Shown: in pieces, positions 1-64,000 of the stretch
How the letters are laid out: each line of letters opens with the position of its first letter
How positions within the stretch are numbered: the first letter of the stretch is position 1
Source: Caldilineaceae bacterium SB0664_bin_27
GTDB lineage: Bacteria > Chloroflexota > Anaerolineae > Caldilineales > Caldilineaceae
Reading direction: 5' to 3'
DNA: 64,000 nucleotides
Assembly: GCA_009838625.1 (NCBI GenBank)
Contig: VXRG01000067.1
Location: forward strand, 1-64,000
Notes under the pieces: generated by a model
What the model was told of the DNA's origin: nothing
The model's input: the letters and a program-made list of their open reading frames with translations, nothing else
Databases searched by the model: none
Program-made: the position numbers and the translations under genes

Positions 1-277
1 CCCCTTCCCCTCGCTTTCAACTCTGATCCCGGCCGGATGGCAACGGGGCATTGGGAAACATTGCGCGAACTGCCATGACGGACTGAAATTGCGTAAGCCT
101 CACTACAGCCCAGGGCCTCCTTTTGCGGCATAATTGTCGTATGTAAGGTTGGCGATCCGCCTGCAGATGAAGCGGAGACGCAAATATAGAGCATTGGTGC
201 GCAGCGGCGCGGCGGGTCTTGTGTTCACGTTTGGCCGAACGCAGGCGACCGGTGCTTTCACTCTAAGGGGGTATCCC

Positions 278-1576
278 ATGTTGAGGAATAAATGGATTCA
301 GCTAGGCGGCCTGCTCATGATCGCTACGGTCATTCTGCTGGCCTGCGTTCCGATTGCATCGGATGAAACACAGGAGCCGCCCGCGGCAGCGGCGGAATCC
401 GACAGTAGTGAGGCGGTGATGGCCGATACGGAAGGCGGCGACGCAGACAGCAGCGACAACGGCGCGCAGATGACCGCCAGCGGCAGCGCCGACGTACCGC
501 AACTGAGCGGCGATCTGATCACCGACGGTGTTCCGCCTCCCTTCCGCACAAGCGGATTTTCTACCGATTTTTCGCGAAGGACGGTGGAGTGGGATTCGAT
601 CCTATCCGGCGGGCCGCCCAAGGACGGTATTCCTGCCGTCGACAGTCCCGTGTTTGAGTCTCTTGTTGCGGGGGATGAGTGGCTGGAAGACGTGGACCCG
701 GTGATCCTGTTCAGCCACGGCGACGTGTCACGCGCCTACCCACTGAGCATCCTGATCTGGCACGAGATTGTGAACGATGAAGTCGACGGCCAGCCGGTCT
801 CGATCACTTTTTGCCCGCTGTGCAATGCCAGCATCGTCTTTGACCGCAACTTTAACGGCCAGGTCCTCGATTTCGGCACGACCGGGCGCCTGCGCAACAG
901 TGATCTGATCATGTACGACCGTCAGACGGAAACCTGGTGGCAACAGTTCACGGGCGAGGGAATCGTCGGCAAATATGCCGGTGAGCAGTTGAGATTCCTG
1001 ACCAGCCAGGTTCTCTCCTGGAAGGATTTCAAAGACGCTCATCCAGAGGGAGAAGTGCTGTCACGGCCGAACATGCCCCGCAACTACGGATACAATCCCT
1101 ATGTGGGGTACGACAGCACCTCCCGGCCCTTCCTCTTCCAGGGCACACCGGACGCCCGCTTGGCGCCGGCCGAGCGTGTTCTCGGTCTGACGACCGAGAC
1201 GGAGGCCATCGCCTATCCTTTCCAGGCGCTGGAGGAGGCCGGAGTGGTTCATGACTCCTTCGGCGGGGTTGAGCTTGCTATATTCCACAAAGCGGGGCTG
1301 GCCAGTGCCTTAGATAGTTCCGTGATCAGCAAAGGCCGAGACATCGGCGCCGTAGCAGTCTACGAACGCCAAGTTGGGGATCAGCTGCTGACCTTTTCTC
1401 CGAACGACGACGGCACTTTCAGTGACGCCGAAACAGGCAGCACCTGGGATATTCTGGGAGAGGCCGTCGAAGGTCCCCTGACGGGAAAAAAGTTGACGCC
1501 GATCCTCCACTTCGATCACTTCTGGTTTGCGTGGGCGGCTTTCTTCCCGGTTACGGAGCTATACAGCCCGAGCTAA
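278..1576 (+). CDS. DUF3179 domain lipoprotein
   Basis: This is a secreted lipoprotein of the DUF3179 family, whose biochemical role is unknown. The chosen ATG follows a purine-rich GGGGG ribosome site and gives a textbook lipoprotein signal: basic start, hydrophobic stretch and lipobox ending at Cys23. A TTG start at 134 would bury that signal behind 48 extra residues. An acidic, low-complexity Ala/Ser/Asp linker (about residues 25-75) separates the lipid anchor from the DUF3179 domain. The family-typical CPLC pair lies at residues 179-182 and the domain fills the rest of the 432 residues. The paired cysteines suggest a metal or redox site, but this is inference. It stands alone, converging on the minus-strand operon that ends at 1633. 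Confidence 0.88.
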   Translation: MLRNKWIQLGGLLMIATVILLACVPIASDETQEPPAAAAESDSSEAVMADTEGGDADSSDNGAQMTASGSADVPQLSGDLITDGVPPPFRTSGFSTDFSRRTVEWDSILSGGPPKDGIPAVDSPVFESLVAGDEWLEDVDPVILFSHGDVSRAYPLSILIWHEIVNDEVDGQPVSITFCPLCNASIVFDRNFNGQVLDFGTTGRLRNSDLIMYDRQTETWWQQFTGEGIVGKYAGEQLRFLTSQVLSWKDFKDAHPEGEVLSRPNMPRNYGYNPYVGYDSTSRPFLFQGTPDARLAPAERVLGLTTETEAIAYPFQALEEAGVVHDSFGGVELAIFHKAGLASALDSSVISKGRDIGAVAVYERQVGDQLLTFSPNDDGTFSDAETGSTWDILGEAVEGPLTGKKLTPILHFDHFWFAWAAFFPVTELYSPS

Positions 1577-1632
1577 GTTTAGCGGCCAGTGGCCGGTGGT
1601 CAGCGGTTTCGCTGGCTGCCGGACGCCGGCTT

Positions 1633-2436
1633 TCAGGGCAGCCAGCAGCTTCCGGTCAAGGACAGCTCTTCAAAATTCAGAGGGGTGACGCCTGTCTTGT
1701 CGAGTTTCACCCGATAGCGGCGCCAGGGAAGATAGAAGTAGGTATACCCTCGCAGGCAGACCTGTGCCTGCGGCTTGTCGATGTCGCCGAAAATATCAGG
1801 TGCCTCCACGGGAACGTAACGAATGTCCTCCAGCGCCAGACGGTGGACCCACAGTCCGGTTACGCCATAGGTTGATTCGGCGGCGCGACGAGCATTGACC
1901 GAGAGGCGCAATTCATCGCCTGTTACATTGGCGGCTGGAGGACTGAAATAGCGGGGCAGTAGACCCCAGGACAGAAGAACGAACGTCACAAAAGACAGCA
2001 ACCGAAAACGAAGCCCCCTCTCTCTTAGCTGGATGGCGTCGCTCAAAATTCGCCAGACAACCACACCACCGAACAACAGCAGCCACAGCAGCAGCAGGTT
2101 CAGGAGAAAATCTCCGATAAAGACCTGAACCCTTCCGGCGGAAGACAGTGTGGCGAAGGGGAGGGGGAAACCGATTCGGCCAGGGCATAGATCAATGCAT
2201 CCGGCACTGTGGGGCGGGACGACGAATACGTAAAAGGCCGCCACGTTCAGCAGCATGCTGAACAGGAGCGTGCCGGCAAAGACTGCGTACCAACGGCCCG
2301 TTTGCTGGGTCCACCAGATCACCAGCAAGGCACCCAGAATGACGCCGACTATCCCCAGGATCAGATGGGTGGCGCCAGCGAAATGTATCAAGCCTTCAGG
2401 CCAAATTGCCGTTGCTGCCGGCCACTGACCACGCAT
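1633..2436 (-). CDS. Hypothetical polytopic membrane protein
   Basis: I do not recognise this family. The 267-residue product has about four hydrophobic segments in its first 175 residues, then a soluble C-terminal part of about 90 residues that is probably extracytoplasmic. The ATG shares one base with the stop codon of the upstream gene (TGATG), so the two are probably translationally coupled; a GTG one codon earlier is an alternative start. It is the last gene of a three-gene minus-strand operon with the large propeller-like protein and the 260-residue surface protein. The coupling suggests a role in exporting, anchoring or regulating the large protein, but no motif shows this. Confidence 0.7.
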   Translation of the reverse strand: MRGQWPAATAIWPEGLIHFAGATHLILGIVGVILGALLVIWWTQQTGRWYAVFAGTLLFSMLLNVAAFYVFVVPPHSAGCIDLCPGRIGFPLPFATLSSAGRVQVFIGDFLLNLLLLWLLLFGGVVVWRILSDAIQLRERGLRFRLLSFVTFVLLSWGLLPRYFSPPAANVTGDELRLSVNARRAAESTYGVTGLWVHRLALEDIRYVPVEAPDIFGDIDKPQAQVCLRGYTYFYLPWRRYRVKLDKTGVTPLNFEELSLTGSCWLP

Positions 2437-5024
2437 CACCGGCGAATCCGAGCAGGACCGGAGTAGCGCTGCCAGCAGAGGAAGATACGGTCATAGAATC
2501 CCGGTAGCTGGCCTTGAATCTGGGGGCGCCCTTCTCCTGTCCATTCCTCCAGCCGGGGAACCCGATTGCCCGACCTCACAGTGATTAGCACCGAGCCGTC
2601 GACGCAGGCGGCGTAGTCCCCGATCGCATCGCCCAGCGGATAAAGATAGGAGGAGCGGGCTGCGGAACCAGTTTCTCGCAGGTCCACTTGGGTGATACCG
2701 AAAATCTCCAGCGAAAAGACGCCCTGGGGTGAAAAACGGCTGCGGGCAAGGAGAATCCGATCATCGTCCCGCCAGGCCAACTGCGGCGCGAAGAATTCGA
2801 ATCTGGTCTGGGTTTGCGCGCTCAAGCGGCCGTGGGCCCCGGCGCCGTTGGGCGCCATTTCCCGTACCCACAGTTGGTTCGCGGGGCGGACAAAGCCGAC
2901 CGTCAGGCTCGGATGCTGAGGATCATAGGCCAGATGGGCCAGGCGGCGGTCGCCGGGGCTGAGCTGGAAAGGCCCACGATAGATGCCCTCGGGCGCCAGG
3001 CGACTGACATCGACTTCGCCTTCTGCATCCAGATCGACGCGGTACAGGCCGGTATACTGACGCCCAGCATCCAGATTGGCGGTATCAATTACGAACGAGC
3101 GCAGGTCTCCGGCGCCGGCCAGGGCCGCGATCAGCGTCGGCTGAATTGGCGTGTTGGCCCTTCCACCCAATAGAGAGGTAGGAGCCTGCACCCGCAGAAC
3201 AATCTCGCCGTCTTGACTGTTGTAGTGCCAGAGCCGCCATTGAGCCAGCCCGACCTGCGGCATCTCGATCCACCAGATATCGCCGCGCTCGTCGGATACG
3301 ATTCCCCTCACGCTGTGGAAGGGATAGGCCCGGAAGGACAGACCGATACCGTCCCCGCGAACATAGAGAAAACCGTTCTGGTCTGAAGGCGCGTTGGTAT
3401 CCGGAATCACGAATCCTCCGGCTCCGTCGTAGACGGGCAGAACACTGTGTCCGGTTTCGCGCACAACGGTCACCACACCATCCTGGTGCAGGAGGAAGAT
3501 TCCGGGGTCGCCGCGCCTTCCCAGTAGTGCGACAGCCTTGCCGCTCTTGGCGGCCGCGCCGAAGGTCGGCACATCCATGCGCTTTACCCGCTGGAATTCA
3601 GGCGGAGCGGCCACGCGTATGCCGGCAACGGCCACGCTGCTACTCTCATCTTGACGCCCTTCCACATAGACCCTTGAACCCGGCCAGAGGAACTCCGGAC
3701 CGGCCTCCAGCCATTCTCCACGAGAGGCCCCAAAGATTCCGCTCCACAACGAGATCTGCTCCTCAACCGGATCGATTTCCAACAGCAGGACTTCACCGCT
3801 GTCTGTGCGAACCGATACCATTTCTGTGGGATCCGACGGATCGGTCTCGTCAAGTACGGTCGCTGCAAATTCGTCGGTCTGAGGAGGGGGGGCCTGCACC
3901 GGCTGCAGGACGACGGCGGACAGTTCCGTGGGTATGTAGTCCGCTGTGGGTGCCGAAGAATCGCGCGTGGCGGTCGGCGTGAACGTTGGTACCGGAGTCG
4001 GCGTGAATGTCGCAGTCGGCGTCGGTGTTTGCGTGGCCGTGGCGGTCGGCGTAAGGGTCTCCGTCGCCGTGGGCGTTGGCGTCAGTGTTGGAGTGGATGT
4101 TGCCGTTGGTGTGGACGTTGCCGTCGGGGTGGATGTTGCGGTTTCAGTTTCGGTCGGCGCGGGCGTCGCTGTTGCCGTCGCCGTTACTGTGGGCGTCGCT
4201 GTCGGGGTGGCAGCAAACGCCGCCGTCGCCAGCTGGGCTGCTGCAGTCGGCTGTGGCGTCACCTTGATCCCGATGCCGGGCGGGCGCGAGCCGAACGGCC
4301 GGATGCGAATGCCCTCATCGGTATAGTTCAGTAGCGTCGTCAGATCGCCTTCGATCTCCAGCAATTCGACCGCCATCCAACCTTCTTCGCCGTCCAGCTC
4401 CGTTCTCGAATCGGTTACCTTCAACAGGACCCAGGTACCGCTGGCGATGATGCCCCCGATAGTGACCTCAACATCCTGGCCCAAGCGCGTCAGTACGTCA
4501 TCCTGCGTGGAGGGACCGGCCCGCAGACGGGCCGGAAACAGAACGACACGCCCTGTCACATTGTCAGGCGCGCCGATCTCAATTTCCGAAGGAAAGACAC
4601 TGACCGGTACATAGGGTTCCGTCGCTGTCGGCGTTGGGGTGACTGTTGATGTTGGCGTGAATGTCGATGTTACCGTGGTTGAAGGTGTCGACGCACTGGT
4701 CGATGTCAGCGTCGGTGGCGGGCTGCTTGTTGCCATAGGAGGAACAGTAGCGACATCGACATTTGCCCCTTGCGCGTTGGCGCCGGGGGAGGGAGTGGCT
4801 GTGGGCGTACTGGTCGCCGGCTCCGATTGCAGCGCCGAAACACCGGTCGATCCGTTGTCGGGCGTTGCCATGGCGGCTTGATCAACGTCGCGCAGTAAGA
4901 GCGACATAAGCACAAGCAACGAAATGACAATGGCGAAAACAATGCCGGCTCCCAGTGGATTTCCCCGGATGAGGCTTCGCCCGGAGGCCAGAGTTTCCCC
5001 CAGGCGCAGGAATCTATCCTTCAT
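2436..5024 (-). CDS. Membrane-anchored SH3/propeller-like surface protein with Thr/Pro linkers
   Basis: This 862-residue protein has one N-terminal transmembrane segment (about residues 25-45) and a large extracytoplasmic part. In order it shows a Thr/Pro-rich linker (about 55-140), a bacterial SH3-like domain (about 155-225, with the LRAGPS and GWMAVELL hallmarks), and a long Thr/Pro-rich stalk (about 265-360). The C-terminal half of about 500 residues, rich in Gly, Trp and Asp turns, looks like a beta-propeller of the WD40/TolB type; no family can be named firmly. The ATG was chosen over an upstream GTG at 5033 that has no ribosome site. Wall-binding SH3 domains and stalks fit a cell-surface sensor or adhesin. 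It is the middle gene of an operon with the flanking membrane proteins. Confidence 0.78.
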   Translation of the reverse strand: MKDRFLRLGETLASGRSLIRGNPLGAGIVFAIVISLLVLMSLLLRDVDQAAMATPDNGSTGVSALQSEPATSTPTATPSPGANAQGANVDVATVPPMATSSPPPTLTSTSASTPSTTVTSTFTPTSTVTPTPTATEPYVPVSVFPSEIEIGAPDNVTGRVVLFPARLRAGPSTQDDVLTRLGQDVEVTIGGIIASGTWVLLKVTDSRTELDGEEGWMAVELLEIEGDLTTLLNYTDEGIRIRPFGSRPPGIGIKVTPQPTAAAQLATAAFAATPTATPTVTATATATPAPTETETATSTPTATSTPTATSTPTLTPTPTATETLTPTATATQTPTPTATFTPTPVPTFTPTATRDSSAPTADYIPTELSAVVLQPVQAPPPQTDEFAATVLDETDPSDPTEMVSVRTDSGEVLLLEIDPVEEQISLWSGIFGASRGEWLEAGPEFLWPGSRVYVEGRQDESSSVAVAGIRVAAPPEFQRVKRMDVPTFGAAAKSGKAVALLGRRGDPGIFLLHQDGVVTVVRETGHSVLPVYDGAGGFVIPDTNAPSDQNGFLYVRGDGIGLSFRAYPFHSVRGIVSDERGDIWWIEMPQVGLAQWRLWHYNSQDGEIVLRVQAPTSLLGGRANTPIQPTLIAALAGAGDLRSFVIDTANLDAGRQYTGLYRVDLDAEGEVDVSRLAPEGIYRGPFQLSPGDRRLAHLAYDPQHPSLTVGFVRPANQLWVREMAPNGAGAHGRLSAQTQTRFEFFAPQLAWRDDDRILLARSRFSPQGVFSLEIFGITQVDLRETGSAARSSYLYPLGDAIGDYAACVDGSVLITVRSGNRVPRLEEWTGEGRPQIQGQLPGFYDRIFLCWQRYSGPARIRR
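3966..4215 (-). repeat. Degenerate coding repeat for a Thr/Pro/Ala stalk
   Basis: The DNA encoding the Thr/Pro stalk is a run of imperfect 6- and 12-base units built on GTCGGC/GTTGGC triplets (plus strand), which read as Thr-Pro-Thr-Ala on the coding strand. A shorter, similar patch lies at about 4620-4690. Such tracts usually vary in length between strains by slippage; that is general knowledge, not seen here. Confidence 0.75.
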
Positions 5025-5076
5025 CGGCCGCACTCAAAAAGCGAAGTTGTAGCGCACATCCCAGGATTCGCCGTCA

Positions 5077-5859
5077 TCAGTTCTGTACTGTCACCGTCAC
5101 GCTACAGGGCTGCGGATAGTTGCCAGTGGTATCCACCACGACGACCTGAATAACGTAGATTCCGTTCGCCATAGCGCTGCTGTTCAGATTACCTAGAAGC
5201 CCACCGACGACGGGGTTTTCACCACCGTCAAAATAGTTGAAACTCTGATTTGCGCCGCTGGGCGCAAACTCCAGCTTATAGAAGGAGAACTGATCATGCT
5301 GGGCTGTACCCACAATTGGGACATTCCCACTTACGACTGCCCCGTTTCCCGGTGACAGTATGACTGCCCGTCCGTCGGGACACAGTGCCGGAGAGACGGG
5401 AAGCTGGTTGGGCGCGGGAGCAGGCTCCTCTGCCTGCTCATCTTCCTCCCGGTTGTCCGGCACGGGTGTGGGGACGACGATGCGAGTCGGTAAAGGGGTT
5501 GGCGTCGGAGGTTCGGGGGTGAATGTCGGCGTTGGAATCAGCGCAGACAATGAACTGTTTGAGGATGTTGAAGGGTCGTCCGAAGAAGAAAGAACTGAGG
5601 ACGACTCCACCGCGCTCATTGCCTCGCGCAGCGTTGTGCTGGTGAAGTAGGTGAATCCCATCACCACTAGCATCAACAAGGCTGAAAGAAAAATGCGATA
5701 CAAGTCGTCGATCGCCTTGTCCCGCTCGAGGGAAAAGACGGCCTGCCGCCGCTCAGCGCGCACCTGCCACGTGCGATACAGTTGAAATAGAGCCAGCAGA
5801 CCACACGTCGCATAGATATAAGGTGCAATGTTGGCAATGGCCTCAACCAGAAAACCCAT
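5077..5859 (-). CDS. Membrane-anchored surface protein with Ig-like domain
   Basis: The 260-residue product has two likely transmembrane segments: one near the start (about residues 8-28) and one at about 55-75, after a short charged stretch. A Ser-rich region and a Thr/Pro linker (about 110-150) follow. The C-terminal domain (about 165-258) carries the pattern SPGNGAVVSG, then PIVGTA, then YFDGG, ending in a beta-rich VVVVD-GNY segment. This reads as an Ig-like or carbohydrate-binding beta-sandwich. The same domain recurs in the protein at 46723-47628, so the two are paralogous modules. It is the first gene of the minus-strand operon and lies 52 bases before the next gene. Its function is unknown; an extracytoplasmic binding role is inferred. 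Confidence 0.75.
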   Translation of the reverse strand: MGFLVEAIANIAPYIYATCGLLALFQLYRTWQVRAERRQAVFSLERDKAIDDLYRIFLSALLMLVVMGFTYFTSTTLREAMSAVESSSVLSSSDDPSTSSNSSLSALIPTPTFTPEPPTPTPLPTRIVVPTPVPDNREEDEQAEEPAPAPNQLPVSPALCPDGRAVILSPGNGAVVSGNVPIVGTAQHDQFSFYKLEFAPSGANQSFNYFDGGENPVVGGLLGNLNSSAMANGIYVIQVVVVDTTGNYPQPCSVTVTVQN

Positions 5860-5966
5860 TGGCAGTTACTGAATCGGGACGCCAGGCAGATGAATCGGTT
5901 GCCGCGGACGACGGGTCCGGAAGCAAGATGGCAACCAGGAGGAGATGGAACAAACCCTATCCAAAT

Positions 5967-5995
5967 AGTCTACCGTAGCCGCGTAGTTCCGCCAA
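5967..5995 (-). promoter_or_regulatory. Candidate promoter for the 5.9-1.6 kb operon
   Basis: Read on the minus strand, TTGGCG and TAGACT are separated by 17 bases and lie about 110 bases before the first gene. Each box matches consensus at four of six positions, so support is modest. Confidence 0.35.
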
Positions 5996-6087
5996 AAGAA
6001 TCTGAATTCTTAAGAGGGCGCGCGCCTGTGCGTGTTGACTACGGCGCAAATGCGATCCTTGACCGCTTTGCCTATTCCCTACCAATG

Positions 6088-6104
6088 GACTATCATGAAT
6101 AGTC
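6088..6104. promoter_or_regulatory. Inverted repeat upstream of ggt
   Basis: GACTAT and ATAGTC form a perfect 6-base inverted repeat around a 5-base centre, 44 bases before the ggt start codon. It could be an operator or a small hairpin; nothing else in the sequence decides between these. Confidence 0.3.
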
Positions 6105-6147
6105 TATTCCATTTGCCCCTGCCTGAACGTTTCGGGAAGAACTCTCT

Positions 6148-7821
6148 ATGAATTTTGACTTCGTTTTTCGCTCGCGCCGCAGCAATGTCTTGGCGCGCAA
6201 CGGCCTGGTCGCCACCAGTCAACCGCTTGCCGCACAGGCCGGGCTATCGATCCTGCAGGCAGGCGGCAACGCAGCCGACGCCGCGATCGCTACGGCCGCA
6301 GCCCTGAACGTGGTCGAGCCGATCTCCACCGGCATTGGAGGCGACTGTTTCGCCCTCTACTGGGATGCCAAAACGGAATGTGTGACCGCGCTCAACGGGT
6401 CGGGCCGCTCTGCCAGCGCGGCATCGATCGAAGACGTGCGCCGCCTCGGTTATTCCCATATGCCCCAGTTTACCGGCCACAGCGTCAGTATTCCGGGGAC
6501 CGTCGCCGGGTGGAGCGATCTGCTGGAAAGGCACGGCGTCATGGCCCTGGCAGATGTTCTCAAGCCTGCCATCGAACTGGCTGAAAAGGGCTACCCCGTC
6601 ACCGAATGGATTGGGCGGGGCTGGGCCTCGCAGGCAGCCAAACTCCGGCGTTCACCCGAATGGATCAGCAGTGACCTGGACAACGGACCTGAGCAGCCGA
6701 GCGGACATGAGCTTCTCCTAGACGGCTGCGCGCCGCGGCCCGGGCAGGTGATGCGTATTCCCACTTTGGGACAGACGCTGAGGGCGATCGCGGCTGACGG
6801 CAAAGAGGCGATCTACGGCGGAGAGTTTGCCGACAAACTAAGCAAGCACGTACAGCGCTACGGCGGTTGGATAACACCGGAGGATATGGCGGCCCACACC
6901 AGCACCTGGCATGAGCCTGTAACTGCCGATTTCGGCGATGTTCGCCTTTACGAATGCCCGCCAAACGGGCAGGGATTGGCGGCCATCGTTGCGGCAAATC
7001 TGGCGGACGGCTTCGACCTGGCCGATATGTCGAGCGTGGACCGTCTGCACACACTGGTTGAGTGTATGCGCATTGGCTACGCCGAGGCCCAGCAGTGGGT
7101 CTGTGATGTCGATGTAGTTCCGATCCCCCTGGAAACACTTGCCAGCCGCGCCTATGCGGACCAGAGACGCGGGGAAATAGACCCGCAGCGGGCCGCGGCC
7201 TCGGTTTCCAGCGGTTATCCCATAGCCGGTTCGGATACCGTCTACCTGACTACCGCCGACGGCGAGGGGAACGCTTGCAGTTTTATCAACAGCCTCTACC
7301 AGGGAACGGGCAGCGGGCTGGTTGTGCCCGGAAGCGGTGTCAGCCTGCAAAACCGGGCCGCGCTCTTCGTTCTTGACCCCGACCATCCCAACTGTCTCGC
7401 TCCGAATAAGCGGCCCTATCACACGATTATCCCGGCCATGACGACCCGGGGCGGCGCGTTGCATGCCAGCTTCGGCGTAATGGGAGGCTATATGCAGCCC
7501 CAGGGACATCTGCAGATGCTGGTAAACATGGTGGCCCTGGGCATGAGCCCGCAGCAGGCCTTGGACATGCCGCGCTGGTCGCTGAGCGGCCCGCATGCAG
7601 GGTTGGGCGCGGACGAAGCCGGAGGCCAACTGGCGATTGAAGAAGGCTGGGACGATGATATCCTGGCAGAAATGTCCCGCCGCGGACATCAGGTGGTTCC
7701 GGTGGACGGGGCGGGGCGAGGCGGTTTCGGCGGCGGTCAGATAATCGTCCGCGATCCGGAAAGCGGCGTCCTGACCGGAGGGAGCGACCCGCGCAAGGAC
7801 GGCTGCGCGGTCGGCTGGTAA
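6148..7821 (+). CDS. ggt: Gamma-glutamyltransferase family protein
   Basis: This is a gamma-glutamyltranspeptidase-family N-terminal nucleophile hydrolase of 557 residues, close to the usual family length. The family cleaves itself before a conserved threonine, which becomes the nucleophile that takes the gamma-glutamyl group from glutathione or related amides. Here that residue is Thr364, in the segment SDTVYLTTADGEGN, so the large and small subunits would be about 363 and 194 residues. Other family blocks are the N-terminal GGNAADAA and the GTGSG stretch after the nucleophile. I see no clear signal peptide, so it may be cytoplasmic, as in many family members of broader amidase or acylase specificity. 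The start follows a GGGAAG ribosome site. Confidence 0.93.
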   Translation: MNFDFVFRSRRSNVLARNGLVATSQPLAAQAGLSILQAGGNAADAAIATAAALNVVEPISTGIGGDCFALYWDAKTECVTALNGSGRSASAASIEDVRRLGYSHMPQFTGHSVSIPGTVAGWSDLLERHGVMALADVLKPAIELAEKGYPVTEWIGRGWASQAAKLRRSPEWISSDLDNGPEQPSGHELLLDGCAPRPGQVMRIPTLGQTLRAIAADGKEAIYGGEFADKLSKHVQRYGGWITPEDMAAHTSTWHEPVTADFGDVRLYECPPNGQGLAAIVAANLADGFDLADMSSVDRLHTLVECMRIGYAEAQQWVCDVDVVPIPLETLASRAYADQRRGEIDPQRAAASVSSGYPIAGSDTVYLTTADGEGNACSFINSLYQGTGSGLVVPGSGVSLQNRAALFVLDPDHPNCLAPNKRPYHTIIPAMTTRGGALHASFGVMGGYMQPQGHLQMLVNMVALGMSPQQALDMPRWSLSGPHAGLGADEAGGQLAIEEGWDDDILAEMSRRGHQVVPVDGAGRGGFGGGQIIVRDPESGVLTGGSDPRKDGCAVGW

Positions 7822-7881
7822 CGAGAGAAAAGCCGCAGCGATCAGAAAACCCCAGGCATCACGCAACTTCGAGGTAATTGA

Positions 7882-9306
7882 ATGGGTCGAATACCCACGG
7901 TGTCATTCGCACCGGTTCGGCAGAAAATGAAACAAGCGGGTCTCGACGACCTGCTGATTCGCAGCTTTGAACATTACTACGCCCAACTCGGCGCCGGCGC
8001 CACAGGTTACATCCCCGGCGCCAGCGCACGCCCACCATCCGATATAGCCGACAGTTCCACCGTCACCGGTTTACATGACGAGGGCCTGGACGCGCTCGGC
8101 CGGCTCGTCGTCGTGAAACTGAACGGCGGTTTGGGCGCGACGATGGGCCTGCATGGGCCGAGATCGCTGCTGATGGTAAAGAACGGGTTGCGCTTTCTGG
8201 ACATTATCGTCCGGCATGTCCTGCACCTGCGCCGGAAGATGACGGCGCGACTGCCTCTCATCTTCATGAACAGCTACAGCACGCAGGAAGCAACCCGGCA
8301 GGCACTTGACGCCTACCCGCAGCTGGCAGCATGCGACGCGGGGGCCCTGCCGCTGACTTTCCTGCAAAACAAAGTTCCCAAAATCTGGCAGGAGACTCTG
8401 CAGCCGGTTGAGTGGCATCAAGACCCGGCCAAGGAATGGTGTCCTCCCGGACACGGCGACATTTACCTCACTCTGCACATGAGCAGCCTGCTCAGAAAGA
8501 TGCTTTCACTGGGGTATGAATACATGTTCGTCAGCAACGCCGACAATCTGGGCGCAACTGTCGACATCGAAATTCTGGGATATTTCGCGGCCCGCAACCT
8601 GCCCTTTATGATGGAAGTGACCGAACGCACGGCGGCCGACCGCAAAGGGGGGCACCTTGCCCAGAGCCCTGATGGACGGCTGTTACTGCGGGAGATTGCC
8701 CAGTGCCCGCCTGAGGAGGTTGAGCAGTTTCAGGACATCGACCGTTACCGGCTGTTCAATACCAACAACCTGTGGATTCACCTGCCCACTTTACGAAAGC
8801 TGTTGCAGGAACGAGACGGTTTCCTGGATCTGCCGATGATCGTCAACAGTAAACCGGTGGATCCTGCCCGCCCAGACTCCCCACCGGTCTTCCAATTGGA
8901 AACCGCGGTCGGGTTGGCGATCTCGGCATTCGACGGCGCGCACGCGATCCAGGTGTCGCGAGACCGCTTTATGCCGGTGAAACGATGTAATGACCTGTTG
9001 GCGCTGCGCTCCGACGCCTTCGCGTTGAGCCAGCTACAGTGCGTCGGTCTGGATCCGCGGCGGGGTTGCGATCCATTCCCTGGGGGGGCTCCGCTTGTCG
9101 AACTGGACGACCGCTTCTACCAGTTCATCGATCAGATCGAGGAACGATTTCCGCACGGGCCGCCTTCCCTGCTCCGGTGCCGCAGCTTATCCATTACTGG
9201 ACCCTACACCTTTGGAGATTCTGTCACGGTGGAGGGCGACGTCACTCTGTCGAACAGCACGGACACGCCGATCGTCATCCCCGACGGCGCCACTCTGTCC
9301 GGGTAA
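7882..9306 (+). CDS. UTP--glucose-1-phosphate uridylyltransferase, UGP2-type
   Basis: The enzyme makes UDP-glucose from UTP and glucose 1-phosphate, supplying cell-surface polysaccharide and glycolipid synthesis. The 474-residue protein belongs to the eukaryotic-like UGP2 family rather than the GalU family: it has the nucleotide-binding KLNGGLGATMG motif (about residues 79-89), then a conserved FMNSYST block, a SNADNLGA block and an FNTNNLW block. The C-terminus is the short left-handed beta-helix expected of the family. The ATG follows a GAGG site and lies 60 bases after ggt on the same strand. Glycosyltransferase genes at 15.2-17.9 kb and 25.3 kb are plausible consumers of the product. Confidence 0.92.
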   Translation: MGRIPTVSFAPVRQKMKQAGLDDLLIRSFEHYYAQLGAGATGYIPGASARPPSDIADSSTVTGLHDEGLDALGRLVVVKLNGGLGATMGLHGPRSLLMVKNGLRFLDIIVRHVLHLRRKMTARLPLIFMNSYSTQEATRQALDAYPQLAACDAGALPLTFLQNKVPKIWQETLQPVEWHQDPAKEWCPPGHGDIYLTLHMSSLLRKMLSLGYEYMFVSNADNLGATVDIEILGYFAARNLPFMMEVTERTAADRKGGHLAQSPDGRLLLREIAQCPPEEVEQFQDIDRYRLFNTNNLWIHLPTLRKLLQERDGFLDLPMIVNSKPVDPARPDSPPVFQLETAVGLAISAFDGAHAIQVSRDRFMPVKRCNDLLALRSDAFALSQLQCVGLDPRRGCDPFPGGAPLVELDDRFYQFIDQIEERFPHGPPSLLRCRSLSITGPYTFGDSVTVEGDVTLSNSTDTPIVIPDGATLSG

Positions 9307-9366
9307 GCCGGTTTCACACGGCAGGCCCGTGACATGGTTCAGTTGGGCAGCGCTGGTAGGGCAACG

Positions 9367-11586
9367 CTAGTAGCGCCGCTTGCTCATCACTTCCAGCATC
9401 TGCGACTTCCCCCAATGGTAGCTATGCCATAGCAGCGGGCTGGGAGACCAGTCCCACGCCCCCATATGCACGGCCATTCTGGCGGCAAACCCTTCCTTGA
9501 AGCGCCATACCCCTTGGAGAGGATCGCTAGGTTCATCGGGGTTCGTCGGCGCACCCCACCAATCATAGACCGTGCAGCCCTGTGCCCTGGCCCACTGCAG
9601 CGCCCGCCACTGTAAGAGGTAGTTGGGCATATCGCGGCGCCGGCGTGCACTGCTGGCCCCATTGAAATAGAGAGTCTGACGACCGTAACGGAGCAGAAAC
9701 AGCCCGGCGATGGGCTGCGACTCGTCTGGATGCTCGGCCAACAGAAGCGCCCCGCCGGTCCGTGTCCCCTCGTCCTGCTGCATCTTCAGAAAGGTACGCC
9801 ACAAGGAGTTGTAGTAGGAGAAAGGACGGATCAGAAAACCGTCGCGGTCGCTCGTCTCTTTGTAGAGTCGATAGAAACCCGGCATATCCTTTACATCGCC
9901 GCAGCGAACGGTGACGCCCCGCCGCTCGGCCAGCCGGATGTTATAGCGCCATTTGCTCTTGAACGAATTCAACAACTCTTCTTCGGCCCGGTTGATGTCC
10001 GTGAAGCCGGTATTTTTGAACTGAATCTGCTCCGGGCTGAAACGCCAGTTGCGCTGGAGAAGCAACTGCTTCAGACGTACCCATTCCGCATGGTTTTCGC
10101 CCACATCAGGATCGATCTTTACCTGAAGGCAGCCCCGCCGCCGGCACAGTTCTTCGATCTGCGTCAATACGAGCGCAGTTGCTTCGTCATCCGACCAGTC
10201 CAGCAGGGGGCCCTTGGGCACGTAAGCCACCCGCAAGGGCAGCGCTGCCGTAGGTTGCCGCCAGAGCAACTGAAACGCCCCCAGGGGCCGACCGCCCCTC
10301 TGCACACGCCAGCGTTCAACCCGCCAACCGCTGCCGGCCTTGACGAGGCCCCACGACCAGCTTTGCAGAACGTGGCTGCGATCAGGCGGCAGCTGCGCCA
10401 ATAGTTCGTCCCATGCCGCGGCCGTCAGCACCGGCTCCATAGCTACCTCAATGGCCGCGGAGGAGGTCTGCCTCCGCTCCCCTTCCCCATTTGCCCCGTA
10501 CCTGTTTGTGGTAGCCCGGTCCTTCGCCAGCAGAGCGCCCTGATAGAGACCATAGACCGATCGACGCAGGGGCAGGTCCCAGGCGCCGACGGTACGCTCG
10601 ACCGCGCCGCCAAAGCCCTGTTTGAAGCGGAAAACGCCCCAGAGGTCTCCGGCTGGGAGCGCATTCAGATCAACCGGCGTTTCCTCAGCGGAAACAGCGT
10701 TGCGCCCTTCCTGCCAGAGACCGGTGGCAATGGCGCCGATCTCATCGGGGATGCCCCAGAAATCATAGCGGGCGCAGCCGCGTTCCCTGGCCCAGCGCAT
10801 CGCTTCCCATTGCAGCGCATGGTTGGGCATCAGGTTGCGGCGGCGGTTGTTGCTGGCCCCCCACAGGTAGCAGGCGGTCGAACCACAGGCAAACACTGCA
10901 ATGCTTGCCAGAGGATCGCCCTCATGCGAGGCCAGCAGGAACGCGCCCCATCGGGATGCCAGCAGTTCGTAGGCGTCGCGGTAGTAAGCGGCGTTGTGGA
11001 CGGGAAACCCGTCCCGCTCGCCCGTCTCTTCCATCAACTGCTGGAACAGGGGCAGTTCATGCGCCTCAAGCTTTCGCACGCTGACACCTTTGCGTGCGGC
11101 CAGGCGGATGTTGTAGCGCCACTTGCTCTTCATCCGCGCGAGGATCGTGTCTTCGTCCGGCTGCAGATCGACGAAAACGGTGCTGCGGGGCTGAATCGTT
11201 TGGAGGCTGGGATGGAAGCCGGCCGCGCTGAGCCGCTGCCGGTTGGCTGCCGTGTCCAACAGGTCCGGCTCGATCTTCAGTGCGAACGCTCCCTCCTGCC
11301 GGGCAACATCGCACATGCGCGCCACCACAGCTTCCGTCAGCGCAGAGTCGGACCAGTCTACAAGGGGGCCTCTGGGGACGTATGCCAGGACCTGGCCCAC
11401 TATTCTGCGAAAGAGGATCATCGCCCCGGCCTGCGCGCCGCCGCCAGCCGTCGATCCCGGCAGAAGAACGCGTTTGGCCCACCAGCCGGAGCGGCACTTC
11501 AAGGCCGCCCATTCACTCGTCTGCAGGAGATGGCCGGCCGAATGGTTGATGACGAATTCGTTCCAATCAGCTGCTTGATCTGTCAC
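9367..11586 (-). CDS. Tandem-duplicated FemX-like aminoacyltransferase
   Basis: The 739-residue product consists of two copies of a FemAB/FemX-like GNAT-fold domain (about residues 1-350 and 370-739). Each half has a LLQTSEW- or LQSWSW-type N-terminal block, the near-identical motif KSKWRYNIRLA followed by a GV-T/S-VR segment, and a later NxLLQW-type block ahead of YDWWG or YDFWG. Classical FemX proteins have two GNAT folds within about 340-420 residues, so this is a fusion of two whole transferases. The family moves amino acids from charged tRNA to the lipid II stem peptide, or acts on related acceptors. The GTG start has a GGGGGAG ribosome site five bases away; a TTG at 11601 is the alternative. 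Confidence 0.88.
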   Translation of the reverse strand: MTDQAADWNEFVINHSAGHLLQTSEWAALKCRSGWWAKRVLLPGSTAGGGAQAGAMILFRRIVGQVLAYVPRGPLVDWSDSALTEAVVARMCDVARQEGAFALKIEPDLLDTAANRQRLSAAGFHPSLQTIQPRSTVFVDLQPDEDTILARMKSKWRYNIRLAARKGVSVRKLEAHELPLFQQLMEETGERDGFPVHNAAYYRDAYELLASRWGAFLLASHEGDPLASIAVFACGSTACYLWGASNNRRRNLMPNHALQWEAMRWARERGCARYDFWGIPDEIGAIATGLWQEGRNAVSAEETPVDLNALPAGDLWGVFRFKQGFGGAVERTVGAWDLPLRRSVYGLYQGALLAKDRATTNRYGANGEGERRQTSSAAIEVAMEPVLTAAAWDELLAQLPPDRSHVLQSWSWGLVKAGSGWRVERWRVQRGGRPLGAFQLLWRQPTAALPLRVAYVPKGPLLDWSDDEATALVLTQIEELCRRRGCLQVKIDPDVGENHAEWVRLKQLLLQRNWRFSPEQIQFKNTGFTDINRAEEELLNSFKSKWRYNIRLAERRGVTVRCGDVKDMPGFYRLYKETSDRDGFLIRPFSYYNSLWRTFLKMQQDEGTRTGGALLLAEHPDESQPIAGLFLLRYGRQTLYFNGASSARRRRDMPNYLLQWRALQWARAQGCTVYDWWGAPTNPDEPSDPLQGVWRFKEGFAARMAVHMGAWDWSPSPLLWHSYHWGKSQMLEVMSKRRY

Positions 11587-11899
11587 TGCTCCCCCTGTCA
11601 ACCGCTGGCATGCCCGGCCATTAGACTCTGACCCGAAAAACGCTCAGCTCGGCGCTTCCGCATCATCCCTGGACGCAAACGCGCTGCCTTCCTGTCGCTA
11701 TCAGTCGATCATACCATACCGTCCAGAACAGAATAGAACGCCGTCGCCAACTGTTTCTCGCTGCCGCCTGATTTCACTGAACGGACAGAGACGTTCGGAT
11801 TGACACCAGTCCCGGTCCCCATCTGGGCGAGCGGCCGGCGTCCAGAGTGGAAACGGTCTGAATTTGACACGGGTAATGCTCACTGCTATCGTCAAATCC
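11587..11899. other. Intergenic region between femX-like and modA
   Basis: About 310 bases separate two divergent genes. I see the ribosome site of the minus-strand gene at its left end and the modA promoter at its right end. No gene, RNA or terminator was recognised between them. Confidence 0.6.
11864..11892 (+). promoter_or_regulatory. modA promoter with extended -10
   Basis: A perfect TTGACA lies 17 bases before TATCGT, which is immediately preceded by TGC (extended -10). Transcription would begin near 11899, at or one base before the in-frame GTG at 11900, which implies a leaderless mRNA. Confidence 0.55.
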
Positions 11900-12814
11900 G
11901 TGTCATCCTTGTGTCGGCGTTCAACAACAACTGCACTCGGACTGATTCCGGCGGCGGCTATGCTGCTGCTGGGTGGTCTGCTTCTGGCCGGCTGCAGCAG
12001 GCCAACTGCTGGCGGGGCGTCATTGTCGGAAACAGCCGAAGTGACGGTCTTCGCGGCCGCGTCACTTACCGATGTCTTCCAGGAGGCTGCCCAGTCCTTC
12101 AGCAGCGGGGTTCATACAGGAAACGTTGTGTTCAACTTTGCCGGTTCCCAGCAGCTGGCCGGCCAACTGCGCGAGGGCGCGCGCGCCGACATTTTCGCCT
12201 CAGCCGACGAGATGCAAATGCAGACGGCTATCGACGCCGGTCGAATCGGGAAGGGGAGCGTGAAGACTTTCGCCTGCAATCGACTGATTATCGGCTTCGG
12301 ACGGCGCGCTGCGGGGCCATCTGACGGCGCGCCTGAGGAAGAATCTTTGCTGAAACTGGCACAGCCCGGCCATAAGATCGTCGTTGGCGCAGAGGCGGTA
12401 CCCATAGGGCAGTACACGCGACAGTTTCTGGCCAAAGCCGCGCAGGACGAACGTTTTGGCCCCGAATTTCGTGCCGGTTTCGAGGCCAACATCGTGTCTG
12501 AAGAACAGAATGTTCGGGGCATTCTCAGCAAACTGCAATTGGGCGAGGCCGATGCCGGCGTCGTCTATGCCAGTGACCTCGTGGGTGTCACAGAGTTGCC
12601 GCGCATGGAGATTCCGGCCCATCTCAACATTTCGGCAGTCTATCCCATCGCCCTGACCCGGGATAGCAGGCAGCCGGAGCAGGCCGCAACATTCGTCAAT
12701 TTCCTGTTTTCTGAAGAAGGCGCCGCCGTGCTGGAATCACACGGCTTTTCCACCCATTGCCGGGCTGAGGGCTCGGAAGAGGCCTCAAACTTTGCGGCCT
12801 ATGGGGCACACTGA
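11900..12814 (+). CDS. modA: Molybdate/tungstate ABC transporter substrate-binding lipoprotein
   Basis: This is the oxyanion-binding lipoprotein of a molybdate-type ABC importer. The mature protein opens with the family signature VFAAASLTD followed by the FAGSQQLAGQL block, and has the VGAEAVPIGQY block in the middle. I chose the GTG at 11900 because a good promoter overlaps every earlier in-frame start (ATG 11876, TTG 11864) and because it gives a standard lipoprotein signal with two arginines, a hydrophobic core and lipobox LAGC ending at Cys32. Only two bases separate its stop from modB. Molybdate versus tungstate cannot be told from sequence alone. The usual ATPase gene modC is not present downstream. 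Confidence 0.92.
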   Translation: MSSLCRRSTTTALGLIPAAAMLLLGGLLLAGCSRPTAGGASLSETAEVTVFAAASLTDVFQEAAQSFSSGVHTGNVVFNFAGSQQLAGQLREGARADIFASADEMQMQTAIDAGRIGKGSVKTFACNRLIIGFGRRAAGPSDGAPEEESLLKLAQPGHKIVVGAEAVPIGQYTRQFLAKAAQDERFGPEFRAGFEANIVSEEQNVRGILSKLQLGEADAGVVYASDLVGVTELPRMEIPAHLNISAVYPIALTRDSRQPEQAATFVNFLFSEEGAAVLESHGFSTHCRAEGSEEASNFAAYGAH

Positions 12815-12816
12815 TC

Positions 12817-13671
12817 ATGCGAACGACTGAAGCCGCCGAAGCCATGCGGATCCCCGTCGACCGGACGGGAGGCGACCGGCGCGCCTCCAGCCGCCTCACG
12901 CGACCGGGCCTCGCGCTCTTCTGGTCGGCCGTGCCCATGATCCTGTTCCTGACTCTTCCTCTGCTGGCACTGATTTGGCGCACGGAGCTGACCGACATCA
13001 GTACACACCTGGCCCAGCCTGTCGCTCGCCGGGCTATCGTTTTGAGCCTGTGGACATCGGCGACGGCGACGCTTCTGACGATCCTGCTGGGCACGCCTCT
13101 GGCGGTGCTGATGACGCGACGGCAGTTTCGAGGACGCCGGGCCCTGGACACGATCATCGATCTGCCCACCGTCCTGCCTCCCGCTGTTGCCGGGCTGGCC
13201 CTGCTGATGGCTTTTGGCCGGAGGGGGTTGCTGGGGCAGGGGCTGTCAGTGGCGGGAATCGAAATCGCCTTTACTTCGCTGGCGGTCATTCTCGCGCAAC
13301 TTTTCGTCGCTTCTCCCTACTACATCCGCGCGGCTATCGGCGGCCTCAGCCGCAGTGTCGTGGAGCTGGAAGAAGCCGCGGCATTGGACGGGGCCGACGT
13401 CCGGCAGATCTTCCGCTTCGTAACAGTCCCCCTTGCCCGCGCCTCCTTGCTGGGCGGGCTGGTCATGACGTGGGCGAGGGCTCTCGGTGATTTCGGCGCC
13501 ACCATTCTTTTCGCCGGCAACTATCCCGGGCGCACGCAGACGATGCCGCTGGCCATCTATATCGGCTTCGAATTGGATCTTGATGTTGCCCTGGCCCTGT
13601 CCGTTGTCCTGATGGCGACCGCATTCGCAATTCTGTTGCTCGTGAAGTGGCTTCTTGGCCGAACGGGTTGA
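12817..13671 (+). CDS. modB: Molybdate ABC transporter permease
   Basis: The 284-residue permease belongs to the ModB/CysT-type family and forms the membrane channel of the ModABC importer. It shows six likely transmembrane segments, and the cytoplasmic EAA loop that docks the ATPase is present (ELEEAAALDGADVRQIF, about residues 184-200). The N-terminus carries about 35 residues of charged sequence before the first membrane segment, slightly longer than usual. It starts two bases after modA and is clearly co-transcribed with it. No modC ATPase follows: the next 125 bases are non-coding and lead into a formiminotransferase. The ATPase must be supplied from elsewhere or shared. Confidence 0.93.
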   Translation: MRTTEAAEAMRIPVDRTGGDRRASSRLTRPGLALFWSAVPMILFLTLPLLALIWRTELTDISTHLAQPVARRAIVLSLWTSATATLLTILLGTPLAVLMTRRQFRGRRALDTIIDLPTVLPPAVAGLALLMAFGRRGLLGQGLSVAGIEIAFTSLAVILAQLFVASPYYIRAAIGGLSRSVVELEEAAALDGADVRQIFRFVTVPLARASLLGGLVMTWARALGDFGATILFAGNYPGRTQTMPLAIYIGFELDLDVALALSVVLMATAFAILLLVKWLLGRTG

Positions 13672-13797
13672 TCTGCGTCCGGTTTATCACCGGCCAGTGC
13701 CCAGATCCTTACTTTGTGGTTCAGACAAGCGCCAGGGGAAAATGTTGAGCGCGCCCAACTTTGCTCGCACCATGGTCGCAGCCGGACCTTTCGTCAC

Positions 13798-14790
13798 ATG
13801 AATCACAGCTCCAACGACATCCCCATTATCGAAGCAGTTCCTAACTTCTCAGAGGGCCGCCGCGACGATGTCATCGACAGGCTGGCGGCAGCAGTCCAGG
13901 CGTACGGCGCGCGGCTACTCCATCGCACCAGCGATTCTTATCACAACCGCACCGTTCTCACGGTCGCAGGCCCGCCGGAACAGGTTCTGCGGGGGCTGTT
14001 CTATGCGGTCGAAGTGGCTGTCGCCTGCATCGACCTTCGGCGGCATCGGGGCGTCCATCCCAGACTGGGCGCGGCCGACGTGGTTCCGCTCGTCCCGGTC
14101 GGCAGCACTCTCCTCGCGGACTGCGCTCTCCTTGCCCGGCGATTGGGTCGACGCATCGGTGATGAGCTGGATGTGCCCGTCTACCTCTACGGCGAAGCGG
14201 CCGCGAGAGCTGAGCGCCGCAATCTGGCCGACGTCCGGCGCGGTGAATATGAGGCCCTGGTCAGGGAAATCCACCTTCCGCAGCGCCTGCCAGACTTCGG
14301 TCCGGCCAGGGCGGGCCCGGCGGGCGCGGTTGTGGTTGGGGCCAGGCCTGTTCTCATTGCCTTCAACGTTTTCCTGCGCACCGCCGATGTTGCCGTCGCC
14401 AGAACGATAGCCCGCCAGATACGCGAGCGCGACGGCGGTCTGCCCGCGGTCCGGGCCCTGGGCCTCCTTGTCGATGGTCAGGCCCAGGTCAGCATGAATC
14501 TTGTTGACTATCGCGCCACATCCCCTCAGGCGGCGGTCAATGCCATTCGTCGGCATGCCGCCCGCCACGCTGTGGAGCTGGACCGCAGCGAACTGATCGG
14601 CCTCATCCCTCAAGGCGCCCTGCCAGGAATCGGGGAGCAGAACGGAGTTAGTGACGGAGAGTCCCTGTCGACTCGCACACTGCCGACTCGCACACTGTCG
14701 CCTCGCACACTGTCGGCCGCGGCCGATGCACTCCTGCTGCCGGAACTGGCTCCTGACCGCGTGCTGGAAGTTGCATTGCGCCAGCCGTAG
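13798..14790 (+). CDS. ftcD: Glutamate formimidoyltransferase
   Basis: The protein transfers a formimino group from formiminoglutamate to tetrahydrofolate, the last step of one histidine degradation route. It corresponds to the transferase domain only (330 residues); the cyclodeaminase domain of the bifunctional enzyme is absent. Family blocks seen are the N-terminal AVPNFSEGR, SYHNRTVLT, the RHRGVHPRLGAADVVP block and the NLVDY segment. The ATG at 13798 puts the first conserved block at the expected distance; an earlier frame-open GTG/TTG region has no similarity. A 15-base tandem repeat is inserted near the C-terminus (14665-14709). No other histidine catabolism genes are nearby. Confidence 0.92.
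   Translation: MNHSSNDIPIIEAVPNFSEGRRDDVIDRLAAAVQAYGARLLHRTSDSYHNRTVLTVAGPPEQVLRGLFYAVEVAVACIDLRRHRGVHPRLGAADVVPLVPVGSTLLADCALLARRLGRRIGDELDVPVYLYGEAAARAERRNLADVRRGEYEALVREIHLPQRLPDFGPARAGPAGAVVVGARPVLIAFNVFLRTADVAVARTIARQIRERDGGLPAVRALGLLVDGQAQVSMNLVDYRATSPQAAVNAIRRHAARHAVELDRSELIGLIPQGALPGIGEQNGVSDGESLSTRTLPTRTLSPRTLSAAADALLLPELAPDRVLEVALRQP
14665..14709 (+). repeat. 15-base tandem repeat, three copies, inside ftcD
   Basis: Three consecutive copies of CTGTCGACTCGCACA, differing at single bases, encode a Ser/Pro-Thr-Arg-Thr-Leu pentapeptide three times. The repeat keeps the reading frame and lies in a region that is normally a surface loop before the C-terminal helix. Confidence 0.85.
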
Positions 14791-15220
14791 GCAGGCCGGA
14801 GTAAAATGGCATCGTATTTTCACGAGATTTCTGGTCGCTTTGTCGCGGTTATGGGGAGGGACAGGAGCGTTGGTGAACACGAATTGCAAGCGCCTCTGAA
14901 CTACCATTCACGCCAGTCGATTTGCCGTAACGGGTCATCGGAAGGGAGTTATTGCCCGGTGTGCGCTCAGGGATGGTTCAGACACCTGCTTTGGTGAAAA
15001 AAGCGTGCCGTGCTAGAATCAAACGCATACAGAGCAGATAGTTTAGGCTGTGATTTTTGCAATGTGTCTGATTTCCATGATTGACTGTCCCGCGCTTCGC
15101 GGCAGCTAATCGTCCCCATGCGATCGCACAGATCACAGTCCTGTTTTGCTCACATATGGGGCCCGCGGCCTTCTCCTGCCGAATGGACAACTGAGCAGCG
15201 GGTGAACAGCAACTCAGACA
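14791..15220. other. Intergenic region upstream of the glycosyltransferase
   Basis: These 430 bases hold one good promoter (14991-15019) and otherwise no recognisable gene or RNA. A small GCGC/GCGG hairpin near 15090 is too weak to call a terminator. Confidence 0.55.
14991..15019 (+). promoter_or_regulatory. Promoter with extended -10 upstream of the GT2 gene
   Basis: TTGGTG is followed by a 17-base spacer and TAGAAT, with TGC directly before the -10 box. Transcription would start about 15026, roughly 195 bases before the glycosyltransferase start. Confidence 0.5.
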
Positions 15221-16240
15221 ATGCAGTCTCCTCGCCTTGTCGTCTGGTCAGAATGGATAGAGAGCACCGGCTCGCCATCGACGCTGCCAGCGAGTGGGAT
15301 GCCCTCTGGGTCTATGCCGTCTGCTGAGGAACCGGACCTTGCGATAGTCATCCTCAACTACAATGCCAGCGCCCTCCTGTCCGGTTGCCTGACATCGGTG
15401 TTTGCCTCTAAGGGCGATTTTTCCTACACGGTCTGTGTTGTTGACAATGGCAGCAGTGACGGCAGCGCCGCCATGGTGGGCGACCGCTTCCCGCAGGCCG
15501 GTCTGATCGTTTCGGAAACCAATCTCGGTTTCAGCGCGGGGAACAACCTGGCTCTGCGCCAACTTGGCCTCACTGAACGCCAAACACTGCACAACAGGCC
15601 TTTTCCCCGCTACATTCTTCTCCTTAACAATGACACTGTTTTGCCGGCGAACGCGCTGGCAGACATGATCCAATTTATGGATGAGCGGCCCGCCCTCGGG
15701 ATAGCGGGACCGCGGGTGCGGCGGCCGGACGGGACGCTCGATCTGGCCTGCCGCCGCAGCTTTCCCACGCCCTGGGTGAGCTTTTGCCGTATGACCCGCC
15801 TGAGCCGGCTGTTTCCTCGCAGCGAGCGTTTCAACGCCTATAATCTGAGCTACCTGCCGGAAGATGCCGTGCATCCGGTGGACTCGGTCGTGGGCGCCTA
15901 TATGCAGGTGCGCACGCAGGCGATCCTGCAGGTCGGGCTGTTGGACGAGGCCTACTTCATGTACGGTGAAGACCTGGATTGGGCTAAGCGAATCAAGAAC
16001 GCCAGCTGGGATGTCTGGTACAACGGCAAGGTCGAAATCACACATGTCAAAGAGGCCTCCAGCCGCAAGAGCCGCAAGGCCCGCCGGGCCTTTTATGAGG
16101 CGATGTGGATCTTTTATCGCAAACACTACCGGGCCAACAGTTCATGGGCGCTGGACAAACTGATCTGGCTGAGTATTGCTCTGATTGGCGGTGTGGACAT
16201 CGCCATCCGGCTGTGGAAGCTGCGACAGGAACGGGCCTAG
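15221..16240 (+). CDS. Family 2 glycosyltransferase
   Basis: This is a GT2 (GT-A fold) glycosyltransferase, similar in layout to bacterial rhamnosyl- or galactofuranosyl-type enzymes. The nucleotide-sugar site begins with the DLAIVILNYN strand (about residue 40), followed by VVDNGSSDGS, the NLGFSAGNN block and the metal-binding LLLNNDT motif. The acceptor-side block with YMQVR, then LDEAYFMYGEDLDWAKR, is typical of this subgroup. A C-terminal hydrophobic patch may touch the membrane. The N-terminus is uncertain: ATGs at 15299 and 15314 would shorten the protein by about 26-31 residues, and the first 35 residues are not conserved-looking. It precedes the sugar-phosphate transferase gene, so both probably act in surface glycan assembly. 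Confidence 0.88.
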   Translation: MQSPRLVVWSEWIESTGSPSTLPASGMPSGSMPSAEEPDLAIVILNYNASALLSGCLTSVFASKGDFSYTVCVVDNGSSDGSAAMVGDRFPQAGLIVSETNLGFSAGNNLALRQLGLTERQTLHNRPFPRYILLLNNDTVLPANALADMIQFMDERPALGIAGPRVRRPDGTLDLACRRSFPTPWVSFCRMTRLSRLFPRSERFNAYNLSYLPEDAVHPVDSVVGAYMQVRTQAILQVGLLDEAYFMYGEDLDWAKRIKNASWDVWYNGKVEITHVKEASSRKSRKARRAFYEAMWIFYRKHYRANSSWALDKLIWLSIALIGGVDIAIRLWKLRQERA

Positions 16241-16348
16241 GAGGGTTGCGCGTACCTGGCGCAAACGAGAACCGGTCCGCCAGAATCTGAAGAATTCGAC
16301 TGTGGAAAGTTAAGAACCGTCCACTTCCGGTCATAAACAACTGGCACG

Positions 16349-17905
16349 ATGTGGAAGTCACCGGTACAGCCGACAACAGAACTTGAGGAGCCTCCGCCAG
16401 AATCGCGGCCATCCGCGACTGCGGCCGAGGAGAGCATATACTCAAGTCCAAACGGAAGATACTCGGCCCTGCGCGCCCAGCGGCCGGGCGTGCCCAAGCG
16501 CGCCCAGCTTCTGTTCGCGCTTTCGCTGGGCGTAGTGGATTTGGGATGCACGTGGCTGGCGTTCTTCCTGGCCCACCGGCTCACTGAGATGAACCTTACG
16601 CCGAGGCTGATGGAGTTGCAGCCGGATATCATTGTCGGCCCATTCGTGGAGTTCCTGGCTTTGCCGCTGATACAGTCGTTGGTACTGATATCGCTCTTCT
16701 CTTCGCAGCGTATGTACCAGCGCCGCCGACCCCTCGGTCAATTGGACGAAATCTTTCGCACCGCAAAATTCACAACACTGTGTACGCTCCTGACCGTAGC
16801 GCTGGTCAGCCTTTTCCTGCGGGATTTTGTTTACCACCGCACGTTTCTGGGCTATGCCTGGTTGCTCAACATCATTATGTTGACGATCGGCCGGACCCTG
16901 CATGCACAATTGCAGTGGAATGCCCAGGCCAGAGGAATCGGCGGCGATCGGGTCCTGCTTATCGGCGGCGGGGACTCCGGGCGCATGATCCTGCAGAGAG
17001 TACAGGCCAATCCCAAGCTGGGATTTCAGGTGATCGGGATCGTTGATAACAGCAGTACGCGTTCCATTCTGAATGTACCGATTCTGGGCAGCGTCGCCGA
17101 CATTCCCAGAATCATTGACGAATTTGCTGTCGACGAGGTGATCATTGCGCTGCCGGAAAGCACACATCAGGAACTGGTCGGCATCATCAGTCTTTGTGAA
17201 CGAGAGAAAGTCGGCATTCGCGTTCTGCCCGATGCCTTCGGAATTATGGCAAGTGAAGTGACGATCGGGTATCTTGGCGGTCTGCCCCTGGTCACAGTCC
17301 GCGACGTGGCCCTGCAGGGCTGGAAACTGACACTAAAGCGCGGGATGGACCTGGTGGGAAGTGCCATCGGCCTGGTAGTTCTCAGTCCCTTCCTGATGCT
17401 GGTGGCGCTCTTGATCAAACTGGACAGTCCCGGGCCGGTCTTCTACACACATGAGCGGATGGGTTTGGATGCCAAGTCCTTCAAGATTTTGAAGTTTCGC
17501 TCTATGCGCGAGGACGCGGAAGAGTCCGGGCCAGGCTGGACGGTCGAGAACGATCCCCGGCGGACCAAACTGGGCGCTTTCATTCGTCGCGCCAATATCG
17601 ACGAACTACCGCAGTTGATCAATGTCCTCTTCGGAGAAATGAGCCTCGTCGGGCCGCGCCCTGAACGACCGGTCTACGTGGAGCAGTTCCGGCAGATGAT
17701 TCCACGCTATATGGACCGCCACCGCGAAAAGGCCGGTATGACCGGTTGGGCCGCGGTAAACGGGATGCGGGGCGACACCTCAATCGAGGAGCGCACAAAG
17801 TACGATCTCTGGTATATCGAAAACTGGTCACTGGCTCTGGACATCAAAATCATCATTCGCACTCTGGGCCAGTGGCTGCTCGGGACAAACAAGAACGCCT
17901 ACTGA
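16349..17905 (+). CDS. Polyprenyl-phosphate glycosyl-1-phosphate transferase, WbaP/WcaJ type
   Basis: The enzyme loads the first sugar phosphate from a nucleotide sugar onto undecaprenyl phosphate, starting exopolysaccharide or O-unit-like glycan synthesis at the inner face of the membrane. The 518-residue protein has an unstructured N-terminus, about four transmembrane segments (residues 55-190), a nucleotide-binding-like domain (RVLLIGGGDSGR, about 205-320), and the catalytic sugar transferase domain: KRGMDLVGS helix, KILKFRSM, DELPQLINVLFGEMSLVGPRPE and the GMTGWAAVNG block. This architecture matches full-length family members. It follows the GT2 gene by 108 bases on the same strand. Substrate sugar cannot be fixed from sequence. 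Confidence 0.94.
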   Translation: MWKSPVQPTTELEEPPPESRPSATAAEESIYSSPNGRYSALRAQRPGVPKRAQLLFALSLGVVDLGCTWLAFFLAHRLTEMNLTPRLMELQPDIIVGPFVEFLALPLIQSLVLISLFSSQRMYQRRRPLGQLDEIFRTAKFTTLCTLLTVALVSLFLRDFVYHRTFLGYAWLLNIIMLTIGRTLHAQLQWNAQARGIGGDRVLLIGGGDSGRMILQRVQANPKLGFQVIGIVDNSSTRSILNVPILGSVADIPRIIDEFAVDEVIIALPESTHQELVGIISLCEREKVGIRVLPDAFGIMASEVTIGYLGGLPLVTVRDVALQGWKLTLKRGMDLVGSAIGLVVLSPFLMLVALLIKLDSPGPVFYTHERMGLDAKSFKILKFRSMREDAEESGPGWTVENDPRRTKLGAFIRRANIDELPQLINVLFGEMSLVGPRPERPVYVEQFRQMIPRYMDRHREKAGMTGWAAVNGMRGDTSIEERTKYDLWYIENWSLALDIKIIIRTLGQWLLGTNKNAY

Positions 17906-17920
17906 ACCGACCCAAATTCC

Positions 17921-17950
17921 TTGACAACCCCCTGCCCGGTTTGCTACACT
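17921..17950 (+). promoter_or_regulatory. hrcA operon promoter
   Basis: A perfect TTGACA and a TACACT -10 are separated by 18 bases, with TG one base before the -10 box. The predicted start, near 17957, lies just before the CIRCE operator. Confidence 0.75.
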
Positions 17951-17960
17951 TCCTTTTTGA

Positions 17961-17987
17961 TTGGCACTCCCATCACAACAGTGCTAA
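17961..17987. promoter_or_regulatory. CIRCE operator (HrcA binding site)
   Basis: TTGGCACTC, nine bases, then CAGTGCTAA matches the CIRCE consensus TTAGCACTC-N9-GAGTGCTAA at 16 of 18 positions with the correct spacing. It sits directly downstream of the hrcA promoter, where bound HrcA would block transcription, giving autoregulation. Confidence 0.88.
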
Positions 17988-18110
17988 GGGCAAGTCTGAA
18001 GCGTCTGCTTGCGGCAAACTGCTCGACAGTTCGACTTGCCATCCACCGGCCGCATACCCAGCGCGCTGGATGGAAGGCAAACAGGCGGCAGTCCTTTCTG
18101 CCGGTAATTT

Positions 18111-19148
18111 ATGACCGAATTGCAGTTGAGCCAGCGCCGTAAACAGGTGCTGCGAATCGTCATCCAGGAATATGTGGAGAATGCCCTGCCGGTGGGCAGC
18201 CAGTCGATCGCGCAGAAGTACGATCTGGGTGTCAGCGCTGCGACCATCCGCAATGACCTGGCTGCGCTGGAGAAGGCTGGCCTCCTGACCCACCCCCACA
18301 CCAGCGCCGGCCGCATTCCCACAGATGGCGGCTATCGGTACTTTGTGGCCAATCTCATGGCCCACACCGATCTGCCATCCCATGAGCGGCACATGATCCG
18401 CAATCAGTTCCATCAAGCCCGGCGGGAGATTGATCAGTGGCTGCGTCTCAGCACAGCGGTCCTGGCCAAAGCCTCCACGGGCGCGGCGTTGGCGACCTCC
18501 CCGCGTTCGATCTCAAGCAGGGTCAAACATCTGGAGTTGATCGGTATTCAGGATAAGGTTGTTTTGCTGGTGCTGGTGCTGGCCACAGGTACACTGAAAC
18601 AGCAGTTAATCACCCTGGAAAAGCCGATCTTTCAAGAGGAACTGAGCCGGGCGAGCAACCAGCTCAATGTTGAAATATCCGGAGCTACGGCTGCCGATCT
18701 GCCGAACAAGCTGGAGGAGTTCACCGGCTTCACCCGTGAAGTGGGCGAGCTTGTACTCAACACCTTACTCCAGTCGGAAGAGCAGATAACCGACCGCGTC
18801 TATCGACATGGACTGGCCCAGGTGCTGGCCGAGCCTGAATTTACGGACGGCCCGCAGGTGAGCCGGATCGTGGAGGTATTCGAACAGCGCACGCTGCTAC
18901 AAGAGATTTACGATGATGTGATGGAGTTGAGCGACGTACAGGTGATGATTGCCGGTGAGGGCCGTTTTGGCGACATGCAGGACATCAGCCTTGTTTTGAG
19001 CCGCTATGGCGTGCCGGACCGTTTCAGCGGCCTGCTGGGCGTTGTCGGCCCGATGCGAATGCCATACGGGCGGACAGTCGGGGCTGTGCGCTATGTCGCC
19101 ACACTTCTGAACGAACTTATGCACCAGCTCTACGGCCAAAGCCGTTAG
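18111..19148 (+). CDS. hrcA: Heat-inducible transcription repressor HrcA
   Basis: HrcA binds CIRCE operators and represses chaperone genes until heat or unfolded protein titrates the chaperone that helps it fold. The 345-residue length is standard. The N-terminal winged helix is clear (QRRKQVLRIVIQEYVENALPVGS, then VSAATIRNDLAALEKAG), followed by the family block TSAGRIPTDGGYRYFV, and the C-terminal dimer domain ends with the YGRTVGAVRYVATLLN block. A CIRCE element lies 124 bases before the start, so the gene is autoregulated. It is co-directional with grpE, 28 bases downstream. The dnaK and dnaJ genes that often follow are not in the window. Confidence 0.96.
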   Translation: MTELQLSQRRKQVLRIVIQEYVENALPVGSQSIAQKYDLGVSAATIRNDLAALEKAGLLTHPHTSAGRIPTDGGYRYFVANLMAHTDLPSHERHMIRNQFHQARREIDQWLRLSTAVLAKASTGAALATSPRSISSRVKHLELIGIQDKVVLLVLVLATGTLKQQLITLEKPIFQEELSRASNQLNVEISGATAADLPNKLEEFTGFTREVGELVLNTLLQSEEQITDRVYRHGLAQVLAEPEFTDGPQVSRIVEVFEQRTLLQEIYDDVMELSDVQVMIAGEGRFGDMQDISLVLSRYGVPDRFSGLLGVVGPMRMPYGRTVGAVRYVATLLNELMHQLYGQSR

Positions 19149-19176
19149 AAAAAACATTTGCATAACAGGATCATTC

Positions 19177-19794
19177 ATGAGTAAACAGGAAAACCGGGAA
19201 AACACAACGGGAGAGCCGGAAAACGGACAGTTGCCTGATGAGGCTGTATTAGAGGCGGCTGAACCCGACGCAAGCGCCGTATCAGACGGCGGAGAGGCTG
19301 AGGAGCAGGACGAGACGCCCGAAGAGACCATCGCTCGGCTTCAATCGGAGCTGACGGATGCTCAGGAGCAGGCTGCCAGCCACCTCGACAAGATGCAGCG
19401 CACCGTCGCCGAATATGAGAACGCAGGCAAACGCCGCGAACGCCAGAACGAGGAGCGCATCAAGCGCGAAACGGAAAACATGATGCGTCAGCTGCTGCCC
19501 GTTCTCGATGATCTCGAGCTGGCCTTTCGGAACGTGCCCGAGGGAGCGCGAGGTGAGGACCAGGCGTGGCTGCAGGGTTTCGAGCAAATTCAGCAGAAGC
19601 TTCTGGACATTCTCGCCAATGCCAAGGTCGAACCGCTGGACGGGAGCGGAGAATTTGACCCAAATCAACATGAAGCTATCTCGAATGAACCTAGCGAAGA
19701 TGTTCCCAGCGGGCACATAATCCAGACATTACGCACCGGCTACCGCATCCAGGACCGGATCCTGCGCCCGGCGCTTGTCCGGGTAGCACAGTGA
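19177..19794 (+). CDS. grpE: Nucleotide exchange factor GrpE
   Basis: GrpE releases ADP from DnaK during the chaperone cycle in the cytoplasm. The 205-residue protein has the usual acidic, disordered N-terminus (about 1-45), a long coiled-coil helix (about 50-115), and the C-terminal beta-wing region with LPVLDDLELA, GFEQIQQKLLDIL and the hallmark FDPNQHEAI followed by GYRIQDRILRPALVRVA. It follows hrcA closely and shares its CIRCE-controlled promoter. The next gene is an acetyltransferase rather than dnaK or dnaJ. Confidence 0.95.
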   Translation: MSKQENRENTTGEPENGQLPDEAVLEAAEPDASAVSDGGEAEEQDETPEETIARLQSELTDAQEQAASHLDKMQRTVAEYENAGKRRERQNEERIKRETENMMRQLLPVLDDLELAFRNVPEGARGEDQAWLQGFEQIQQKLLDILANAKVEPLDGSGEFDPNQHEAISNEPSEDVPSGHIIQTLRTGYRIQDRILRPALVRVAQ

Positions 19795-19823
19795 ATAGCT
19801 GGGCGCTTTCCTACCTCCTCTAA

Positions 19824-20837
19824 ATGGTTGCCCTGACTCGTTCCGCTGCCGCCAGCCATCCTCGAGATCCCCAGCAGGGCATCCGCCCCTTTGACGTAGG
19901 GCGCGACTTGCGCGCCGTCTCCAAGTTGATAACCGAAGCCTTTGCCGATGAACTGGACGAACAGGGCGAGGCTGCGCTGCGCGAGCTGCGAATTCTCGGC
20001 TATATGAGCGGGCTGGTCCGCATTCTCTACCGCAGTACCGGCGAGTTTCGCAATGTCTTCAACGGTTTCGTCTGGGTAGAGAACAAGCAGGTGGTGGGGA
20101 ACGTAACCGTACAGCGGGCCGCCAGTGGCAGCGGGCGCTGGCGAATTGCAAATGTGGCCGTCTCCCCAGCCTGGCGCGGGCGCGGTATCAGCCGCGCGCT
20201 CATGGAGCATGCCCTGGACTATATCCGCGACATGGGTGGGTCCTGGGCTGTGCTGCAGGTGCGCGGGGAAAACGAGATCGCTCTCGGCCTTTATGAACGG
20301 CTCCGCTTTGAAAACATGGGCGGAACGTCCGAACTTTACGCGCCGGGCGCGCCGCGGCGGATCGCATTTCCTGTTCTGTCCAACCTGCAGGCGTTCTCTC
20401 CATCCGATAGTAATCTGCTGTATGATTTGGCCACCAGCCGGCCTGACGCCGAATTTCAGTGGTGGCGGGCCGTTCGGCGAGACGACTTCCAGGTCCCGCT
20501 CGAAAAACGCATTGGTGAACTGGTGGACAGGCTCGCCGGCCGCCAGAGGATTTACCGCTACGCCATCCGCGATTACGGCAGCCGCTTTGAAGGCGCAATT
20601 CAGGTGACCGCCCGATGGTGGCAGGGGGAGCATCACATCCGTCTCTGGCTGCGGCCCGACGCCCAGGAACGGTATGCACAGCCGTTGGTCTTGAGCGCGC
20701 TGGCCCTTTTGCAGGAGTGCCCCCGCTGGCCGCTGCGGGCCACTCTGAGCACAAAGGACGAAATCGCGGCGCAGGCTCTGCTCGATCACGGTTTCGCCGT
20801 GCGCAGTACTTTGTACACGATGCGCCTCCGCATGTAG
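19824..20837 (+). CDS. GNAT family N-acetyltransferase
   Basis: The N-terminal half (about residues 20-175) is a GNAT acetyltransferase domain: the acetyl-CoA-binding loop reads VAVSPAWRGRGISRALM, and the LYERLRFE block is the usual end of the fold. The C-terminal half (about 190-337) looks like a second, degenerate GNAT-like fold without a clear CoA loop. The substrate is unknown. It starts 30 bases after grpE and six bases before the next membrane gene, so it is probably in the heat-shock transcription unit or a short operon with 20844-21227. Confidence 0.85.
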   Translation: MVALTRSAAASHPRDPQQGIRPFDVGRDLRAVSKLITEAFADELDEQGEAALRELRILGYMSGLVRILYRSTGEFRNVFNGFVWVENKQVVGNVTVQRAASGSGRWRIANVAVSPAWRGRGISRALMEHALDYIRDMGGSWAVLQVRGENEIALGLYERLRFENMGGTSELYAPGAPRRIAFPVLSNLQAFSPSDSNLLYDLATSRPDAEFQWWRAVRRDDFQVPLEKRIGELVDRLAGRQRIYRYAIRDYGSRFEGAIQVTARWWQGEHHIRLWLRPDAQERYAQPLVLSALALLQECPRWPLRATLSTKDEIAAQALLDHGFAVRSTLYTMRLRM

Positions 20838-20843
20838 GCCCCC

Positions 20844-21227
20844 ATGAAGCTTCTGCTACGGCTGGTCGGGAACGCCATCGCTCTCTATGTAGCGTCAACT
20901 CTGATTGACGGCATTCAGTTTGGTGCAGGCGGAGAGGTGGATTTCGGCAGCCTGCTGGCGGTCACCCTGATCTTTGGCGTTGTCAACGCGATCATCAAGC
21001 CTGTTGTCAAGGTTGTGACCTGTCCGGCCTTTCTGGTCACGCTCGGCCTGTTCACCTTTGTGGTCAACGCCCTGATGCTGCTGCTGACCGGCTGGCTGGC
21101 CGGCATTCTCAACGTTGACTTTCAGGTAGACGGCTTTGGCGCCGCCTTCCTGGGCGCGATCGTCATCAGCTTCGTCAGCTTTCTCCTCAGTCTGTTTGTC
21201 TCCGCTGAGAAAGACGACAAAGATTGA
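20844..21227 (+). CDS. YvlD/phage-holin-like family membrane protein
   Basis: The 127-residue protein is almost entirely four hydrophobic helices and matches the small membrane protein family often labelled phage holin family (PF04020, YvlD-like). Typical features are the LVGNAIALYVASTLIDGI start, the LIFGVVNAIIKPVVK block and the FVVNALMLLLTGWLAG block, ending in a short charged tail. Despite the name, nothing phage-like is nearby and its role is unknown; an envelope-stress function has been suggested for relatives. It starts six bases after the acetyltransferase gene. Confidence 0.88.
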   Translation: MKLLLRLVGNAIALYVASTLIDGIQFGAGGEVDFGSLLAVTLIFGVVNAIIKPVVKVVTCPAFLVTLGLFTFVVNALMLLLTGWLAGILNVDFQVDGFGAAFLGAIVISFVSFLLSLFVSAEKDDKD

Positions 21228-21311
21228 CTGCAGTTCACGTGCGACGCCGCGTGGTGACCTGCAGCCGGTCTCCTCAACACATTACAGTTCAAGTGATCGC
21301 TGGGGCACTCC

Positions 21312-22580
21312 ATGCGCGCTACCTTTCTTCACATGGCCGACTGCCATCTCGGCTACCGGCAGTATAACAGCAGCGAGCGTCAGAATGACTTCACCCGCGC
21401 CTATCTCGAGATTATCGATGTGGCCATCGACAAAAGAGTGGACTTCGTCCTGCTGGCCGGTGACCTCTTTGAAAAACGCGCCATAGATCCTCTCACCCTC
21501 GTCCACGCCATAAACGGACTGGAACGGTTGAAGCAGGCGAGCATCCCTTGCTTGGCGGTGGAGGGCAACCATGAACGGACCTACTATCGCCATAGTATCG
21601 GTTGGATGAACTTTCTTGCCGAACGGCAGTTGCTGGCGTTGCTCAACCCGAAAATTGACGACAGAAGGGTCAGCCTGCCGCCCTACGGGAACCAATATGG
21701 AGCTTATGTGGAACCGGTTCCGGGACTGCGGGTATACGGCATGCGCTACTTCGGCATATCCACAGCACATTTTGTACGAAGAGTGGCAGACGCGCTAGCA
21801 GAAGCCAACAGCCACAATGTTGAGTACACTATTTTTATGGCGCACGCCGGAGTCGAAGGTGTTGTTCCTCCCCAAGGAGGCGGTATAAGCCACAGGGAAC
21901 TGGCAGTCCTACGGCCATACGTGGACTATCTGGCCCTAGGCCACATCCACAAGCCGTATTCTTTTGACAACTGGATTTACAATCCCGGCAGTCCCGAAAC
22001 AAACTCACTGACCGAGTCGGCTTGGCCAAAACGAGGCTACTACCTTGTCGAAGTAGACACGAATACAGAACCAAAGCACAGCCCTGTTTTGCACGCCAAT
22101 TCCCGGCGGCCGTTTGTACGCCTCTTCTTCGAGGTTGACGCTTGCGAAACGCCGGGCCAACTACTTGAAGAGTGCCGGCGTTACATCAAGCGGCGGCGCC
22201 GTGAGTTTAGGGGCGGTGAGCCGGTCGTTGAGCTGCGACTGTCCGGGGTGCTTCCCTTTGACCGAAGCGCTCTCGCGACTGAGCCGTTAAAACAAATCAT
22301 TGACGATTTGTACAAGCCCCTTCTCAGCTTCGTACGCAGTGACGTTCTGGGCGCCGAATTCGCCATTGACTCTAATAATCAACAGAGTCGATCGGAACTC
22401 GAGCGGCAGATTATCGTCGACCTCCTCAGACGAGATATCCGTTTTCGCGCCCGTAGCGCCAAATGGGCCGACCTAGCCCTTGCAGTCAAACAGGCGGCCA
22501 TCAGCGGCGACCCTGCAGACGCGATTTTGGAAAAGCTGGCGAGCGAAGAGATAAGACTTATGGAAGGGAAAGAGATGTAA
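21312..22580 (+). CDS. sbcD: DNA exonuclease SbcD/Mre11-like subunit
   Basis: This is the metallophosphoesterase nuclease subunit of the SbcCD (Mre11-Rad50-like) complex, which opens hairpins and processes blocked DNA ends. All five phosphoesterase motifs are seen: MADCHLGY near residue 10, GDLFE, GNHE, the HAG block and GHIH. The 422-residue protein continues with the capping and Rad50-binding region. Its stop codon overlaps the sbcC start by one base (TAATG), so the subunits are translationally coupled. No strong ribosome site precedes its own ATG. Confidence 0.93.
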   Translation: MRATFLHMADCHLGYRQYNSSERQNDFTRAYLEIIDVAIDKRVDFVLLAGDLFEKRAIDPLTLVHAINGLERLKQASIPCLAVEGNHERTYYRHSIGWMNFLAERQLLALLNPKIDDRRVSLPPYGNQYGAYVEPVPGLRVYGMRYFGISTAHFVRRVADALAEANSHNVEYTIFMAHAGVEGVVPPQGGGISHRELAVLRPYVDYLALGHIHKPYSFDNWIYNPGSPETNSLTESAWPKRGYYLVEVDTNTEPKHSPVLHANSRRPFVRLFFEVDACETPGQLLEECRRYIKRRRREFRGGEPVVELRLSGVLPFDRSALATEPLKQIIDDLYKPLLSFVRSDVLGAEFAIDSNNQQSRSELERQIIVDLLRRDIRFRARSAKWADLALAVKQAAISGDPADAILEKLASEEIRLMEGKEM

Positions 22581-25291
22581 TGTTGATCCACTCGCTCACT
22601 CTGGAAAATGTCAAGAGCTACAGACGGGAAACTGTTGAATTCAGCCCGGGCACGAACGCGATAATCGGCTCCAATGGGTCAGGCAAGACGACGATCCTCG
22701 AAGCCATCGGCTTTGCTCTGTTCAACCACCGTCCCGGGAAGCTAACTGCTTTTGTGCGTGAAGGCCGACAGTTGGCGAGTGTGACTTTAGAATTTTTGAG
22801 CGACTACGACGGACGCTCCTATCAGATTTTGCGATGCTGTGGCAGTAAAAACCTCTACCGGGTTGATGACCCGGAACTTTCTATAAGAGTCTGCGAGGGC
22901 CGATCCGACTTCATACAGTTCTTACATCAGCATCTCGGCATTGATTCTGAGACAGATCCGTCAGAGCTTTTCCGGAACGCGGTGGGCGTACCCCAGGGCA
23001 CTTTCACGACCTCCTTTCTGTTAGGCCCTAGCGCTCGCAAAGCCGTATTTGATCCCCTCTTGAAAGTGGCGGAATACCGTAAGGCATTCGAAAAATTGCG
23101 CGAACCACTCAGTCTACTCAGGCAGCGTCAAGTGGATCAAGCAATTGAAATCAGCAGACTGGAAGGTGAACTAACACGACTGCCAGACGCGAAGGCCGAA
23201 GCAAAGTCATTGCGAAGCCACATCGACAGTGCGGACAGCGAACTTCGCGCTGCGGCAAAGGAGTTTACGGCGGCTGACTCTGACCGGCAGGAAATGGAGG
23301 CACGTCGGGAACGGCTGCAAGAGTTGGGGCGCATGGTAGAGGGGCAGCAGCAGTCAGTGGACGAACAAAGGCGAACGCTGGCTGCTGCGCGGCAATGGTT
23401 TACAGAGAGCAAGGAGGCGGTTGCAGTTACAGTAGCCAACTATGCGGGACATGAAGCCTATCGCGCCGCGCTCCGGGCCCAGCGGGCCATGAATGAACAG
23501 ATCGCGCAGCGTCGTAGGTTGGAGGAGGAGCAGGCCGGCATCCGGACGCTGCTGGCGCGGGCGGAAACGCAGGCGGATGCCCTAGAGGGCGCCCTTGTTG
23601 AGATCGAGGGAGCGGAGAAGACTGCGGCGGGCCTGGAGGACGCGGCAACTGAGCAGGAGAAGCTGGACACCGAATTTCGGGATGCCCAACGCCTGGCAGA
23701 CAGACTGATAGATGCGTACGATCGGGTACAGAGGGAAGAGACTTCTGTGGAAAAGGCCCAAAAGAGGCTGGACCACTTGCGCGTCGAGGTAGCTCGCTCC
23801 CAGAAGCTCGAAGCCTCCAGGAAGCAGTTGCAGACGGAGGTTGAAACTTTGCAGCACACAATCACGTTGCAAGAGTCTATATGTTCCCAACTGCAGCCTG
23901 AAATGGAGACGATAAAGCAGCAAGGCACACAACTGAAAAACTTGGATGCAGACGCGGTCTGCCCTATCTGCGAACAGCCTTTATCGGCGGAACATCGTCT
24001 GCAGTTGCTCGAACGTCTTCGCCAGAGTTGGAAGGAAATGAATGTGAGAGCCTTGAATGCCGCAGAGACGATTCGCCAAGCAGAGGCGAAAAGGGAACAG
24101 GCGCGCTCCGACCTCATGAAGCATGAGCTGACTCTGCATTCTCTACCCCGCCAGCACGCGATCGAAACAGCTGAGAAGGAACTGGCCGACCAAAATGCCC
24201 AGTATGCTGAAGCGCGTGACGAGGCCGAAGCACTCCGGCATATACCGCAACGTGTAGAACAGCTACAGCAGGCGTTAAAGAAGCTGGGCGACCCGCGGCG
24301 ACAGCGAGACGCGGCTCTCCAACTGGCGCGAGGACGCGAGCGTGTGGAAAGGGCTCTGCAGGAGCAGCGGGCGCAGGCCGAGCTACAGAGCAAAGCACTC
24401 GCGGAGCTTGATGGGCATATGACTAAATTTGCTGGCCTAGACGCTGAGACTACCCACATCTCCTCCCAGTTGGCAAAGTTCCAGGCAGCTGACGATCTCT
24501 ACCGGCGCAATCAGGCTGCAGCCGAAGCGCTCCCGCAACGCCTGCAAGAGGTTTCCGATGCGGAGAAGGCATTAGTCAGGGCGCAGAAACGTTTCGAGGA
24601 CGGGCAGGAACAACTGGCAGCCAGCAGGCGTGATTTCGACGACGAGCGCTTCCAAGAAGTGGTGGCTCAGGTGGAGGAGCTCCGCAGCCGTCGCGTTCAA
24701 CTGGAGACGGAACTGGACCAGTGGCGTGAACGACTCGACCGAGCAAAGGAGGAAATCGCCCAACTGCAGGGCTTAGAGAGGAGCCTCTCTACTGCCCGGA
24801 CCCGGCACGACCGGCTGACGGAGCAGGAGGAACTCTTGCGATCTCTCCGCACCGTCCTGCGGGAGGCCGGCCCATTTGTAACCAAAGCGCTGGTCCAGCA
24901 GATCAGTTACAGTGCCAATCAGCTGTTCGGCCAGATTATGGAGGACTACACGCGCACGCTTCAGTGGAAAGAGGAATACGGTATCGTTCTGGAGGCGGAT
25001 GGCCGTGAGAGGACATTTTCCCAACTGTCCGGGGGCGAGCAGATGAGCGCGGCGTTGGCAGTACGGCTGGCCCTACTCCAGGAGATGAGCAGTATCGGTG
25101 TCGCCTTCTTCGACGAGCCAACCACAAATCTGGACGAAACGCGGCGCGGCGCGCTTGCCCGGCAGATCGTGGGCGTACACGGCTTTGAACAGCTGTTTAT
25201 CATCAGCCACGACGATTCGTTCGAACAGGCTACGGAGAAGCTGATCCGGGTGGAGAAACGAAACGGGACGAGCGAAATTCACTACGAATGA
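22580..25291 (+). CDS. sbcC: DNA exonuclease SbcC/Rad50-like ATPase subunit
   Basis: This is the SMC-like ATPase partner of SbcD. The 903-residue protein has Walker A (GSNGSGKTT, residues 30-38), two long coiled-coil arms (about 170-455 and 475-740), and a central zinc hook, CPIC, at residues 461-464 that dimerises the complex through zinc. Near the C-terminus are the ABC signature LSGGEQMSAAL and Walker B with the DEPTTNLDE segment. The start at 22580 overlaps the sbcD stop; upstream in-frame codons have no similarity. Coiled-coil composition (Glu, Gln, Arg rich) accounts for the many long antisense reading frames here, which are not genes. Confidence 0.95.
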   Translation: MLIHSLTLENVKSYRRETVEFSPGTNAIIGSNGSGKTTILEAIGFALFNHRPGKLTAFVREGRQLASVTLEFLSDYDGRSYQILRCCGSKNLYRVDDPELSIRVCEGRSDFIQFLHQHLGIDSETDPSELFRNAVGVPQGTFTTSFLLGPSARKAVFDPLLKVAEYRKAFEKLREPLSLLRQRQVDQAIEISRLEGELTRLPDAKAEAKSLRSHIDSADSELRAAAKEFTAADSDRQEMEARRERLQELGRMVEGQQQSVDEQRRTLAAARQWFTESKEAVAVTVANYAGHEAYRAALRAQRAMNEQIAQRRRLEEEQAGIRTLLARAETQADALEGALVEIEGAEKTAAGLEDAATEQEKLDTEFRDAQRLADRLIDAYDRVQREETSVEKAQKRLDHLRVEVARSQKLEASRKQLQTEVETLQHTITLQESICSQLQPEMETIKQQGTQLKNLDADAVCPICEQPLSAEHRLQLLERLRQSWKEMNVRALNAAETIRQAEAKREQARSDLMKHELTLHSLPRQHAIETAEKELADQNAQYAEARDEAEALRHIPQRVEQLQQALKKLGDPRRQRDAALQLARGRERVERALQEQRAQAELQSKALAELDGHMTKFAGLDAETTHISSQLAKFQAADDLYRRNQAAAEALPQRLQEVSDAEKALVRAQKRFEDGQEQLAASRRDFDDERFQEVVAQVEELRSRRVQLETELDQWRERLDRAKEEIAQLQGLERSLSTARTRHDRLTEQEELLRSLRTVLREAGPFVTKALVQQISYSANQLFGQIMEDYTRTLQWKEEYGIVLEADGRERTFSQLSGGEQMSAALAVRLALLQEMSSIGVAFFDEPTTNLDETRRGALARQIVGVHGFEQLFIISHDDSFEQATEKLIRVEKRNGTSEIHYE

Positions 25292-25313
25292 GACCGGTTG
25301 ACGGCGAGTCGAA

Positions 25314-26564
25314 TTAGGCGGCCGCAACCAGAATCTGTGCGGCTTTGGGAACCCCTCCCAAGGACGCAAACTCCTCTTGCAGGCTGGCGGCGTTCAGGCG
25401 AGCGGGGGCGTCACCGGCCAGTATCTTTTGCAGGGCTTCCACTGCCAGCGGAACGGATAACTGATTGGGTGGGATATGGTAGCCGACGCCGCTACGCGCG
25501 ACCCCGCTGGCCTGGCGGGCCTGGTCCGCAGCCTTGGGCACGACGATCTGCGGAATCCCGTACGTAACCAAGGCATGGGTCGTCCCGGCGCCGCCGTGAT
25601 GGATCGCGGCAGCAATGTTGGGCAGTACCTCTGCAAACCGGATCCTTTCCACCAAAACTGAAGGCTGCGGCAGACTGTTCCGCAGTGTCTCGACCTCGCG
25701 CTGGGACCAGCCCCCCTCTGTGCCGACGGCGTCTACGCCCTTGCCAGCCGCCACAATAGGTAAGCCTCCCGCCTCTGACGCGGCGCGGGCCGCGATTATG
25801 AAGAAATTGATGTCCCTGGTAAATGCGGTACCGAGGGTGATGAAAATCCATGGCCGATCACTTGGAAGTTGGTCCAGCCAAGGGGATTTTCGCGGCAGGG
25901 AAGGAGGAGCGACCCCGCCGACCATTCGTGTCTGCGGCAGCAAACGCGCTCCGGCATACCAGCGGGGGCTCCAGTAGGTCAGATGTAAGGAGGGAGAACG
26001 GAGCGCTGCCGGACCTTCCAGCGACCAGTTGACGCCGGTGACACCAAAATCGGCAAGCAGGGCATCCACGCGCGCCTGAGCCAGTTTTCCGACTGCGCCA
26101 GGCGCGCCTGCTTTGGGGCCTGGCGACTGCGTCTGCATAGCCGGCCAACCGGCCACGGCAAAGGGCACGCCCAAAAGTTCGGCGGCGATGCCGGCCGCGG
26201 CGGTGAACATCTCACTGACGATCAAATGCGGGCGAAGACGTCTGGCCGCCTCGACAAGCTCGAGCGTAGCCGCGTGCACGCGCTCCACGTCCAGCCATTG
26301 ATCCAGTGAACGGACCATGCGCAGCCGCTGGAACTCCTCTTCTGAAGCTGTGCCTCTCTGTAGAGGGGGCGGCGGCGGCCAGCGCCAGCCGGTTTCCTGC
26401 AGGATATGTATGGGAACGCCTTGCGCATCGAGCCGGCTTTGCAGTTCTTGTCCTGTGGCCCACAGGACATCGTGACCTGTCCGCCTCAGTTCGACAGCCG
26501 TGGGCAAATAGCCGCCCCAATCCAGGTGGCCCGCCAATTGGGCGGATACACATAGAAAGCGCAA
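25314..26564 (-). CDS. GT1-type glycosyltransferase (MGT/UGT-like)
   Basis: The 416-residue protein is a GT-B fold glycosyltransferase of the UDP-glycosyltransferase/macrolide-glycosyltransferase group. The N-terminal acceptor domain begins with a FLCVSAQLAGH strand, and the donor domain carries the family signature HHGGAGTTHALVTYGIPQIVVP followed by an ADQ-type end. I chose a TTG start at 26564 because it follows a GAGGAG ribosome site by six bases and gives the exact family N-terminus; longer forms overlap the upstream gene. The start lies ten bases after the stop of the lipoprotein gene, so the pair is an operon. The acceptor (lipid, sterol-like or natural product) is unknown. Confidence 0.88.
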   Translation of the reverse strand: MRFLCVSAQLAGHLDWGGYLPTAVELRRTGHDVLWATGQELQSRLDAQGVPIHILQETGWRWPPPPPLQRGTASEEEFQRLRMVRSLDQWLDVERVHAATLELVEAARRLRPHLIVSEMFTAAAGIAAELLGVPFAVAGWPAMQTQSPGPKAGAPGAVGKLAQARVDALLADFGVTGVNWSLEGPAALRSPSLHLTYWSPRWYAGARLLPQTRMVGGVAPPSLPRKSPWLDQLPSDRPWIFITLGTAFTRDINFFIIAARAASEAGGLPIVAAGKGVDAVGTEGGWSQREVETLRNSLPQPSVLVERIRFAEVLPNIAAAIHHGGAGTTHALVTYGIPQIVVPKAADQARQASGVARSGVGYHIPPNQLSVPLAVEALQKILAGDAPARLNAASLQEEFASLGGVPKAAQILVAAA

Positions 26565-26574
26565 GCAGCACTCC

Positions 26575-28752
26575 TCAGCCAACGCAGCCGGGAACAAGGC
26601 GGAACAGCATGCCTTCGCCGGTTCCGATCCAGACGGCCCCGTCCGGTGCGGTTGCGACCGCCTGCACGGGCCAGCTGTGCATGATTCGTTCGGCGATGAT
26701 CCGGCCGCCTGCATTCGCCATCCGGAACAGACCGGGATCATGCCCGTAATTGGCAAAAAAGATAGTGTTGTAGGCCCATGTGATGCCGGTGGGTGCGGCC
26801 GAGTTGGGCAGGACCAGCACAGGTGCGGTCCACCAATCTTTGTTGACCCCGCCCAACACCATTGGGAAGCCGTAGAAGGGGGTAGCGTTCACATCGCCCG
26901 CATTGGCGGCGGCGGAGAGGGTACGCGGGTCCAGCAGGTCGACTTCGTCCCCTGCGTTGAAATCACCGGGCACGTTTGTGGCGCCATTGTCGGTAAACCA
27001 GATGCGCCCGAATGGGTCGACGGCAATGCCGTAGGGGTTGCGCACCCCGCGCGCCGCGGTCTGGAAGACGCCGATTGAGCGTTCAGCCAGCAGCCGGTCC
27101 AGACGGGCTCGTACGATGCGGGCACCGAAGGGGTTGCCGCCGGCAGCCACATTGGTGGCCAGGGTTTCGGCGGGCAGATCACCGTCGCCAGGAACTATTA
27201 TGCCATCCGCATAGCCGTCGCGCACGCCTCCAGCCGAAATATAGAGCCAGCCGTCGCTGATAACGAGACCATTGTTGGCATGGAAATCCTTTCCGGAAAC
27301 GGCGAAGCCGCCGGCCAGAGGTTCATATCCGCCGCCGTCGACGATGCGGCCCACTTCGCCGGCCCGGTTCAGGTAAAGCGCGCCCGCATGCCAGGCCATT
27401 CCTGTGACACGGCTGGATTCGCGCAGAATCTCATAGTAGCTGTCCCTGGAAATACTGTGCCAGATGGCGATAGAGCGGCTGGCGTGGTAAGGATCGTACA
27501 GGATGTTGGGATCGAAGTTGCGGGTGGCGTGATGGTCCAAGGCGATGAATAGTCTGCCGTCCGGGGCAAAGGTCAGAGCGGTGATACTGAATTTGTCCTG
27601 TAGTTTGTCGGCCAGGAACTGCTCTGCACAGAAGCCGCCTTGGGGAACCAGCCAGGGATCGGATTCGGACGGGGGGCTCAGATTGAAGGGGGCGACGTGA
27701 ATACCGACCCTACCGGCAGCCATGCCTCGCGGCGGGGCGGCGGCGGCGCTTTGTGAATTGCCTTCCGCATTGCCGCCCGACTTTGTGTTGTTTCCAGTAT
27801 CAGCATTTTGGGGGGAATCGCTTGAGGCCGGAGCAGGTCCTACGCTTGCCGGCTCCACTTTTGGCAGATATGCGGCGATCTGATCAGCATTTGGAATGGC
27901 AGCACAGCTTGCGGGCAGGGCTAGCTGTGCGCTGATAAAGGGAACAATGCCGCCATTCTGGGCGCATTCGTTCGGCGCCCGGGTAAAGTCTTCGCTCGAC
28001 ACACGCAGCCACATTTCGGACGCGGGCGCCGGCTCTGTGCGCTGCCTGGTTGCGCCGGCCACGATCCAGTCGTAAATCAGCGCTTTTTCGTCATCTCCGA
28101 GTTCCCCCACCATCGGCATTGCGCCGGACCGGATCTGTGTCCAGAGCGAAGATGCGTCCGGAGAGCCAGGCTCCACCACGGGCCCGTTCTGTCCGCCTGC
28201 CATCAAGGGTTCATACTCGGTCACTTGCAGTTCCGCCTGTCTTACAACACTGCTATGACAGGCGCCGCAGTTTTCTTCCAAGAGCGGCTGAATGTCCTCA
28301 TCGAACCCCGGCGTGGAGATTGAAACCCGACCGACGGAGCGGTCGAGGGAGACAAAAGGGAGTTCTTGCTCCTGGCCGAAGATCGCTTCAACGCGCACCA
28401 AAGCGCCTGCAGACGTGCGGCCCAATTGGCAGCCTTGCGTGTGGGGTTGATTGCGCACATTGGCGTTGCGTTGCAACACCGCATAAACTGGCTGCCCCCC
28501 AGCAAGACAGGAAAGGGCTTCTTCCATGCCTTTGATCAGTGCGATGTCAGCGACCCCTCCCATTGGATCAGGGTGTGCCGTTGGCGGCCGCGGCCATTTT
28601 TGCTCTGGATTGTCTGATTCAGCAGAGCCGGCGCCCTGAGGGACGTTGGGGCCGATCGGTTGAAATACACACGCGCCAAGAAACAGAACTGCGCAGACGA
28701 GCAGAGAGATGGCGGAAGATGGGACTTGATGACGGTGGCGGAGAAGACTCAT
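26575..28752 (-). CDS. Lipoprotein with SH3, cytochrome c and sugar-dehydrogenase propeller domains
   Basis: The 725-residue product has a lipoprotein signal with lipobox ending at Cys28. Next come an SH3-like segment (about residues 88-125, with NANVRNQP), a cytochrome c-type haem site CGACH at 162-166 in a PLLEENCGACH context typical of planctomycete-style cytochromes, and a Ser/Asn linker (about 290-335). The C-terminal half (about 345-725) is a glucose/sorbosone dehydrogenase-type beta-propeller with LTFAPDGRLFIA, GVRNPYGIAVDPFGRIWFTDNG and YGFPMVLGG blocks. This layout suggests an extracytoplasmic enzyme passing electrons from a sugar or alcohol to its own haem. The ATG at 28752 gives the signal peptide; a longer frame to 28959 overlaps ribF. 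Confidence 0.85.
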   Translation of the reverse strand: MSLLRHRHQVPSSAISLLVCAVLFLGACVFQPIGPNVPQGAGSAESDNPEQKWPRPPTAHPDPMGGVADIALIKGMEEALSCLAGGQPVYAVLQRNANVRNQPHTQGCQLGRTSAGALVRVEAIFGQEQELPFVSLDRSVGRVSISTPGFDEDIQPLLEENCGACHSSVVRQAELQVTEYEPLMAGGQNGPVVEPGSPDASSLWTQIRSGAMPMVGELGDDEKALIYDWIVAGATRQRTEPAPASEMWLRVSSEDFTRAPNECAQNGGIVPFISAQLALPASCAAIPNADQIAAYLPKVEPASVGPAPASSDSPQNADTGNNTKSGGNAEGNSQSAAAAPPRGMAAGRVGIHVAPFNLSPPSESDPWLVPQGGFCAEQFLADKLQDKFSITALTFAPDGRLFIALDHHATRNFDPNILYDPYHASRSIAIWHSISRDSYYEILRESSRVTGMAWHAGALYLNRAGEVGRIVDGGGYEPLAGGFAVSGKDFHANNGLVISDGWLYISAGGVRDGYADGIIVPGDGDLPAETLATNVAAGGNPFGARIVRARLDRLLAERSIGVFQTAARGVRNPYGIAVDPFGRIWFTDNGATNVPGDFNAGDEVDLLDPRTLSAAANAGDVNATPFYGFPMVLGGVNKDWWTAPVLVLPNSAAPTGITWAYNTIFFANYGHDPGLFRMANAGGRIIAERIMHSWPVQAVATAPDGAVWIGTGEGMLFRLVPGCVG

Positions 28753-28822
28753 TGAAAGAGAACTTGTGGGCGAAGCTGCCGGGGCGCCCCTATACGTGTA
28801 AATGCTGCGCCCGGAAAAGCTC

Positions 28823-29812
28823 CTATTTCCTGGTGATAGAGTCTGGAACCGCCGATATCTCTGCAAGCGTTCGACGCGCGACGGAGATGTCCAATTGAAT
28901 CTGGGCGACGAGCTCTTCGAGGCTGCCGAATCGTTGCTCGTCGCGCAGGCGAGACACAAAGGAGATGGTGAGCTGCTGTCCGTACAGTGTGCCGGACTCC
29001 CCAGCCGCTGGATAATCTAGCAGATGGGTCTCGATACGGCGTCGACGTCCGTCTACGGTGGGCCGCACGCCGATATTGGTTACGCTGGCGCGAGGATGGG
29101 GCGAGCAACTGTCCGGCAGATATGCCCAGGTCGAATAGACACCATTGGCGGGGATGAGCTTGTGTGGAATGGGCCGGATGTTGGCGGTGGGCACGCCGAT
29201 TTCGCGCCCGCGACGTTCTCCCTCTTCGACGGTTCCAGTGATCTGGTAGGGCCGGCCCAGCATCTGAGCTGCATCTGGTACAGCGCCGGCCAACAGTGCC
29301 TGACGGATCTGGCGGCTGTGGACTTCGTCATCCCCACATGCGAACGGCTCGACCACCGAGAGATCATATCCGAGCCGAGCACCCAGCTCTTGCAGTAGGT
29401 CTACGTTGCCGCTGCGTCCTCGACCCAGCGCAAAGTCCGGGCCCACTACCAGCCGTGCAAGCCCCAAGCGTTCTACGAGAAGCGCCATAAACTGCTCGGG
29501 AGTCAGACTAGCGAGTTCCATGTCGAATGGCTGAATGATCCCCAGATCCAGGCCGAACGGTTCGATCAGGTGCAGACGTTCTTGTGGCGTGGTCAAAAGG
29601 CACAAGCTAAGGTCCGGCCGAAGTACGGCCATTGGGTGGGGGTCAAACGTGAGCAGTGCCGTTTTGGCGGCGGGCAGATGGGCCGCCGCTTCTGTCTGCA
29701 AGGTGTGCAGGAGGGCCTGGTGGCCCAGATGCACACCGTCGAAATTTCCAATCGTCAGGAAAGTTGGGCCGGGAAACCGAAGAGTTCGCAGATCGCTGCG
29801 CCAAATCCTCAT
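28823..29812 (-). CDS. ribF: Bifunctional riboflavin kinase/FAD synthetase
   Basis: RibF phosphorylates riboflavin to FMN and adenylates FMN to FAD. The 329-residue protein has the FAD synthetase domain first (FLTIGNFDGVHLGHQ near residue 20, then FALGRGRSGN) and the riboflavin kinase domain after about residue 190 (RPYQITGTVEEGERRGREIGVPTANI, a GVY segment, and TNIGVRPT). It is the last gene of the nusA-infB operon, 165 bases after truB, the usual place for ribF in Gram-positive-type genomes. Confidence 0.95.
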   Translation of the reverse strand: MRIWRSDLRTLRFPGPTFLTIGNFDGVHLGHQALLHTLQTEAAAHLPAAKTALLTFDPHPMAVLRPDLSLCLLTTPQERLHLIEPFGLDLGIIQPFDMELASLTPEQFMALLVERLGLARLVVGPDFALGRGRSGNVDLLQELGARLGYDLSVVEPFACGDDEVHSRQIRQALLAGAVPDAAQMLGRPYQITGTVEEGERRGREIGVPTANIRPIPHKLIPANGVYSTWAYLPDSCSPHPRASVTNIGVRPTVDGRRRRIETHLLDYPAAGESGTLYGQQLTISFVSRLRDEQRFGSLEELVAQIQLDISVARRTLAEISAVPDSITRK

Positions 29813-29977
29813 CTCAAATCAGTTTCTGGTTCTTAACGTAAATTCCGTTTGCCACCAGTACTCTCCGGCGGATTCTGCGGCAGGAAAGAAGGCGTCCCGC
29901 CTGCCGCTACGCGCTACATGATGTGGGAGTAAGCCGTGCTTCAACCTGTACGTACGATCGTCTCCAGGAGCGGAGGA

Positions 29978-30997
29978 TTAGGAAAGACTCTCCAACTGTT
30001 GGGCGAGCCATTTTTCGGCCTTCCAAAGTGTACCGTCTCCGTTCCCGCCAGCGGCTTGCGAGCGGGCGATTCCCAGGAAGCGGCCGCGTCGATCATAGGC
30101 GGCCGCAAGCTCATTCGGGCGCCATCCATCCGAACTGCAGGAGTTGGGAAGGCGGGCGTCCTGGACAGGGAGGGTAGAGCTTAGATAGACCTTCTGCCCG
30201 TAGCCCAGCCGCTTTTGCTCTTCCTCACCGAGGGTCAGGCGAGGCAACCCCAGACCGGCATCGGGCGCCAGCAGCAGTTTGGACAGCCCCCCGGCGGCCG
30301 CTGCGGATTCGATGGCCGGCAGACCTGACGCGTCGGCGACGGGAAACGGGCCGGCTTCCAGTCGGCGCAGGTAGCTCAAGTGGCCCGCGGTACCCAGTGC
30401 CTGCCCCAGATCGTAGGCCAGGCTGCGAACGTATGCCCCGGCGGAACAGCGTATCCGGAGAGATATGTTCGCAGGCGACGTAAAGGAAAGAAGCTCAATC
30501 TCATGAAAAGAAACTTCCCTTGGCGCCACATTTACGGCCTCACCGCGCCGGGCTTTGCGATGCAGGCTTTCACCCCCCTGCTTCAATGCCGAATAGACCG
30601 GTGGTCTCTGGGCAATCCGGCCGCGGAATGCAGCTAGAGCAGCCTCCACGTCGGCGTCGGTCAGTGGCGGTACGGGAGGCTGGGCGACGGTTCGTCCGAC
30701 AGCGTCGTAGGTATCGGTGGCGCGGCCCAGAGTTACGCGGGCCTCGTATGTTTTGTCATGTCCCTGATAGTACTCCACCAGCCTTGTGGCAACACCGAGG
30801 CACAATACGAGCAGCCCGCTTGCCATCGGATCCAGCGTGCCGGTGTGGCCGATGCGTTTTTGACGACTCCAACGTCGGACGAACTGCACAATGTCGTGGC
30901 TGGTAGGCAACTCCGCGGAGTCAGGCTCGCCGGCGGGCGCTTGGGAGATCGGACGGCCCGGTTTATCGACAAGGAGAATCCCATGTAGGTCGGTCAT
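29978..30997 (-). CDS. truB: tRNA pseudouridine(55) synthase
   Basis: TruB makes pseudouridine 55 in the T-loop of tRNAs. The catalytic aspartate lies in the hallmark GHTGTLDPMASGLL block (about residues 55-70). Other family blocks are KTYEARVTLGRATDTYD, QRPPVYSALKQGGE and CSAGAYVRSLAYDLG. The 339 residues include a C-terminal extension comparable to other bacterial enzymes, ending in a PUA-like segment. A short insert rich in Pro and Ser (about 13-30) follows the start motif GILLVDKPGRPIS and is unusual. It lies 35 bases after nrnA in the nusA operon. Confidence 0.95.
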   Translation of the reverse strand: MTDLHGILLVDKPGRPISQAPAGEPDSAELPTSHDIVQFVRRWSRQKRIGHTGTLDPMASGLLVLCLGVATRLVEYYQGHDKTYEARVTLGRATDTYDAVGRTVAQPPVPPLTDADVEAALAAFRGRIAQRPPVYSALKQGGESLHRKARRGEAVNVAPREVSFHEIELLSFTSPANISLRIRCSAGAYVRSLAYDLGQALGTAGHLSYLRRLEAGPFPVADASGLPAIESAAAAGGLSKLLLAPDAGLGLPRLTLGEEEQKRLGYGQKVYLSSTLPVQDARLPNSCSSDGWRPNELAAAYDRRGRFLGIARSQAAGGNGDGTLWKAEKWLAQQLESLS

Positions 30998-31032
30998 GAT
31001 GCTGGTTCGTGAAGGACGCCGCTCCCTGTCTT

Positions 31033-32082
31033 CTAGCCACTATCGCCATCAACGCTCTGGCGGCGCAGTTCGCGCAGCGCTGCCACAACGCGGGCCGAGA
31101 CCTCCTGCAGAGAACCGGAAACAGTGCAGCCGGCAGCGGGTGGATGTCCACCGCCGCCGAATGAATAGGCAACCTGGCTCACGTTGAACCCCGGCTTGGC
31201 CCGAAAGCTGCATTCGATCAATTCCTGTCCGTTATTTGCAAAACGTTGGGCGAAAGTAGCGCTGATGTCGGCCTCCCGCACTGTAACGAGGAAGTTGGCC
31301 AGGCCGTCGCTCTGGTGGGGTTCGACACCACTGCGCTGACGGCTCTCGGCGTTGAGAGTCGCCCAGATGATTCCCTCTTCCATTTGCACATTGGCCAGAC
31401 CGACCCCCCATAACCTTACGAGACCCAACGACCTACTGTCCAGAGTGTTGCGTACGACAAACTCCAGACTTGCGCCGGCGTTCACCAGGCGCAAGGCCGC
31501 CTGCAACACATTTGTGTCCGTATTGGCGGTCCGAAAACAGAGTGTGTCGGTCACGAGGCCGGTCAGAAGCGAGAAGGCTATCTCCTCAGAGAGCGGCACA
31601 CCGAGGGCATCGGCCAGGCGAACAAGCATCTGGCAGGTGGCTGCGCAGCCTGTATCCACCCAGTTATCGGTGCCGAAAAGCGTATTGGTAACGTGATGGT
31701 CAATGACGACAAGGGGTATCTGATTGTGGATTTCGGGTATGTAGACGGTACCGATCCGGTCAATGCTGGATGTGTCCAGGCAGACGATGAGATCGTAACT
31801 GTGGGCGACCTCGGCCGGCCCGATAATCTTCTCCGCCCCGGGCATGAACTGGAATTCTGACGTCACTTCGTCCTGGAGAGCCAGGGTCGGCCGTTTACCC
31901 TGGGCGCGCAAAATGCTGCCCAAGGCGAGCAGGCTGCCGACCGCGTCTCCGTCCGGGCTTACATGGCTGACGCAGAGGATGTGGTGGCTGGAATCCAGGA
32001 GACTGAGCAGGAGAGGGGGCGGCGGGACGCCCTCTTGGCCGCATGCAGCACCCTGCTTGAGCAGGGACGCGTTCAGGGTCAT
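31033..32082 (-). CDS. nrnA: DHH-family oligoribonuclease/PAP phosphatase
   Basis: This DHH/DHHA1 phosphoesterase is NrnA-like: such enzymes degrade very short RNAs and 3'-phosphoadenosine 5'-phosphate. The DHH domain has VSHVSPDGDAVGS near residue 40, the LDTSSIDRIG segment and VVIDHHVTN; the DHHA1 domain ends with the GGGHPPAAGC block. Residues 1-25 are a non-conserved extension. The start codon overlaps the rbfA stop in an ATGA arrangement, so the two are translationally coupled. nrnA between rbfA and truB is the usual order in Gram-positive-type operons. Confidence 0.93.
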   Translation of the reverse strand: MTLNASLLKQGAACGQEGVPPPPLLLSLLDSSHHILCVSHVSPDGDAVGSLLALGSILRAQGKRPTLALQDEVTSEFQFMPGAEKIIGPAEVAHSYDLIVCLDTSSIDRIGTVYIPEIHNQIPLVVIDHHVTNTLFGTDNWVDTGCAATCQMLVRLADALGVPLSEEIAFSLLTGLVTDTLCFRTANTDTNVLQAALRLVNAGASLEFVVRNTLDSRSLGLVRLWGVGLANVQMEEGIIWATLNAESRQRSGVEPHQSDGLANFLVTVREADISATFAQRFANNGQELIECSFRAKPGFNVSQVAYSFGGGGHPPAAGCTVSGSLQEVSARVVAALRELRRQSVDGDSG

Positions 32083-32534
32083 GCATCCTCTTTCTGAGCA
32101 TTCACGGAGGAGAAATCCGAGGAAGAGAGCAAGGAGGAGGGAAGTGAATCAGAACGCCCCTCATCCTGCTGACGTATCTCTCGTTCTTCGGCAATGCTCT
32201 GCAAAAGTGCATCGACCCTTGCGGCCTGGTCGGGGGTATCGTCATAATAGAAGAGCAGTTCCGGTACGGAACGGAAGGTCAAATTCTGGGCCAATTGGCG
32301 TCTCAGGAATGGGGCAGCTTTCTTGAGTCTGGCCAGGACCAGACTGCGCTGAATGTCACTATCCTGATGAATGTAAACCTTGGCCACGCGCAAATCGCGG
32401 CTGACCACCACGTTTGTCACTACAAGCAGCTCCAACGCGGGATCATCCAGTTCAGCGCCGATCAAAATAGAAAGTTCCTGATAGAGCAGTTCTGCTGCCC
32501 GCTCCTGACGAATTGTGGTTGTCATCGTTACCAT
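32079..32534 (-). CDS. rbfA: 30S ribosome-binding factor RbfA
   Basis: RbfA assists late maturation of the 30S subunit and cold adaptation. The KH-like fold is seen as the RQERAAELLYQELSILI helix, VVTNVVVSRDLRVAKVYI, and LRRQLAQNLTFRSVPELLFYYDD with the usual short tail. Two near starts are possible, ATG 32534 or ATG 32525. A charged Ser/Gln-rich tail of about 30 residues extends the C-terminus to 151 residues. It lies between infB and nrnA in the operon. Confidence 0.94.
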   Translation of the reverse strand: MVTMTTTIRQERAAELLYQELSILIGAELDDPALELLVVTNVVVSRDLRVAKVYIHQDSDIQRSLVLARLKKAAPFLRRQLAQNLTFRSVPELLFYYDDTPDQAARVDALLQSIAEEREIRQQDEGRSDSLPSSLLSSSDFSSVNAQKEDA

Positions 32535-32606
32535 GCCGTCTGTCGTTCGATCTGGTATTCAGACACACGTGCCCACTATAAACCAAAAATTGAAAACCAG
32601 AAACTA

Positions 32607-34487
32607 TTATCGTACCTGTTGCCTCTCGAAGACCTCGATGATGTCGCCTTCCTGGAGGTCTGAATTGACTCCGGCCAGGTTGATGCCGCACTCATACCCA
32701 TCCCGTACTTCGGTGACATCTTCGGTAAACCGTTTGAGGTTTTCAATGGTTGTCGTGATAACGGTTGCGTCGTTACGAAGCAGCCGGGCCTGACTATTGC
32801 GTTTTACAACTCCGTCCAGCACCATACAACCGGCAATCAAGCCGCCGCGGCGCACGCGGAACATCTGCCTCACCTCGGCATGGCCGGTGACTACTTCTTC
32901 GAAGATTGGATCCAACATGCCTCTCAACGCCTGTTCCACATCTTCGATCAAATTGTAGATGATCTGGTAGTGCCGAATCTCGACGCCGGACTGTTCTGCG
33001 CGCACCAGAGCGGCCTTGTCAATGTTCACACCGAACCCGATGACGATCGCCTGGCTGGTTTCGGCGAGCATGACGTCCGATTCGGTTATGTTGCCGACAG
33101 CCGATTGCATGATCTTGACTTTGACCTCGTCGTTGTCCAGCTGTTCGAGGCTGTGAATAATTGGGGCCAGCGACCCCTGCGCATCGGCCCGCACAATGAT
33201 GTTGAGGGTTTCAGCTTCGCCGCCTTCGACGCGAGCGAACATATCTTCAAGCGTCATGGGCAGGGGTGAAGCGCCCCGGGTATCGCGGGAGGCCTGATTT
33301 TGCCGTTCGGCGGCAAGCGTGCGGGCCGCTCTGTCGTTCTTGGTTACGGAAAAGACCTCACCGGCAGCCGGAACGCCATTGAGGCCCAGAATTATTGTAG
33401 GCGTGCTCGGCCCGGCCGTCTTCAGCTGATTGCCCTCGTAGTCGGACATTGCCTTGATACGTCCCCAGTTTTCGCCGACAACCAGCGAATCCCCCCGTTT
33501 CAGGGTCCCGTTCTGTACGAGCAAGGTTGAGGTGATCCCGCGCTGCTTATCCAATTGGGCTTCGATCACGGTGCCGACACATTGCCCTTTGGGATTGGCG
33601 CTGTGCTGGTCCAGTTCGGCGACGACGAGGATGTTGTCCAGGAGGTCGTCGACACCTTCACCGTTGAGGGCGCTGATCGGGACCGTGATGGTTTCACCGC
33701 CCCATTCCTCCGGCGTCAGGTCTTCGGTCGAAAGCTCTTCCATGACGCGGTTGACGTTGGCTGTGGGGCTATCGATCTTGTTGATGGCGACGATTATCGT
33801 CACACCGGCTGCCCTGGCGTGGCTGATCGCTTCCCGTGTCTGGGGCATAATGCCATCGTCGGCGGCAACGACAAGGATGACGATGTCGGTAACCTGCGCG
33901 CCGCGGGCCCGCATGGCGGTGAATGCCTCGTGGCCGGGCGTATCCAGGAATGTAATTCTCTTGCCGTCGACTTCCACCTGATAGGCACCGGTATGCTGAG
34001 TGATGCCGCCGGCTTCGGAATCGACCACGTTGGCGCGGCGGATGCGGTCGAGGAGTGTCGTTTTGCCGTGATCGACATGCCCGAGGACCGCTACCACAGG
34101 CGGTCGCGGCACGAGACTTTGTTCCGCCTCTTCGGCCACGATCTCCTGGATCATCACTCGTTCTTTTGGTCTTCGATCCTCGTCGGGCGCCTGCTCCGGT
34201 TCTTCGTCCTCCACGACCGGCCACAGCACCTCGATGCCGAGTTCTTCGCCTACAATTGCGGCTGTATCGTGGTCGAGAGTTTGATCGATCGGCGCCATGA
34301 TGCCGAACTGCATCAGCACCTTAATGAGATCGATGGGACTGCGATCCATTCGTTCGGCCAATGCGCGAACGGTAACGTACTCCTCCACAATGATGGAAGA
34401 AGGCAGCCCAGCGGCTTCACCGTTGGAGGCGTCGTCGGCCGGGCTGCCATTCTGAATCTTCGTTGGATCTTGCGTTGCGGCTGCCAT
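32607..34487 (-). CDS. infB: Translation initiation factor IF-2
   Basis: IF-2 is the GTPase that brings initiator tRNA to the 30S subunit and joins the subunits. The 626-residue protein is a short form: the IF-2 N-terminal helical motif ([27 protein letters not shown], split across about residues 36-62) is kept, but the long linker of larger forms is missing. The G domain has [12 protein letters not shown], the DTPGHEAF switch and the NKID motif; domains II-IV follow, ending in the [17 protein letters not shown] block. A strong AGGAAGG ribosome site precedes the ATG. It sits in the nusA operon, but 580 bases of non-coding sequence separate it from ylxR. Confidence 0.96.
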
Positions 34488-35067
34488 TTTGGCCTTCCTT
34501 TCAAATATCGTCTTCGGTTTCCATCTCTATACGCCGCGGTGCGGTCGCAAACTGACAGCGAAAACGTGCCTCTGAAGACAAAGAGGAGGGAGCTGAGAAG
34601 CGTTCACGCTCCGAGTTGCGTGTTCCTTCTCAAACTTTACACAGGTTTTTGGCTGGGACGGAATGCATGCACAGACTAATGCGGTGGAGGCCAGGTGCGG
34701 GGAGCCAAGAGGCAGTTACAGTGGATAGGCAAGTCGTTACACGACCCCACCTCTCTTCCCTGCAGCTCTCCCCCTCTCCATCCCAAATAGCGATACAGCC
34801 AATGTTAGCCCACTATGCCGACACATGTCAGGGAGCGGACAATCGGCTTACGTTCATGGGAAATTCCTGTCAATCAGCGATTGTGCCCATCGTTTGAACT
34901 GGTTCTTTCGGCGCTGGACACGAACAGTTGAACACATACTAGGAAATCACATAACTCTCCCCGGTTGAACAGGCAACGGTCCTGACAGCCCGCCCGAAAG
35001 GTCTGAAATTGAGGAGAAGTTTCCAGTAAGCCCAAAAACTACGGTGGCGTTGCTATCTTCCTCCTTA
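34488..35067. other. Long non-coding gap inside the nusA-infB operon
   Basis: About 580 bases lie between ylxR and infB, where other bacteria often have the L7Ae-like gene ylxQ or no gap. I see the infB ribosome site at the left end and no coding frame with family similarity on either strand. No convincing promoter, terminator or RNA was recognised. Confidence 0.6.
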
Positions 35068-35388
35068 CTATGCAGTCTCGTCGGAAACTTGCAGCAGAGT
35101 TGACACGGAAACAGAGAGTGTCATCAGATTTTCGGCGCTGATTTTTGTTCGCAGCGCTTTCTGTATCAGCGAACCAGCCAGCGCTTTTTCCCAACAGTTG
35201 ACCTGCGGATGGACATAGGCGCCGCGTCCGGCCCTTTTGCCGGACTGATCCAAGAGGACCCCGTCTGCAGCCCTTACCAGACGAATCAGGTCGCGTTTGC
35301 CATCAGACTCCTGACAGGCGATACACATTCGCTGAGGAGCCTTCCAGGCGCCCCGACGCTGCTTCGAGCCACTTACCCGTTTTGCCAT
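35068..35388 (-). CDS. ylxR: YlxR family RNA-binding protein
   Basis: This small protein of the YlxR (DUF448) family is encoded between nusA and infB in many bacteria and is thought to bind RNA; in some species it affects RNase P or transcription. The 106 residues contain the family block RMCIACQE and LIRLVRAADGVLLDQSGKRAGRGAYVHP, followed by the CWEKAL segment. The N-terminus is strongly basic. It follows nusA by about 60 bases. Confidence 0.92.
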   Translation of the reverse strand: MAKRVSGSKQRRGAWKAPQRMCIACQESDGKRDLIRLVRAADGVLLDQSGKRAGRGAYVHPQVNCWEKALAGSLIQKALRTKISAENLMTLSVSVSTLLQVSDETA

Positions 35389-35447
35389 CTTTGGTATTGC
35401 ACGGCAGATGAAATATATCAGGCACGATTCATAAATCAGCAGCCACC

Positions 35448-37325
35448 TTACAGGTCAAACTCATCGTCATCGAACTCTTCCAAGTCGACTTCGAGTCCTC
35501 GTGCCCGACGCGTTCTCTGGCGCCTTGGCTGCCTCTTCGGCGCTGCCTGCCCACCGCGGCGGGCCCTATTGCGTCCGGCTTCCTGTTCGTCAAACTCTTC
35601 ACTAGGCTCTTCGACCGTGTCCAAAGAGTCGAGCAGTTCGGGGGGAACTTCCAGATCGTCCAGTGAACTGATGACAGGGCCTGAGGAGGTTCCCTGCTGG
35701 CGTGCGGCCATACGTTGGCGCAGCATATCAGCGGTAATAACCTGGGGCAGGTCTTCAGGTCTGAGAGTGCGTTCCGGCTCTTCCTCTTCGGCTTCCTCTT
35801 CGGCTTCCGCCGGCAGTTCCGAGGGATGAAGGGCGGGCAGTTCGCTCACCTCTTCCGCGACAGGACTTTCAACGCTTTCTTCCTTCTCGTCTTCCTCGTC
35901 GTCCAGCGTCTCACCGAAGCTGACCGGCTCCGGCTCTTCCACGGCGAAATCTTCGAAGGAAGGAATGGAGGGATCTTCTTCCTGGACGGCTGCGGCGGCG
36001 CGCTCGAAAGCGCTCAACGCCTCCTCGGCGTCGGCGCCGAGGCCGCGTCCTTCATCTTGGGCGGGGAGCGATTCGGGCCACTCTGCGGCTGTGCCTGGGT
36101 CGACCGATCTGCTGGCGGCATCCCGTCTTTGCAGCAGCTCTGCGGCCTGGCGGAAGGTATCCTCGCTTGACGAAGATTCGTCTTTATCGCGCAGGATCTG
36201 TTCTGCCATGCTGAGCAGGTCTTGATCACCGGCGGCCATCTGCGCTTGTTCGGCTGCCAGCAGGTCCAGCCCTTCGGCGTGGGCTTCGGTTTCGCTCTTG
36301 ATGTCGATCCGCCATCCCGTCAGTTTGGCTGCCAGACGGGCATTCTGGCCTGCCTTGCCGATGGCGAGGCTGAGCTGTCGATCCGGTACGATGACGATCG
36401 CCGTCTTGATGTTGCTGTCTTCTTCGAGTATAACGCTCTGCACTTTGGCCGGCCCGAGGGCGTTGGAGATGTAGGTGCGCAGATTGCCGCTCCACTCGAC
36501 GACGTCGATTTTCTCGCCCGCAAGCTCGGTCACGATATTCTGGATACGCAAGCCGCGCATTCCTACACAGCTGCCCACCGGATCCACGCCGGGCAGCGTT
36601 GCCATCACGGCCACTTTGCTGCGTGCGCCCGGTTCGCGGGATATGGCCTTGATTTCGACCGTGCCATCCCGCACCTCCGGGATCTCCTGTTCCATCAGAC
36701 GGCGGAGGAGGTCGCGATGGGTACGACTCAGCTTGATCATCGGGCCGCGGCTGCTGCGGTGCACATCAACTACATAAAGGCAGATATAGTCTCCCCGGCG
36801 CAGATTTTCCGAAGGGATCTGCTCCTCCCGGGGAAGGAGGTTCTCGTGCCTGTCGTCGATCAGAATGGTGACGGCTCCGGACACGAGATCGACGCTGCGG
36901 ACCTGGGCGGTAATCGTCTCGCCGACTTTGTGGACGAAATTCTCGTAGACTGTATCTCTTTCAGCCTCGCGAATGCGCTGCAAGATCACCTGTTTGGCGG
37001 TCTGGGCAGCGATGCGGCCGAAGTTGCCGGGCGTATTCTGCACAAGAACGACATCGCCCAATTCAGAAGACGGCACCACGGTTCTGGCATCGTCCAATAG
37101 AATTTCGGTATTCGGGTTGAGGATATCTTCGACTACCTCTTTCTCCGCAAACACTTTCATCTCGCCCGTCGCCCGATCGACCGCGGCGGTGACATTGGCA
37201 ACAGAGCCGTAATTGCGCTTGTAGGCGGAGATGAGCGCGGCCTCGATTGCGTCAAAAATCACCTCATTATCGAGGTCTTTATCCGACGCGACCTGATTGA
37301 TCCCAGCGATGAGTTCCTTAGACAT
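35448..37325 (-). CDS. nusA: Transcription termination/antitermination factor NusA
   Basis: NusA binds RNA polymerase and nascent RNA and modulates pausing, termination and antitermination. The N-terminal polymerase-binding domain (1-125), an S1 domain (about 135-200) and two KH domains (about 205-345, with [22 protein letters not shown] and [22 protein letters not shown]) are intact. The remaining 275 residues are unusual: a low-complexity, very acidic region rich in Glu and Ser, then a basic Arg patch, then a final acidic tail. Typical NusA proteins are 350-500 residues. It heads the leftward operon; its leader has a promoter (37546-37574) and a terminator-like hairpin (37469-37496). rimP, usually just upstream, is absent. 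Confidence 0.96.
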
Positions 37326-37468
37326 AATTGTTCAACTACTCCTGAATACTTGACTACTCAGCATATTGGCTGCTGTCGGACTCCCGGAAGACAAGGTCGT
37401 CAGCAGACGAAAACACAGAAGCAGGTAGACAAGTGTTTCGAACAGGTTCTGCAGGCAACGATTCCGTA

Positions 37469-37496
37469 GAAAAAGAAAAGTGGGCGGAACCCACTT
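37469..37496 (-). terminator. Terminator-like hairpin in the nusA leader
   Basis: On the minus strand AAGTGGG, a five-base loop and CCCACTT form a perfect 7-base stem, followed by TTCTTTTTC. This has the form of an intrinsic terminator. It lies about 45 bases after the predicted nusA transcription start and about 145 bases before the nusA start codon, with no gene upstream that it would otherwise end. Attenuation of the operon is the likely use. Confidence 0.6.
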
Positions 37497-37545
37497 CAAA
37501 AACGCAACTCTATCAAACCAAACAAGCTCATGCCGATTGGTTACG

Positions 37546-37574
37546 AGTATAACAGATTGCAGGCCAGAAAGCAA
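37546..37574 (-). promoter_or_regulatory. nusA operon promoter with extended -10
   Basis: On the minus strand TTGCTT is followed by 17 bases and TATACT, with TGT directly before the -10 box (extended -10). Transcription would start near 37539, giving a leader of about 215 bases to nusA. The -35 box is weak, as is common with extended -10 promoters. Confidence 0.55.
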
Positions 37575-37783
37575 CTCCCGTTTCGGGAGGGGTGCAGTCC
37601 AAAATGGGGGTGAGATTCAGGCTACCTTTGGGGAGCTGTACCGGGATTCACAGTCCGCTACTTTGAAGAACCCCAGAATTTAGCTGCACCCTTCGGGAGG
37701 GGTGCAATCCGGTTGTCACCTTCCCTGGGGGGACCCTCCCCCGCTCTTTCAACGGGTCAATAGTGAAATCTTTCACCATGTGT

Positions 37784-37813
37784 CAGCTTTTGGCAGCTTT
37801 TGGCAACTTTTTG
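37784..37813 (+). repeat. 10-base tandem repeat, three copies
   Basis: CAGCTTTTGG occurs twice exactly and a third time as CAACTTTTTG, in direct tandem. The period is close to one helical turn. Confidence 0.75.
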
Positions 37814-38100
37814 AGGGTTTTCCCCCAAAAAAACGGATCTAATCTGGTTTGCCAGTATTGCCGAAGATAACCAGTGGGTCCACGAGGGGCGTTCTCAAGC
37901 AACAGACATAGAGCTTACTCGAAGGCAGGCGCAAAGGCCAATCCGCATTGATCAGTGACTGCGGCGATTGATAGAGGTTAGGCGCGGCGGGAGTGCGCGG
38001 CGGTGCGCAGGAAGGAAGTTTGGGGGAGCAAATTGCTTTCTTGACAGAGGTCAAGGAGCCGTTCGATTCAAGGGCTCAAGGGTGAATGATTTGAGGGGTT

Positions 38101-38130
38101 TGTCGTGTTTTGTCGGGTTTTGTCGTGTTT
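38101..38130 (+). repeat. Second 10-base tandem repeat, three copies
   Basis: TGTCGTGTTT, TGTCGGGTTT and TGTCGTGTTT follow one another without a gap. The unit differs from the one at 37784 but has the same length and copy number. Confidence 0.8.
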
Positions 38131-38416
38131 TAAGGGGGGATGTACGATATTTTATATTTTTTTTTCTGCCAGATGGGGCCGAACTGTTGTCTGGGCTAAA
38201 ACCACCAATTCCTGTGTGATCAGCGAAGGAAGTCAGGGATGCACGAGCGGCTGTGGTCATGGTGACGGGAGGAACCTGGGCCCAGTTCTGATGAGATCAT
38301 GGAATGGGTAGGCCAGGAGGGGGAAGCCATGATGAAAGCTATAAGGGAAGCGCTGGCATGAAATCCCCATCTGACCAGCTTCGCCCCAAATCTGGACTGC
38401 ACCCCCTAAGAGTCTT

Positions 38417-38446
38417 TTGCTACGAAGAGTAAAGAGGTGATATGAT
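38417..38446 (+). promoter_or_regulatory. Promoter with extended -10 upstream of the zinc-ribbon gene
   Basis: TTGCTA, an 18-base spacer and TATGAT, with TGA directly before the -10 box, give a plausible start near 38453. That leaves a leader of about 265 bases before the gene at 38718, or a separate short transcript. Confidence 0.45.
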
Positions 38447-38717
38447 AGAGTAAGTCGAATGGTCTCCTGCATTTGACAGGCCGCCTTGTACAAGCACAAA
38501 GCAATCCGATTGAATGAAGTGAGCCGCGCGGCAAGTCGTCGTCGCAGTCGGCCGTATTCTGGTCTGCCCCTCAATCCGTGGCACTGCCTTTATCAGCATT
38601 CTTCTGCAGGGCGCTGATTTCACCGCAGATTGTCGTGCCGGGCTCTCGCTCCTCCGTCAGGAAATCGGTCGGCAAACACCTACACTTTCGGCGGCGCACA
38701 CCAGAGAAGAAAACTTA

Positions 38718-39434
38718 GTGGGGAAAAACGTGAACGCAAAAGCTGCATTGCTCAAAATGCACGAAATCGATTCACTGTACGACAAAATCCGAAAGAGGAT
38801 TCTCCTTCTCAATAGAGCAGTGGAAGGATCGACTGAACTGGAAACGCTTCGCGAGGAAGTCGACTCTATCAATGAGGAACTCCAGGGCACACGCTCCGAA
38901 CAGCAAGACCTTGAACTCGAATCACGGTCCCTGACTGAGAGGATACGTGAATCCGAAGCGAGCCTGATGAGTGGCGAACTGCAAAACCCCAGAGAACTCG
39001 AGGCTTTGCAGTCCAGCATCGACGCCATGAAAGAACATAGGACCGACCTGGAAAACAGGAGCGTCGAGCGCCTGGTAATGGTCGACTCTCTGGAGGCGAC
39101 CCTGGAGAACAAACAGGCCAATCTTGTGGAATTTGAACAAGAGTGGACGAATCGAAAGACGGCTTTTGAGACAGAGATCGATCAACGCAAAAAGGAATAT
39201 GTCTACCTAAAGAGAGCCCGCAAGCAAGTAGCAGATGTACTCTCTGAAGAAAACCTGGATATGTACGAGCATTTGCGTCGTAGGAAGAATGGTGTGGCCG
39301 TCGCCTTGTTGGAAGACGAGATCTGTGGAGCCTGCCATACGCAAGTCGCAGTCGGTATCCTGAACAACATTCGGTACAGTGATGACCTGCTCAGCTGTCC
39401 CTCCTGCGGCCGCATTTTGCTAAACGAAGGCTGA
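38718..39434 (+). CDS. Coiled-coil zinc-ribbon protein (DUF164/C4 type)
   Basis: The 238-residue protein has a long coiled coil (about residues 5-185) ending in a four-cysteine zinc ribbon: CGACH near 204 and CPSCG near 228. This matches the C4-type zinc ribbon family (PF02591), which has been linked to transcription, RNA or nucleotide metabolism and secretion-chaperone functions in different bacteria; its role here is unknown. The gene starts with GTG at 38718, or possibly GTG at 38730, which has GTGGGG before it. It stands between the structured intergenic region and an epimerase gene on the same strand. Confidence 0.88.
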   Translation: MGKNVNAKAALLKMHEIDSLYDKIRKRILLLNRAVEGSTELETLREEVDSINEELQGTRSEQQDLELESRSLTERIRESEASLMSGELQNPRELEALQSSIDAMKEHRTDLENRSVERLVMVDSLEATLENKQANLVEFEQEWTNRKTAFETEIDQRKKEYVYLKRARKQVADVLSEENLDMYEHLRRRKNGVAVALLEDEICGACHTQVAVGILNNIRYSDDLLSCPSCGRILLNEG

Positions 39435-39568
39435 GCCTTAACGGCCTCAAGCCTCCACGCAGTCTCCGGACTTTGACATCCCTCTCATTGCAGGGAATCA
39501 AAGATAGTCACTGTTCGCGCCGAAATTCGGTCGAACGCGTCCCCAAAGCCTCTGCCAGGAGCTATCAG

Positions 39569-40324
39569 ATGACAAAACGAATTCTGGTGACGGGCATGAG
39601 CGGCCTGATAGGCGGCGCAGTCCGCCAACATCTGGAAAGCCGCTACAATCTGACCGCTCTCAACCGCAGTCTCGTACCAGGAGTGCGCACTGTACAAGCG
39701 GACATTGCCGATTTCGATTCAATCCTCCCGGCATTCGAAGGTCAGGATACCGTCGTGCACCTCGCCGCTTCGGCCCGCGGCAGCGACCCCTGGGAACGCG
39801 TTCGCGATCCCAACCTGATCGGCGTTTACAATGTCTTTGAAGCAGCTCGCAGAGCGGGTGTTTCCAGAGTAATCTTCGCCAGCAGCGGTTCGACGATTTC
39901 CGGGTGGGAACAGGTCCAACCATATCGTGCCCTCGTCAATGGAGACTACGAGAATGTCCTGCCCCCTTGGCCCATGATCACGCATGAGACCCCAGTCCGT
40001 CCTGCAGGTGTGTATGGGGCAACCAAGGTTTGGGGGGAAGCGCTGGCCCGGCAGTTTACGGACAGCTCGGAACTTTCCATTATCTGCCTGCGAATTGGGC
40101 TTGTCAACGAGGAGGACCGGCCGACCGATTCCCGACAGTTCTCAGTTTGGTGCAGCCAGAGAGATATCAGCCAGATGGTGGAACGATGCATCATCGCTCC
40201 GTCGGAACTTAAGTTTGATATCTTCTATGCCCTCTCCAGGAACAAGTGGGGCTACCGCGACATTTCTCATGCCCGCGAGGTTGTAGGCTTCGAACCCAGC
40301 GATGAAGCCGAAGCCTTTCGGTGA
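39569..40324 (+). CDS. NAD-dependent epimerase/dehydratase (uronate dehydrogenase-like)
   Basis: This is an extended short-chain dehydrogenase of 252 residues. The cofactor site VTGMSGLIGGAV is at residues 7-18, VVHLAASA follows, and the catalytic pair is in YGATKVWGE. The compact length and the FASSGSTISGW region resemble uronate dehydrogenases, which oxidise hexuronates to lactones, but substrate is not proven. AGGAG precedes the ATG by eight bases. It begins a group of carbohydrate-oxidation genes that includes a propeller lactonase at 42558, a possible next step. Confidence 0.87.
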   Translation: MTKRILVTGMSGLIGGAVRQHLESRYNLTALNRSLVPGVRTVQADIADFDSILPAFEGQDTVVHLAASARGSDPWERVRDPNLIGVYNVFEAARRAGVSRVIFASSGSTISGWEQVQPYRALVNGDYENVLPPWPMITHETPVRPAGVYGATKVWGEALARQFTDSSELSIICLRIGLVNEEDRPTDSRQFSVWCSQRDISQMVERCIIAPSELKFDIFYALSRNKWGYRDISHAREVVGFEPSDEAEAFR

Positions 40325-40465
40325 CACCACCACAGTCTCTAAGAAACTCCCTCTATCGCGAACAGAAAAGACCGTACCAGTTCGTGCAAATTGACCAGCA
40401 ACGCGCCAGATGAATTACATTGGATTCCGGAATTTGAATCTGCACACACAAGAGAAGGCAAATCC

Positions 40466-41287
40466 ATGGATCCTCAAACCGAATACCGCTACAACCGTCT
40501 GACTTGGGCGGAAATGAACGTTGCCATCGCGGCTCAGAAGGTTGTCCTGCTCCCGGTTGCATCGACTGAGCAGCACGGCCGCCACCTCCCGCTGGACGTT
40601 GACGTCTTTCTGTGCGAATCAATCTGCCTGGAGGCAGGGCGCCGAGCGCCGGAATCGATACTGGTCCTGCCGCCAATCTCCTATGGATTGAATCTCCACC
40701 ATATCGACTTTCCCGGTACAATTCACATCGAACCGGACGTCTTCATCTCCTTTTGTCTAAACATAACCAAGAGTGTCGCCTATCATGGTTTTGAAAAGAT
40801 CCTCCTTGTTAATGGACACGGTTCGAACACGCCCTTGATCGATCTTGTCGCCAGGAAAACAGTGCTGGAGACCGAATCGCTTTGCGGTGCCCTGGGGTAC
40901 TTCGGGCTGGCCATGGAAGCTTTCAACTCTGTCAAGGAGACGGAAGTGATGGCGCACGCGGATGAATTCGAGACTTCGCTCTATCTTCACCTTGCTCCTG
41001 AGCGCGTGCAGATGGACAAAGCCGAAGCCGACGATGATGTGCGCGGCCAGTTTGTCAGTTCCGACAGCGTCTATACCAACCCGGTCCGGTTCAACGACTT
41101 CTGGGGCCGTTGGACGCACTTGGGTGTCCACGGAGATCCGAGGCCCGCAACTGCCGAAAAGGGCGAAGTAATTTTTGAGGCGGCGGTTGGTGGGCTTATC
41201 GCGGTCGTTGAGGAGTGGCGCGACTGGCCCATCGAGGAACGGTCCGAACAGCACATTGGACCCGTCCAGAGCCACATCCGCTGGTGA
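40466..41287 (+). CDS. Creatininase family amidohydrolase
   Basis: The 273-residue enzyme belongs to the creatininase family (creatinine amidohydrolase, FAPy deformylase and mycofactocin-related members). The metal-binding set is visible: STEQHGRHLPLDVD with Glu, His and Asp ligands near residue 35, then the VNGHGSN block and a later FETSLYLHL segment with Glu. A GAGAAGG site precedes the ATG. It lies 141 bases after the epimerase gene on the same strand, and the family here is broad, so the substrate is best called a cyclic or linear amide of unknown kind. Confidence 0.88.
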   Translation: MDPQTEYRYNRLTWAEMNVAIAAQKVVLLPVASTEQHGRHLPLDVDVFLCESICLEAGRRAPESILVLPPISYGLNLHHIDFPGTIHIEPDVFISFCLNITKSVAYHGFEKILLVNGHGSNTPLIDLVARKTVLETESLCGALGYFGLAMEAFNSVKETEVMAHADEFETSLYLHLAPERVQMDKAEADDDVRGQFVSSDSVYTNPVRFNDFWGRWTHLGVHGDPRPATAEKGEVIFEAAVGGLIAVVEEWRDWPIEERSEQHIGPVQSHIRW

Positions 41288-41360
41288 ATTGAGCCGTTAT
41301 CGAAATGGCTGCTTGAAATGAGGATGCCGGGAGGCGACACACATCGCCGCCCTCCCACCG

Positions 41361-42332
41361 TCAGGCCGATATCTTTTCCATCCGGCCCGGCCACGCTTTC
41401 GGGTTGGCAATCCACGTCGGCCGTTCACCCTTCAAGACCTTCGCGATGTTCTCAACCGTTCCCGCCTGCATGGCGGTCATGCCGGCTTCCGTGTAGGAGG
41501 CAATGTGAGGAGTAAGGACGACATTCTTCATGGCCAGCAGGGGATTGTCTGGCATGGGAGGTTCGGGATCGAAGACATCCAGCCCTGCGCCTGCCAAGTG
41601 TCCATCTTCTAATGCCTTTATCAGGGCAGACTCGTCTACGACACCCCCCCGCGACGCATTTATGAGATAGCTGCCCCGCTTCATTAGACGCAGCCGCCTT
41701 TCGTTGGCGAGGTGGTGTGTCTCGGGAAGCAGCGGTGTGTGCAGCGTAACAAACCGGTTCTCAGCGAAAATCGAATCCAGGTCATCAGTCCGGGAAACGC
41801 CTTCAGGCAGCTGGATGTCATCTGGCAGAATCGGGTCAGAAATGGTAACGTTCATCCTGATTCCCAAGGCGCACATCTCTGCTACGCGCCGGCCGATTCG
41901 ACCGAAGCCAACGATGCCCAATGAACTGCCCAGTAATTCAGTGCCCAGCATCTCACCTCGTTCAATATCGGAATCTCCCCGCAAGTGCATGTCGCCGACC
42001 ATAACCCGCTTTGCAACCGCCATCAACAGCGCCACTGCATGCTCTGCAGTTGACTCGGACGGCGCGTCGGGCGTATTGCAGACAAGAATTCCTCGCGATG
42101 TGGCGGCGTCGAGGTCAATGTTGTCGACTCCAATGCCGGGCTTGGCGATTTGCACCAAGTTTGGCCCTACTCGATCCATGAATTCGCCGTCATAATAGCG
42201 GCGAATGCCGGAAATTACAGTGGAGCCATGCAGCTTATCCATATCGCCGTCATCGACAATCTCCGCCAATTCCCTGATCTGCGAAACCATTTCGGGCGGA
42301 AGTGGCCATTCCATCCAGATTTTCTTTGCCAT
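41361..42332 (-). CDS. D-isomer 2-hydroxyacid dehydrogenase
   Basis: The 323-residue protein is an NAD-dependent D-2-hydroxyacid dehydrogenase, related to phosphoglycerate, glyoxylate and hydroxypyruvate reductases. The cofactor loop GIVGFGRIGRR is near residue 148, the catalytic Arg is in INASRGGVVDESAL, the Glu follows in the FDPEPPMP region, and the catalytic His is in VLTPHIAS. No ACT or other regulatory domain is attached, which argues against a dedicated serine pathway SerA. It converges with the creatininase gene and diverges from the lactonase gene. Confidence 0.92.
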   Translation of the reverse strand: MAKKIWMEWPLPPEMVSQIRELAEIVDDGDMDKLHGSTVISGIRRYYDGEFMDRVGPNLVQIAKPGIGVDNIDLDAATSRGILVCNTPDAPSESTAEHAVALLMAVAKRVMVGDMHLRGDSDIERGEMLGTELLGSSLGIVGFGRIGRRVAEMCALGIRMNVTISDPILPDDIQLPEGVSRTDDLDSIFAENRFVTLHTPLLPETHHLANERRLRLMKRGSYLINASRGGVVDESALIKALEDGHLAGAGLDVFDPEPPMPDNPLLAMKNVVLTPHIASYTEAGMTAMQAGTVENIAKVLKGERPTWIANPKAWPGRMEKISA

Positions 42333-42557
42333 CGTCTGTGCGCCTCATTTGCAATTCGGAAACGAATCGATTCCGCAAACATTACATCAGTCACCGCTTT
42401 CCCACAAACCAGGAGGGAGTTGCGGCAATGAAAAAGCAATTCCTTTTGCCGGCCATGCCGATTCTGCAGACAGTGATGCCATGACCTGACTCCAGAGAGG
42501 AAACCTGGCCGCTGAACCATCTTTCCGTCGCTTGACCTACAGCTCGAGGAGCCCAAC

Positions 42558-43592
42558 ATGTCCCTACTCGTTTACATAACCGTATCTGGTGACGACCTGA
42601 TCCGTATCTACACAATGGATAGAGACGGCCAATTGCAACATCGCCATGACGTCCCCGCAATTGGCGGCCCTTCCGCTTTGGCGGATTCCCCGGATGGGCG
42701 GACGCTCTATTGCTCACTGCGGGCCAGCAATGAGTTGGCGGCATTTCGCATAGAACAGGACGGCGGGTTACACCTCCTGGGTAAGCGGCAGGTCGACGCT
42801 GACTCTTGTTACCTCGCCCCAGACAAGACAGGCCGCTTTCTGATGAGCGCCTATTACAGGGCAGGAAAGGCAATGGTCCACCGGATCGAGTCAGATGGCT
42901 CAATCGGCGAAGAAGCATGTAGGGTGACTACGGCTGCCCGCGCTCACTGCATTGAGACTGACGAAACGAACCGCTACGCTCTTGTGCCCCATCCGCTCGA
43001 CGCAAACAGTATCTTCTTGTTCCAGTTTGACGAAAAGACCGGTCAACTGTCGCCCAACCCTTCTGCACCTCGGGTGGTGGCGGCCAACGGGCTTGGCCCG
43101 AGGCACTTCGTCTTTTCCCTCGACCAGCGGTTTGTCTACACGTCAGATGAGGACGCGTCCTCAGTCACCGGCTACCACTTTGACAGGCCCGGGGGTAGTC
43201 AATCGCAGTCCAGTCCAGTTGGCTGTACGTTACGCCCCTTTCAGACTATTCCGTCTCTCCCTGAAGGGTTCGAAGGCGCCAACACGACCGCCCAAATTCA
43301 CCTGCACCCAAATGGGCGCACGCTCTACGTCACGAATCGAGGCCACGAGAGCATCGCCATCTTTTCACTCGATACGGGAAGCGGAGCAGTTGAATTGCAA
43401 GGATGGCAGAGCACGGAAGCAGTCCCTCGTGTTTTCAATATTGACCCAGAAGGCCGGTTTCTCCTGGCCGCGGGACAGGGGACGGGAAACGCAGCAATAT
43501 ACTCGATCGAGCCTGATAGCAGGTTGCTGTCACACCTGATCACGTATGAAGTTGGGAAGCAGCCGATGTGGGTACTTTTTCGGCAACAATAG
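42558..43592 (+). CDS. Seven-bladed propeller lactonase (6-phosphogluconolactonase type)
   Basis: The 344-residue protein matches the lactonase family (PF10282), a seven-bladed beta-propeller that includes YbhE-type 6-phosphogluconolactonase and several sugar lactonases. Repeated blade motifs such as SPDGRTLYCSLRASNELAAF, GLGPRHFVFS, FVYTSDE and IHLHPNGRTLYVTNRG are present. There is no signal peptide. A GAGGAG site precedes the ATG. Together with the nearby epimerase-type dehydrogenase it could hydrolyse a sugar lactone, but this link is inferred from proximity only. Confidence 0.92.
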   Translation: MSLLVYITVSGDDLIRIYTMDRDGQLQHRHDVPAIGGPSALADSPDGRTLYCSLRASNELAAFRIEQDGGLHLLGKRQVDADSCYLAPDKTGRFLMSAYYRAGKAMVHRIESDGSIGEEACRVTTAARAHCIETDETNRYALVPHPLDANSIFLFQFDEKTGQLSPNPSAPRVVAANGLGPRHFVFSLDQRFVYTSDEDASSVTGYHFDRPGGSQSQSSPVGCTLRPFQTIPSLPEGFEGANTTAQIHLHPNGRTLYVTNRGHESIAIFSLDTGSGAVELQGWQSTEAVPRVFNIDPEGRFLLAAGQGTGNAAIYSIEPDSRLLSHLITYEVGKQPMWVLFRQQ

Positions 43593-43666
43593 CTGCAAGA
43601 GGTTTGGTGAGGGGCGCCGTAACCCGGTCTGACAACAGATTTCCTGGACAATCCGGCATGACGCGT

Positions 43667-44548
43667 CTATTCGTCCGAAAGCCCACCTTCTTCAAACCGC
43701 CTACGCCGGTAACGGGTGACGTAAACGAGTCCCAACTGAAAGAGCCCAGGGAAATGCAATGCGATCCAAACCAGAGCGCGATCAAACAGTGTGATATAGA
43801 CCTCCCGCTCTCCTCGCCTTATCGCCGTAACAGTGCGGCGGCCGACCCTCGCCGGATTGACCCCTTGCCCTAGCGAGTGGCGTTCGCCCTGCCGATGCTC
43901 AGCTCCGGGCACGCTGATCCGGCTGTGCTGTGAAAACTCTGTGTCTGTCAGTCCGGGGCAAACCAGGACGACGTCTATGTTGTCACGTTTCAACTCGGCG
44001 CGGGCTGCGCCGCTAGCGCCCTGAAGCGCGAACTTGGTTGCCGTGTAGCCTCCCCCCAGAGGCTGTGGAAACTTCCCCACGATACTGCTGACATTCACGA
44101 TTGTTCCCCCGCCGCTTCGCCGCATTATCGGGACGGCCGCCTGCAGCGCAGCCAGCGGGCCAAAGAAGTTGACCTCGAAAACGTTCCGGAGGTCGTCCAG
44201 ATGCAGCTCGTCCACAGTACCGTAAATGCCCATTCCGGCGTTGTTCACCAGGATGTCTACACCTCCAAAATGACTCGCGGCTGTTTCTATCAGTCCCCGG
44301 GCCTGGTCTTCGTCGCTCATGTCGGTAGGCAGCGTCAAGACCTCCACCCCGTACCGCTGGCGCAGCCCACCGGCAACTTCTTCGAGGCGGTCCTTGCTGC
44401 GCGCCGCCAGAACCAGCCGGCAGCCTTCCTCAGCGAGCGCATCGGAAATAGCTTCACCGATGCCCCGACTTGCGCCTGTGACGATGGCAACCTTTCCTCT
44501 GAGATTCCCCTTCTCGAAGTCCTGCGATCGCGAACTGTTGTTTTTCAT
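43667..44548 (-). CDS. SDR family oxidoreductase
   Basis: This classical short-chain dehydrogenase has the TGASRGIGEAI cofactor motif near residue 24, NNAGMG near 107, a Ser in VSSIVG and the catalytic YTATK. At 293 residues it is slightly longer than typical because of a C-terminal hydrophobic extension (about 260-280) that may associate with the membrane, as in some lipid-acting SDRs of the DltE/11-beta-HSD-like group. It is encoded opposite to the lactonase gene. A perfect palindrome 50 bases upstream of its start may be an operator. Confidence 0.9.
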   Translation of the reverse strand: MKNNSSRSQDFEKGNLRGKVAIVTGASRGIGEAISDALAEEGCRLVLAARSKDRLEEVAGGLRQRYGVEVLTLPTDMSDEDQARGLIETAASHFGGVDILVNNAGMGIYGTVDELHLDDLRNVFEVNFFGPLAALQAAVPIMRRSGGGTIVNVSSIVGKFPQPLGGGYTATKFALQGASGAARAELKRDNIDVVLVCPGLTDTEFSQHSRISVPGAEHRQGERHSLGQGVNPARVGRRTVTAIRRGEREVYITLFDRALVWIALHFPGLFQLGLVYVTRYRRRRFEEGGLSDE

Positions 44549-44597
44549 CGAGATCCGTCCTCCGTACTGTAAGCATATGTGATTCCCGACTCCTGCT

Positions 44598-44612
44598 CAG
44601 TTACCGTAACTG
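44598..44612. promoter_or_regulatory. 15-base palindrome, possible SDR operator
   Basis: CAGTTAC, one base, GTAACTG is a perfect palindrome of the form used by TetR or MarR-type dimers. It lies 50 bases before the SDR start codon. Confidence 0.4.
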
Positions 44613-44831
44613 GGCAAGTTTGACAAGGCTTTGTGACCAGGACCTTGAAGCGCAGTCCTGGCTGCGCGTGACTTTACTTGCGATTCTTTTGTGCTCTCAG
44701 CGACTGAATACCCGTCTGCCTGAGCCGTCTTGCCATCGTGTCCTCTTGCACAATCCCCGGTGCTAGCTTACTTGGAAAGCGATCTCAGCGAAAGTTGGTC
44801 GAAGTGGCTGCCGGGAAAATCCAGCTCTGTT

Positions 44832-44860
44832 TTGTGAAGTACAGGAATCGGTGCTATATT
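44832..44860 (+). promoter_or_regulatory. Promoter of the dsbA-dsbB/cytochrome operon
   Basis: TTGTGA, a 17-base spacer and TATATT, with TGC directly before the -10 box, form a good extended -10 promoter. The start would be near 44867, about 120 bases before the first gene. Confidence 0.6.
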
Positions 44861-44986
44861 CAAATATCAGGCCTTACTCCCGCAATCGGGTCAAGTGCCG
44901 GAAAATTTGGGCCCTGGCGCCTTACCGGTCGCGATTTCCGTAGCCGGCGATCTGGTAGTAGCGCAAATGCAAACGCAAGGACTTAG

Positions 44987-45691
44987 TTGGTGAAAGCGAA
45001 AGACCTGATTGCCAGCAACAGAAAACGGTTGTCGCTGAGCATCTATCTTGTTGGCGGAGTCGCCTTGCTGGCAGGACTGATAACAGTCATCCTGGCCGCG
45101 GCAAGCGACAGTGAACCAACTTCAGTTGAGCTGCCCGACTATTCCGGTATTTCTTCCTCGTGGCAGAATCGAAACATCCTGGGCGATCCCGATGCCCCGG
45201 TGACCGTTCAAGCCTGGGAGGACTTTCGCTGTCCGGCATGTGCCGCCTTCAACCAGCGCGTAAAGCCTGGCCTCGTTGAAAACTACATCTCCACCGGAAA
45301 GGTAAAGTTGGAATACAGGCACTTTCCCTTGCAGCAACACGAACCAGGCGCCTCCCTTGCGGCACAGGCGAGCGAATGTGCCGCCGACCAGGGACGATTC
45401 TGGGTTTACCATGATCGTGTCTTCCAGGCGACTTCCTCCGGCGCGAACGCTTTTCTCATGGAGCGACTGATCGACTACGCAGTGGAACTGAATCTCGATC
45501 GAGATACGTTTGCATCCTGTCTGACAAATCAAGTGCACTTGCCGACCGTTTCTGAGAGCCTGCAGGACGCTCGCTCGTCCGGACACAACAGCACGCCTAC
45601 CGTTCTGGTTGACGGCGTACGCGTAGACAGTCCGCTCGACTACGGAGCGGTCTCGGCAGCAATCGACAGCCAACTGGCCTCCGACCAGTAA
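44987..45691 (+). CDS. DsbA/BdbD-like thiol-disulfide oxidoreductase
   Basis: This membrane-tethered thioredoxin-fold protein would insert disulfides into exported proteins. It has one N-terminal membrane anchor (about residues 17-38) and an extracytoplasmic DsbA domain. The active site is CPAC at residues 82-85 in a WEDFRCPACAAF context, and the facing cis-proline loop is TPT near residue 204. The arrangement is that of BdbD and other Gram-positive DsbA proteins. TTG at 44987 and GTG at 44990 are both possible starts behind AAGGA. It lies 19 bases before the DsbB-like gene, its expected reoxidation partner. Confidence 0.92.
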   Translation: MVKAKDLIASNRKRLSLSIYLVGGVALLAGLITVILAAASDSEPTSVELPDYSGISSSWQNRNILGDPDAPVTVQAWEDFRCPACAAFNQRVKPGLVENYISTGKVKLEYRHFPLQQHEPGASLAAQASECAADQGRFWVYHDRVFQATSSGANAFLMERLIDYAVELNLDRDTFASCLTNQVHLPTVSESLQDARSSGHNSTPTVLVDGVRVDSPLDYGAVSAAIDSQLASDQ

Positions 45692-45710
45692 ACACGCGGA
45701 TTTGATTCCC

Positions 45711-46625
45711 ATGAACAGTTCACGCTTTTGGACTAAGCTTGGTCTGTACGGAGCACTCGTCACGGCTTGGGCCGCTACGATGGGTAGTCTCTATTTCAGC
45801 GAAGTGAGTGGCTTTACGTCCTGCACTCTATGTTGGTATCAGCGCATTCTGATGTATCCGCTCGCCGGACTACTCACTCTTGGGATTCTGCGCAGGGACC
45901 CTCATCTTCCGCATCTCGTATTGCCCTTTTCTCTGGTGGGCCAGGGCTTCGCCGTCTATCACTTCCTGCTTCAGAAGACACCGTATTTTGGATCGCCGTC
46001 TTCATGCGGTATTGGCGTGACCTGTGCAACGGTCTGGGTCGATTGGTTTGGGTTCATTACGATTCCGCTCTTGGCAATGGTCGGGTTCATGGCCATTACA
46101 ACCGGTATGCTGATGGTCATTGCCTCTGATGCCGGAGGCGCCAGCAAGACTTGGCCCTATAAGTGGCCGCGGTGGCCGGTGCCCTTTGTGGTTCTGATCG
46201 CGATAGGGTTGTACGTAGCCGGCGCCTCCCGTGCCGGAAAGATTCATATCTCTGTTCCCGAAGTGGTATTCCCAATCGTTTCAGATCTGCCATTCCTCGA
46301 ACTCTCTGCGGATCCAACGCCAACCCCAGCCCCCACAGCAACGCCTACAGGTCTGGAAAGCGGTGCGGCTCAATTTGCTCTGGCCTGCGCATCATGCCAC
46401 GGAGAGCAAGGTGTCGGTGTGGAAGGACTAGGTACTGCTTTGGCGGACTCGCCCCATGTCTCCGGACTGACTGACGAGGAACTGCAGGCGGTCATTCGTG
46501 ATGGACGCGCCGCCGATGCCGAGGACAATCGTACAGGCATCGCGATGCCGCCTTCAGGCGGACAGGCGGATCTGACCGACCTACAGATTGATAACATTGT
46601 CCTTTACATCAAGTCTTTGCAGTAG
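45711..46625 (+). CDS. DsbB/BdbC-like quinone reductase fused to cytochrome c
   Basis: The N-terminal part (about residues 1-140) is a BdbC/DsbB protein with four membrane helices: the first redox pair is CTLC (Cys38, Cys41) in SCTLCWYQRILMYPL, and the second pair is Cys99 and Cys105 before the VDWFGFITIP helix. A fifth helix (about 156-171) leads to an extracytoplasmic Thr/Pro linker (201-213) and a class I cytochrome c domain with haem site CASCH (226-230) and likely axial Met279 in GIAMPP. DsbB normally passes electrons from DsbA to quinone; the fused haem suggests transfer onward to a cytochrome or oxidase. I chose the ATG over a TTG at 45702. Confidence 0.9.
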   Translation: MNSSRFWTKLGLYGALVTAWAATMGSLYFSEVSGFTSCTLCWYQRILMYPLAGLLTLGILRRDPHLPHLVLPFSLVGQGFAVYHFLLQKTPYFGSPSSCGIGVTCATVWVDWFGFITIPLLAMVGFMAITTGMLMVIASDAGGASKTWPYKWPRWPVPFVVLIAIGLYVAGASRAGKIHISVPEVVFPIVSDLPFLELSADPTPTPAPTATPTGLESGAAQFALACASCHGEQGVGVEGLGTALADSPHVSGLTDEELQAVIRDGRAADAEDNRTGIAMPPSGGQADLTDLQIDNIVLYIKSLQ

Positions 46626-46722
46626 TACTGCAACTTTGGGGCCCGTCTATGTCGCCTGGTGAGGCAAACAGCAACGGCTCTGAAATATCAGATGCGGCCC
46701 CCGAAGCCTGAAGAGGACCGTT

Positions 46723-47628
46723 ATGCCATTGACTGAGATTCGCAGAGCGCGTCTCGTGAGAAACTTAAAGGCCTTACAGCTGTTCTTTCCCTACCTTTTG
46801 AGTCTACTTGTCCCGGCAATGGCAGGGCTGATCCTCGTTGCCGGCACTTCCTATGCGGCGGTGGACCAATTGGGCGGGGAAGACTCGCGTGACCAGTTTC
46901 AACACTATCGACTGGATAGAGTTCAAGCCCGCAATTACCAGTCAAACCAGTCCGGCATCACTTCCCCCGAACAAGGCAGCAGCGTCAGCGGGGCCGTGCC
47001 GATAATGGGAACGGCAGCCGGCACGCCTTTCCTTCGCTATGAGCTCTACTACAAAGATTCTGCAAGCGGCGAGGAAGCCTTCAAATATTTCGACGGGGAA
47101 CCACGTCAGGTTGTCAACGGACAGCTCGGAGAGTGGCATACCGATGTCCTTGCGCCAGGCACCTATATCCTGCGTTTGAGAGTCGTACGGCCGGATGGAA
47201 ACTATGATGAGTACTTCGTACATAACATCAGTGTCAGCCAGGATCCGATCACGCCTACGCCTGACGGGCCGACCCCGACTCCAATTCCCATAGATACACC
47301 GACACCGTACCCGCAACCTACAGTTGCTGAGGTCCGTGTCGAGCAGCCCAACATCGAGGGTGAGACGGAGGAGCCAACGGAAACTCCGCCTCCTCCTTCA
47401 CAGAGTGACGGCAGTGGTACAACGGAAAGTCAGACCTCTTCGTCCGGCCAGAGCGAAATTGTTCTGCAACCGGGAATCCTGGGAGACCTGGGAGAATCGT
47501 TGGCCATTGAGAGGCTTCGCACGCAGTTCTTCGCCGGAGTTCGCTGGAGCGCAGGCTTGTTCCTTCTGTTAGGCGCCGTATTTGCCGCCAAGCGCCTCTT
47601 GGAGTGGATATTCACAAAGAACGAGTAG
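46723..47628 (+). CDS. Membrane-anchored surface protein with Ig-like domain
   Basis: The 301-residue protein has an N-terminal membrane segment (about 18-43), an extracytoplasmic beta-rich domain (about 75-175), a Thr/Pro linker (about 180-205), an acidic Ser/Glu linker, and a second membrane segment near the C-terminus (about 275-295). The beta domain carries SPEQGSSVSGAVPIMGTA, then KYFDGE and a LRVV-DGNY strand, closely matching the domain of the protein at 5077-5859. A loop anchored at both ends outside the membrane is the likely topology. Its function is unknown. It lies 97 bases after the disulfide gene and may share its operon. Confidence 0.78.
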   Translation: MPLTEIRRARLVRNLKALQLFFPYLLSLLVPAMAGLILVAGTSYAAVDQLGGEDSRDQFQHYRLDRVQARNYQSNQSGITSPEQGSSVSGAVPIMGTAAGTPFLRYELYYKDSASGEEAFKYFDGEPRQVVNGQLGEWHTDVLAPGTYILRLRVVRPDGNYDEYFVHNISVSQDPITPTPDGPTPTPIPIDTPTPYPQPTVAEVRVEQPNIEGETEEPTETPPPPSQSDGSGTTESQTSSSGQSEIVLQPGILGDLGESLAIERLRTQFFAGVRWSAGLFLLLGAVFAAKRLLEWIFTKNE

Positions 47629-47690
47629 ACCAGGCATCACTCTTGTAGTCTCAAGCACCAACCCGACACATTCTGTAGGGCGCGCGGGCT

Positions 47691-49820
47691 GTGATATCTG
47701 TATTCCGGTTACCCGCACGGCGAGCGGGCGACCGGCGAGAGGACGATCCTGATTTGGCATCACCTGAGAAACTGTTCACTCTCCTTCGGCGAATTCTGCT
47801 ACTCATCGCACCACTCGCGGCCCTGACACCACTTTCCTCGCAAACTGAATTCATTGCGCACTTGCAGGCCGAACCTTCAGAGACGTTGGAAGCGCCAACG
47901 CTGACCTCAGAGACCATTGGGTCGGATACCGTTGTTATTAGCTGGACCGAGGTAGCTGGCGCAGATCATTATGTCCTCTTGGTTTGGAGTAGAAGTGTCA
48001 CTGACTGGGAACCGATCGAAAGAAGCAGCTATTCGGGAAGAAGCTATACCGGTCATGTCATGGCAGCCGGGAAGCCTGACCACTATTACACAGTTGCCGC
48101 AGTCGATTCTGCAGGTGTGTATGGAGAATGGTCGAATCAGGTGCGCATAACCGCACCAGATAAACTTCCAGCCCCTCTTCTGGTCGCGACTGCATCAAGC
48201 GCCACCACCATCGAGCTCAGTTGGTCTGAGATGATCGGCGCGGCCAGATTCGAACTGTTCAGTTGGTGGGCCAACGACCCTGGATGGCAGCTTTTAGATG
48301 ATAGTCTGGATAGAGCGTCGTATACGCATGGCGGGCTGACGCCTGGCTGGACCTATTACTACGCGATCCGTGCCATTGGGTCGAACGGGCTTGAGGGAGA
48401 GTGGTCGAACACGCCCCATGCCACAGTACCCTTCGTACAGGCTCCCACCGCCTCTCCCACTGCCTCTCCCACGCCTACAACAACGCCTACACCTGCTCTT
48501 TCATTAGCTCCTACGTCCACCCCCACGGCGACACCTACTGTAACCAGCAGGCTGCCCGCGCCGACACTGACCATCACTGAAACATTGACGACCAGTTTTG
48601 AGCTCAGTTGGACGTATGATGCTCGAGCAGACAGGTACGAACTGCTGACCTGGTGGGCCCCGCTCCCCGCGTGGCAAACAGTCGATAGCAACTTGAAAGA
48701 AACGTCTTTCGTACATCTGGGACTAGTGCCGGGCAGGACCTACTACTATGCAATTCGCGCTGTAGACTCGCAAGGCGTTGGGGGCGAATGGTCCGCCTTC
48801 CTTTCGGCGACAGTACCTACCGCAACACAGATGACCGAGGCCGCGCAGCGAGAGGCTTTGGTCGCGCTGTATCATGCTACCGGCGGAGCTAACTGGACCC
48901 AAAGCAACAACTGGCTGACCAGCGAACCGATTTCTACCTGGTACGGTGTCACCGTGGACCCGAACGGAAGAGTGACCGAGCTACTCTTGACAGGAAACAA
49001 TCTGCGCGGGTCGCTCCCGAATCTGGACGCTCTCGACGGCCTGACAATTCTGTCCCTCGGCTCCAATTTCCTGAGCGGCTCCATTCCGGAGCTAAACGCC
49101 CTCACGGGCTTGTCGTTTCTCGACCTCAGTTTCAATCAGTTTACAGGCTCGATTCCACAGCTGAATGCCCTTACTGGCTTGGAATGGCTGTCCTTAAACA
49201 ATAACCAGGTTACGGGCACTCTACCCGATTTGAGCGCGCTTACCAGGTTAACAAGCCTGTCACTGGGGTCCAATGACTTCAGTGGCTCGATTCCTGATCT
49301 AAGCTCCTTGACAAACTTGCGTGAACTATACCTCACTGACAGCAATCTGAGCGGCTCGATTCCTGACCTTAGAGCCCTCACAGAGTTAACTCACCTCTAT
49401 CTGGGAGACAATAGGTTGTCCGGATCATTTCCCGACATTGTTTCACTCAACCATCTGACTTGGGTGGACCTCAGCCAAAACTTGCTGGAAGGCCAACTTC
49501 CGGATCTGAGCGCTCTCGCGAACTTGACCTGGCTGTCGCTTAGCCGTAATCAATTTAGTGGGCAAATCCCCGACCTGACTGCGCTCACCCAACTTAATGT
49601 TCTTCAATTGGGCCACAACAGGCTTACCGGGCCGGTTCCGAACTTGAGTCCCCTCGAAAGTCTGATCGTCCTCGATCTCGCAGGAAACGAACTGTGCCTG
49701 ACCGAGGGATCAGTCCAGCCAGGCACCAGTACTGCCGTTGCCAATCACCTGGCAGACCTGAACCTACCTGCATGTCCAACCGCCTTTATATCCCCTCCGA
49801 GTTTGCAGGCAGACCCTTAG
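47691..49820 (+). CDS. Secreted fibronectin type III and leucine-rich repeat protein
   Basis: After an N-terminal signal or anchor (hydrophobic about residues 34-47), the protein shows three Fn3-like domains (about 65-155, 158-245 and 285-380), the second and third joined by a Thr/Pro linker. The C-terminal 300 residues are about ten leucine-rich repeats of 22-23 residues of the plant-like type, with recurrent LSGSIPDL and LTSLSLGSN blocks, preceded by the usual cap with ALYHATGGANWT. Such repeats typically bind proteins or glycans, so an adhesin or host- or neighbour-contact role is possible. The GTG start is uncertain: a TTG at 47754 after AGAGGA would give a cleaner signal peptide. Confidence 0.88.
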   Translation: MISVFRLPARRAGDRREDDPDLASPEKLFTLLRRILLLIAPLAALTPLSSQTEFIAHLQAEPSETLEAPTLTSETIGSDTVVISWTEVAGADHYVLLVWSRSVTDWEPIERSSYSGRSYTGHVMAAGKPDHYYTVAAVDSAGVYGEWSNQVRITAPDKLPAPLLVATASSATTIELSWSEMIGAARFELFSWWANDPGWQLLDDSLDRASYTHGGLTPGWTYYYAIRAIGSNGLEGEWSNTPHATVPFVQAPTASPTASPTPTTTPTPALSLAPTSTPTATPTVTSRLPAPTLTITETLTTSFELSWTYDARADRYELLTWWAPLPAWQTVDSNLKETSFVHLGLVPGRTYYYAIRAVDSQGVGGEWSAFLSATVPTATQMTEAAQREALVALYHATGGANWTQSNNWLTSEPISTWYGVTVDPNGRVTELLLTGNNLRGSLPNLDALDGLTILSLGSNFLSGSIPELNALTGLSFLDLSFNQFTGSIPQLNALTGLEWLSLNNNQVTGTLPDLSALTRLTSLSLGSNDFSGSIPDLSSLTNLRELYLTDSNLSGSIPDLRALTELTHLYLGDNRLSGSFPDIVSLNHLTWVDLSQNLLEGQLPDLSALANLTWLSLSRNQFSGQIPDLTALTQLNVLQLGHNRLTGPVPNLSPLESLIVLDLAGNELCLTEGSVQPGTSTAVANHLADLNLPACPTAFISPPSLQADP

Positions 49821-50137
49821 TGCTTACGAAGGCCGGGGAAAACAGGAGAATGAACTGATTTTCCCCTACGGCGGTCCCATAGCGATTCGCAAGACTGCAA
49901 AGTTTCAGACAAGAATGGTGGCCCTTCCACTTTTGGCGAACCGACCTGGATGCGAGATAATCAACTGCTGACTGTCGTTCACTTCCGCGACAATCGCCCC
50001 GCGCCGCAGAGACTGAAGGCAACAATTCTCGCGAACTGCATGCTCGCCTATTTGTCTCAAGCTCTGCCAGGATTCGTTTTCCCGACTTCAGCGCGCATCG
50101 TGCTGCCCTGATTGGGAAACTGTTAGAGCGGTTGACC
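49821..50137. other. Intergenic region before pth
   Basis: About 315 bases contain no recognisable gene, RNA, terminator or convincing promoter. Confidence 0.55.
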
Positions 50138-50764
50138 ATGAAAATTATCGTGGGTCTGGGCAATCCTGGGCCCCAATACGCGCGCAATCGTCACAATATT
50201 GGCTTTCAAGTGTTGGACATTCTGGCCGAAAGGCATGGGATTTCACTCGCCCGAGCGAAGTTCAATGCCCTGTTCGGCCTGGGTTCCATCATGCAATCGC
50301 GAGCGCCGGAACGTGATCGACAAGCAAGAGAAGGCATGTCCGGCCAAAAGGTAGTGCTGCTGCGCCCCCTTACATTCATGAACCGGAGCGGCGCCTCTGT
50401 CGCGCCAGTGGCAAGCTTCTATGGAGTGGAACCACGCGACATATTTGTCATCTACGATGAGCTTGACCTGCCGAGCGGCAAGCTGCGCCTGCGCCCTTTT
50501 GGAGGAAGCGGTGGACACAACGGAATGAAATCGATCATCCAGATGCTGGGCACCGATCGGTTTCCGCGGGCCAGGGTGGGCATTGGACGGCCTCACACTC
50601 CAATGAGTCCGGCCGACTACGTCTTGCAGAATTTCAGCGTCGACGAGGAGACCACTTTCGAGACACTACGACCGCGAATTGCCGATGCTGCAGAAACTTG
50701 GCTCTTTCATGGTATCGACCTGGCGATGAATCGCTTTAACTCAGAAGCGGCGCCGGCGCCTTGA
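50138..50764 (+). CDS. pth: Peptidyl-tRNA hydrolase
   Basis: Pth frees tRNA from peptidyl-tRNAs that drop off the ribosome. The 208-residue protein starts with the family block [18 protein letters not shown], containing the catalytic His19, followed by [10 protein letters not shown]-like and [27 protein letters not shown] blocks. A frame-open TTG two codons earlier is not needed. It precedes mfd by 90 bases; the pth-mfd pair is common in Gram-positive bacteria. Confidence 0.95.
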
Positions 50765-50854
50765 GACTACAATCCCTCATATCTGCAATCCGGGCCTCTG
50801 CACCTACTTTCACAGGACGGCCCCCACTGAGGTGTCACTGACAATAGGAGTAGA

Positions 50855-53800
50855 ATGAATCTCTCCGGTCTGCTTCCGCTACTTAGAAATCTGCCGAACT
50901 TTCAAGCCCTGCTGAATGAGCATACGTCGGCGCCTCAGAAGCTGTATTCGGCAGCACGCGCTTACTTTGTCGCCGCTGCGGCCGCCGAGAGAAAAGGCCC
51001 GGTCTTGGTTGTGACAGGTACAGCTGAGCAGGCCCAAAAGTGGGTGGAGCAACTCGAGCTGTACCTGCCGGCTTCCGATGGATTGCCGCCGGTTTCTCTC
51101 TACGCAGAGGCCGACGCCTTGCCCTTCGAGCGCATTCCCTGGACAGGGAGCACTCGTCAGCTAAGACTAACAGCACTGGCTGCCTTGCAGAATAAGTCTG
51201 CCGAGCAAGCTGTCGTGGTCTCCTCGGCCCCTGCTCTGATGCAGAAAACATTGCCTGCAAGGACGTTTCGAAAGGCCCTTCGTCCTTTGCGTGTAGGCAG
51301 TTTCGTTCAATTGGATGAGCTGACAGGAAGGTGGGTGCAAAACGGTTATGAACCGATGCAAGTGGTTGAGGAACCGGGATCCTTCGCCCGTCGCGGCGGA
51401 ATCGTCGACATCTGGCCTCCAAATATGCCGCATCCGGTTCGCATCGACCTGTTTGGCGACGAAGTGGAAACATTGCGGTCGTTCGATCCGACGACGCAGC
51501 GAAGCGAGCGACATCTGCAAAGAGTTCTGATCGGGCCGGGAAGTGAAGCCCTCGGAAGCGTCCTCGCTGGCGGCGCAGATACCGCTCTTATCAAGGAAGA
51601 AGCTTCTGCTGCCGCCGTCGTTCTTGACTCAAAGAATGGCTCCGCTCTGGTTCAGGCCGCCCCTGGGGTAGTCCCAGCGGAAGTAGGGAAGCTGGCAGCG
51701 GACGCGGGCCGCGTCGCTGGCATCGATGGTCTGCGCGCAGAACTGCTGGCCGAGCCCAATCTTGTGCTTGCCATTCGCGAGGAGATTGCACAGGAATTGG
51801 AACACCTGGCTGCCGGCCGAACCTTTCGGGGCATCGAGTGGTATCTACCCTACTTCTACAGCCGTCCGGCTTCTCTATTGGACCACTTGCCCGACAGGGG
51901 ACTTCTGGTCATCGACGATGGCGAGGAGATTGCCGCAAGCCTTAAGGAAACCGGGGAAGCAGCCGCCCGCACGCACCAGGAACTTCTGCGCGGTCACGAA
52001 ATACCCTCCGGATTCGACTCAAGTTTTTTTAGTCCCGAAGAACTACTGGAACAGATCACTGCCCGCAGACAGTTGGTTCTGGGGGCGAGCGGTCTACCGG
52101 GGGACCACGGCAAGGACGAAAGTTCCGCCGTCGCACGCCAGTTTGTTCCCTGCCCCCACTTTGCTGGGCAGACCAAGCGCATACTGCAGGAGATGCGAAA
52201 GGTTGCAAGCTCAACTGACCGCGTCGTCCTGATATCTCGTCAGACTTCTCGACTGCAGGAGGAGTTGCGCGAGGCTCAACTGCCTTCGAACCTGATCTCC
52301 GACTTGGAGTCACCGCCTCGCAGCGGAATCTCTCTGCTGCAGGGCGTCCTGTCGGAAGGGTTTGTCATGAACGCGTCTCCCGCCCCTGAGGGAGACGACA
52401 ATGGCAGGCTGCACTTGCCCTTGCGTCTGTACACTGACTCCGAGCTGTTTGGCTGGACGCGGCAGTCCCACCAGCACCGGCGCAGATCACAATCAACTGT
52501 GGCGCCCGAACTGTTCTTCGCCGATGTCAACCCCAATGACTATGTCGTTCACATGGAGCATGGCATCGGCATATATGAGGGATTGACCAGGCTCGAAATG
52601 GGCGGTGTCGAGCGAGAGTACCTGCAGGTGAATTACGCCAGGGGCGACAGGCTCTACGTTCCCGTGCATCAGGCAGACCGTCTTAGCCGCTATGTAGGGG
52701 CAGGCGACTCCGGCATCCCGCCTTCCGTAACGCGCCTGGGTACGAGCGATTGGCAGTCTGTAAAGGCCAGGGCCAAGAAAGCGGTGGAAGACATTGCCGA
52801 AGATCTGCTGAAACTCTATGCAGAGAGAGAGGTCATCCCCGGTTACGCATTCAGTCCGGACGGTCCCTGGCAGGAGGAGATGGAGTCCGCCTTCCCCTTC
52901 CGTGAAACTGCAGACCAGATCGACGCCATCCTGGACGTCAAACGCGACATGGAAACCGACCGGCCGATGGACCGAATCATCATCGGCGACGTCGGCTACG
53001 GCAAGACCGAAGTTGCCATTCGTGCTGCTTTCAAGGCTGTAATGGACGGCAGACAGGCGGCGGTGTTGGTGCCCACAACCGTTCTCGCTCAGCAGCACTA
53101 TCGAGTCTTCAGCGAACGCCTGAAGCGATTCCCTATTCTTGTAGAGATGCTCTCGCGGTTCAGGACACAGTCTCAACAGGAGAAAGTGCTGCAAAAGATG
53201 CGAGACGGGACCGTTGACATCGTGATTGGCACGCACCGGCTCCTTTCAGAAGACGTACACTTCAAGTCGCTCAGTCTGCTCATCATAGACGAGGAACAAC
53301 GCTTTGGCGTCACCCACAAAGAGCGTCTCAAGCAGATGCGGTCTCAAATGGACGTGCTCACGCTCAGCGCGACACCGATTCCGCGTACTCTCCACATGAG
53401 TTTGAGCGGCGTTCGCGATATGAGCACCATAAACACGCCGCCCAGGGAGCGGCTGCCTGTACGAACAATTCTTTCTGAGTACGACAGCACGCTGGTTCGT
53501 CAAGCGGTTCGGAGAGAACTGGAGCGGGACGGGCAGGTATTTTTCGTCCATAACCGCGTGCGGGGACTCCAGACGCTGGCAACGCGCCTTCAGCGCGAGG
53601 TGCCGGAGGCGGTTGTTGCGGTGGCACATGGACAGATGGCCGAGCGCGAGTTGGAAAACACGATGATGCGCTTTGCCGATGGAGAAGTCGACGTGCTCGT
53701 GTGTACCACGATCGTCGAGAACGGTCTCGATATTCGCCGAGCCAATACCATCATTGTGAATCGCGCCGATCATTTCGGATTGGCGCAACTGTACCAGTTG

Positions 53801-54754
53801 CGCGGCCGCGTCGGCCGCGGGGCGGTAAGGGGCTACTGCTACCTCTTCCACGATCGCAACAGTACACTGACTTTCGACGCCCGACGCCGGCTGGAAGCCC
53901 TGCTTGAAAGCAGTGACGAGTTGGGCGCAGGATTTCGCATCGCCATGCGGGACCTGGAGATCCGTGGGGCAGGCGAGCTTCTGGGCGCAAGGCAACACGG
54001 CCAAATTGCAACTGTTGGCTTTGACCTCTATACCCGCTTGCTGGCCCAATCGGTCAATGACCTCCGCGACAAAAGGGACCGGTTAGCCAAGGCCCAAGGG
54101 GTGAACGGAGACACCCACCATCCTGCGGACAGCGCAAACGGAGCTCTGGCGCCGCATCCGCCGTCACAGCAGCCTGAAAGTGCGCCTTTCCAGATCGAGT
54201 TGGACGACCCGCTTGCCCCTCCGGTCACTCTCGACCTGCCCCTGCGCGCCGAAATTCCAGCGACCTATGTTGAAGACGAGGGTTTGCGCCTTCAGCTCTA
54301 TCGCCGAATAGCTGGTCTGAACTCACAACATGATCTGGAAGAAATGAAGAAGGAGATCGAGGACCGCTTCGGCAAGGACCCGGAAACGAACTCAATACCA
54401 CTGGAATTGCGCAACCTGTTTTACCAGATTCAAGTGAAGATGGAGGCCCTGAAAGCCGGCATCCTGAACATCGGCCGCAGACGCGATCAGATTGCCATTA
54501 GGCTTCCGCAAGGATTTCCATTGCGCGCAATCGGCGAATCAGGCGTGGCAAAAGGGGACTTGGACGACGGAACCAAGCGGAAGTTGCAGTACTTCCTTAG
54601 AATGGCTTTGGGCAGCACTACCGACGAAGGTGAGTTTGTACCAAACAACGCAATCCATGTTGGGCGCGAGGCCGTCTACATTCCTATCGACGAAGATGGC
54701 CGCTGGCGAACATTCCTGGTCGACTCTCTGAAAGCCCTGGAGGCGGGACAATAG
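50855..54754 (+). CDS. mfd: Transcription-repair coupling factor
   Basis: Mfd removes RNA polymerase stalled at DNA lesions and recruits UvrA. The 1299-residue protein has the UvrB-like N-terminal modules (about 1-500), the polymerase-binding CarD-like domain (about 550-620, [18 protein letters not shown]), the helicase/translocase core with Walker [10 protein letters not shown] (Lys717) and the IDEEQRFG box, motif VI and the TRG segment, and the C-terminal autoinhibitory domain. Between translocase and C-terminal domain an extra Pro/Ser-rich linker (about 1080-1120) is present. AGGAG precedes the ATG. The long antisense frames across it are not genes. Confidence 0.96.
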
Positions 54755-54832
54755 AATGTCGAGTGTGAGTCGAAGCGCGAGCTGTCGGTGACAAGATTCT
54801 GCCGCCGGCTCGATTGCGTTCGGGGCGGTCGA

Positions 54833-55939
54833 TCAGTGAGCAGCCAGTTTCCCAACGAGCCGCACATATTGTGCATAGTCAATCTCTATGCGCCGACCAA
54901 TGTACTCTTTGGTTGATGGAGCTTTTTCCTGGACACAGACTAATCGGCTAGTTGTACGGAGAAGAAAAGCGTCTGACCCCGCCCCGCTCCCGTAACTGAC
55001 GACCAGGACAAGTTGACCTTCGCTGGCAATATCCAGGATAGCTGTCAGACCGACGAGGGCGGAACCGGCGTATGTGTTGCCAATCTCTTCGACGAGCAGT
55101 CCGTTCTCCCACTGTTCTCTTGCAAATCCCAAGGTGCGCATTGCCCGTACTGGGAATTTGACATTGGGCTGGTGTACGACAACATGGTCGATATCCTCCG
55201 CAGTCAGCCCCGCTTCCTGCATCATCTGGTCCGCGGCCGGCATGACATGTCCGAAGTAACCGGGATCTCCACTGAAGCGCTCGGCATGGCTGGGAAACTG
55301 CATTCCGGGCCTTCTCCAGAAATCAGTCGTATCCGAAACATAACCCAGGCTTCCCTCGATTACAGCAACCGATTCCTCTGCTGCTCCCAGCAATAAGGCG
55401 GCGCCGCCCGCGCCCGCAGTGTATTCCAGCGCATCACCTGGGCGGCTCTGCGCAATGTCCATCCCGACAGCTAGGGCATAAGGAGCCATACCGCTGCCGA
55501 CCAAACCGATCGCGGCCTGCACTGCTTCCGTACCCGCCTTGCAAGCGAACTGCCAATCTCCTGCCTGCGTGGCAGGTGTGGCGCCGATCGCCTCGGCAAC
55601 GATTGTTCCGGTCGGCTTGACCGCATAGGGGTGACTCTCGCTACCCACCCAGACGGCGCCAATCTCCTGCGGATCGATCAATGACCGCGCCAGCGCATTG
55701 CGGGCAGCCTCTATGCTCATTGTGGCCGTGTCTTCATCAAGCCCTGGCACGGCCTTTTCGCCTACGGACTTAGTGGCTCTCCTATCCTGCAAACCAATTA
55801 TTCCATCGGGCGACCTCTTGCTAAGGGCTTCAATTTCGCCTGTCCAGACCCTGCTGATCTCTGAACCAGGCAAGCGGTAGCGCGGAACGTAAGCACCGTA
55901 TCCCACTATCCCTACCTGCTGAACTGGTTGATTCAACAT
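54833..55939 (-). CDS. mvaS: Hydroxymethylglutaryl-CoA synthase, archaeal-like
   Basis: The enzyme condenses acetyl-CoA with acetoacetyl-CoA to HMG-CoA at the start of the mevalonate pathway. The 368-residue protein is a thiolase-fold synthase of the archaeal/PksG-like type: N-terminal GIVGYGAYVPRYRLP, the catalytic cysteine Cys133 in FACKAGTEA, and the DIDHVVVHQPNVKFP block with its histidine. It follows mvaA by 55 bases in the same operon, so the two are made together. Chloroflexota and some other bacteria use this pathway for isoprenoids. Later pathway genes are not in the window. Confidence 0.93.
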   Translation of the reverse strand: MLNQPVQQVGIVGYGAYVPRYRLPGSEISRVWTGEIEALSKRSPDGIIGLQDRRATKSVGEKAVPGLDEDTATMSIEAARNALARSLIDPQEIGAVWVGSESHPYAVKPTGTIVAEAIGATPATQAGDWQFACKAGTEAVQAAIGLVGSGMAPYALAVGMDIAQSRPGDALEYTAGAGGAALLLGAAEESVAVIEGSLGYVSDTTDFWRRPGMQFPSHAERFSGDPGYFGHVMPAADQMMQEAGLTAEDIDHVVVHQPNVKFPVRAMRTLGFAREQWENGLLVEEIGNTYAGSALVGLTAILDIASEGQLVLVVSYGSGAGSDAFLLRTTSRLVCVQEKAPSTKEYIGRRIEIDYAQYVRLVGKLAAH

Positions 55940-55994
55940 GAGAAGTCCTCTCGTCTCACTACCCTGTTACGCCTCATTCGGCGTATCCTGTCTT

Positions 55995-57281
55995 TCACTT
56001 TTGCAACAGCTCCCTGGCCCGTTCCAGTCGTATCTTTCCTTCCGTCACAAGTTGACGGGCAACCAGCTCGACCTCCTCGCCTTCAGCGCCGGCCGCCACC
56101 GCTACTTGACGCGCATGCAGACGCATATGGCCCTTCTGAATGCCCGTGGTCGCCAGCGCTCGCAATGCCGCAAGATTCTGCGCCAAACCTACAGCGGCGA
56201 CAATTTCGCTTAGCCTTCTCGCCCCTTGGTGCCAGGTCTCTGCGCTCACTTCTTCGTCAGACCTACGGCTGCCAGCCCCAGGCTCAGTTTCATTCTTAGC
56301 TGCCAGTCCGAGGATCTTCAGCGCTAGTCGGGCAGAAGGGTGGCTTTGCGTTGCCCCGCCCACTATCCCTACAGCCATCGGCAACTCCAGACGTCCGAAT
56401 AAGGACTCGAACTTCCCGCATGCGCGCACGTGCCAGTCCGTCAACGCCCGGTATTGACCGTCACGCGCTGCCCAGGCGTGCGCACCTGCTTCCACAGCGC
56501 GCCAGTCGTTCCCGGTGGCCAAAAGCACCGCGTCAATACCGTTAAAGATCCCTTTGTTGTGGGTCGCTGCCCTGTAGCTGTCCGCAAAGGCGAATGCATT
56601 CGCCTCAGCAATGCCGCGTACGACATCTTTGCCATCATAGGCATCGTTGTCGAACGCCGCGGCAGGGATTTCAACCTCGGCCCACGCACGTCTCCTGTCG
56701 CTCAGGTTGGAGAGAATTCGCAATCCCGCTCGGCCTCCACTCAACTGTTCAAGCAGCGGCGCGACAGCTTCAGCTGCAGTGTTGGCGGCATTTGCCCCCA
56801 TTGCGTCCCGGCAGTCGATCAACAGGTGGACGATTAGCATGGGCCCCGCGGGCGTGTCAGGTAGTTGGCGCACTTCAACGCCTTTTGGTCCGCCCCCAAG
56901 GCGGGTGAGAGAGGGACTGGTATCGGCACAGTCCAGAATCTCCTCTCTGGATGCTAGAATCATGCGCATCGCTTTGGCTGAATCAACAACATCAAGTAGC
57001 TGAATCTGGGCGATCATTACGGGGTCCGTGCTGCCCGTCGAGAATCCGCCCCCTTCACGTGCCAGGAGTGCGGCAGCGCTGACGGCGGCAACGACAGACG
57101 GCTCCTCCACAGCCATCGGTATCAGGTAGTCTCGCCCGTCAATCAGGAAGTTTGCACCAATCCCTAATGGCAACGCATAACGGCCGACGACGTTTTCGAT
57201 CATCATGTCGGCCTGCTCGGATCCTATACTCTCGGCCAGCACCGCTGTTTCTTCGCTTGTCAGAGCCGCCCACTTGGACAA
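55995..57281 (-). CDS. mvaA: Hydroxymethylglutaryl-CoA reductase, class II
   Basis: This reductase converts HMG-CoA to mevalonate. The 428-residue protein lacks the membrane domain of class I enzymes and matches the bacterial class II form: the MAVEEPSVVAAVS block with its catalytic Glu, the DCRDAMGANAANTAAEAV block with catalytic Asp, and a C-terminal segment with HMRLHARQVA containing the His region. It is the first gene of a mvaA-mvaS operon, so the direction is biosynthetic rather than the degradative role of Pseudomonas mevalonii. A candidate promoter lies at 57416-57444. Confidence 0.94.
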   Translation of the reverse strand: MSKWAALTSEETAVLAESIGSEQADMMIENVVGRYALPLGIGANFLIDGRDYLIPMAVEEPSVVAAVSAAALLAREGGGFSTGSTDPVMIAQIQLLDVVDSAKAMRMILASREEILDCADTSPSLTRLGGGPKGVEVRQLPDTPAGPMLIVHLLIDCRDAMGANAANTAAEAVAPLLEQLSGGRAGLRILSNLSDRRRAWAEVEIPAAAFDNDAYDGKDVVRGIAEANAFAFADSYRAATHNKGIFNGIDAVLLATGNDWRAVEAGAHAWAARDGQYRALTDWHVRACGKFESLFGRLELPMAVGIVGGATQSHPSARLALKILGLAAKNETEPGAGSRRSDEEVSAETWHQGARRLSEIVAAVGLAQNLAALRALATTGIQKGHMRLHARQVAVAAGAEGEEVELVARQLVTEGKIRLERARELLQK

Positions 57282-57415
57282 GAGTGCAACTCGGTCGTGC
57301 TGGCTAAGGTTGTAATACCCTTCGAGCCTGGATGAACGTCCGTCCGCCCTGGAAGCGATGGCGGGCCTCCTGAATGAGTAAAATCGAATCTGGCAAAGCG
57401 CACCACTCTAGCGCA

Positions 57416-57444
57416 TGAATAGACTAACGCTTCTTCGCGGTCAA
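57416..57444 (-). promoter_or_regulatory. Candidate mvaA promoter
   Basis: On the minus strand TTGACC and TATTCA are 17 bases apart, ending about 135 bases before the mvaA start. The -35 box is strong and the -10 weak. Confidence 0.35.
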
Positions 57445-57533
57445 CTAGCCTACACCTGCTGTCATGACCTTAACAGGCGTGGACTATCAATCTCTATCAG
57501 ATGGATGCCGGGAAGCTTCTGACAGCTTTTTTT

Positions 57534-58952
57534 TTAATCAAATGCCAGCAATGTCCTAGCGAGAGGTCCTTCGAACAGCTGGGGTGCGATAGCCATACCT
57601 GTGACCAGAAGTATCGCCATCAGGGAGAAGACAATGCCTAACGGCCGTTCGCGTGGCAGTTGTGGATAGGTGAGAGGACCGAAAAAGATGCCGACCATCC
57701 GCACGAAACCGAATATAACGCTGCCGCTGGCGATCAGCACGATTGCGGCAAAGCGCCAATCGCCTTCTGCAAGCGCCTGAATCGCCGACCAATGTCCCGA
57801 AAACCCCGCTGTCAGCGGGAAACCGGCCAGTCCCAGGCTTCCTAAGAGAAACGCGGCAGTGCTCCAAGGCATCCGAGCGCCCACCCCATGAAGGCTTTCC
57901 GCGTCCAAACTTCCCGTCGCCTGCCGGATCTGCGACAGTCCTGCGGATGCGCTCATTGTGCTCAATATACGTAGCGCAAAAAGAGAGACTACCATCGGCA
58001 GGCTGCCCTCATCAGATCCGGCAAGAAGCAGTAGAATCAGACCCCAGTCATGAAGCATGGCATAACCTAACAGCCGGCCCGGGTGGCTGGCTGCCGCCGC
58101 GGCCACACCGCCCCATACCAAAGTAACTGTAGCAGTTGAGGTCAACCACACGTTCAGTGCAGTGCTGGACATGAGTAATGGAAAACTCGTCGTTGCGAGA
58201 AAGTATAGATAGAGAACCAGCGTCTGATACAGAAGAATTGTAAGCGCCATCGCAATCGGTGGGGAGGACTCCCCCAGCTGTGGCTGGGCACTGTGCAGCG
58301 GAACAGGAGCCAGTAGAATGAGGAGGCCTGCCCCCAGAAGCTGCGCACCCCCAGCTGCAAGGAGAATGTCTTGAGGATTGAGAGGCAACTGCTCCATATG
58401 CCACGCCGCAAGCAACACAAATGGAGTCGCCAGAATCGGAGGCAGCATAGCGCGCAAGGAAGTCAACGCCTCACCGCCAATGCCCACTTGGAGTGGGAAA
58501 ACGCTGAGCGCCATCAGAATTGCCAGGGAAGTCGGCGCCAGAAACACCGGAGAAATCGGTGCGTCCACCATCAGGGCGAGTCCAATGTAACCTGCCCCTA
58601 CAAGCAACATCGAAGGAGGGAAGACTCTCCCCTGACTTGCGGCGGCCGTAAGCAGCATGCCCGATCCCAACAAGAGGAGGACTATAACAACTATCGGTTC
58701 ATTGGTCTGTGTAAACTGGAGGCGGAACCCGAATTCCCAAATCCCTGCCCGCAAGTCAAGGACCACAGGAATGAACGGAATGGACAGCAATGGGGAATCT
58801 ATCGGTAATCGCCATAGAACTACGCCGGCTAAACTCAACATCGCGCCGTTCGCGAGTGAGACTGTCCGTTCCCAACGGCGTAGCACATAGCTGAATAGGG
58901 TTGCCAGCAGGAGAAGGCTGAACAGAAACGATGGCAGGGCAAGCTGAATCAT
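57534..58952 (-). CDS. NuoN/antiporter-like membrane protein without lysine
   Basis: The 472-residue protein has about 12-14 membrane helices and the overall plan of the proton-pumping subunits NuoL/M/N and Mrp antiporters, including GFPLTAGFSGHWSAI in place of the usual GxPxTxGFxxK block. It contains no lysine at all; the conserved lysines of TM7, TM8 and TM12 that carry protons are replaced (for example Lys by His in GFSGH and by Leu in the LLAPVPLHS block). It is the last gene of a three-gene membrane operon with no hydrophilic complex I subunit. A scaffold or sensory role, rather than ion pumping, is inferred. Confidence 0.75.
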   Translation of the reverse strand: MIQLALPSFLFSLLLLATLFSYVLRRWERTVSLANGAMLSLAGVVLWRLPIDSPLLSIPFIPVVLDLRAGIWEFGFRLQFTQTNEPIVVIVLLLLGSGMLLTAAASQGRVFPPSMLLVGAGYIGLALMVDAPISPVFLAPTSLAILMALSVFPLQVGIGGEALTSLRAMLPPILATPFVLLAAWHMEQLPLNPQDILLAAGGAQLLGAGLLILLAPVPLHSAQPQLGESSPPIAMALTILLYQTLVLYLYFLATTSFPLLMSSTALNVWLTSTATVTLVWGGVAAAAASHPGRLLGYAMLHDWGLILLLLAGSDEGSLPMVVSLFALRILSTMSASAGLSQIRQATGSLDAESLHGVGARMPWSTAAFLLGSLGLAGFPLTAGFSGHWSAIQALAEGDWRFAAIVLIASGSVIFGFVRMVGIFFGPLTYPQLPRERPLGIVFSLMAILLVTGMAIAPQLFEGPLARTLLAFD

Positions 58953-59096
58953 GAAACGCGGTCGGTCAATTGACTGTTCTCTCTCCTGGACAAATCCAGG
59001 ATTTTTTCGCGGTCAACAAATGGAATAGGGCGGAACTCGCGCAACTTCCGCAGGTCAGATGCACATTCACTCTGTCCTTTTTCAAAGAGCCACTCC

Positions 59097-59840
59097 CTAA
59101 CTGTTTCCAGCACCTGTTTTTGGCCTTCTACTGAGAAGGCTATACATCCAGTAACCGACGCTATAGCCCAGAACTCTGGCTCCGGAGGTGATGCTGTGCC
59201 GACGATACAAGCCCGGCGCCAATTCCGGATCGGTTGAAGGAACCTCGATCAGGGTGAGCGCATCGTCCTCGGCCAGTAGGAGGAAGCTGCAGGCCAAAGC
59301 AACCAGGATCTGCAATATCCCCAGCAATACAATTACGGCCGGCAAGGGAAACAGTATTGACAAAAGTGCCTGTACGGGAATCAGCCAAAGAAGAAGGCCA
59401 ACGCCACCAAAAAGTGCTGACTCCGTTACGCCGAGCGTTATCAGTGCCACGGCGGCAAACCAAATGAATAGAACTTTGGTAGCGTCTTCAAGAAGGGGTA
59501 ATTCTATGCCTTCGCTCGCCGCCCAGACCAGCAGAGCAGCGATTCCGAGGACAAGGAGACGAAAAAGCCTTGAACTGAATTCGCCGGTGTTGCGGACCTG
59601 CACGTGGCTCGTCTGCAAAATCGAAAGTAGAAGAATCAGACAGGCCAGGACTTGTACGCCCAAATGAACCGCAGGCCAGGGCGCTGGCAGTCCGTAGACG
59701 GTTCCGACTAGTGCGCTCGTTCCCAGTTGAACGATCAAGATTCCAGGCAGTGCAACCCGCCAGTCCCACAATACGACAGGTATGCACGCGGCCAGACCCA
59801 GAACTACGTGAAATGGTACTGAAGCCCAAAAAGCAGCCAT
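59097..59840 (-). CDS. Polytopic membrane protein of the antiporter-like cluster
   Basis: The 247-residue protein has about six membrane helices and a soluble tail. I do not recognise the family; its position between two NuoL/M/N-like genes recalls HyfE-type small membrane subunits of hydrogenase-4 complexes, but no sequence signature supports this. It contains only two lysines. The gene starts 195 bases after its upstream neighbour and 145 bases before the next, on the same strand, so co-transcription is likely. Confidence 0.7.
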   Translation of the reverse strand: MAAFWASVPFHVVLGLAACIPVVLWDWRVALPGILIVQLGTSALVGTVYGLPAPWPAVHLGVQVLACLILLLSILQTSHVQVRNTGEFSSRLFRLLVLGIAALLVWAASEGIELPLLEDATKVLFIWFAAVALITLGVTESALFGGVGLLLWLIPVQALLSILFPLPAVIVLLGILQILVALACSFLLLAEDDALTLIEVPSTDPELAPGLYRRHSITSGARVLGYSVGYWMYSLLSRRPKTGAGNS

Positions 59841-60035
59841 CCGCTTATCTCGTTCTATTCGAACTCACGGCTATTGCTATTTCCGGAAACCGTCAAGTGT
59901 CCAACGCCTTTTGACCCCCCAGACCAGACTTTCGGGGTCCTTGCCCTACAATGGGAACTCTGGGGGCCTTGAAACCTGGGTCCTGAAGTGCTCCTATCCC
60001 GGTGCAAGTCAATCCCGTCATCGAGGCGGCCCCGT

Positions 60036-61862
60036 CTATGTGCTGAACAACAGATAGCCAATGATACCAAAGACGACAACCCACCCCATATGGCCCGTCC
60101 CTTCAACAATCTCCAGTCCAACATCCCAAACGGCGCCCATCCTGCCAGTACCCCACCTGGTCAGACCCGAAATCCAGTCCAGGGTTGCCAGTCGAGCGAC
60201 TCGGCTCGACCATGCTCGAAGGGTCGGCAATGTACCGGACCTGGTTCCATGTGTGCTCAAATATTCTCTGACCTGAGTGCGGGCGATTGCCAGGCCGATA
60301 CCCAACGTGAGCGGGCCTGCCAAAGTCAACCAGACCTGCCAACTCGCAACCGCGCTGGGAGGGTTCCCTGCGCCGCGCGGAATGGCATCCGGAAGGTTGG
60401 CAAGATTGGTCATCATCTCTGGAAACAGGCCGGCGGTTGCCAGCGGAATGGCAAGAACTGCGACATATACAAGCAGTCTGCCGATTATCCACGCATTCGG
60501 CCTCAGTTCCCACACTGATCCGTCGGGCTCACCGTCCCAACTGCGCAACAGAGAGGAAACGTATATCATCTGTGTAACAATGTATGCTACAAAGAGGGGC
60601 CACATCAGGGCCCCTAGTTTCCCGCACAGTGCGCTGTCGTCGGTGCAGCCGCCTGCAACCAGCAATTGTGCAACCACAGATTGCGTTAGAAACCCTGGAG
60701 TAAATGGTACACCCACGAGGGCCAGTACCCCTACGCTAATGGGAATCTGCCAGTGCCACGCCCGCCAGATCCGCTCACCAATCAACCAGAGGCCCCCGCC
60801 TAGTGCGAAAGTCGTCGTGGGCCACAAAACTGCTGCCGGCCCACGGATTTCAGACAATATGCTCGTCAGGCCCGCAATACCTACCGCGGTGACCAGTACG
60901 AAGGTCGTGTGTTCTTGCCTGGTCGTGGTCGTGAATGTTGCGATAGCCGAGCCAAGAAGACCCAACAGTGCGAGCGCCGCGATTTCAGGGCGTGCAAGAA
61001 GCTCTTCTCCTGCCAGGCCGCTCGACCAGCCCAGCAGCCACAGTCCGCAGAGCGCCGGCGGCATCTGGTCGATGAGGCGGTCCGGCATGTACAGCCGTTC
61101 ACCTCGTTGCGGCAACAGCCACAAGTGAAGAGGATAGACGCCGGCCCGGATTACGCCGGCAATCAGCATGAGTATAACCGTCTCTTGGGGCAGACGGCCC
61201 CCTGCCAGGAGTTCGGCAGGCCCTCCTTGGCCGGCCGGAAGCAGACCTATCAACAGCAACAGCGCTCCCATCATGCTCAGACCCTGAAACTGGCGGGTAG
61301 GCGATGGCCCGGGGCCTTCCGGCACTACTGCGCTGCGGGCAATCACAAACAGGTCCATGACAACCCACATCAATGTTACGGTTAAGAGGTTTCCACTGCT
61401 GACAAAGAAAAGGGCACTGGAAATCGCATTCAATGAAAGGGCAAGTGTCAACGCCCTTCCGTGCCAGTTCTCGACAGAACTCTGTTCCGCCCGCTGACCG
61501 GAAACACCGCTGAAGAGCAGCCCGCCTCCGCCGAGTAGAAGCACAAGACAGGAGACGTACCAGTTCCATCCGTTGCTCACCCACAATAGATCGGCGCCGG
61601 GTGAGAAGAATGGCTGCCATGGAATACTGAGTGCTGGGGCAGTAGGTTGAACGCGCAGCGCAACTGTCATCGCCGCAGCCAGTCCCCAAAAGAGGAGGGC
61701 AATCGCGCTCAGGATTCCGGTTGCACTCCCAAGAGCGTGCCATCTTGCGCCCGGACGCACAAAACGGCCCATTATCCACAGAACGATGCTGCCCAAAGTC
61801 AGGACAAGTGGAGGACCGACGGGGACTATCAGTGCTGTCCAAGAGAAGGTGAAGCCGTTCAT
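60036..61862 (-). CDS. NuoL/M-like antiporter-like membrane protein, lysine-depleted
   Basis: The 608-residue protein has 13-15 membrane helices and the NuoL/M fold plan. The proton-channel residues are missing: the TM5 Glu in the usual FWE motif is Val in LMWVVMD, the TM7 Lys is Arg in AGVIRAGVYPLHLW, the TM8 Lys is absent in PPALCGLWLL, and GVPFTPGFLTQ has Gln where GFxxK is expected. The whole protein has one lysine. I chose the ATG at 61862, which a promoter at 61871-61879 would make nearly leaderless; GTG at 61880 is the alternative. No other complex I or Mrp genes are nearby. Confidence 0.75.
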   Translation of the reverse strand: MNGFTFSWTALIVPVGPPLVLTLGSIVLWIMGRFVRPGARWHALGSATGILSAIALLFWGLAAAMTVALRVQPTAPALSIPWQPFFSPGADLLWVSNGWNWYVSCLVLLLGGGGLLFSGVSGQRAEQSSVENWHGRALTLALSLNAISSALFFVSSGNLLTVTLMWVVMDLFVIARSAVVPEGPGPSPTRQFQGLSMMGALLLLIGLLPAGQGGPAELLAGGRLPQETVILMLIAGVIRAGVYPLHLWLLPQRGERLYMPDRLIDQMPPALCGLWLLGWSSGLAGEELLARPEIAALALLGLLGSAIATFTTTTRQEHTTFVLVTAVGIAGLTSILSEIRGPAAVLWPTTTFALGGGLWLIGERIWRAWHWQIPISVGVLALVGVPFTPGFLTQSVVAQLLVAGGCTDDSALCGKLGALMWPLFVAYIVTQMIYVSSLLRSWDGEPDGSVWELRPNAWIIGRLLVYVAVLAIPLATAGLFPEMMTNLANLPDAIPRGAGNPPSAVASWQVWLTLAGPLTLGIGLAIARTQVREYLSTHGTRSGTLPTLRAWSSRVARLATLDWISGLTRWGTGRMGAVWDVGLEIVEGTGHMGWVVVFGIIGYLLFST

Positions 61863-61870
61863 ATCAGACA

Positions 61871-61879
61871 ATTCTAGCA
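61871..61879 (-). promoter_or_regulatory. Extended -10 promoter of the antiporter-like operon
   Basis: On the minus strand TGCTAGAAT ends nine bases before the ATG at 61862. The expected transcription start, about 61864, falls at the start codon, so the mRNA may be nearly leaderless. No good -35 box is seen. Confidence 0.45.
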
Positions 61880-61938
61880 CAGCAAATCACACGCTCGAAA
61901 CAGTTTGGCCCGGCCCCAATAAGCCGAATGCGGGCCGA

Positions 61939-61947
61939 TGCTATACT
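61939..61947 (+). promoter_or_regulatory. Extended -10 promoter of the dioxygenase gene
   Basis: TGCTATACT lies about 100 bases before the gene at 62047 and 60 bases from the divergent promoter on the other strand. The -35 region is weak. Confidence 0.45.
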
Positions 61948-62046
61948 GACTAACCTTGCCGCTGATTGAAATTCCGGGCCAAGAGCGTTGCCGTCCTGGC
62001 GAAAATGAATTAGAGTACCAGAAAAGGTCCTGTCTGGAGGTATCTA

Positions 62047-63027
62047 ATGCAATCCACTCTTCTTCTGCCCAAAGCAACAAGTGACATGCAAAAGGCGAAG
62101 TCCGACATACTTGAACATGGCTACTGTTTCATTGCCAATGCTCTCGATGCGGAGGTCGTGGCCGCCGCATTGGAAAGGTTGAAGGAACAGGCAGCCGCGG
62201 AACTGGATCAGGGGGCGGCCTTCGAAGACGGCGGCCCGAAACAGCAATGGGGCGCCTTTACGGACGGGAAGGGACGCCCCAAACAGAAGGCCTATACGGC
62301 CTCGGCAGGCGGCGTGAATCAGCGAGTGTGGATGCTGGTCAACAAAGGTCGGATATTCCGCCAGATACTTTTCACAGAAAGCGTGCGCGCTGTTGTCGAC
62401 CATGTGTTGGGCGAAGAATACCTGTTGTCCAGTTACTCGGCCAATATTGCCAAACCGGGCGGCGTCGCCATGAACCTGCATACCGATCAATGGTGGATGC
62501 CCCATCCTGTTGACCGTGAGCCTTCACCCCTGCCAGTTGGTTCGATTACTCGCGACCGCCCAAATCTGAAGGGAGAAGGGTCGCCTGAGATGATCGCGCC
62601 ATGTGTATGTGTTAACGTGATGTGGATGCTGAATGACTTCAGTGCGGAAAATGGGGGTACTCTCTTCGTACCTGGCAGCCACCTTCGAGGCCGCCCTCCG
62701 CGGGCAAGTGAAGGCGAAGGGGAGATTCTGGCGGCAGAGGGAGCGGCAGGTACTGCTATGGTTTTCGATGGCAGGCTTTGGCACGGAACTGGCGCGAATG
62801 TCAGTTCCGGAAATCGTTACGGCCTGCTCACCACCTTCTGCGGACCGCAGTTCCGTCCCCAGGAAAACTTCACGATAGGCTCCCGCTCCGAGATGCTTGC
62901 AGATGCAACGCCGGAGTTGCTGGCGCTTCTGGGTTTCAAGATTTGGAGCGGCTACGGACGTGTAGAGAGTCCAGTCGCCGAATTCGTCAGTCAGGACGAG
63001 AGGTCACTAGGTGAAATGCCCGCTTGA
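62047..63027 (+). CDS. Phytanoyl-CoA dioxygenase (PhyH) family protein
   Basis: This is a non-haem Fe(II)/2-oxoglutarate-dependent oxygenase of the PhyH family, which hydroxylates diverse small molecules (fatty acyls, ectoine, halogenated or natural products). The iron ligands are His145 and Asp147 in LHTDQWW and His246 in LWHGTGANVS, and an Arg for 2-oxoglutarate is expected just after. The 326-residue length is typical. GGAGG precedes the ATG at good spacing. It stands alone between the antiporter-like operon and ftsH, so the neighbourhood gives no substrate clue. Confidence 0.92.
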   Translation: MQSTLLLPKATSDMQKAKSDILEHGYCFIANALDAEVVAAALERLKEQAAAELDQGAAFEDGGPKQQWGAFTDGKGRPKQKAYTASAGGVNQRVWMLVNKGRIFRQILFTESVRAVVDHVLGEEYLLSSYSANIAKPGGVAMNLHTDQWWMPHPVDREPSPLPVGSITRDRPNLKGEGSPEMIAPCVCVNVMWMLNDFSAENGGTLFVPGSHLRGRPPRASEGEGEILAAEGAAGTAMVFDGRLWHGTGANVSSGNRYGLLTTFCGPQFRPQENFTIGSRSEMLADATPELLALLGFKIWSGYGRVESPVAEFVSQDERSLGEMPA

Positions 63028-63192
63028 CCTCAGTCTGTAACGTTACGTCGAAAACTGCAACGGTTGACTGCCCAAGACCGGGCCTGACTTCAAATTGAGA
63101 TCGCCTCTCGTACGCCTTCTTGTTTAGATAGGAATCCGGCACACAGTCGAAGCTCGTCCAATTGGCGATACTTCATGAATGAGGAGCCCCTA

Positions 63193-63201
63193 TGATATAC
63201 T
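63193..63201 (+). promoter_or_regulatory. Extended -10 promoter of ftsH
   Basis: TGATATACT lies about 37 bases before the ftsH start codon and downstream of the dioxygenase gene. The -35 box is not convincing. Confidence 0.4.
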
Positions 63202-63237
63202 CCCCCTGCATTGGATTCTGATTGCTGAGGAGACTTT

Positions 63238-64000
63238 GTGAGCGGAAATTGGACTCGAAACGCCTTTGTATATCTGCTGATTCTGGTGGCCGCCGCCGCC
63301 CTATTCCTGAATGTCTATGGCCCCAATGAAAGGCCCCAAAGCGTCAGCCTGAGTGATGTCGCCAGACAGATTGAACGCGGCGAAGTTGCCCGTATTGATG
63401 TCCGCGGAGAAAGGTTGCAGCTCTTTTCGCAAGGCAGCGATCAACCTCTGGCCAGCCGCAAGGAAGAGGGCGTTGCATTGACCCGGACATTGGAGGGCAT
63501 GGGTGTCTCCGAAGAGAGGCTGGCCCAAGTTGAAATTAACGTCCAACCCCCTTCAAATTCAGGCAACTGGTTTGCCCTGATCATTAACCTCCTGCCCCTG
63601 ATCCTGATCGCCGGCCTCTTTCTCTTCCTCTTCCGCCAAAGCCAGAGCGGCAACAATCAGGCCCTTTCCTTTGGAAAGAGTAAAGCTCGTATGTTTGTGG
63701 GGGACAGGCCCACAGTCACCTTCACCGATGTCGCCGGTGCCGATGAAGCAAAGCAGGAGCTGGAAGAGATTGTTGAGTTCCTGAAAGAGCCGCAAAAATT
63801 CGTTGCGCTTGGCGCCCGCATCCCCAAGGGCGTACTGCTGGTAGGCCCGCCCGGTACAGGAAAAACGTTGATGGCCAAGGCTGTTTCGGGCGAAGCCGGA
63901 GTGCCCTTCTTCAGCATAAGCGGTTCCGAATTTGTCGAAATGTTCGTAGGTGTAGGCGCAAGCCGCGTGCGCGATCTGTTCGAGCAGGCCAAGCGCAACA
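63238..64000 (+). CDS. ftsH: ATP-dependent zinc metalloprotease FtsH, N-terminal part
   Basis: The window cuts this gene after 254 codons. The visible part has a first membrane segment (about residues 8-25), a short extracytoplasmic domain, a second membrane segment (about 105-130), and the start of the AAA ATPase domain: [11 protein letters not shown], Walker A GPPGTGKT at 203-210, and [20 protein letters not shown]. The protease domain with its HEXXH zinc site must lie beyond the window. The GTG start follows GAGGAGA by about five bases. FtsH degrades damaged and regulatory membrane and cytosolic proteins. Confidence 0.93.

Follow-up and report, generated by a model that had tools for sequence, protein, structure and literature searches.

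The mechanism that links electron transfer in complex I to the pumping of ions along its long membrane arm is an open question. A locus in the window, that is, the whole stretch of 64,000 nucleotides of Caldilineaceae bacterium SB0664_bin_27 (Chloroflexota, genome size 5.35 Mb) analysed here, raises the related question of what such an arm is, and what it does, when it is encoded alone. Three genes on the minus strand, named L, M and N in the order in which they run from 61862 to 57534, encode membrane proteins (Table 1), and their open reading frames lie where the original prediction placed them. The neighbours of the trio are genes for HMG-CoA reductase, HMG-CoA synthase and a PhyH-type oxygenase, together with an ORF that reads as FtsH-like from its sequence. 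None of the complex I genes NuoB, C, D, H and I stands beside the window trio, no small MrpB/C/E/F/G-type gene adjoins it, no NuoH-like subunit is encoded together with it, and no hydrogenase-type large subunit accompanies the trio in the window or in other Anaerolineae loci. The earlier observation that these genes have no hydrophilic complex I, Mrp or hydrogenase gene as a neighbour is thus correct for the window copy, but not for the whole family, because such a gene adjoins the trio in other classes. The window genome encodes further antiporter-type sets, of the complex I type on C122 and C28 and of the Mrp type on C117. A 54-aa ORF between M and N was considered as a gene and rejected, since close relatives do not conserve it and the gap between M and N in locus L116 is too short to contain it.

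Table 1. Positions of the trio, of selected codons and of the neighbouring mevalonate genes in the window.
Feature	Position	Strand	Remark
L, 608-aa NuoL/MrpA-like membrane protein, one lysine	60036..61862	-	start ATG
L, alternative start	GTG at 61880	-	product then 614 aa
M, 247-aa HyfE-like membrane protein (moderate confidence)	59097..59840	-	profile-profile match to HyfE
N, 472-aa NuoN/HyfF/MrpD-like membrane protein, zero lysine	57534..58952	-	PF00361, hhalign
Codon of L Asp170, one helical turn past the lost TM5 Glu site	61353..61355	-	
Codon of L Arg239, the TM7 Lys site	61146..61148	-	
Codon of N Arg328	57969..57971	-	invariant (29-sequence alignment)
Codon of N His387, the TM12 Lys/Glu site	57792..57794	-	
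HMG-CoA reductase gene	55995..57281	-	downstream neighbour kept in Caldilineaceae and some other families
HMG-CoA synthase gene	54833..55939	-	second kept neighbour

L and N are members of the Proton_antipo_M superfamily, which includes NuoL/M/N, MrpA/D and HyfB/D/F. N matches PF00361 with 35.2 bits (cut-off 21.5), and its hhalign alignment to the canonical family (E 2.6e-29) spans the length of N against NuoL/M/N, HyfB/D/F and MrpA/D. The sequence of L alone gave no Pfam match; an L profile aligned to the canonical family over 426 columns (E 2.5e-18), and the AF2 model of L (pLDDT 85.5) matched E. coli NuoL with a VIA Z of about 32 over residues 9-608. The model also matches MrpA, and both matches span nearly the whole chain at Z of about 30-32. 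The earlier assignment of two of the three proteins to the NuoL/M/N family was therefore supported, for L as a fold by the model and for N as family membership by PF00361 and hhalign. In the tree, the 14 canonical sequences group together and separately from every trio member, and the closest named relatives of the window sequence in the N tree are Caldilineaceae MAGs, with the N of SB0661_bin_32 being 97% identical.

M, which always sits between L and N, can be assigned as a HyfE-like subunit with moderate confidence from profile comparison. A profile built from 100 M sequences matched that of HyfE over 182 columns (prob 71, E 3.7e-5); a control match of NuoK to HyfE was of similar strength (prob 78, E 1.9e-5). 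Identification as NuoJ, NuoK or NuoH was rejected, because the hhalign matches were much weaker than that to HyfE; there was also a weak match to MbhD/DUF4040 (E 0.035). The AF2 model of M (pLDDT 86.6) gave only unspecific helical matches with Foldseek and VIA-align, including ND1 and ND6. Hence the view that the whole trio is antiporter-like applies to L and N; M is HyfE-like rather than a third NuoL-fold protein.

The channel positions were defined by E133, K217, K247 and K395 of E. coli NuoN, using a profile alignment and a second alignment. At the corresponding TM5, TM7, TM8 and TM12 sites, L has V167, R239, A270 and Q394, and N has A144, L213, Q243 and H387, the first two of each set standing where the superfamily has its TM5 Glu/TM7 Lys ion pair. 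For the K247 site of N the two alignments are one residue apart and give Q243 or T244; both agree that the canonical channel residues are gone from L and N of the window, as had been predicted. The residue list of the original prediction needs one correction, since Val occupies the TM5 site in L only and Ala in N. Among 77 homologues of L, 68 have Arg and 2 have Lys at the TM7 site, which is Lys in 14/14 canonical proteins, and 66 carry an Asp one turn past the lost TM5 Glu. The TM12 site of N is His in 44, Arg in 35 and Lys in 3 of 90 sequences; in most of these 90 the TM7 site is Leu, and Glu is retained at the TM5 site in 23. Near-invariant charges occur elsewhere, namely R328 and D302 of N and R94 and R28 of M. 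Judged from the alignments, a set of charges predicted to be buried is conserved (L D170 and R239; N D302, R328 and H/R387; M R28 and R94), and the channel residues appear to be replaced, not merely removed, with Asp/Arg for Glu/Lys in L and His/Arg for Lys at TM12 of N. The presence of Arg, His and a shifted Asp at several sites suggests that the ion path was rewired and not emptied of charge; no continuous proton wire can be discerned, because N has no basic residue at the TM7 site and L none at TM8.

The scarcity of lysine, which had drawn attention to the locus, was borne out by residue counts: N has 0, L has 1 and M has 2 lysines, against 17, 30 and 9 arginines, respectively. Eight canonical antiporter-type subunits of the window genome contain 82 K and 151 R, and L and N together 1 K and 47 R (Fisher p 3.6e-7, or 3.4e-5 once three channel lysines per canonical subunit are subtracted); K/(K+R) is 0.35 in the genome's own NuoL/M/N and MrpA/D. 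The suggestion that the loss exceeds chance and GC bias is supported by this comparison. As a single-protein oddity, however, it is milder than it seems, because other polytopic proteins of the genome are also Arg-rich, for example a 284-aa protein (K1/R25) and MrpD (K4/R26). Since the genome favours arginine in general, the lysine count alone is no proof of a special mechanism. Lysine depletion is a graded trait of the trio family. For N, K/(K+R) is 0.03 in Caldilineaceae against 0.11 in the remaining members, and 30 of 50 Caldilineaceae N sequences have no lysine at all; L and N of two deep members each contain 8-21 lysines. In one of these deepest members (L216), L retains E/K/K and N has K at TM12; in the other (L218), L retains E and K. 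Homologues with aligned channel lysines, which the original prediction had named as evidence that would speak against it, do exist, then, and the lysine-free state is a derived feature of the family, not a founding one.

Where did such an arm come from? A gene termed D here, encoding a homologue of the 49-kDa/hydrogenase large subunit, lies directly upstream of L in Chloroflexia and in the deeper lineage G343. Among the D-bearing genomes are those that we take to be Chloroflexus aurantiacus J-10-fl, C. aggregans, Roseiflexus sp. RS-1 and Herpetosiphon aurantiacus. Among solved structures, D is closest to HycE (E 9e-37) and MbhL (E 1e-35). D of the Roseiflexus type retains RICGECSFAH near the N-terminus and VCVAC near the C-terminus; the Chloroflexus motifs are CPHC..H and DPCTAC, and one of these cysteines is lost in Herpetosiphon. 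In the Roseiflexus-type locus N is followed by an FeS small subunit, B, which is closest to MbhJ and retains GSCGGCD and further cysteines; G343 also has a B gene, whose cysteines are gone. A hydrophobic gene after N or B in the Chloroflexus and Roseiflexus types has a weak colinear NuoH-like match (prob 17). Of the best 36 D matches in the phylum, 35 are no more than about 3.5 kb away from M; none of the 9 D matches in Anaerolineae is that near. No D-type large subunit was found in the window genome at 1e-40, and its PF00346 (49-kDa) matches belong to complex I-type gene sets.

In Chloroflexia and G343 the trio is encoded with a group 4 [NiFe]-hydrogenase-like large subunit, and sometimes with a small subunit. 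It is therefore best read as belonging to a hydrogenase-related complex, as its membrane arm, and its origin is thus not without known kin. By synteny and sequence, D and B are absent from the locus in Anaerolineae. Their loss there, rather than a gain elsewhere, would be the simplest history; recruitment of a trio by D and B is a conceivable alternative, though a less natural one, given the resemblance that L, M and N already have to the membrane arm of a hydrogenase. With the large subunit missing from the window and other Anaerolineae loci, we file the window trio as a derivative of the group 4 [NiFe] hydrogenases and Ehr complexes, not as a member of them.

On this basis we propose, with about an even chance of being right, that the trio represents the membrane arm of a group 4-related complex that lost its redox module, had its ion path rebuilt and now serves redox-free ion exchange or conduction. 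The ancestor would have been a complex related to group 4 [NiFe]-hydrogenases (Ehr-like), with an arm made of a NuoL/MrpA-like L, a HyfE-like M and a NuoN/HyfF-like N. Its redox subunits, a NuoD/HycE-like D and in some genomes a NuoB/MbhJ-like B, would be those that still flank the arm in Chloroflexia and are gone from the locus in Anaerolineae. At the sequence level, the rebuilding changed Glu/Lys to Asp/Arg in L and Lys to Leu/Gln in N, with His/Arg at TM12. L, M and N would assemble into one membrane complex through which H+ passes along existing gradients, by conduction or in exchange, perhaps for Na+ or K+, in the manner of Mrp and without a redox reaction of its own. Ion exchange or conduction without redox chemistry is probably the function of the trio. 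The proposed H+ movement is suggested by the fold, the purifying selection and the conserved buried charges, and also by two published results: isolated Nqo12 and Nqo13 conduct protons in liposomes (PMC11496545), and, in a sodium-tolerance model, MrpA E113Q and K196A have almost no effect on growth or sodium extrusion, whereas equivalent NuoL mutations cripple complex I (PMC4938563).

Three other explanations have to be weighed against redox-free ion movement. The trio may be a decaying remnant of a lost hydrogenase-like complex, its lysines lost by drift under an Arg-rich composition, as the genome-wide preference for arginine would allow. This is highly improbable, because dN/dS is about 0.05, which effectively rules decay out, and because the ORFs are intact and gene order is constant over many families. 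Within the genus, dN/dS of L, M and N is about 0.04-0.12, and the trio is under strong purifying selection. Nearly all tested genomes of the family have the genes in the order L-M-N, as do most other families of Anaerolineae. A single M sequence retrieved almost no matches beyond the family, and the M profile was used instead for the survey; it matched 112 of 400 Chloroflexota genomes, including 56 of the 61 listed genomes of the window's class. In a collection of named genomes, every trio locus among the best 78 loci was from Chloroflexota, and the more distant N matches were ordinary complex I genes. The expected conservation of the trio was thus observed, with its gene order kept throughout Chloroflexota. 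Alternatively, the trio may no longer move ions and be a membrane scaffold or sensor, tied for example to mevalonate/isoprenoid synthesis in Caldilineaceae. The disappearance of the canonical channel residues would fit, and so would the neighbourhood: wherever a Caldilineaceae locus extends at least 0.9 kb beyond N, HMG-CoA reductase comes next, in nearly all cases together with HMG-CoA synthase, and it also follows N in several other families of Anaerolineae. We regard this explanation as unlikely, because mevalonate genes are absent beside the trio in the Anaerolineales and Chloroflexia loci examined and hence cannot explain why it is conserved, and because buried charges are kept in kind, not dropped. 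The mevalonate arrangement looks like a late one, with a functional tie being possible.

The remaining alternative retains redox chemistry. The redox module would be encoded elsewhere, as the detached NuoB-NuoCD-NuoI on C53 or as the peripheral arm of complex I, and the trio would be part of a redox-driven pump with split genes. A free-standing NuoB-CD-I module does occur in the window genome and in other Anaerolineae. In the Chloroflexus and Roseiflexus types, however, the B-CD-I genes are fused in position to a complete NuoH-N set, and in the window genome the NuoH-J-K-L-M-N set on C28, which has no adjoining soluble genes, is a likelier partner for B-CD-I; the window trio, moreover, comes without a NuoH-like docking subunit. 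The detached module was therefore rejected as the trio's own partner and is more likely half of a second complex I, and the split-gene pump, doubtful as it is, was kept among the rivals.

Compared with known systems, the trio resembles group 4 hydrogenases and Ehr complexes in having antiporter-like L and N with a HyfE-like M between them (the last a moderate match) and, in Chloroflexia, a HycE/Mbh-like large subunit and in some cases an MbhJ-like small subunit. It differs from them in that the Anaerolineae loci lack the large and small subunits, the window trio has no NuoH-like subunit, and the channel Glu/Lys are replaced. Ehr complexes are themselves relatives of group 4 without Ni/Fe ligands that have antiporter-like subunits (PMC6349859; PMC10284858). 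The fold and family of L and N are shared with NuoL, NuoM and NuoN of the complex I membrane arm, but the trio has no adjoining NuoA/H/J or soluble subunits, its M is HyfE-like, and the window genome has separate complete complex I-type sets. The Mrp antiporter (MrpA-G) is likewise a redox-free arm on MrpA- and MrpD-type subunits, and L also matches MrpA; the trio, in contrast, has no MrpB/C/E/F/G-type genes, and the genome's own Mrp-type set on C117 keeps its channel lysines. In the DAB (DabA-DabB) inorganic carbon transporter, a NuoL-type subunit also operates without electron transfer, and no match to DabA (PF10070) was found in the window genome or in the tested genomes of the same class (genomes searched: G000, G012, G029 and G065). 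In the open-access papers searched we found no account of a derivative consisting only of a membrane arm or of this Chloroflexota trio family; the paper on the C. aurantiacus genome lists two complex I clusters, and a term search of it found no mention of the trio genes.

Overall, the original observation holds and its interpretation is correct in part; the trio is a derivative of a hydrogenase/complex I membrane arm without the redox module. Tentatively, and with less assurance than we give the proposed history, we regard it as a natural redox-free arm of this type, widespread in Anaerolineae, in which Asp/Arg and His/Arg replace Glu/Lys in the ion path. If this is true, it is a product of evolution that parallels the dissected antiporter modules made in the laboratory, and it offers a natural test of what such a membrane arm does alone. 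The loci form a graded natural series, from D-L-M-N-B with [NiFe]-type motifs (Roseiflexus type), through D-L-M-N with the motifs partly eroded (Chloroflexus and Herpetosiphon types), to L-M-N alone in Anaerolineae. Along this series the channel Glu and Lys yield to other charges, and the residues needed for redox coupling can thereby be tested against those needed for ion movement itself.

In G343, a deeper lineage whose trio locus also bears the hydrogenase-type large subunit D, the small subunit B no longer has its FeS cysteines, and the CxxC motifs are retained in D of the same locus. Some erosion has therefore taken place even in loci that bear D.

In the Chloroflexus and Roseiflexus types, a hydrophobic gene of about 273 codons comes after N or B. 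Its product aligns weakly yet colinearly with NuoH, and on this alignment it is perhaps a degenerate NuoH-like docking subunit. The NuoB-NuoCD-NuoI and NuoH-J-K-L-M-N genes form a single cluster in these types; the two sets are separated in the window genome and in other genomes of its class, Anaerolineae.

Within the window, a non-hydrophobic 358-aa ORF contains no lysine and 45 arginines, which by lysine and arginine counts makes it a stronger composition outlier than the lysine-free N472 of the trio; this ORF may not be a genuine gene. The trio is followed by genes for HMG-CoA synthase and reductase, an arrangement shared by every Caldilineaceae locus whose sequence extends far enough, and also by some other families.

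Coordinates and loci of the features (strand in parentheses)
Feature	Location
Small subunit B, G343	L218:7190-7678 (-)
~273-aa hydrophobic gene	L208:10713-11537; L211:10922-11743; L209:5889-6707
Split Nuo sets, window genome (G000)	contig C53 (L259:382-3944); contig C28 (L101)
Further loci, Nuo gene arrangement	L258; L260; L261
358-aa ORF	window 13714-14790 (+)
HMG-CoA synthase and reductase	window 54833-57281 (-)
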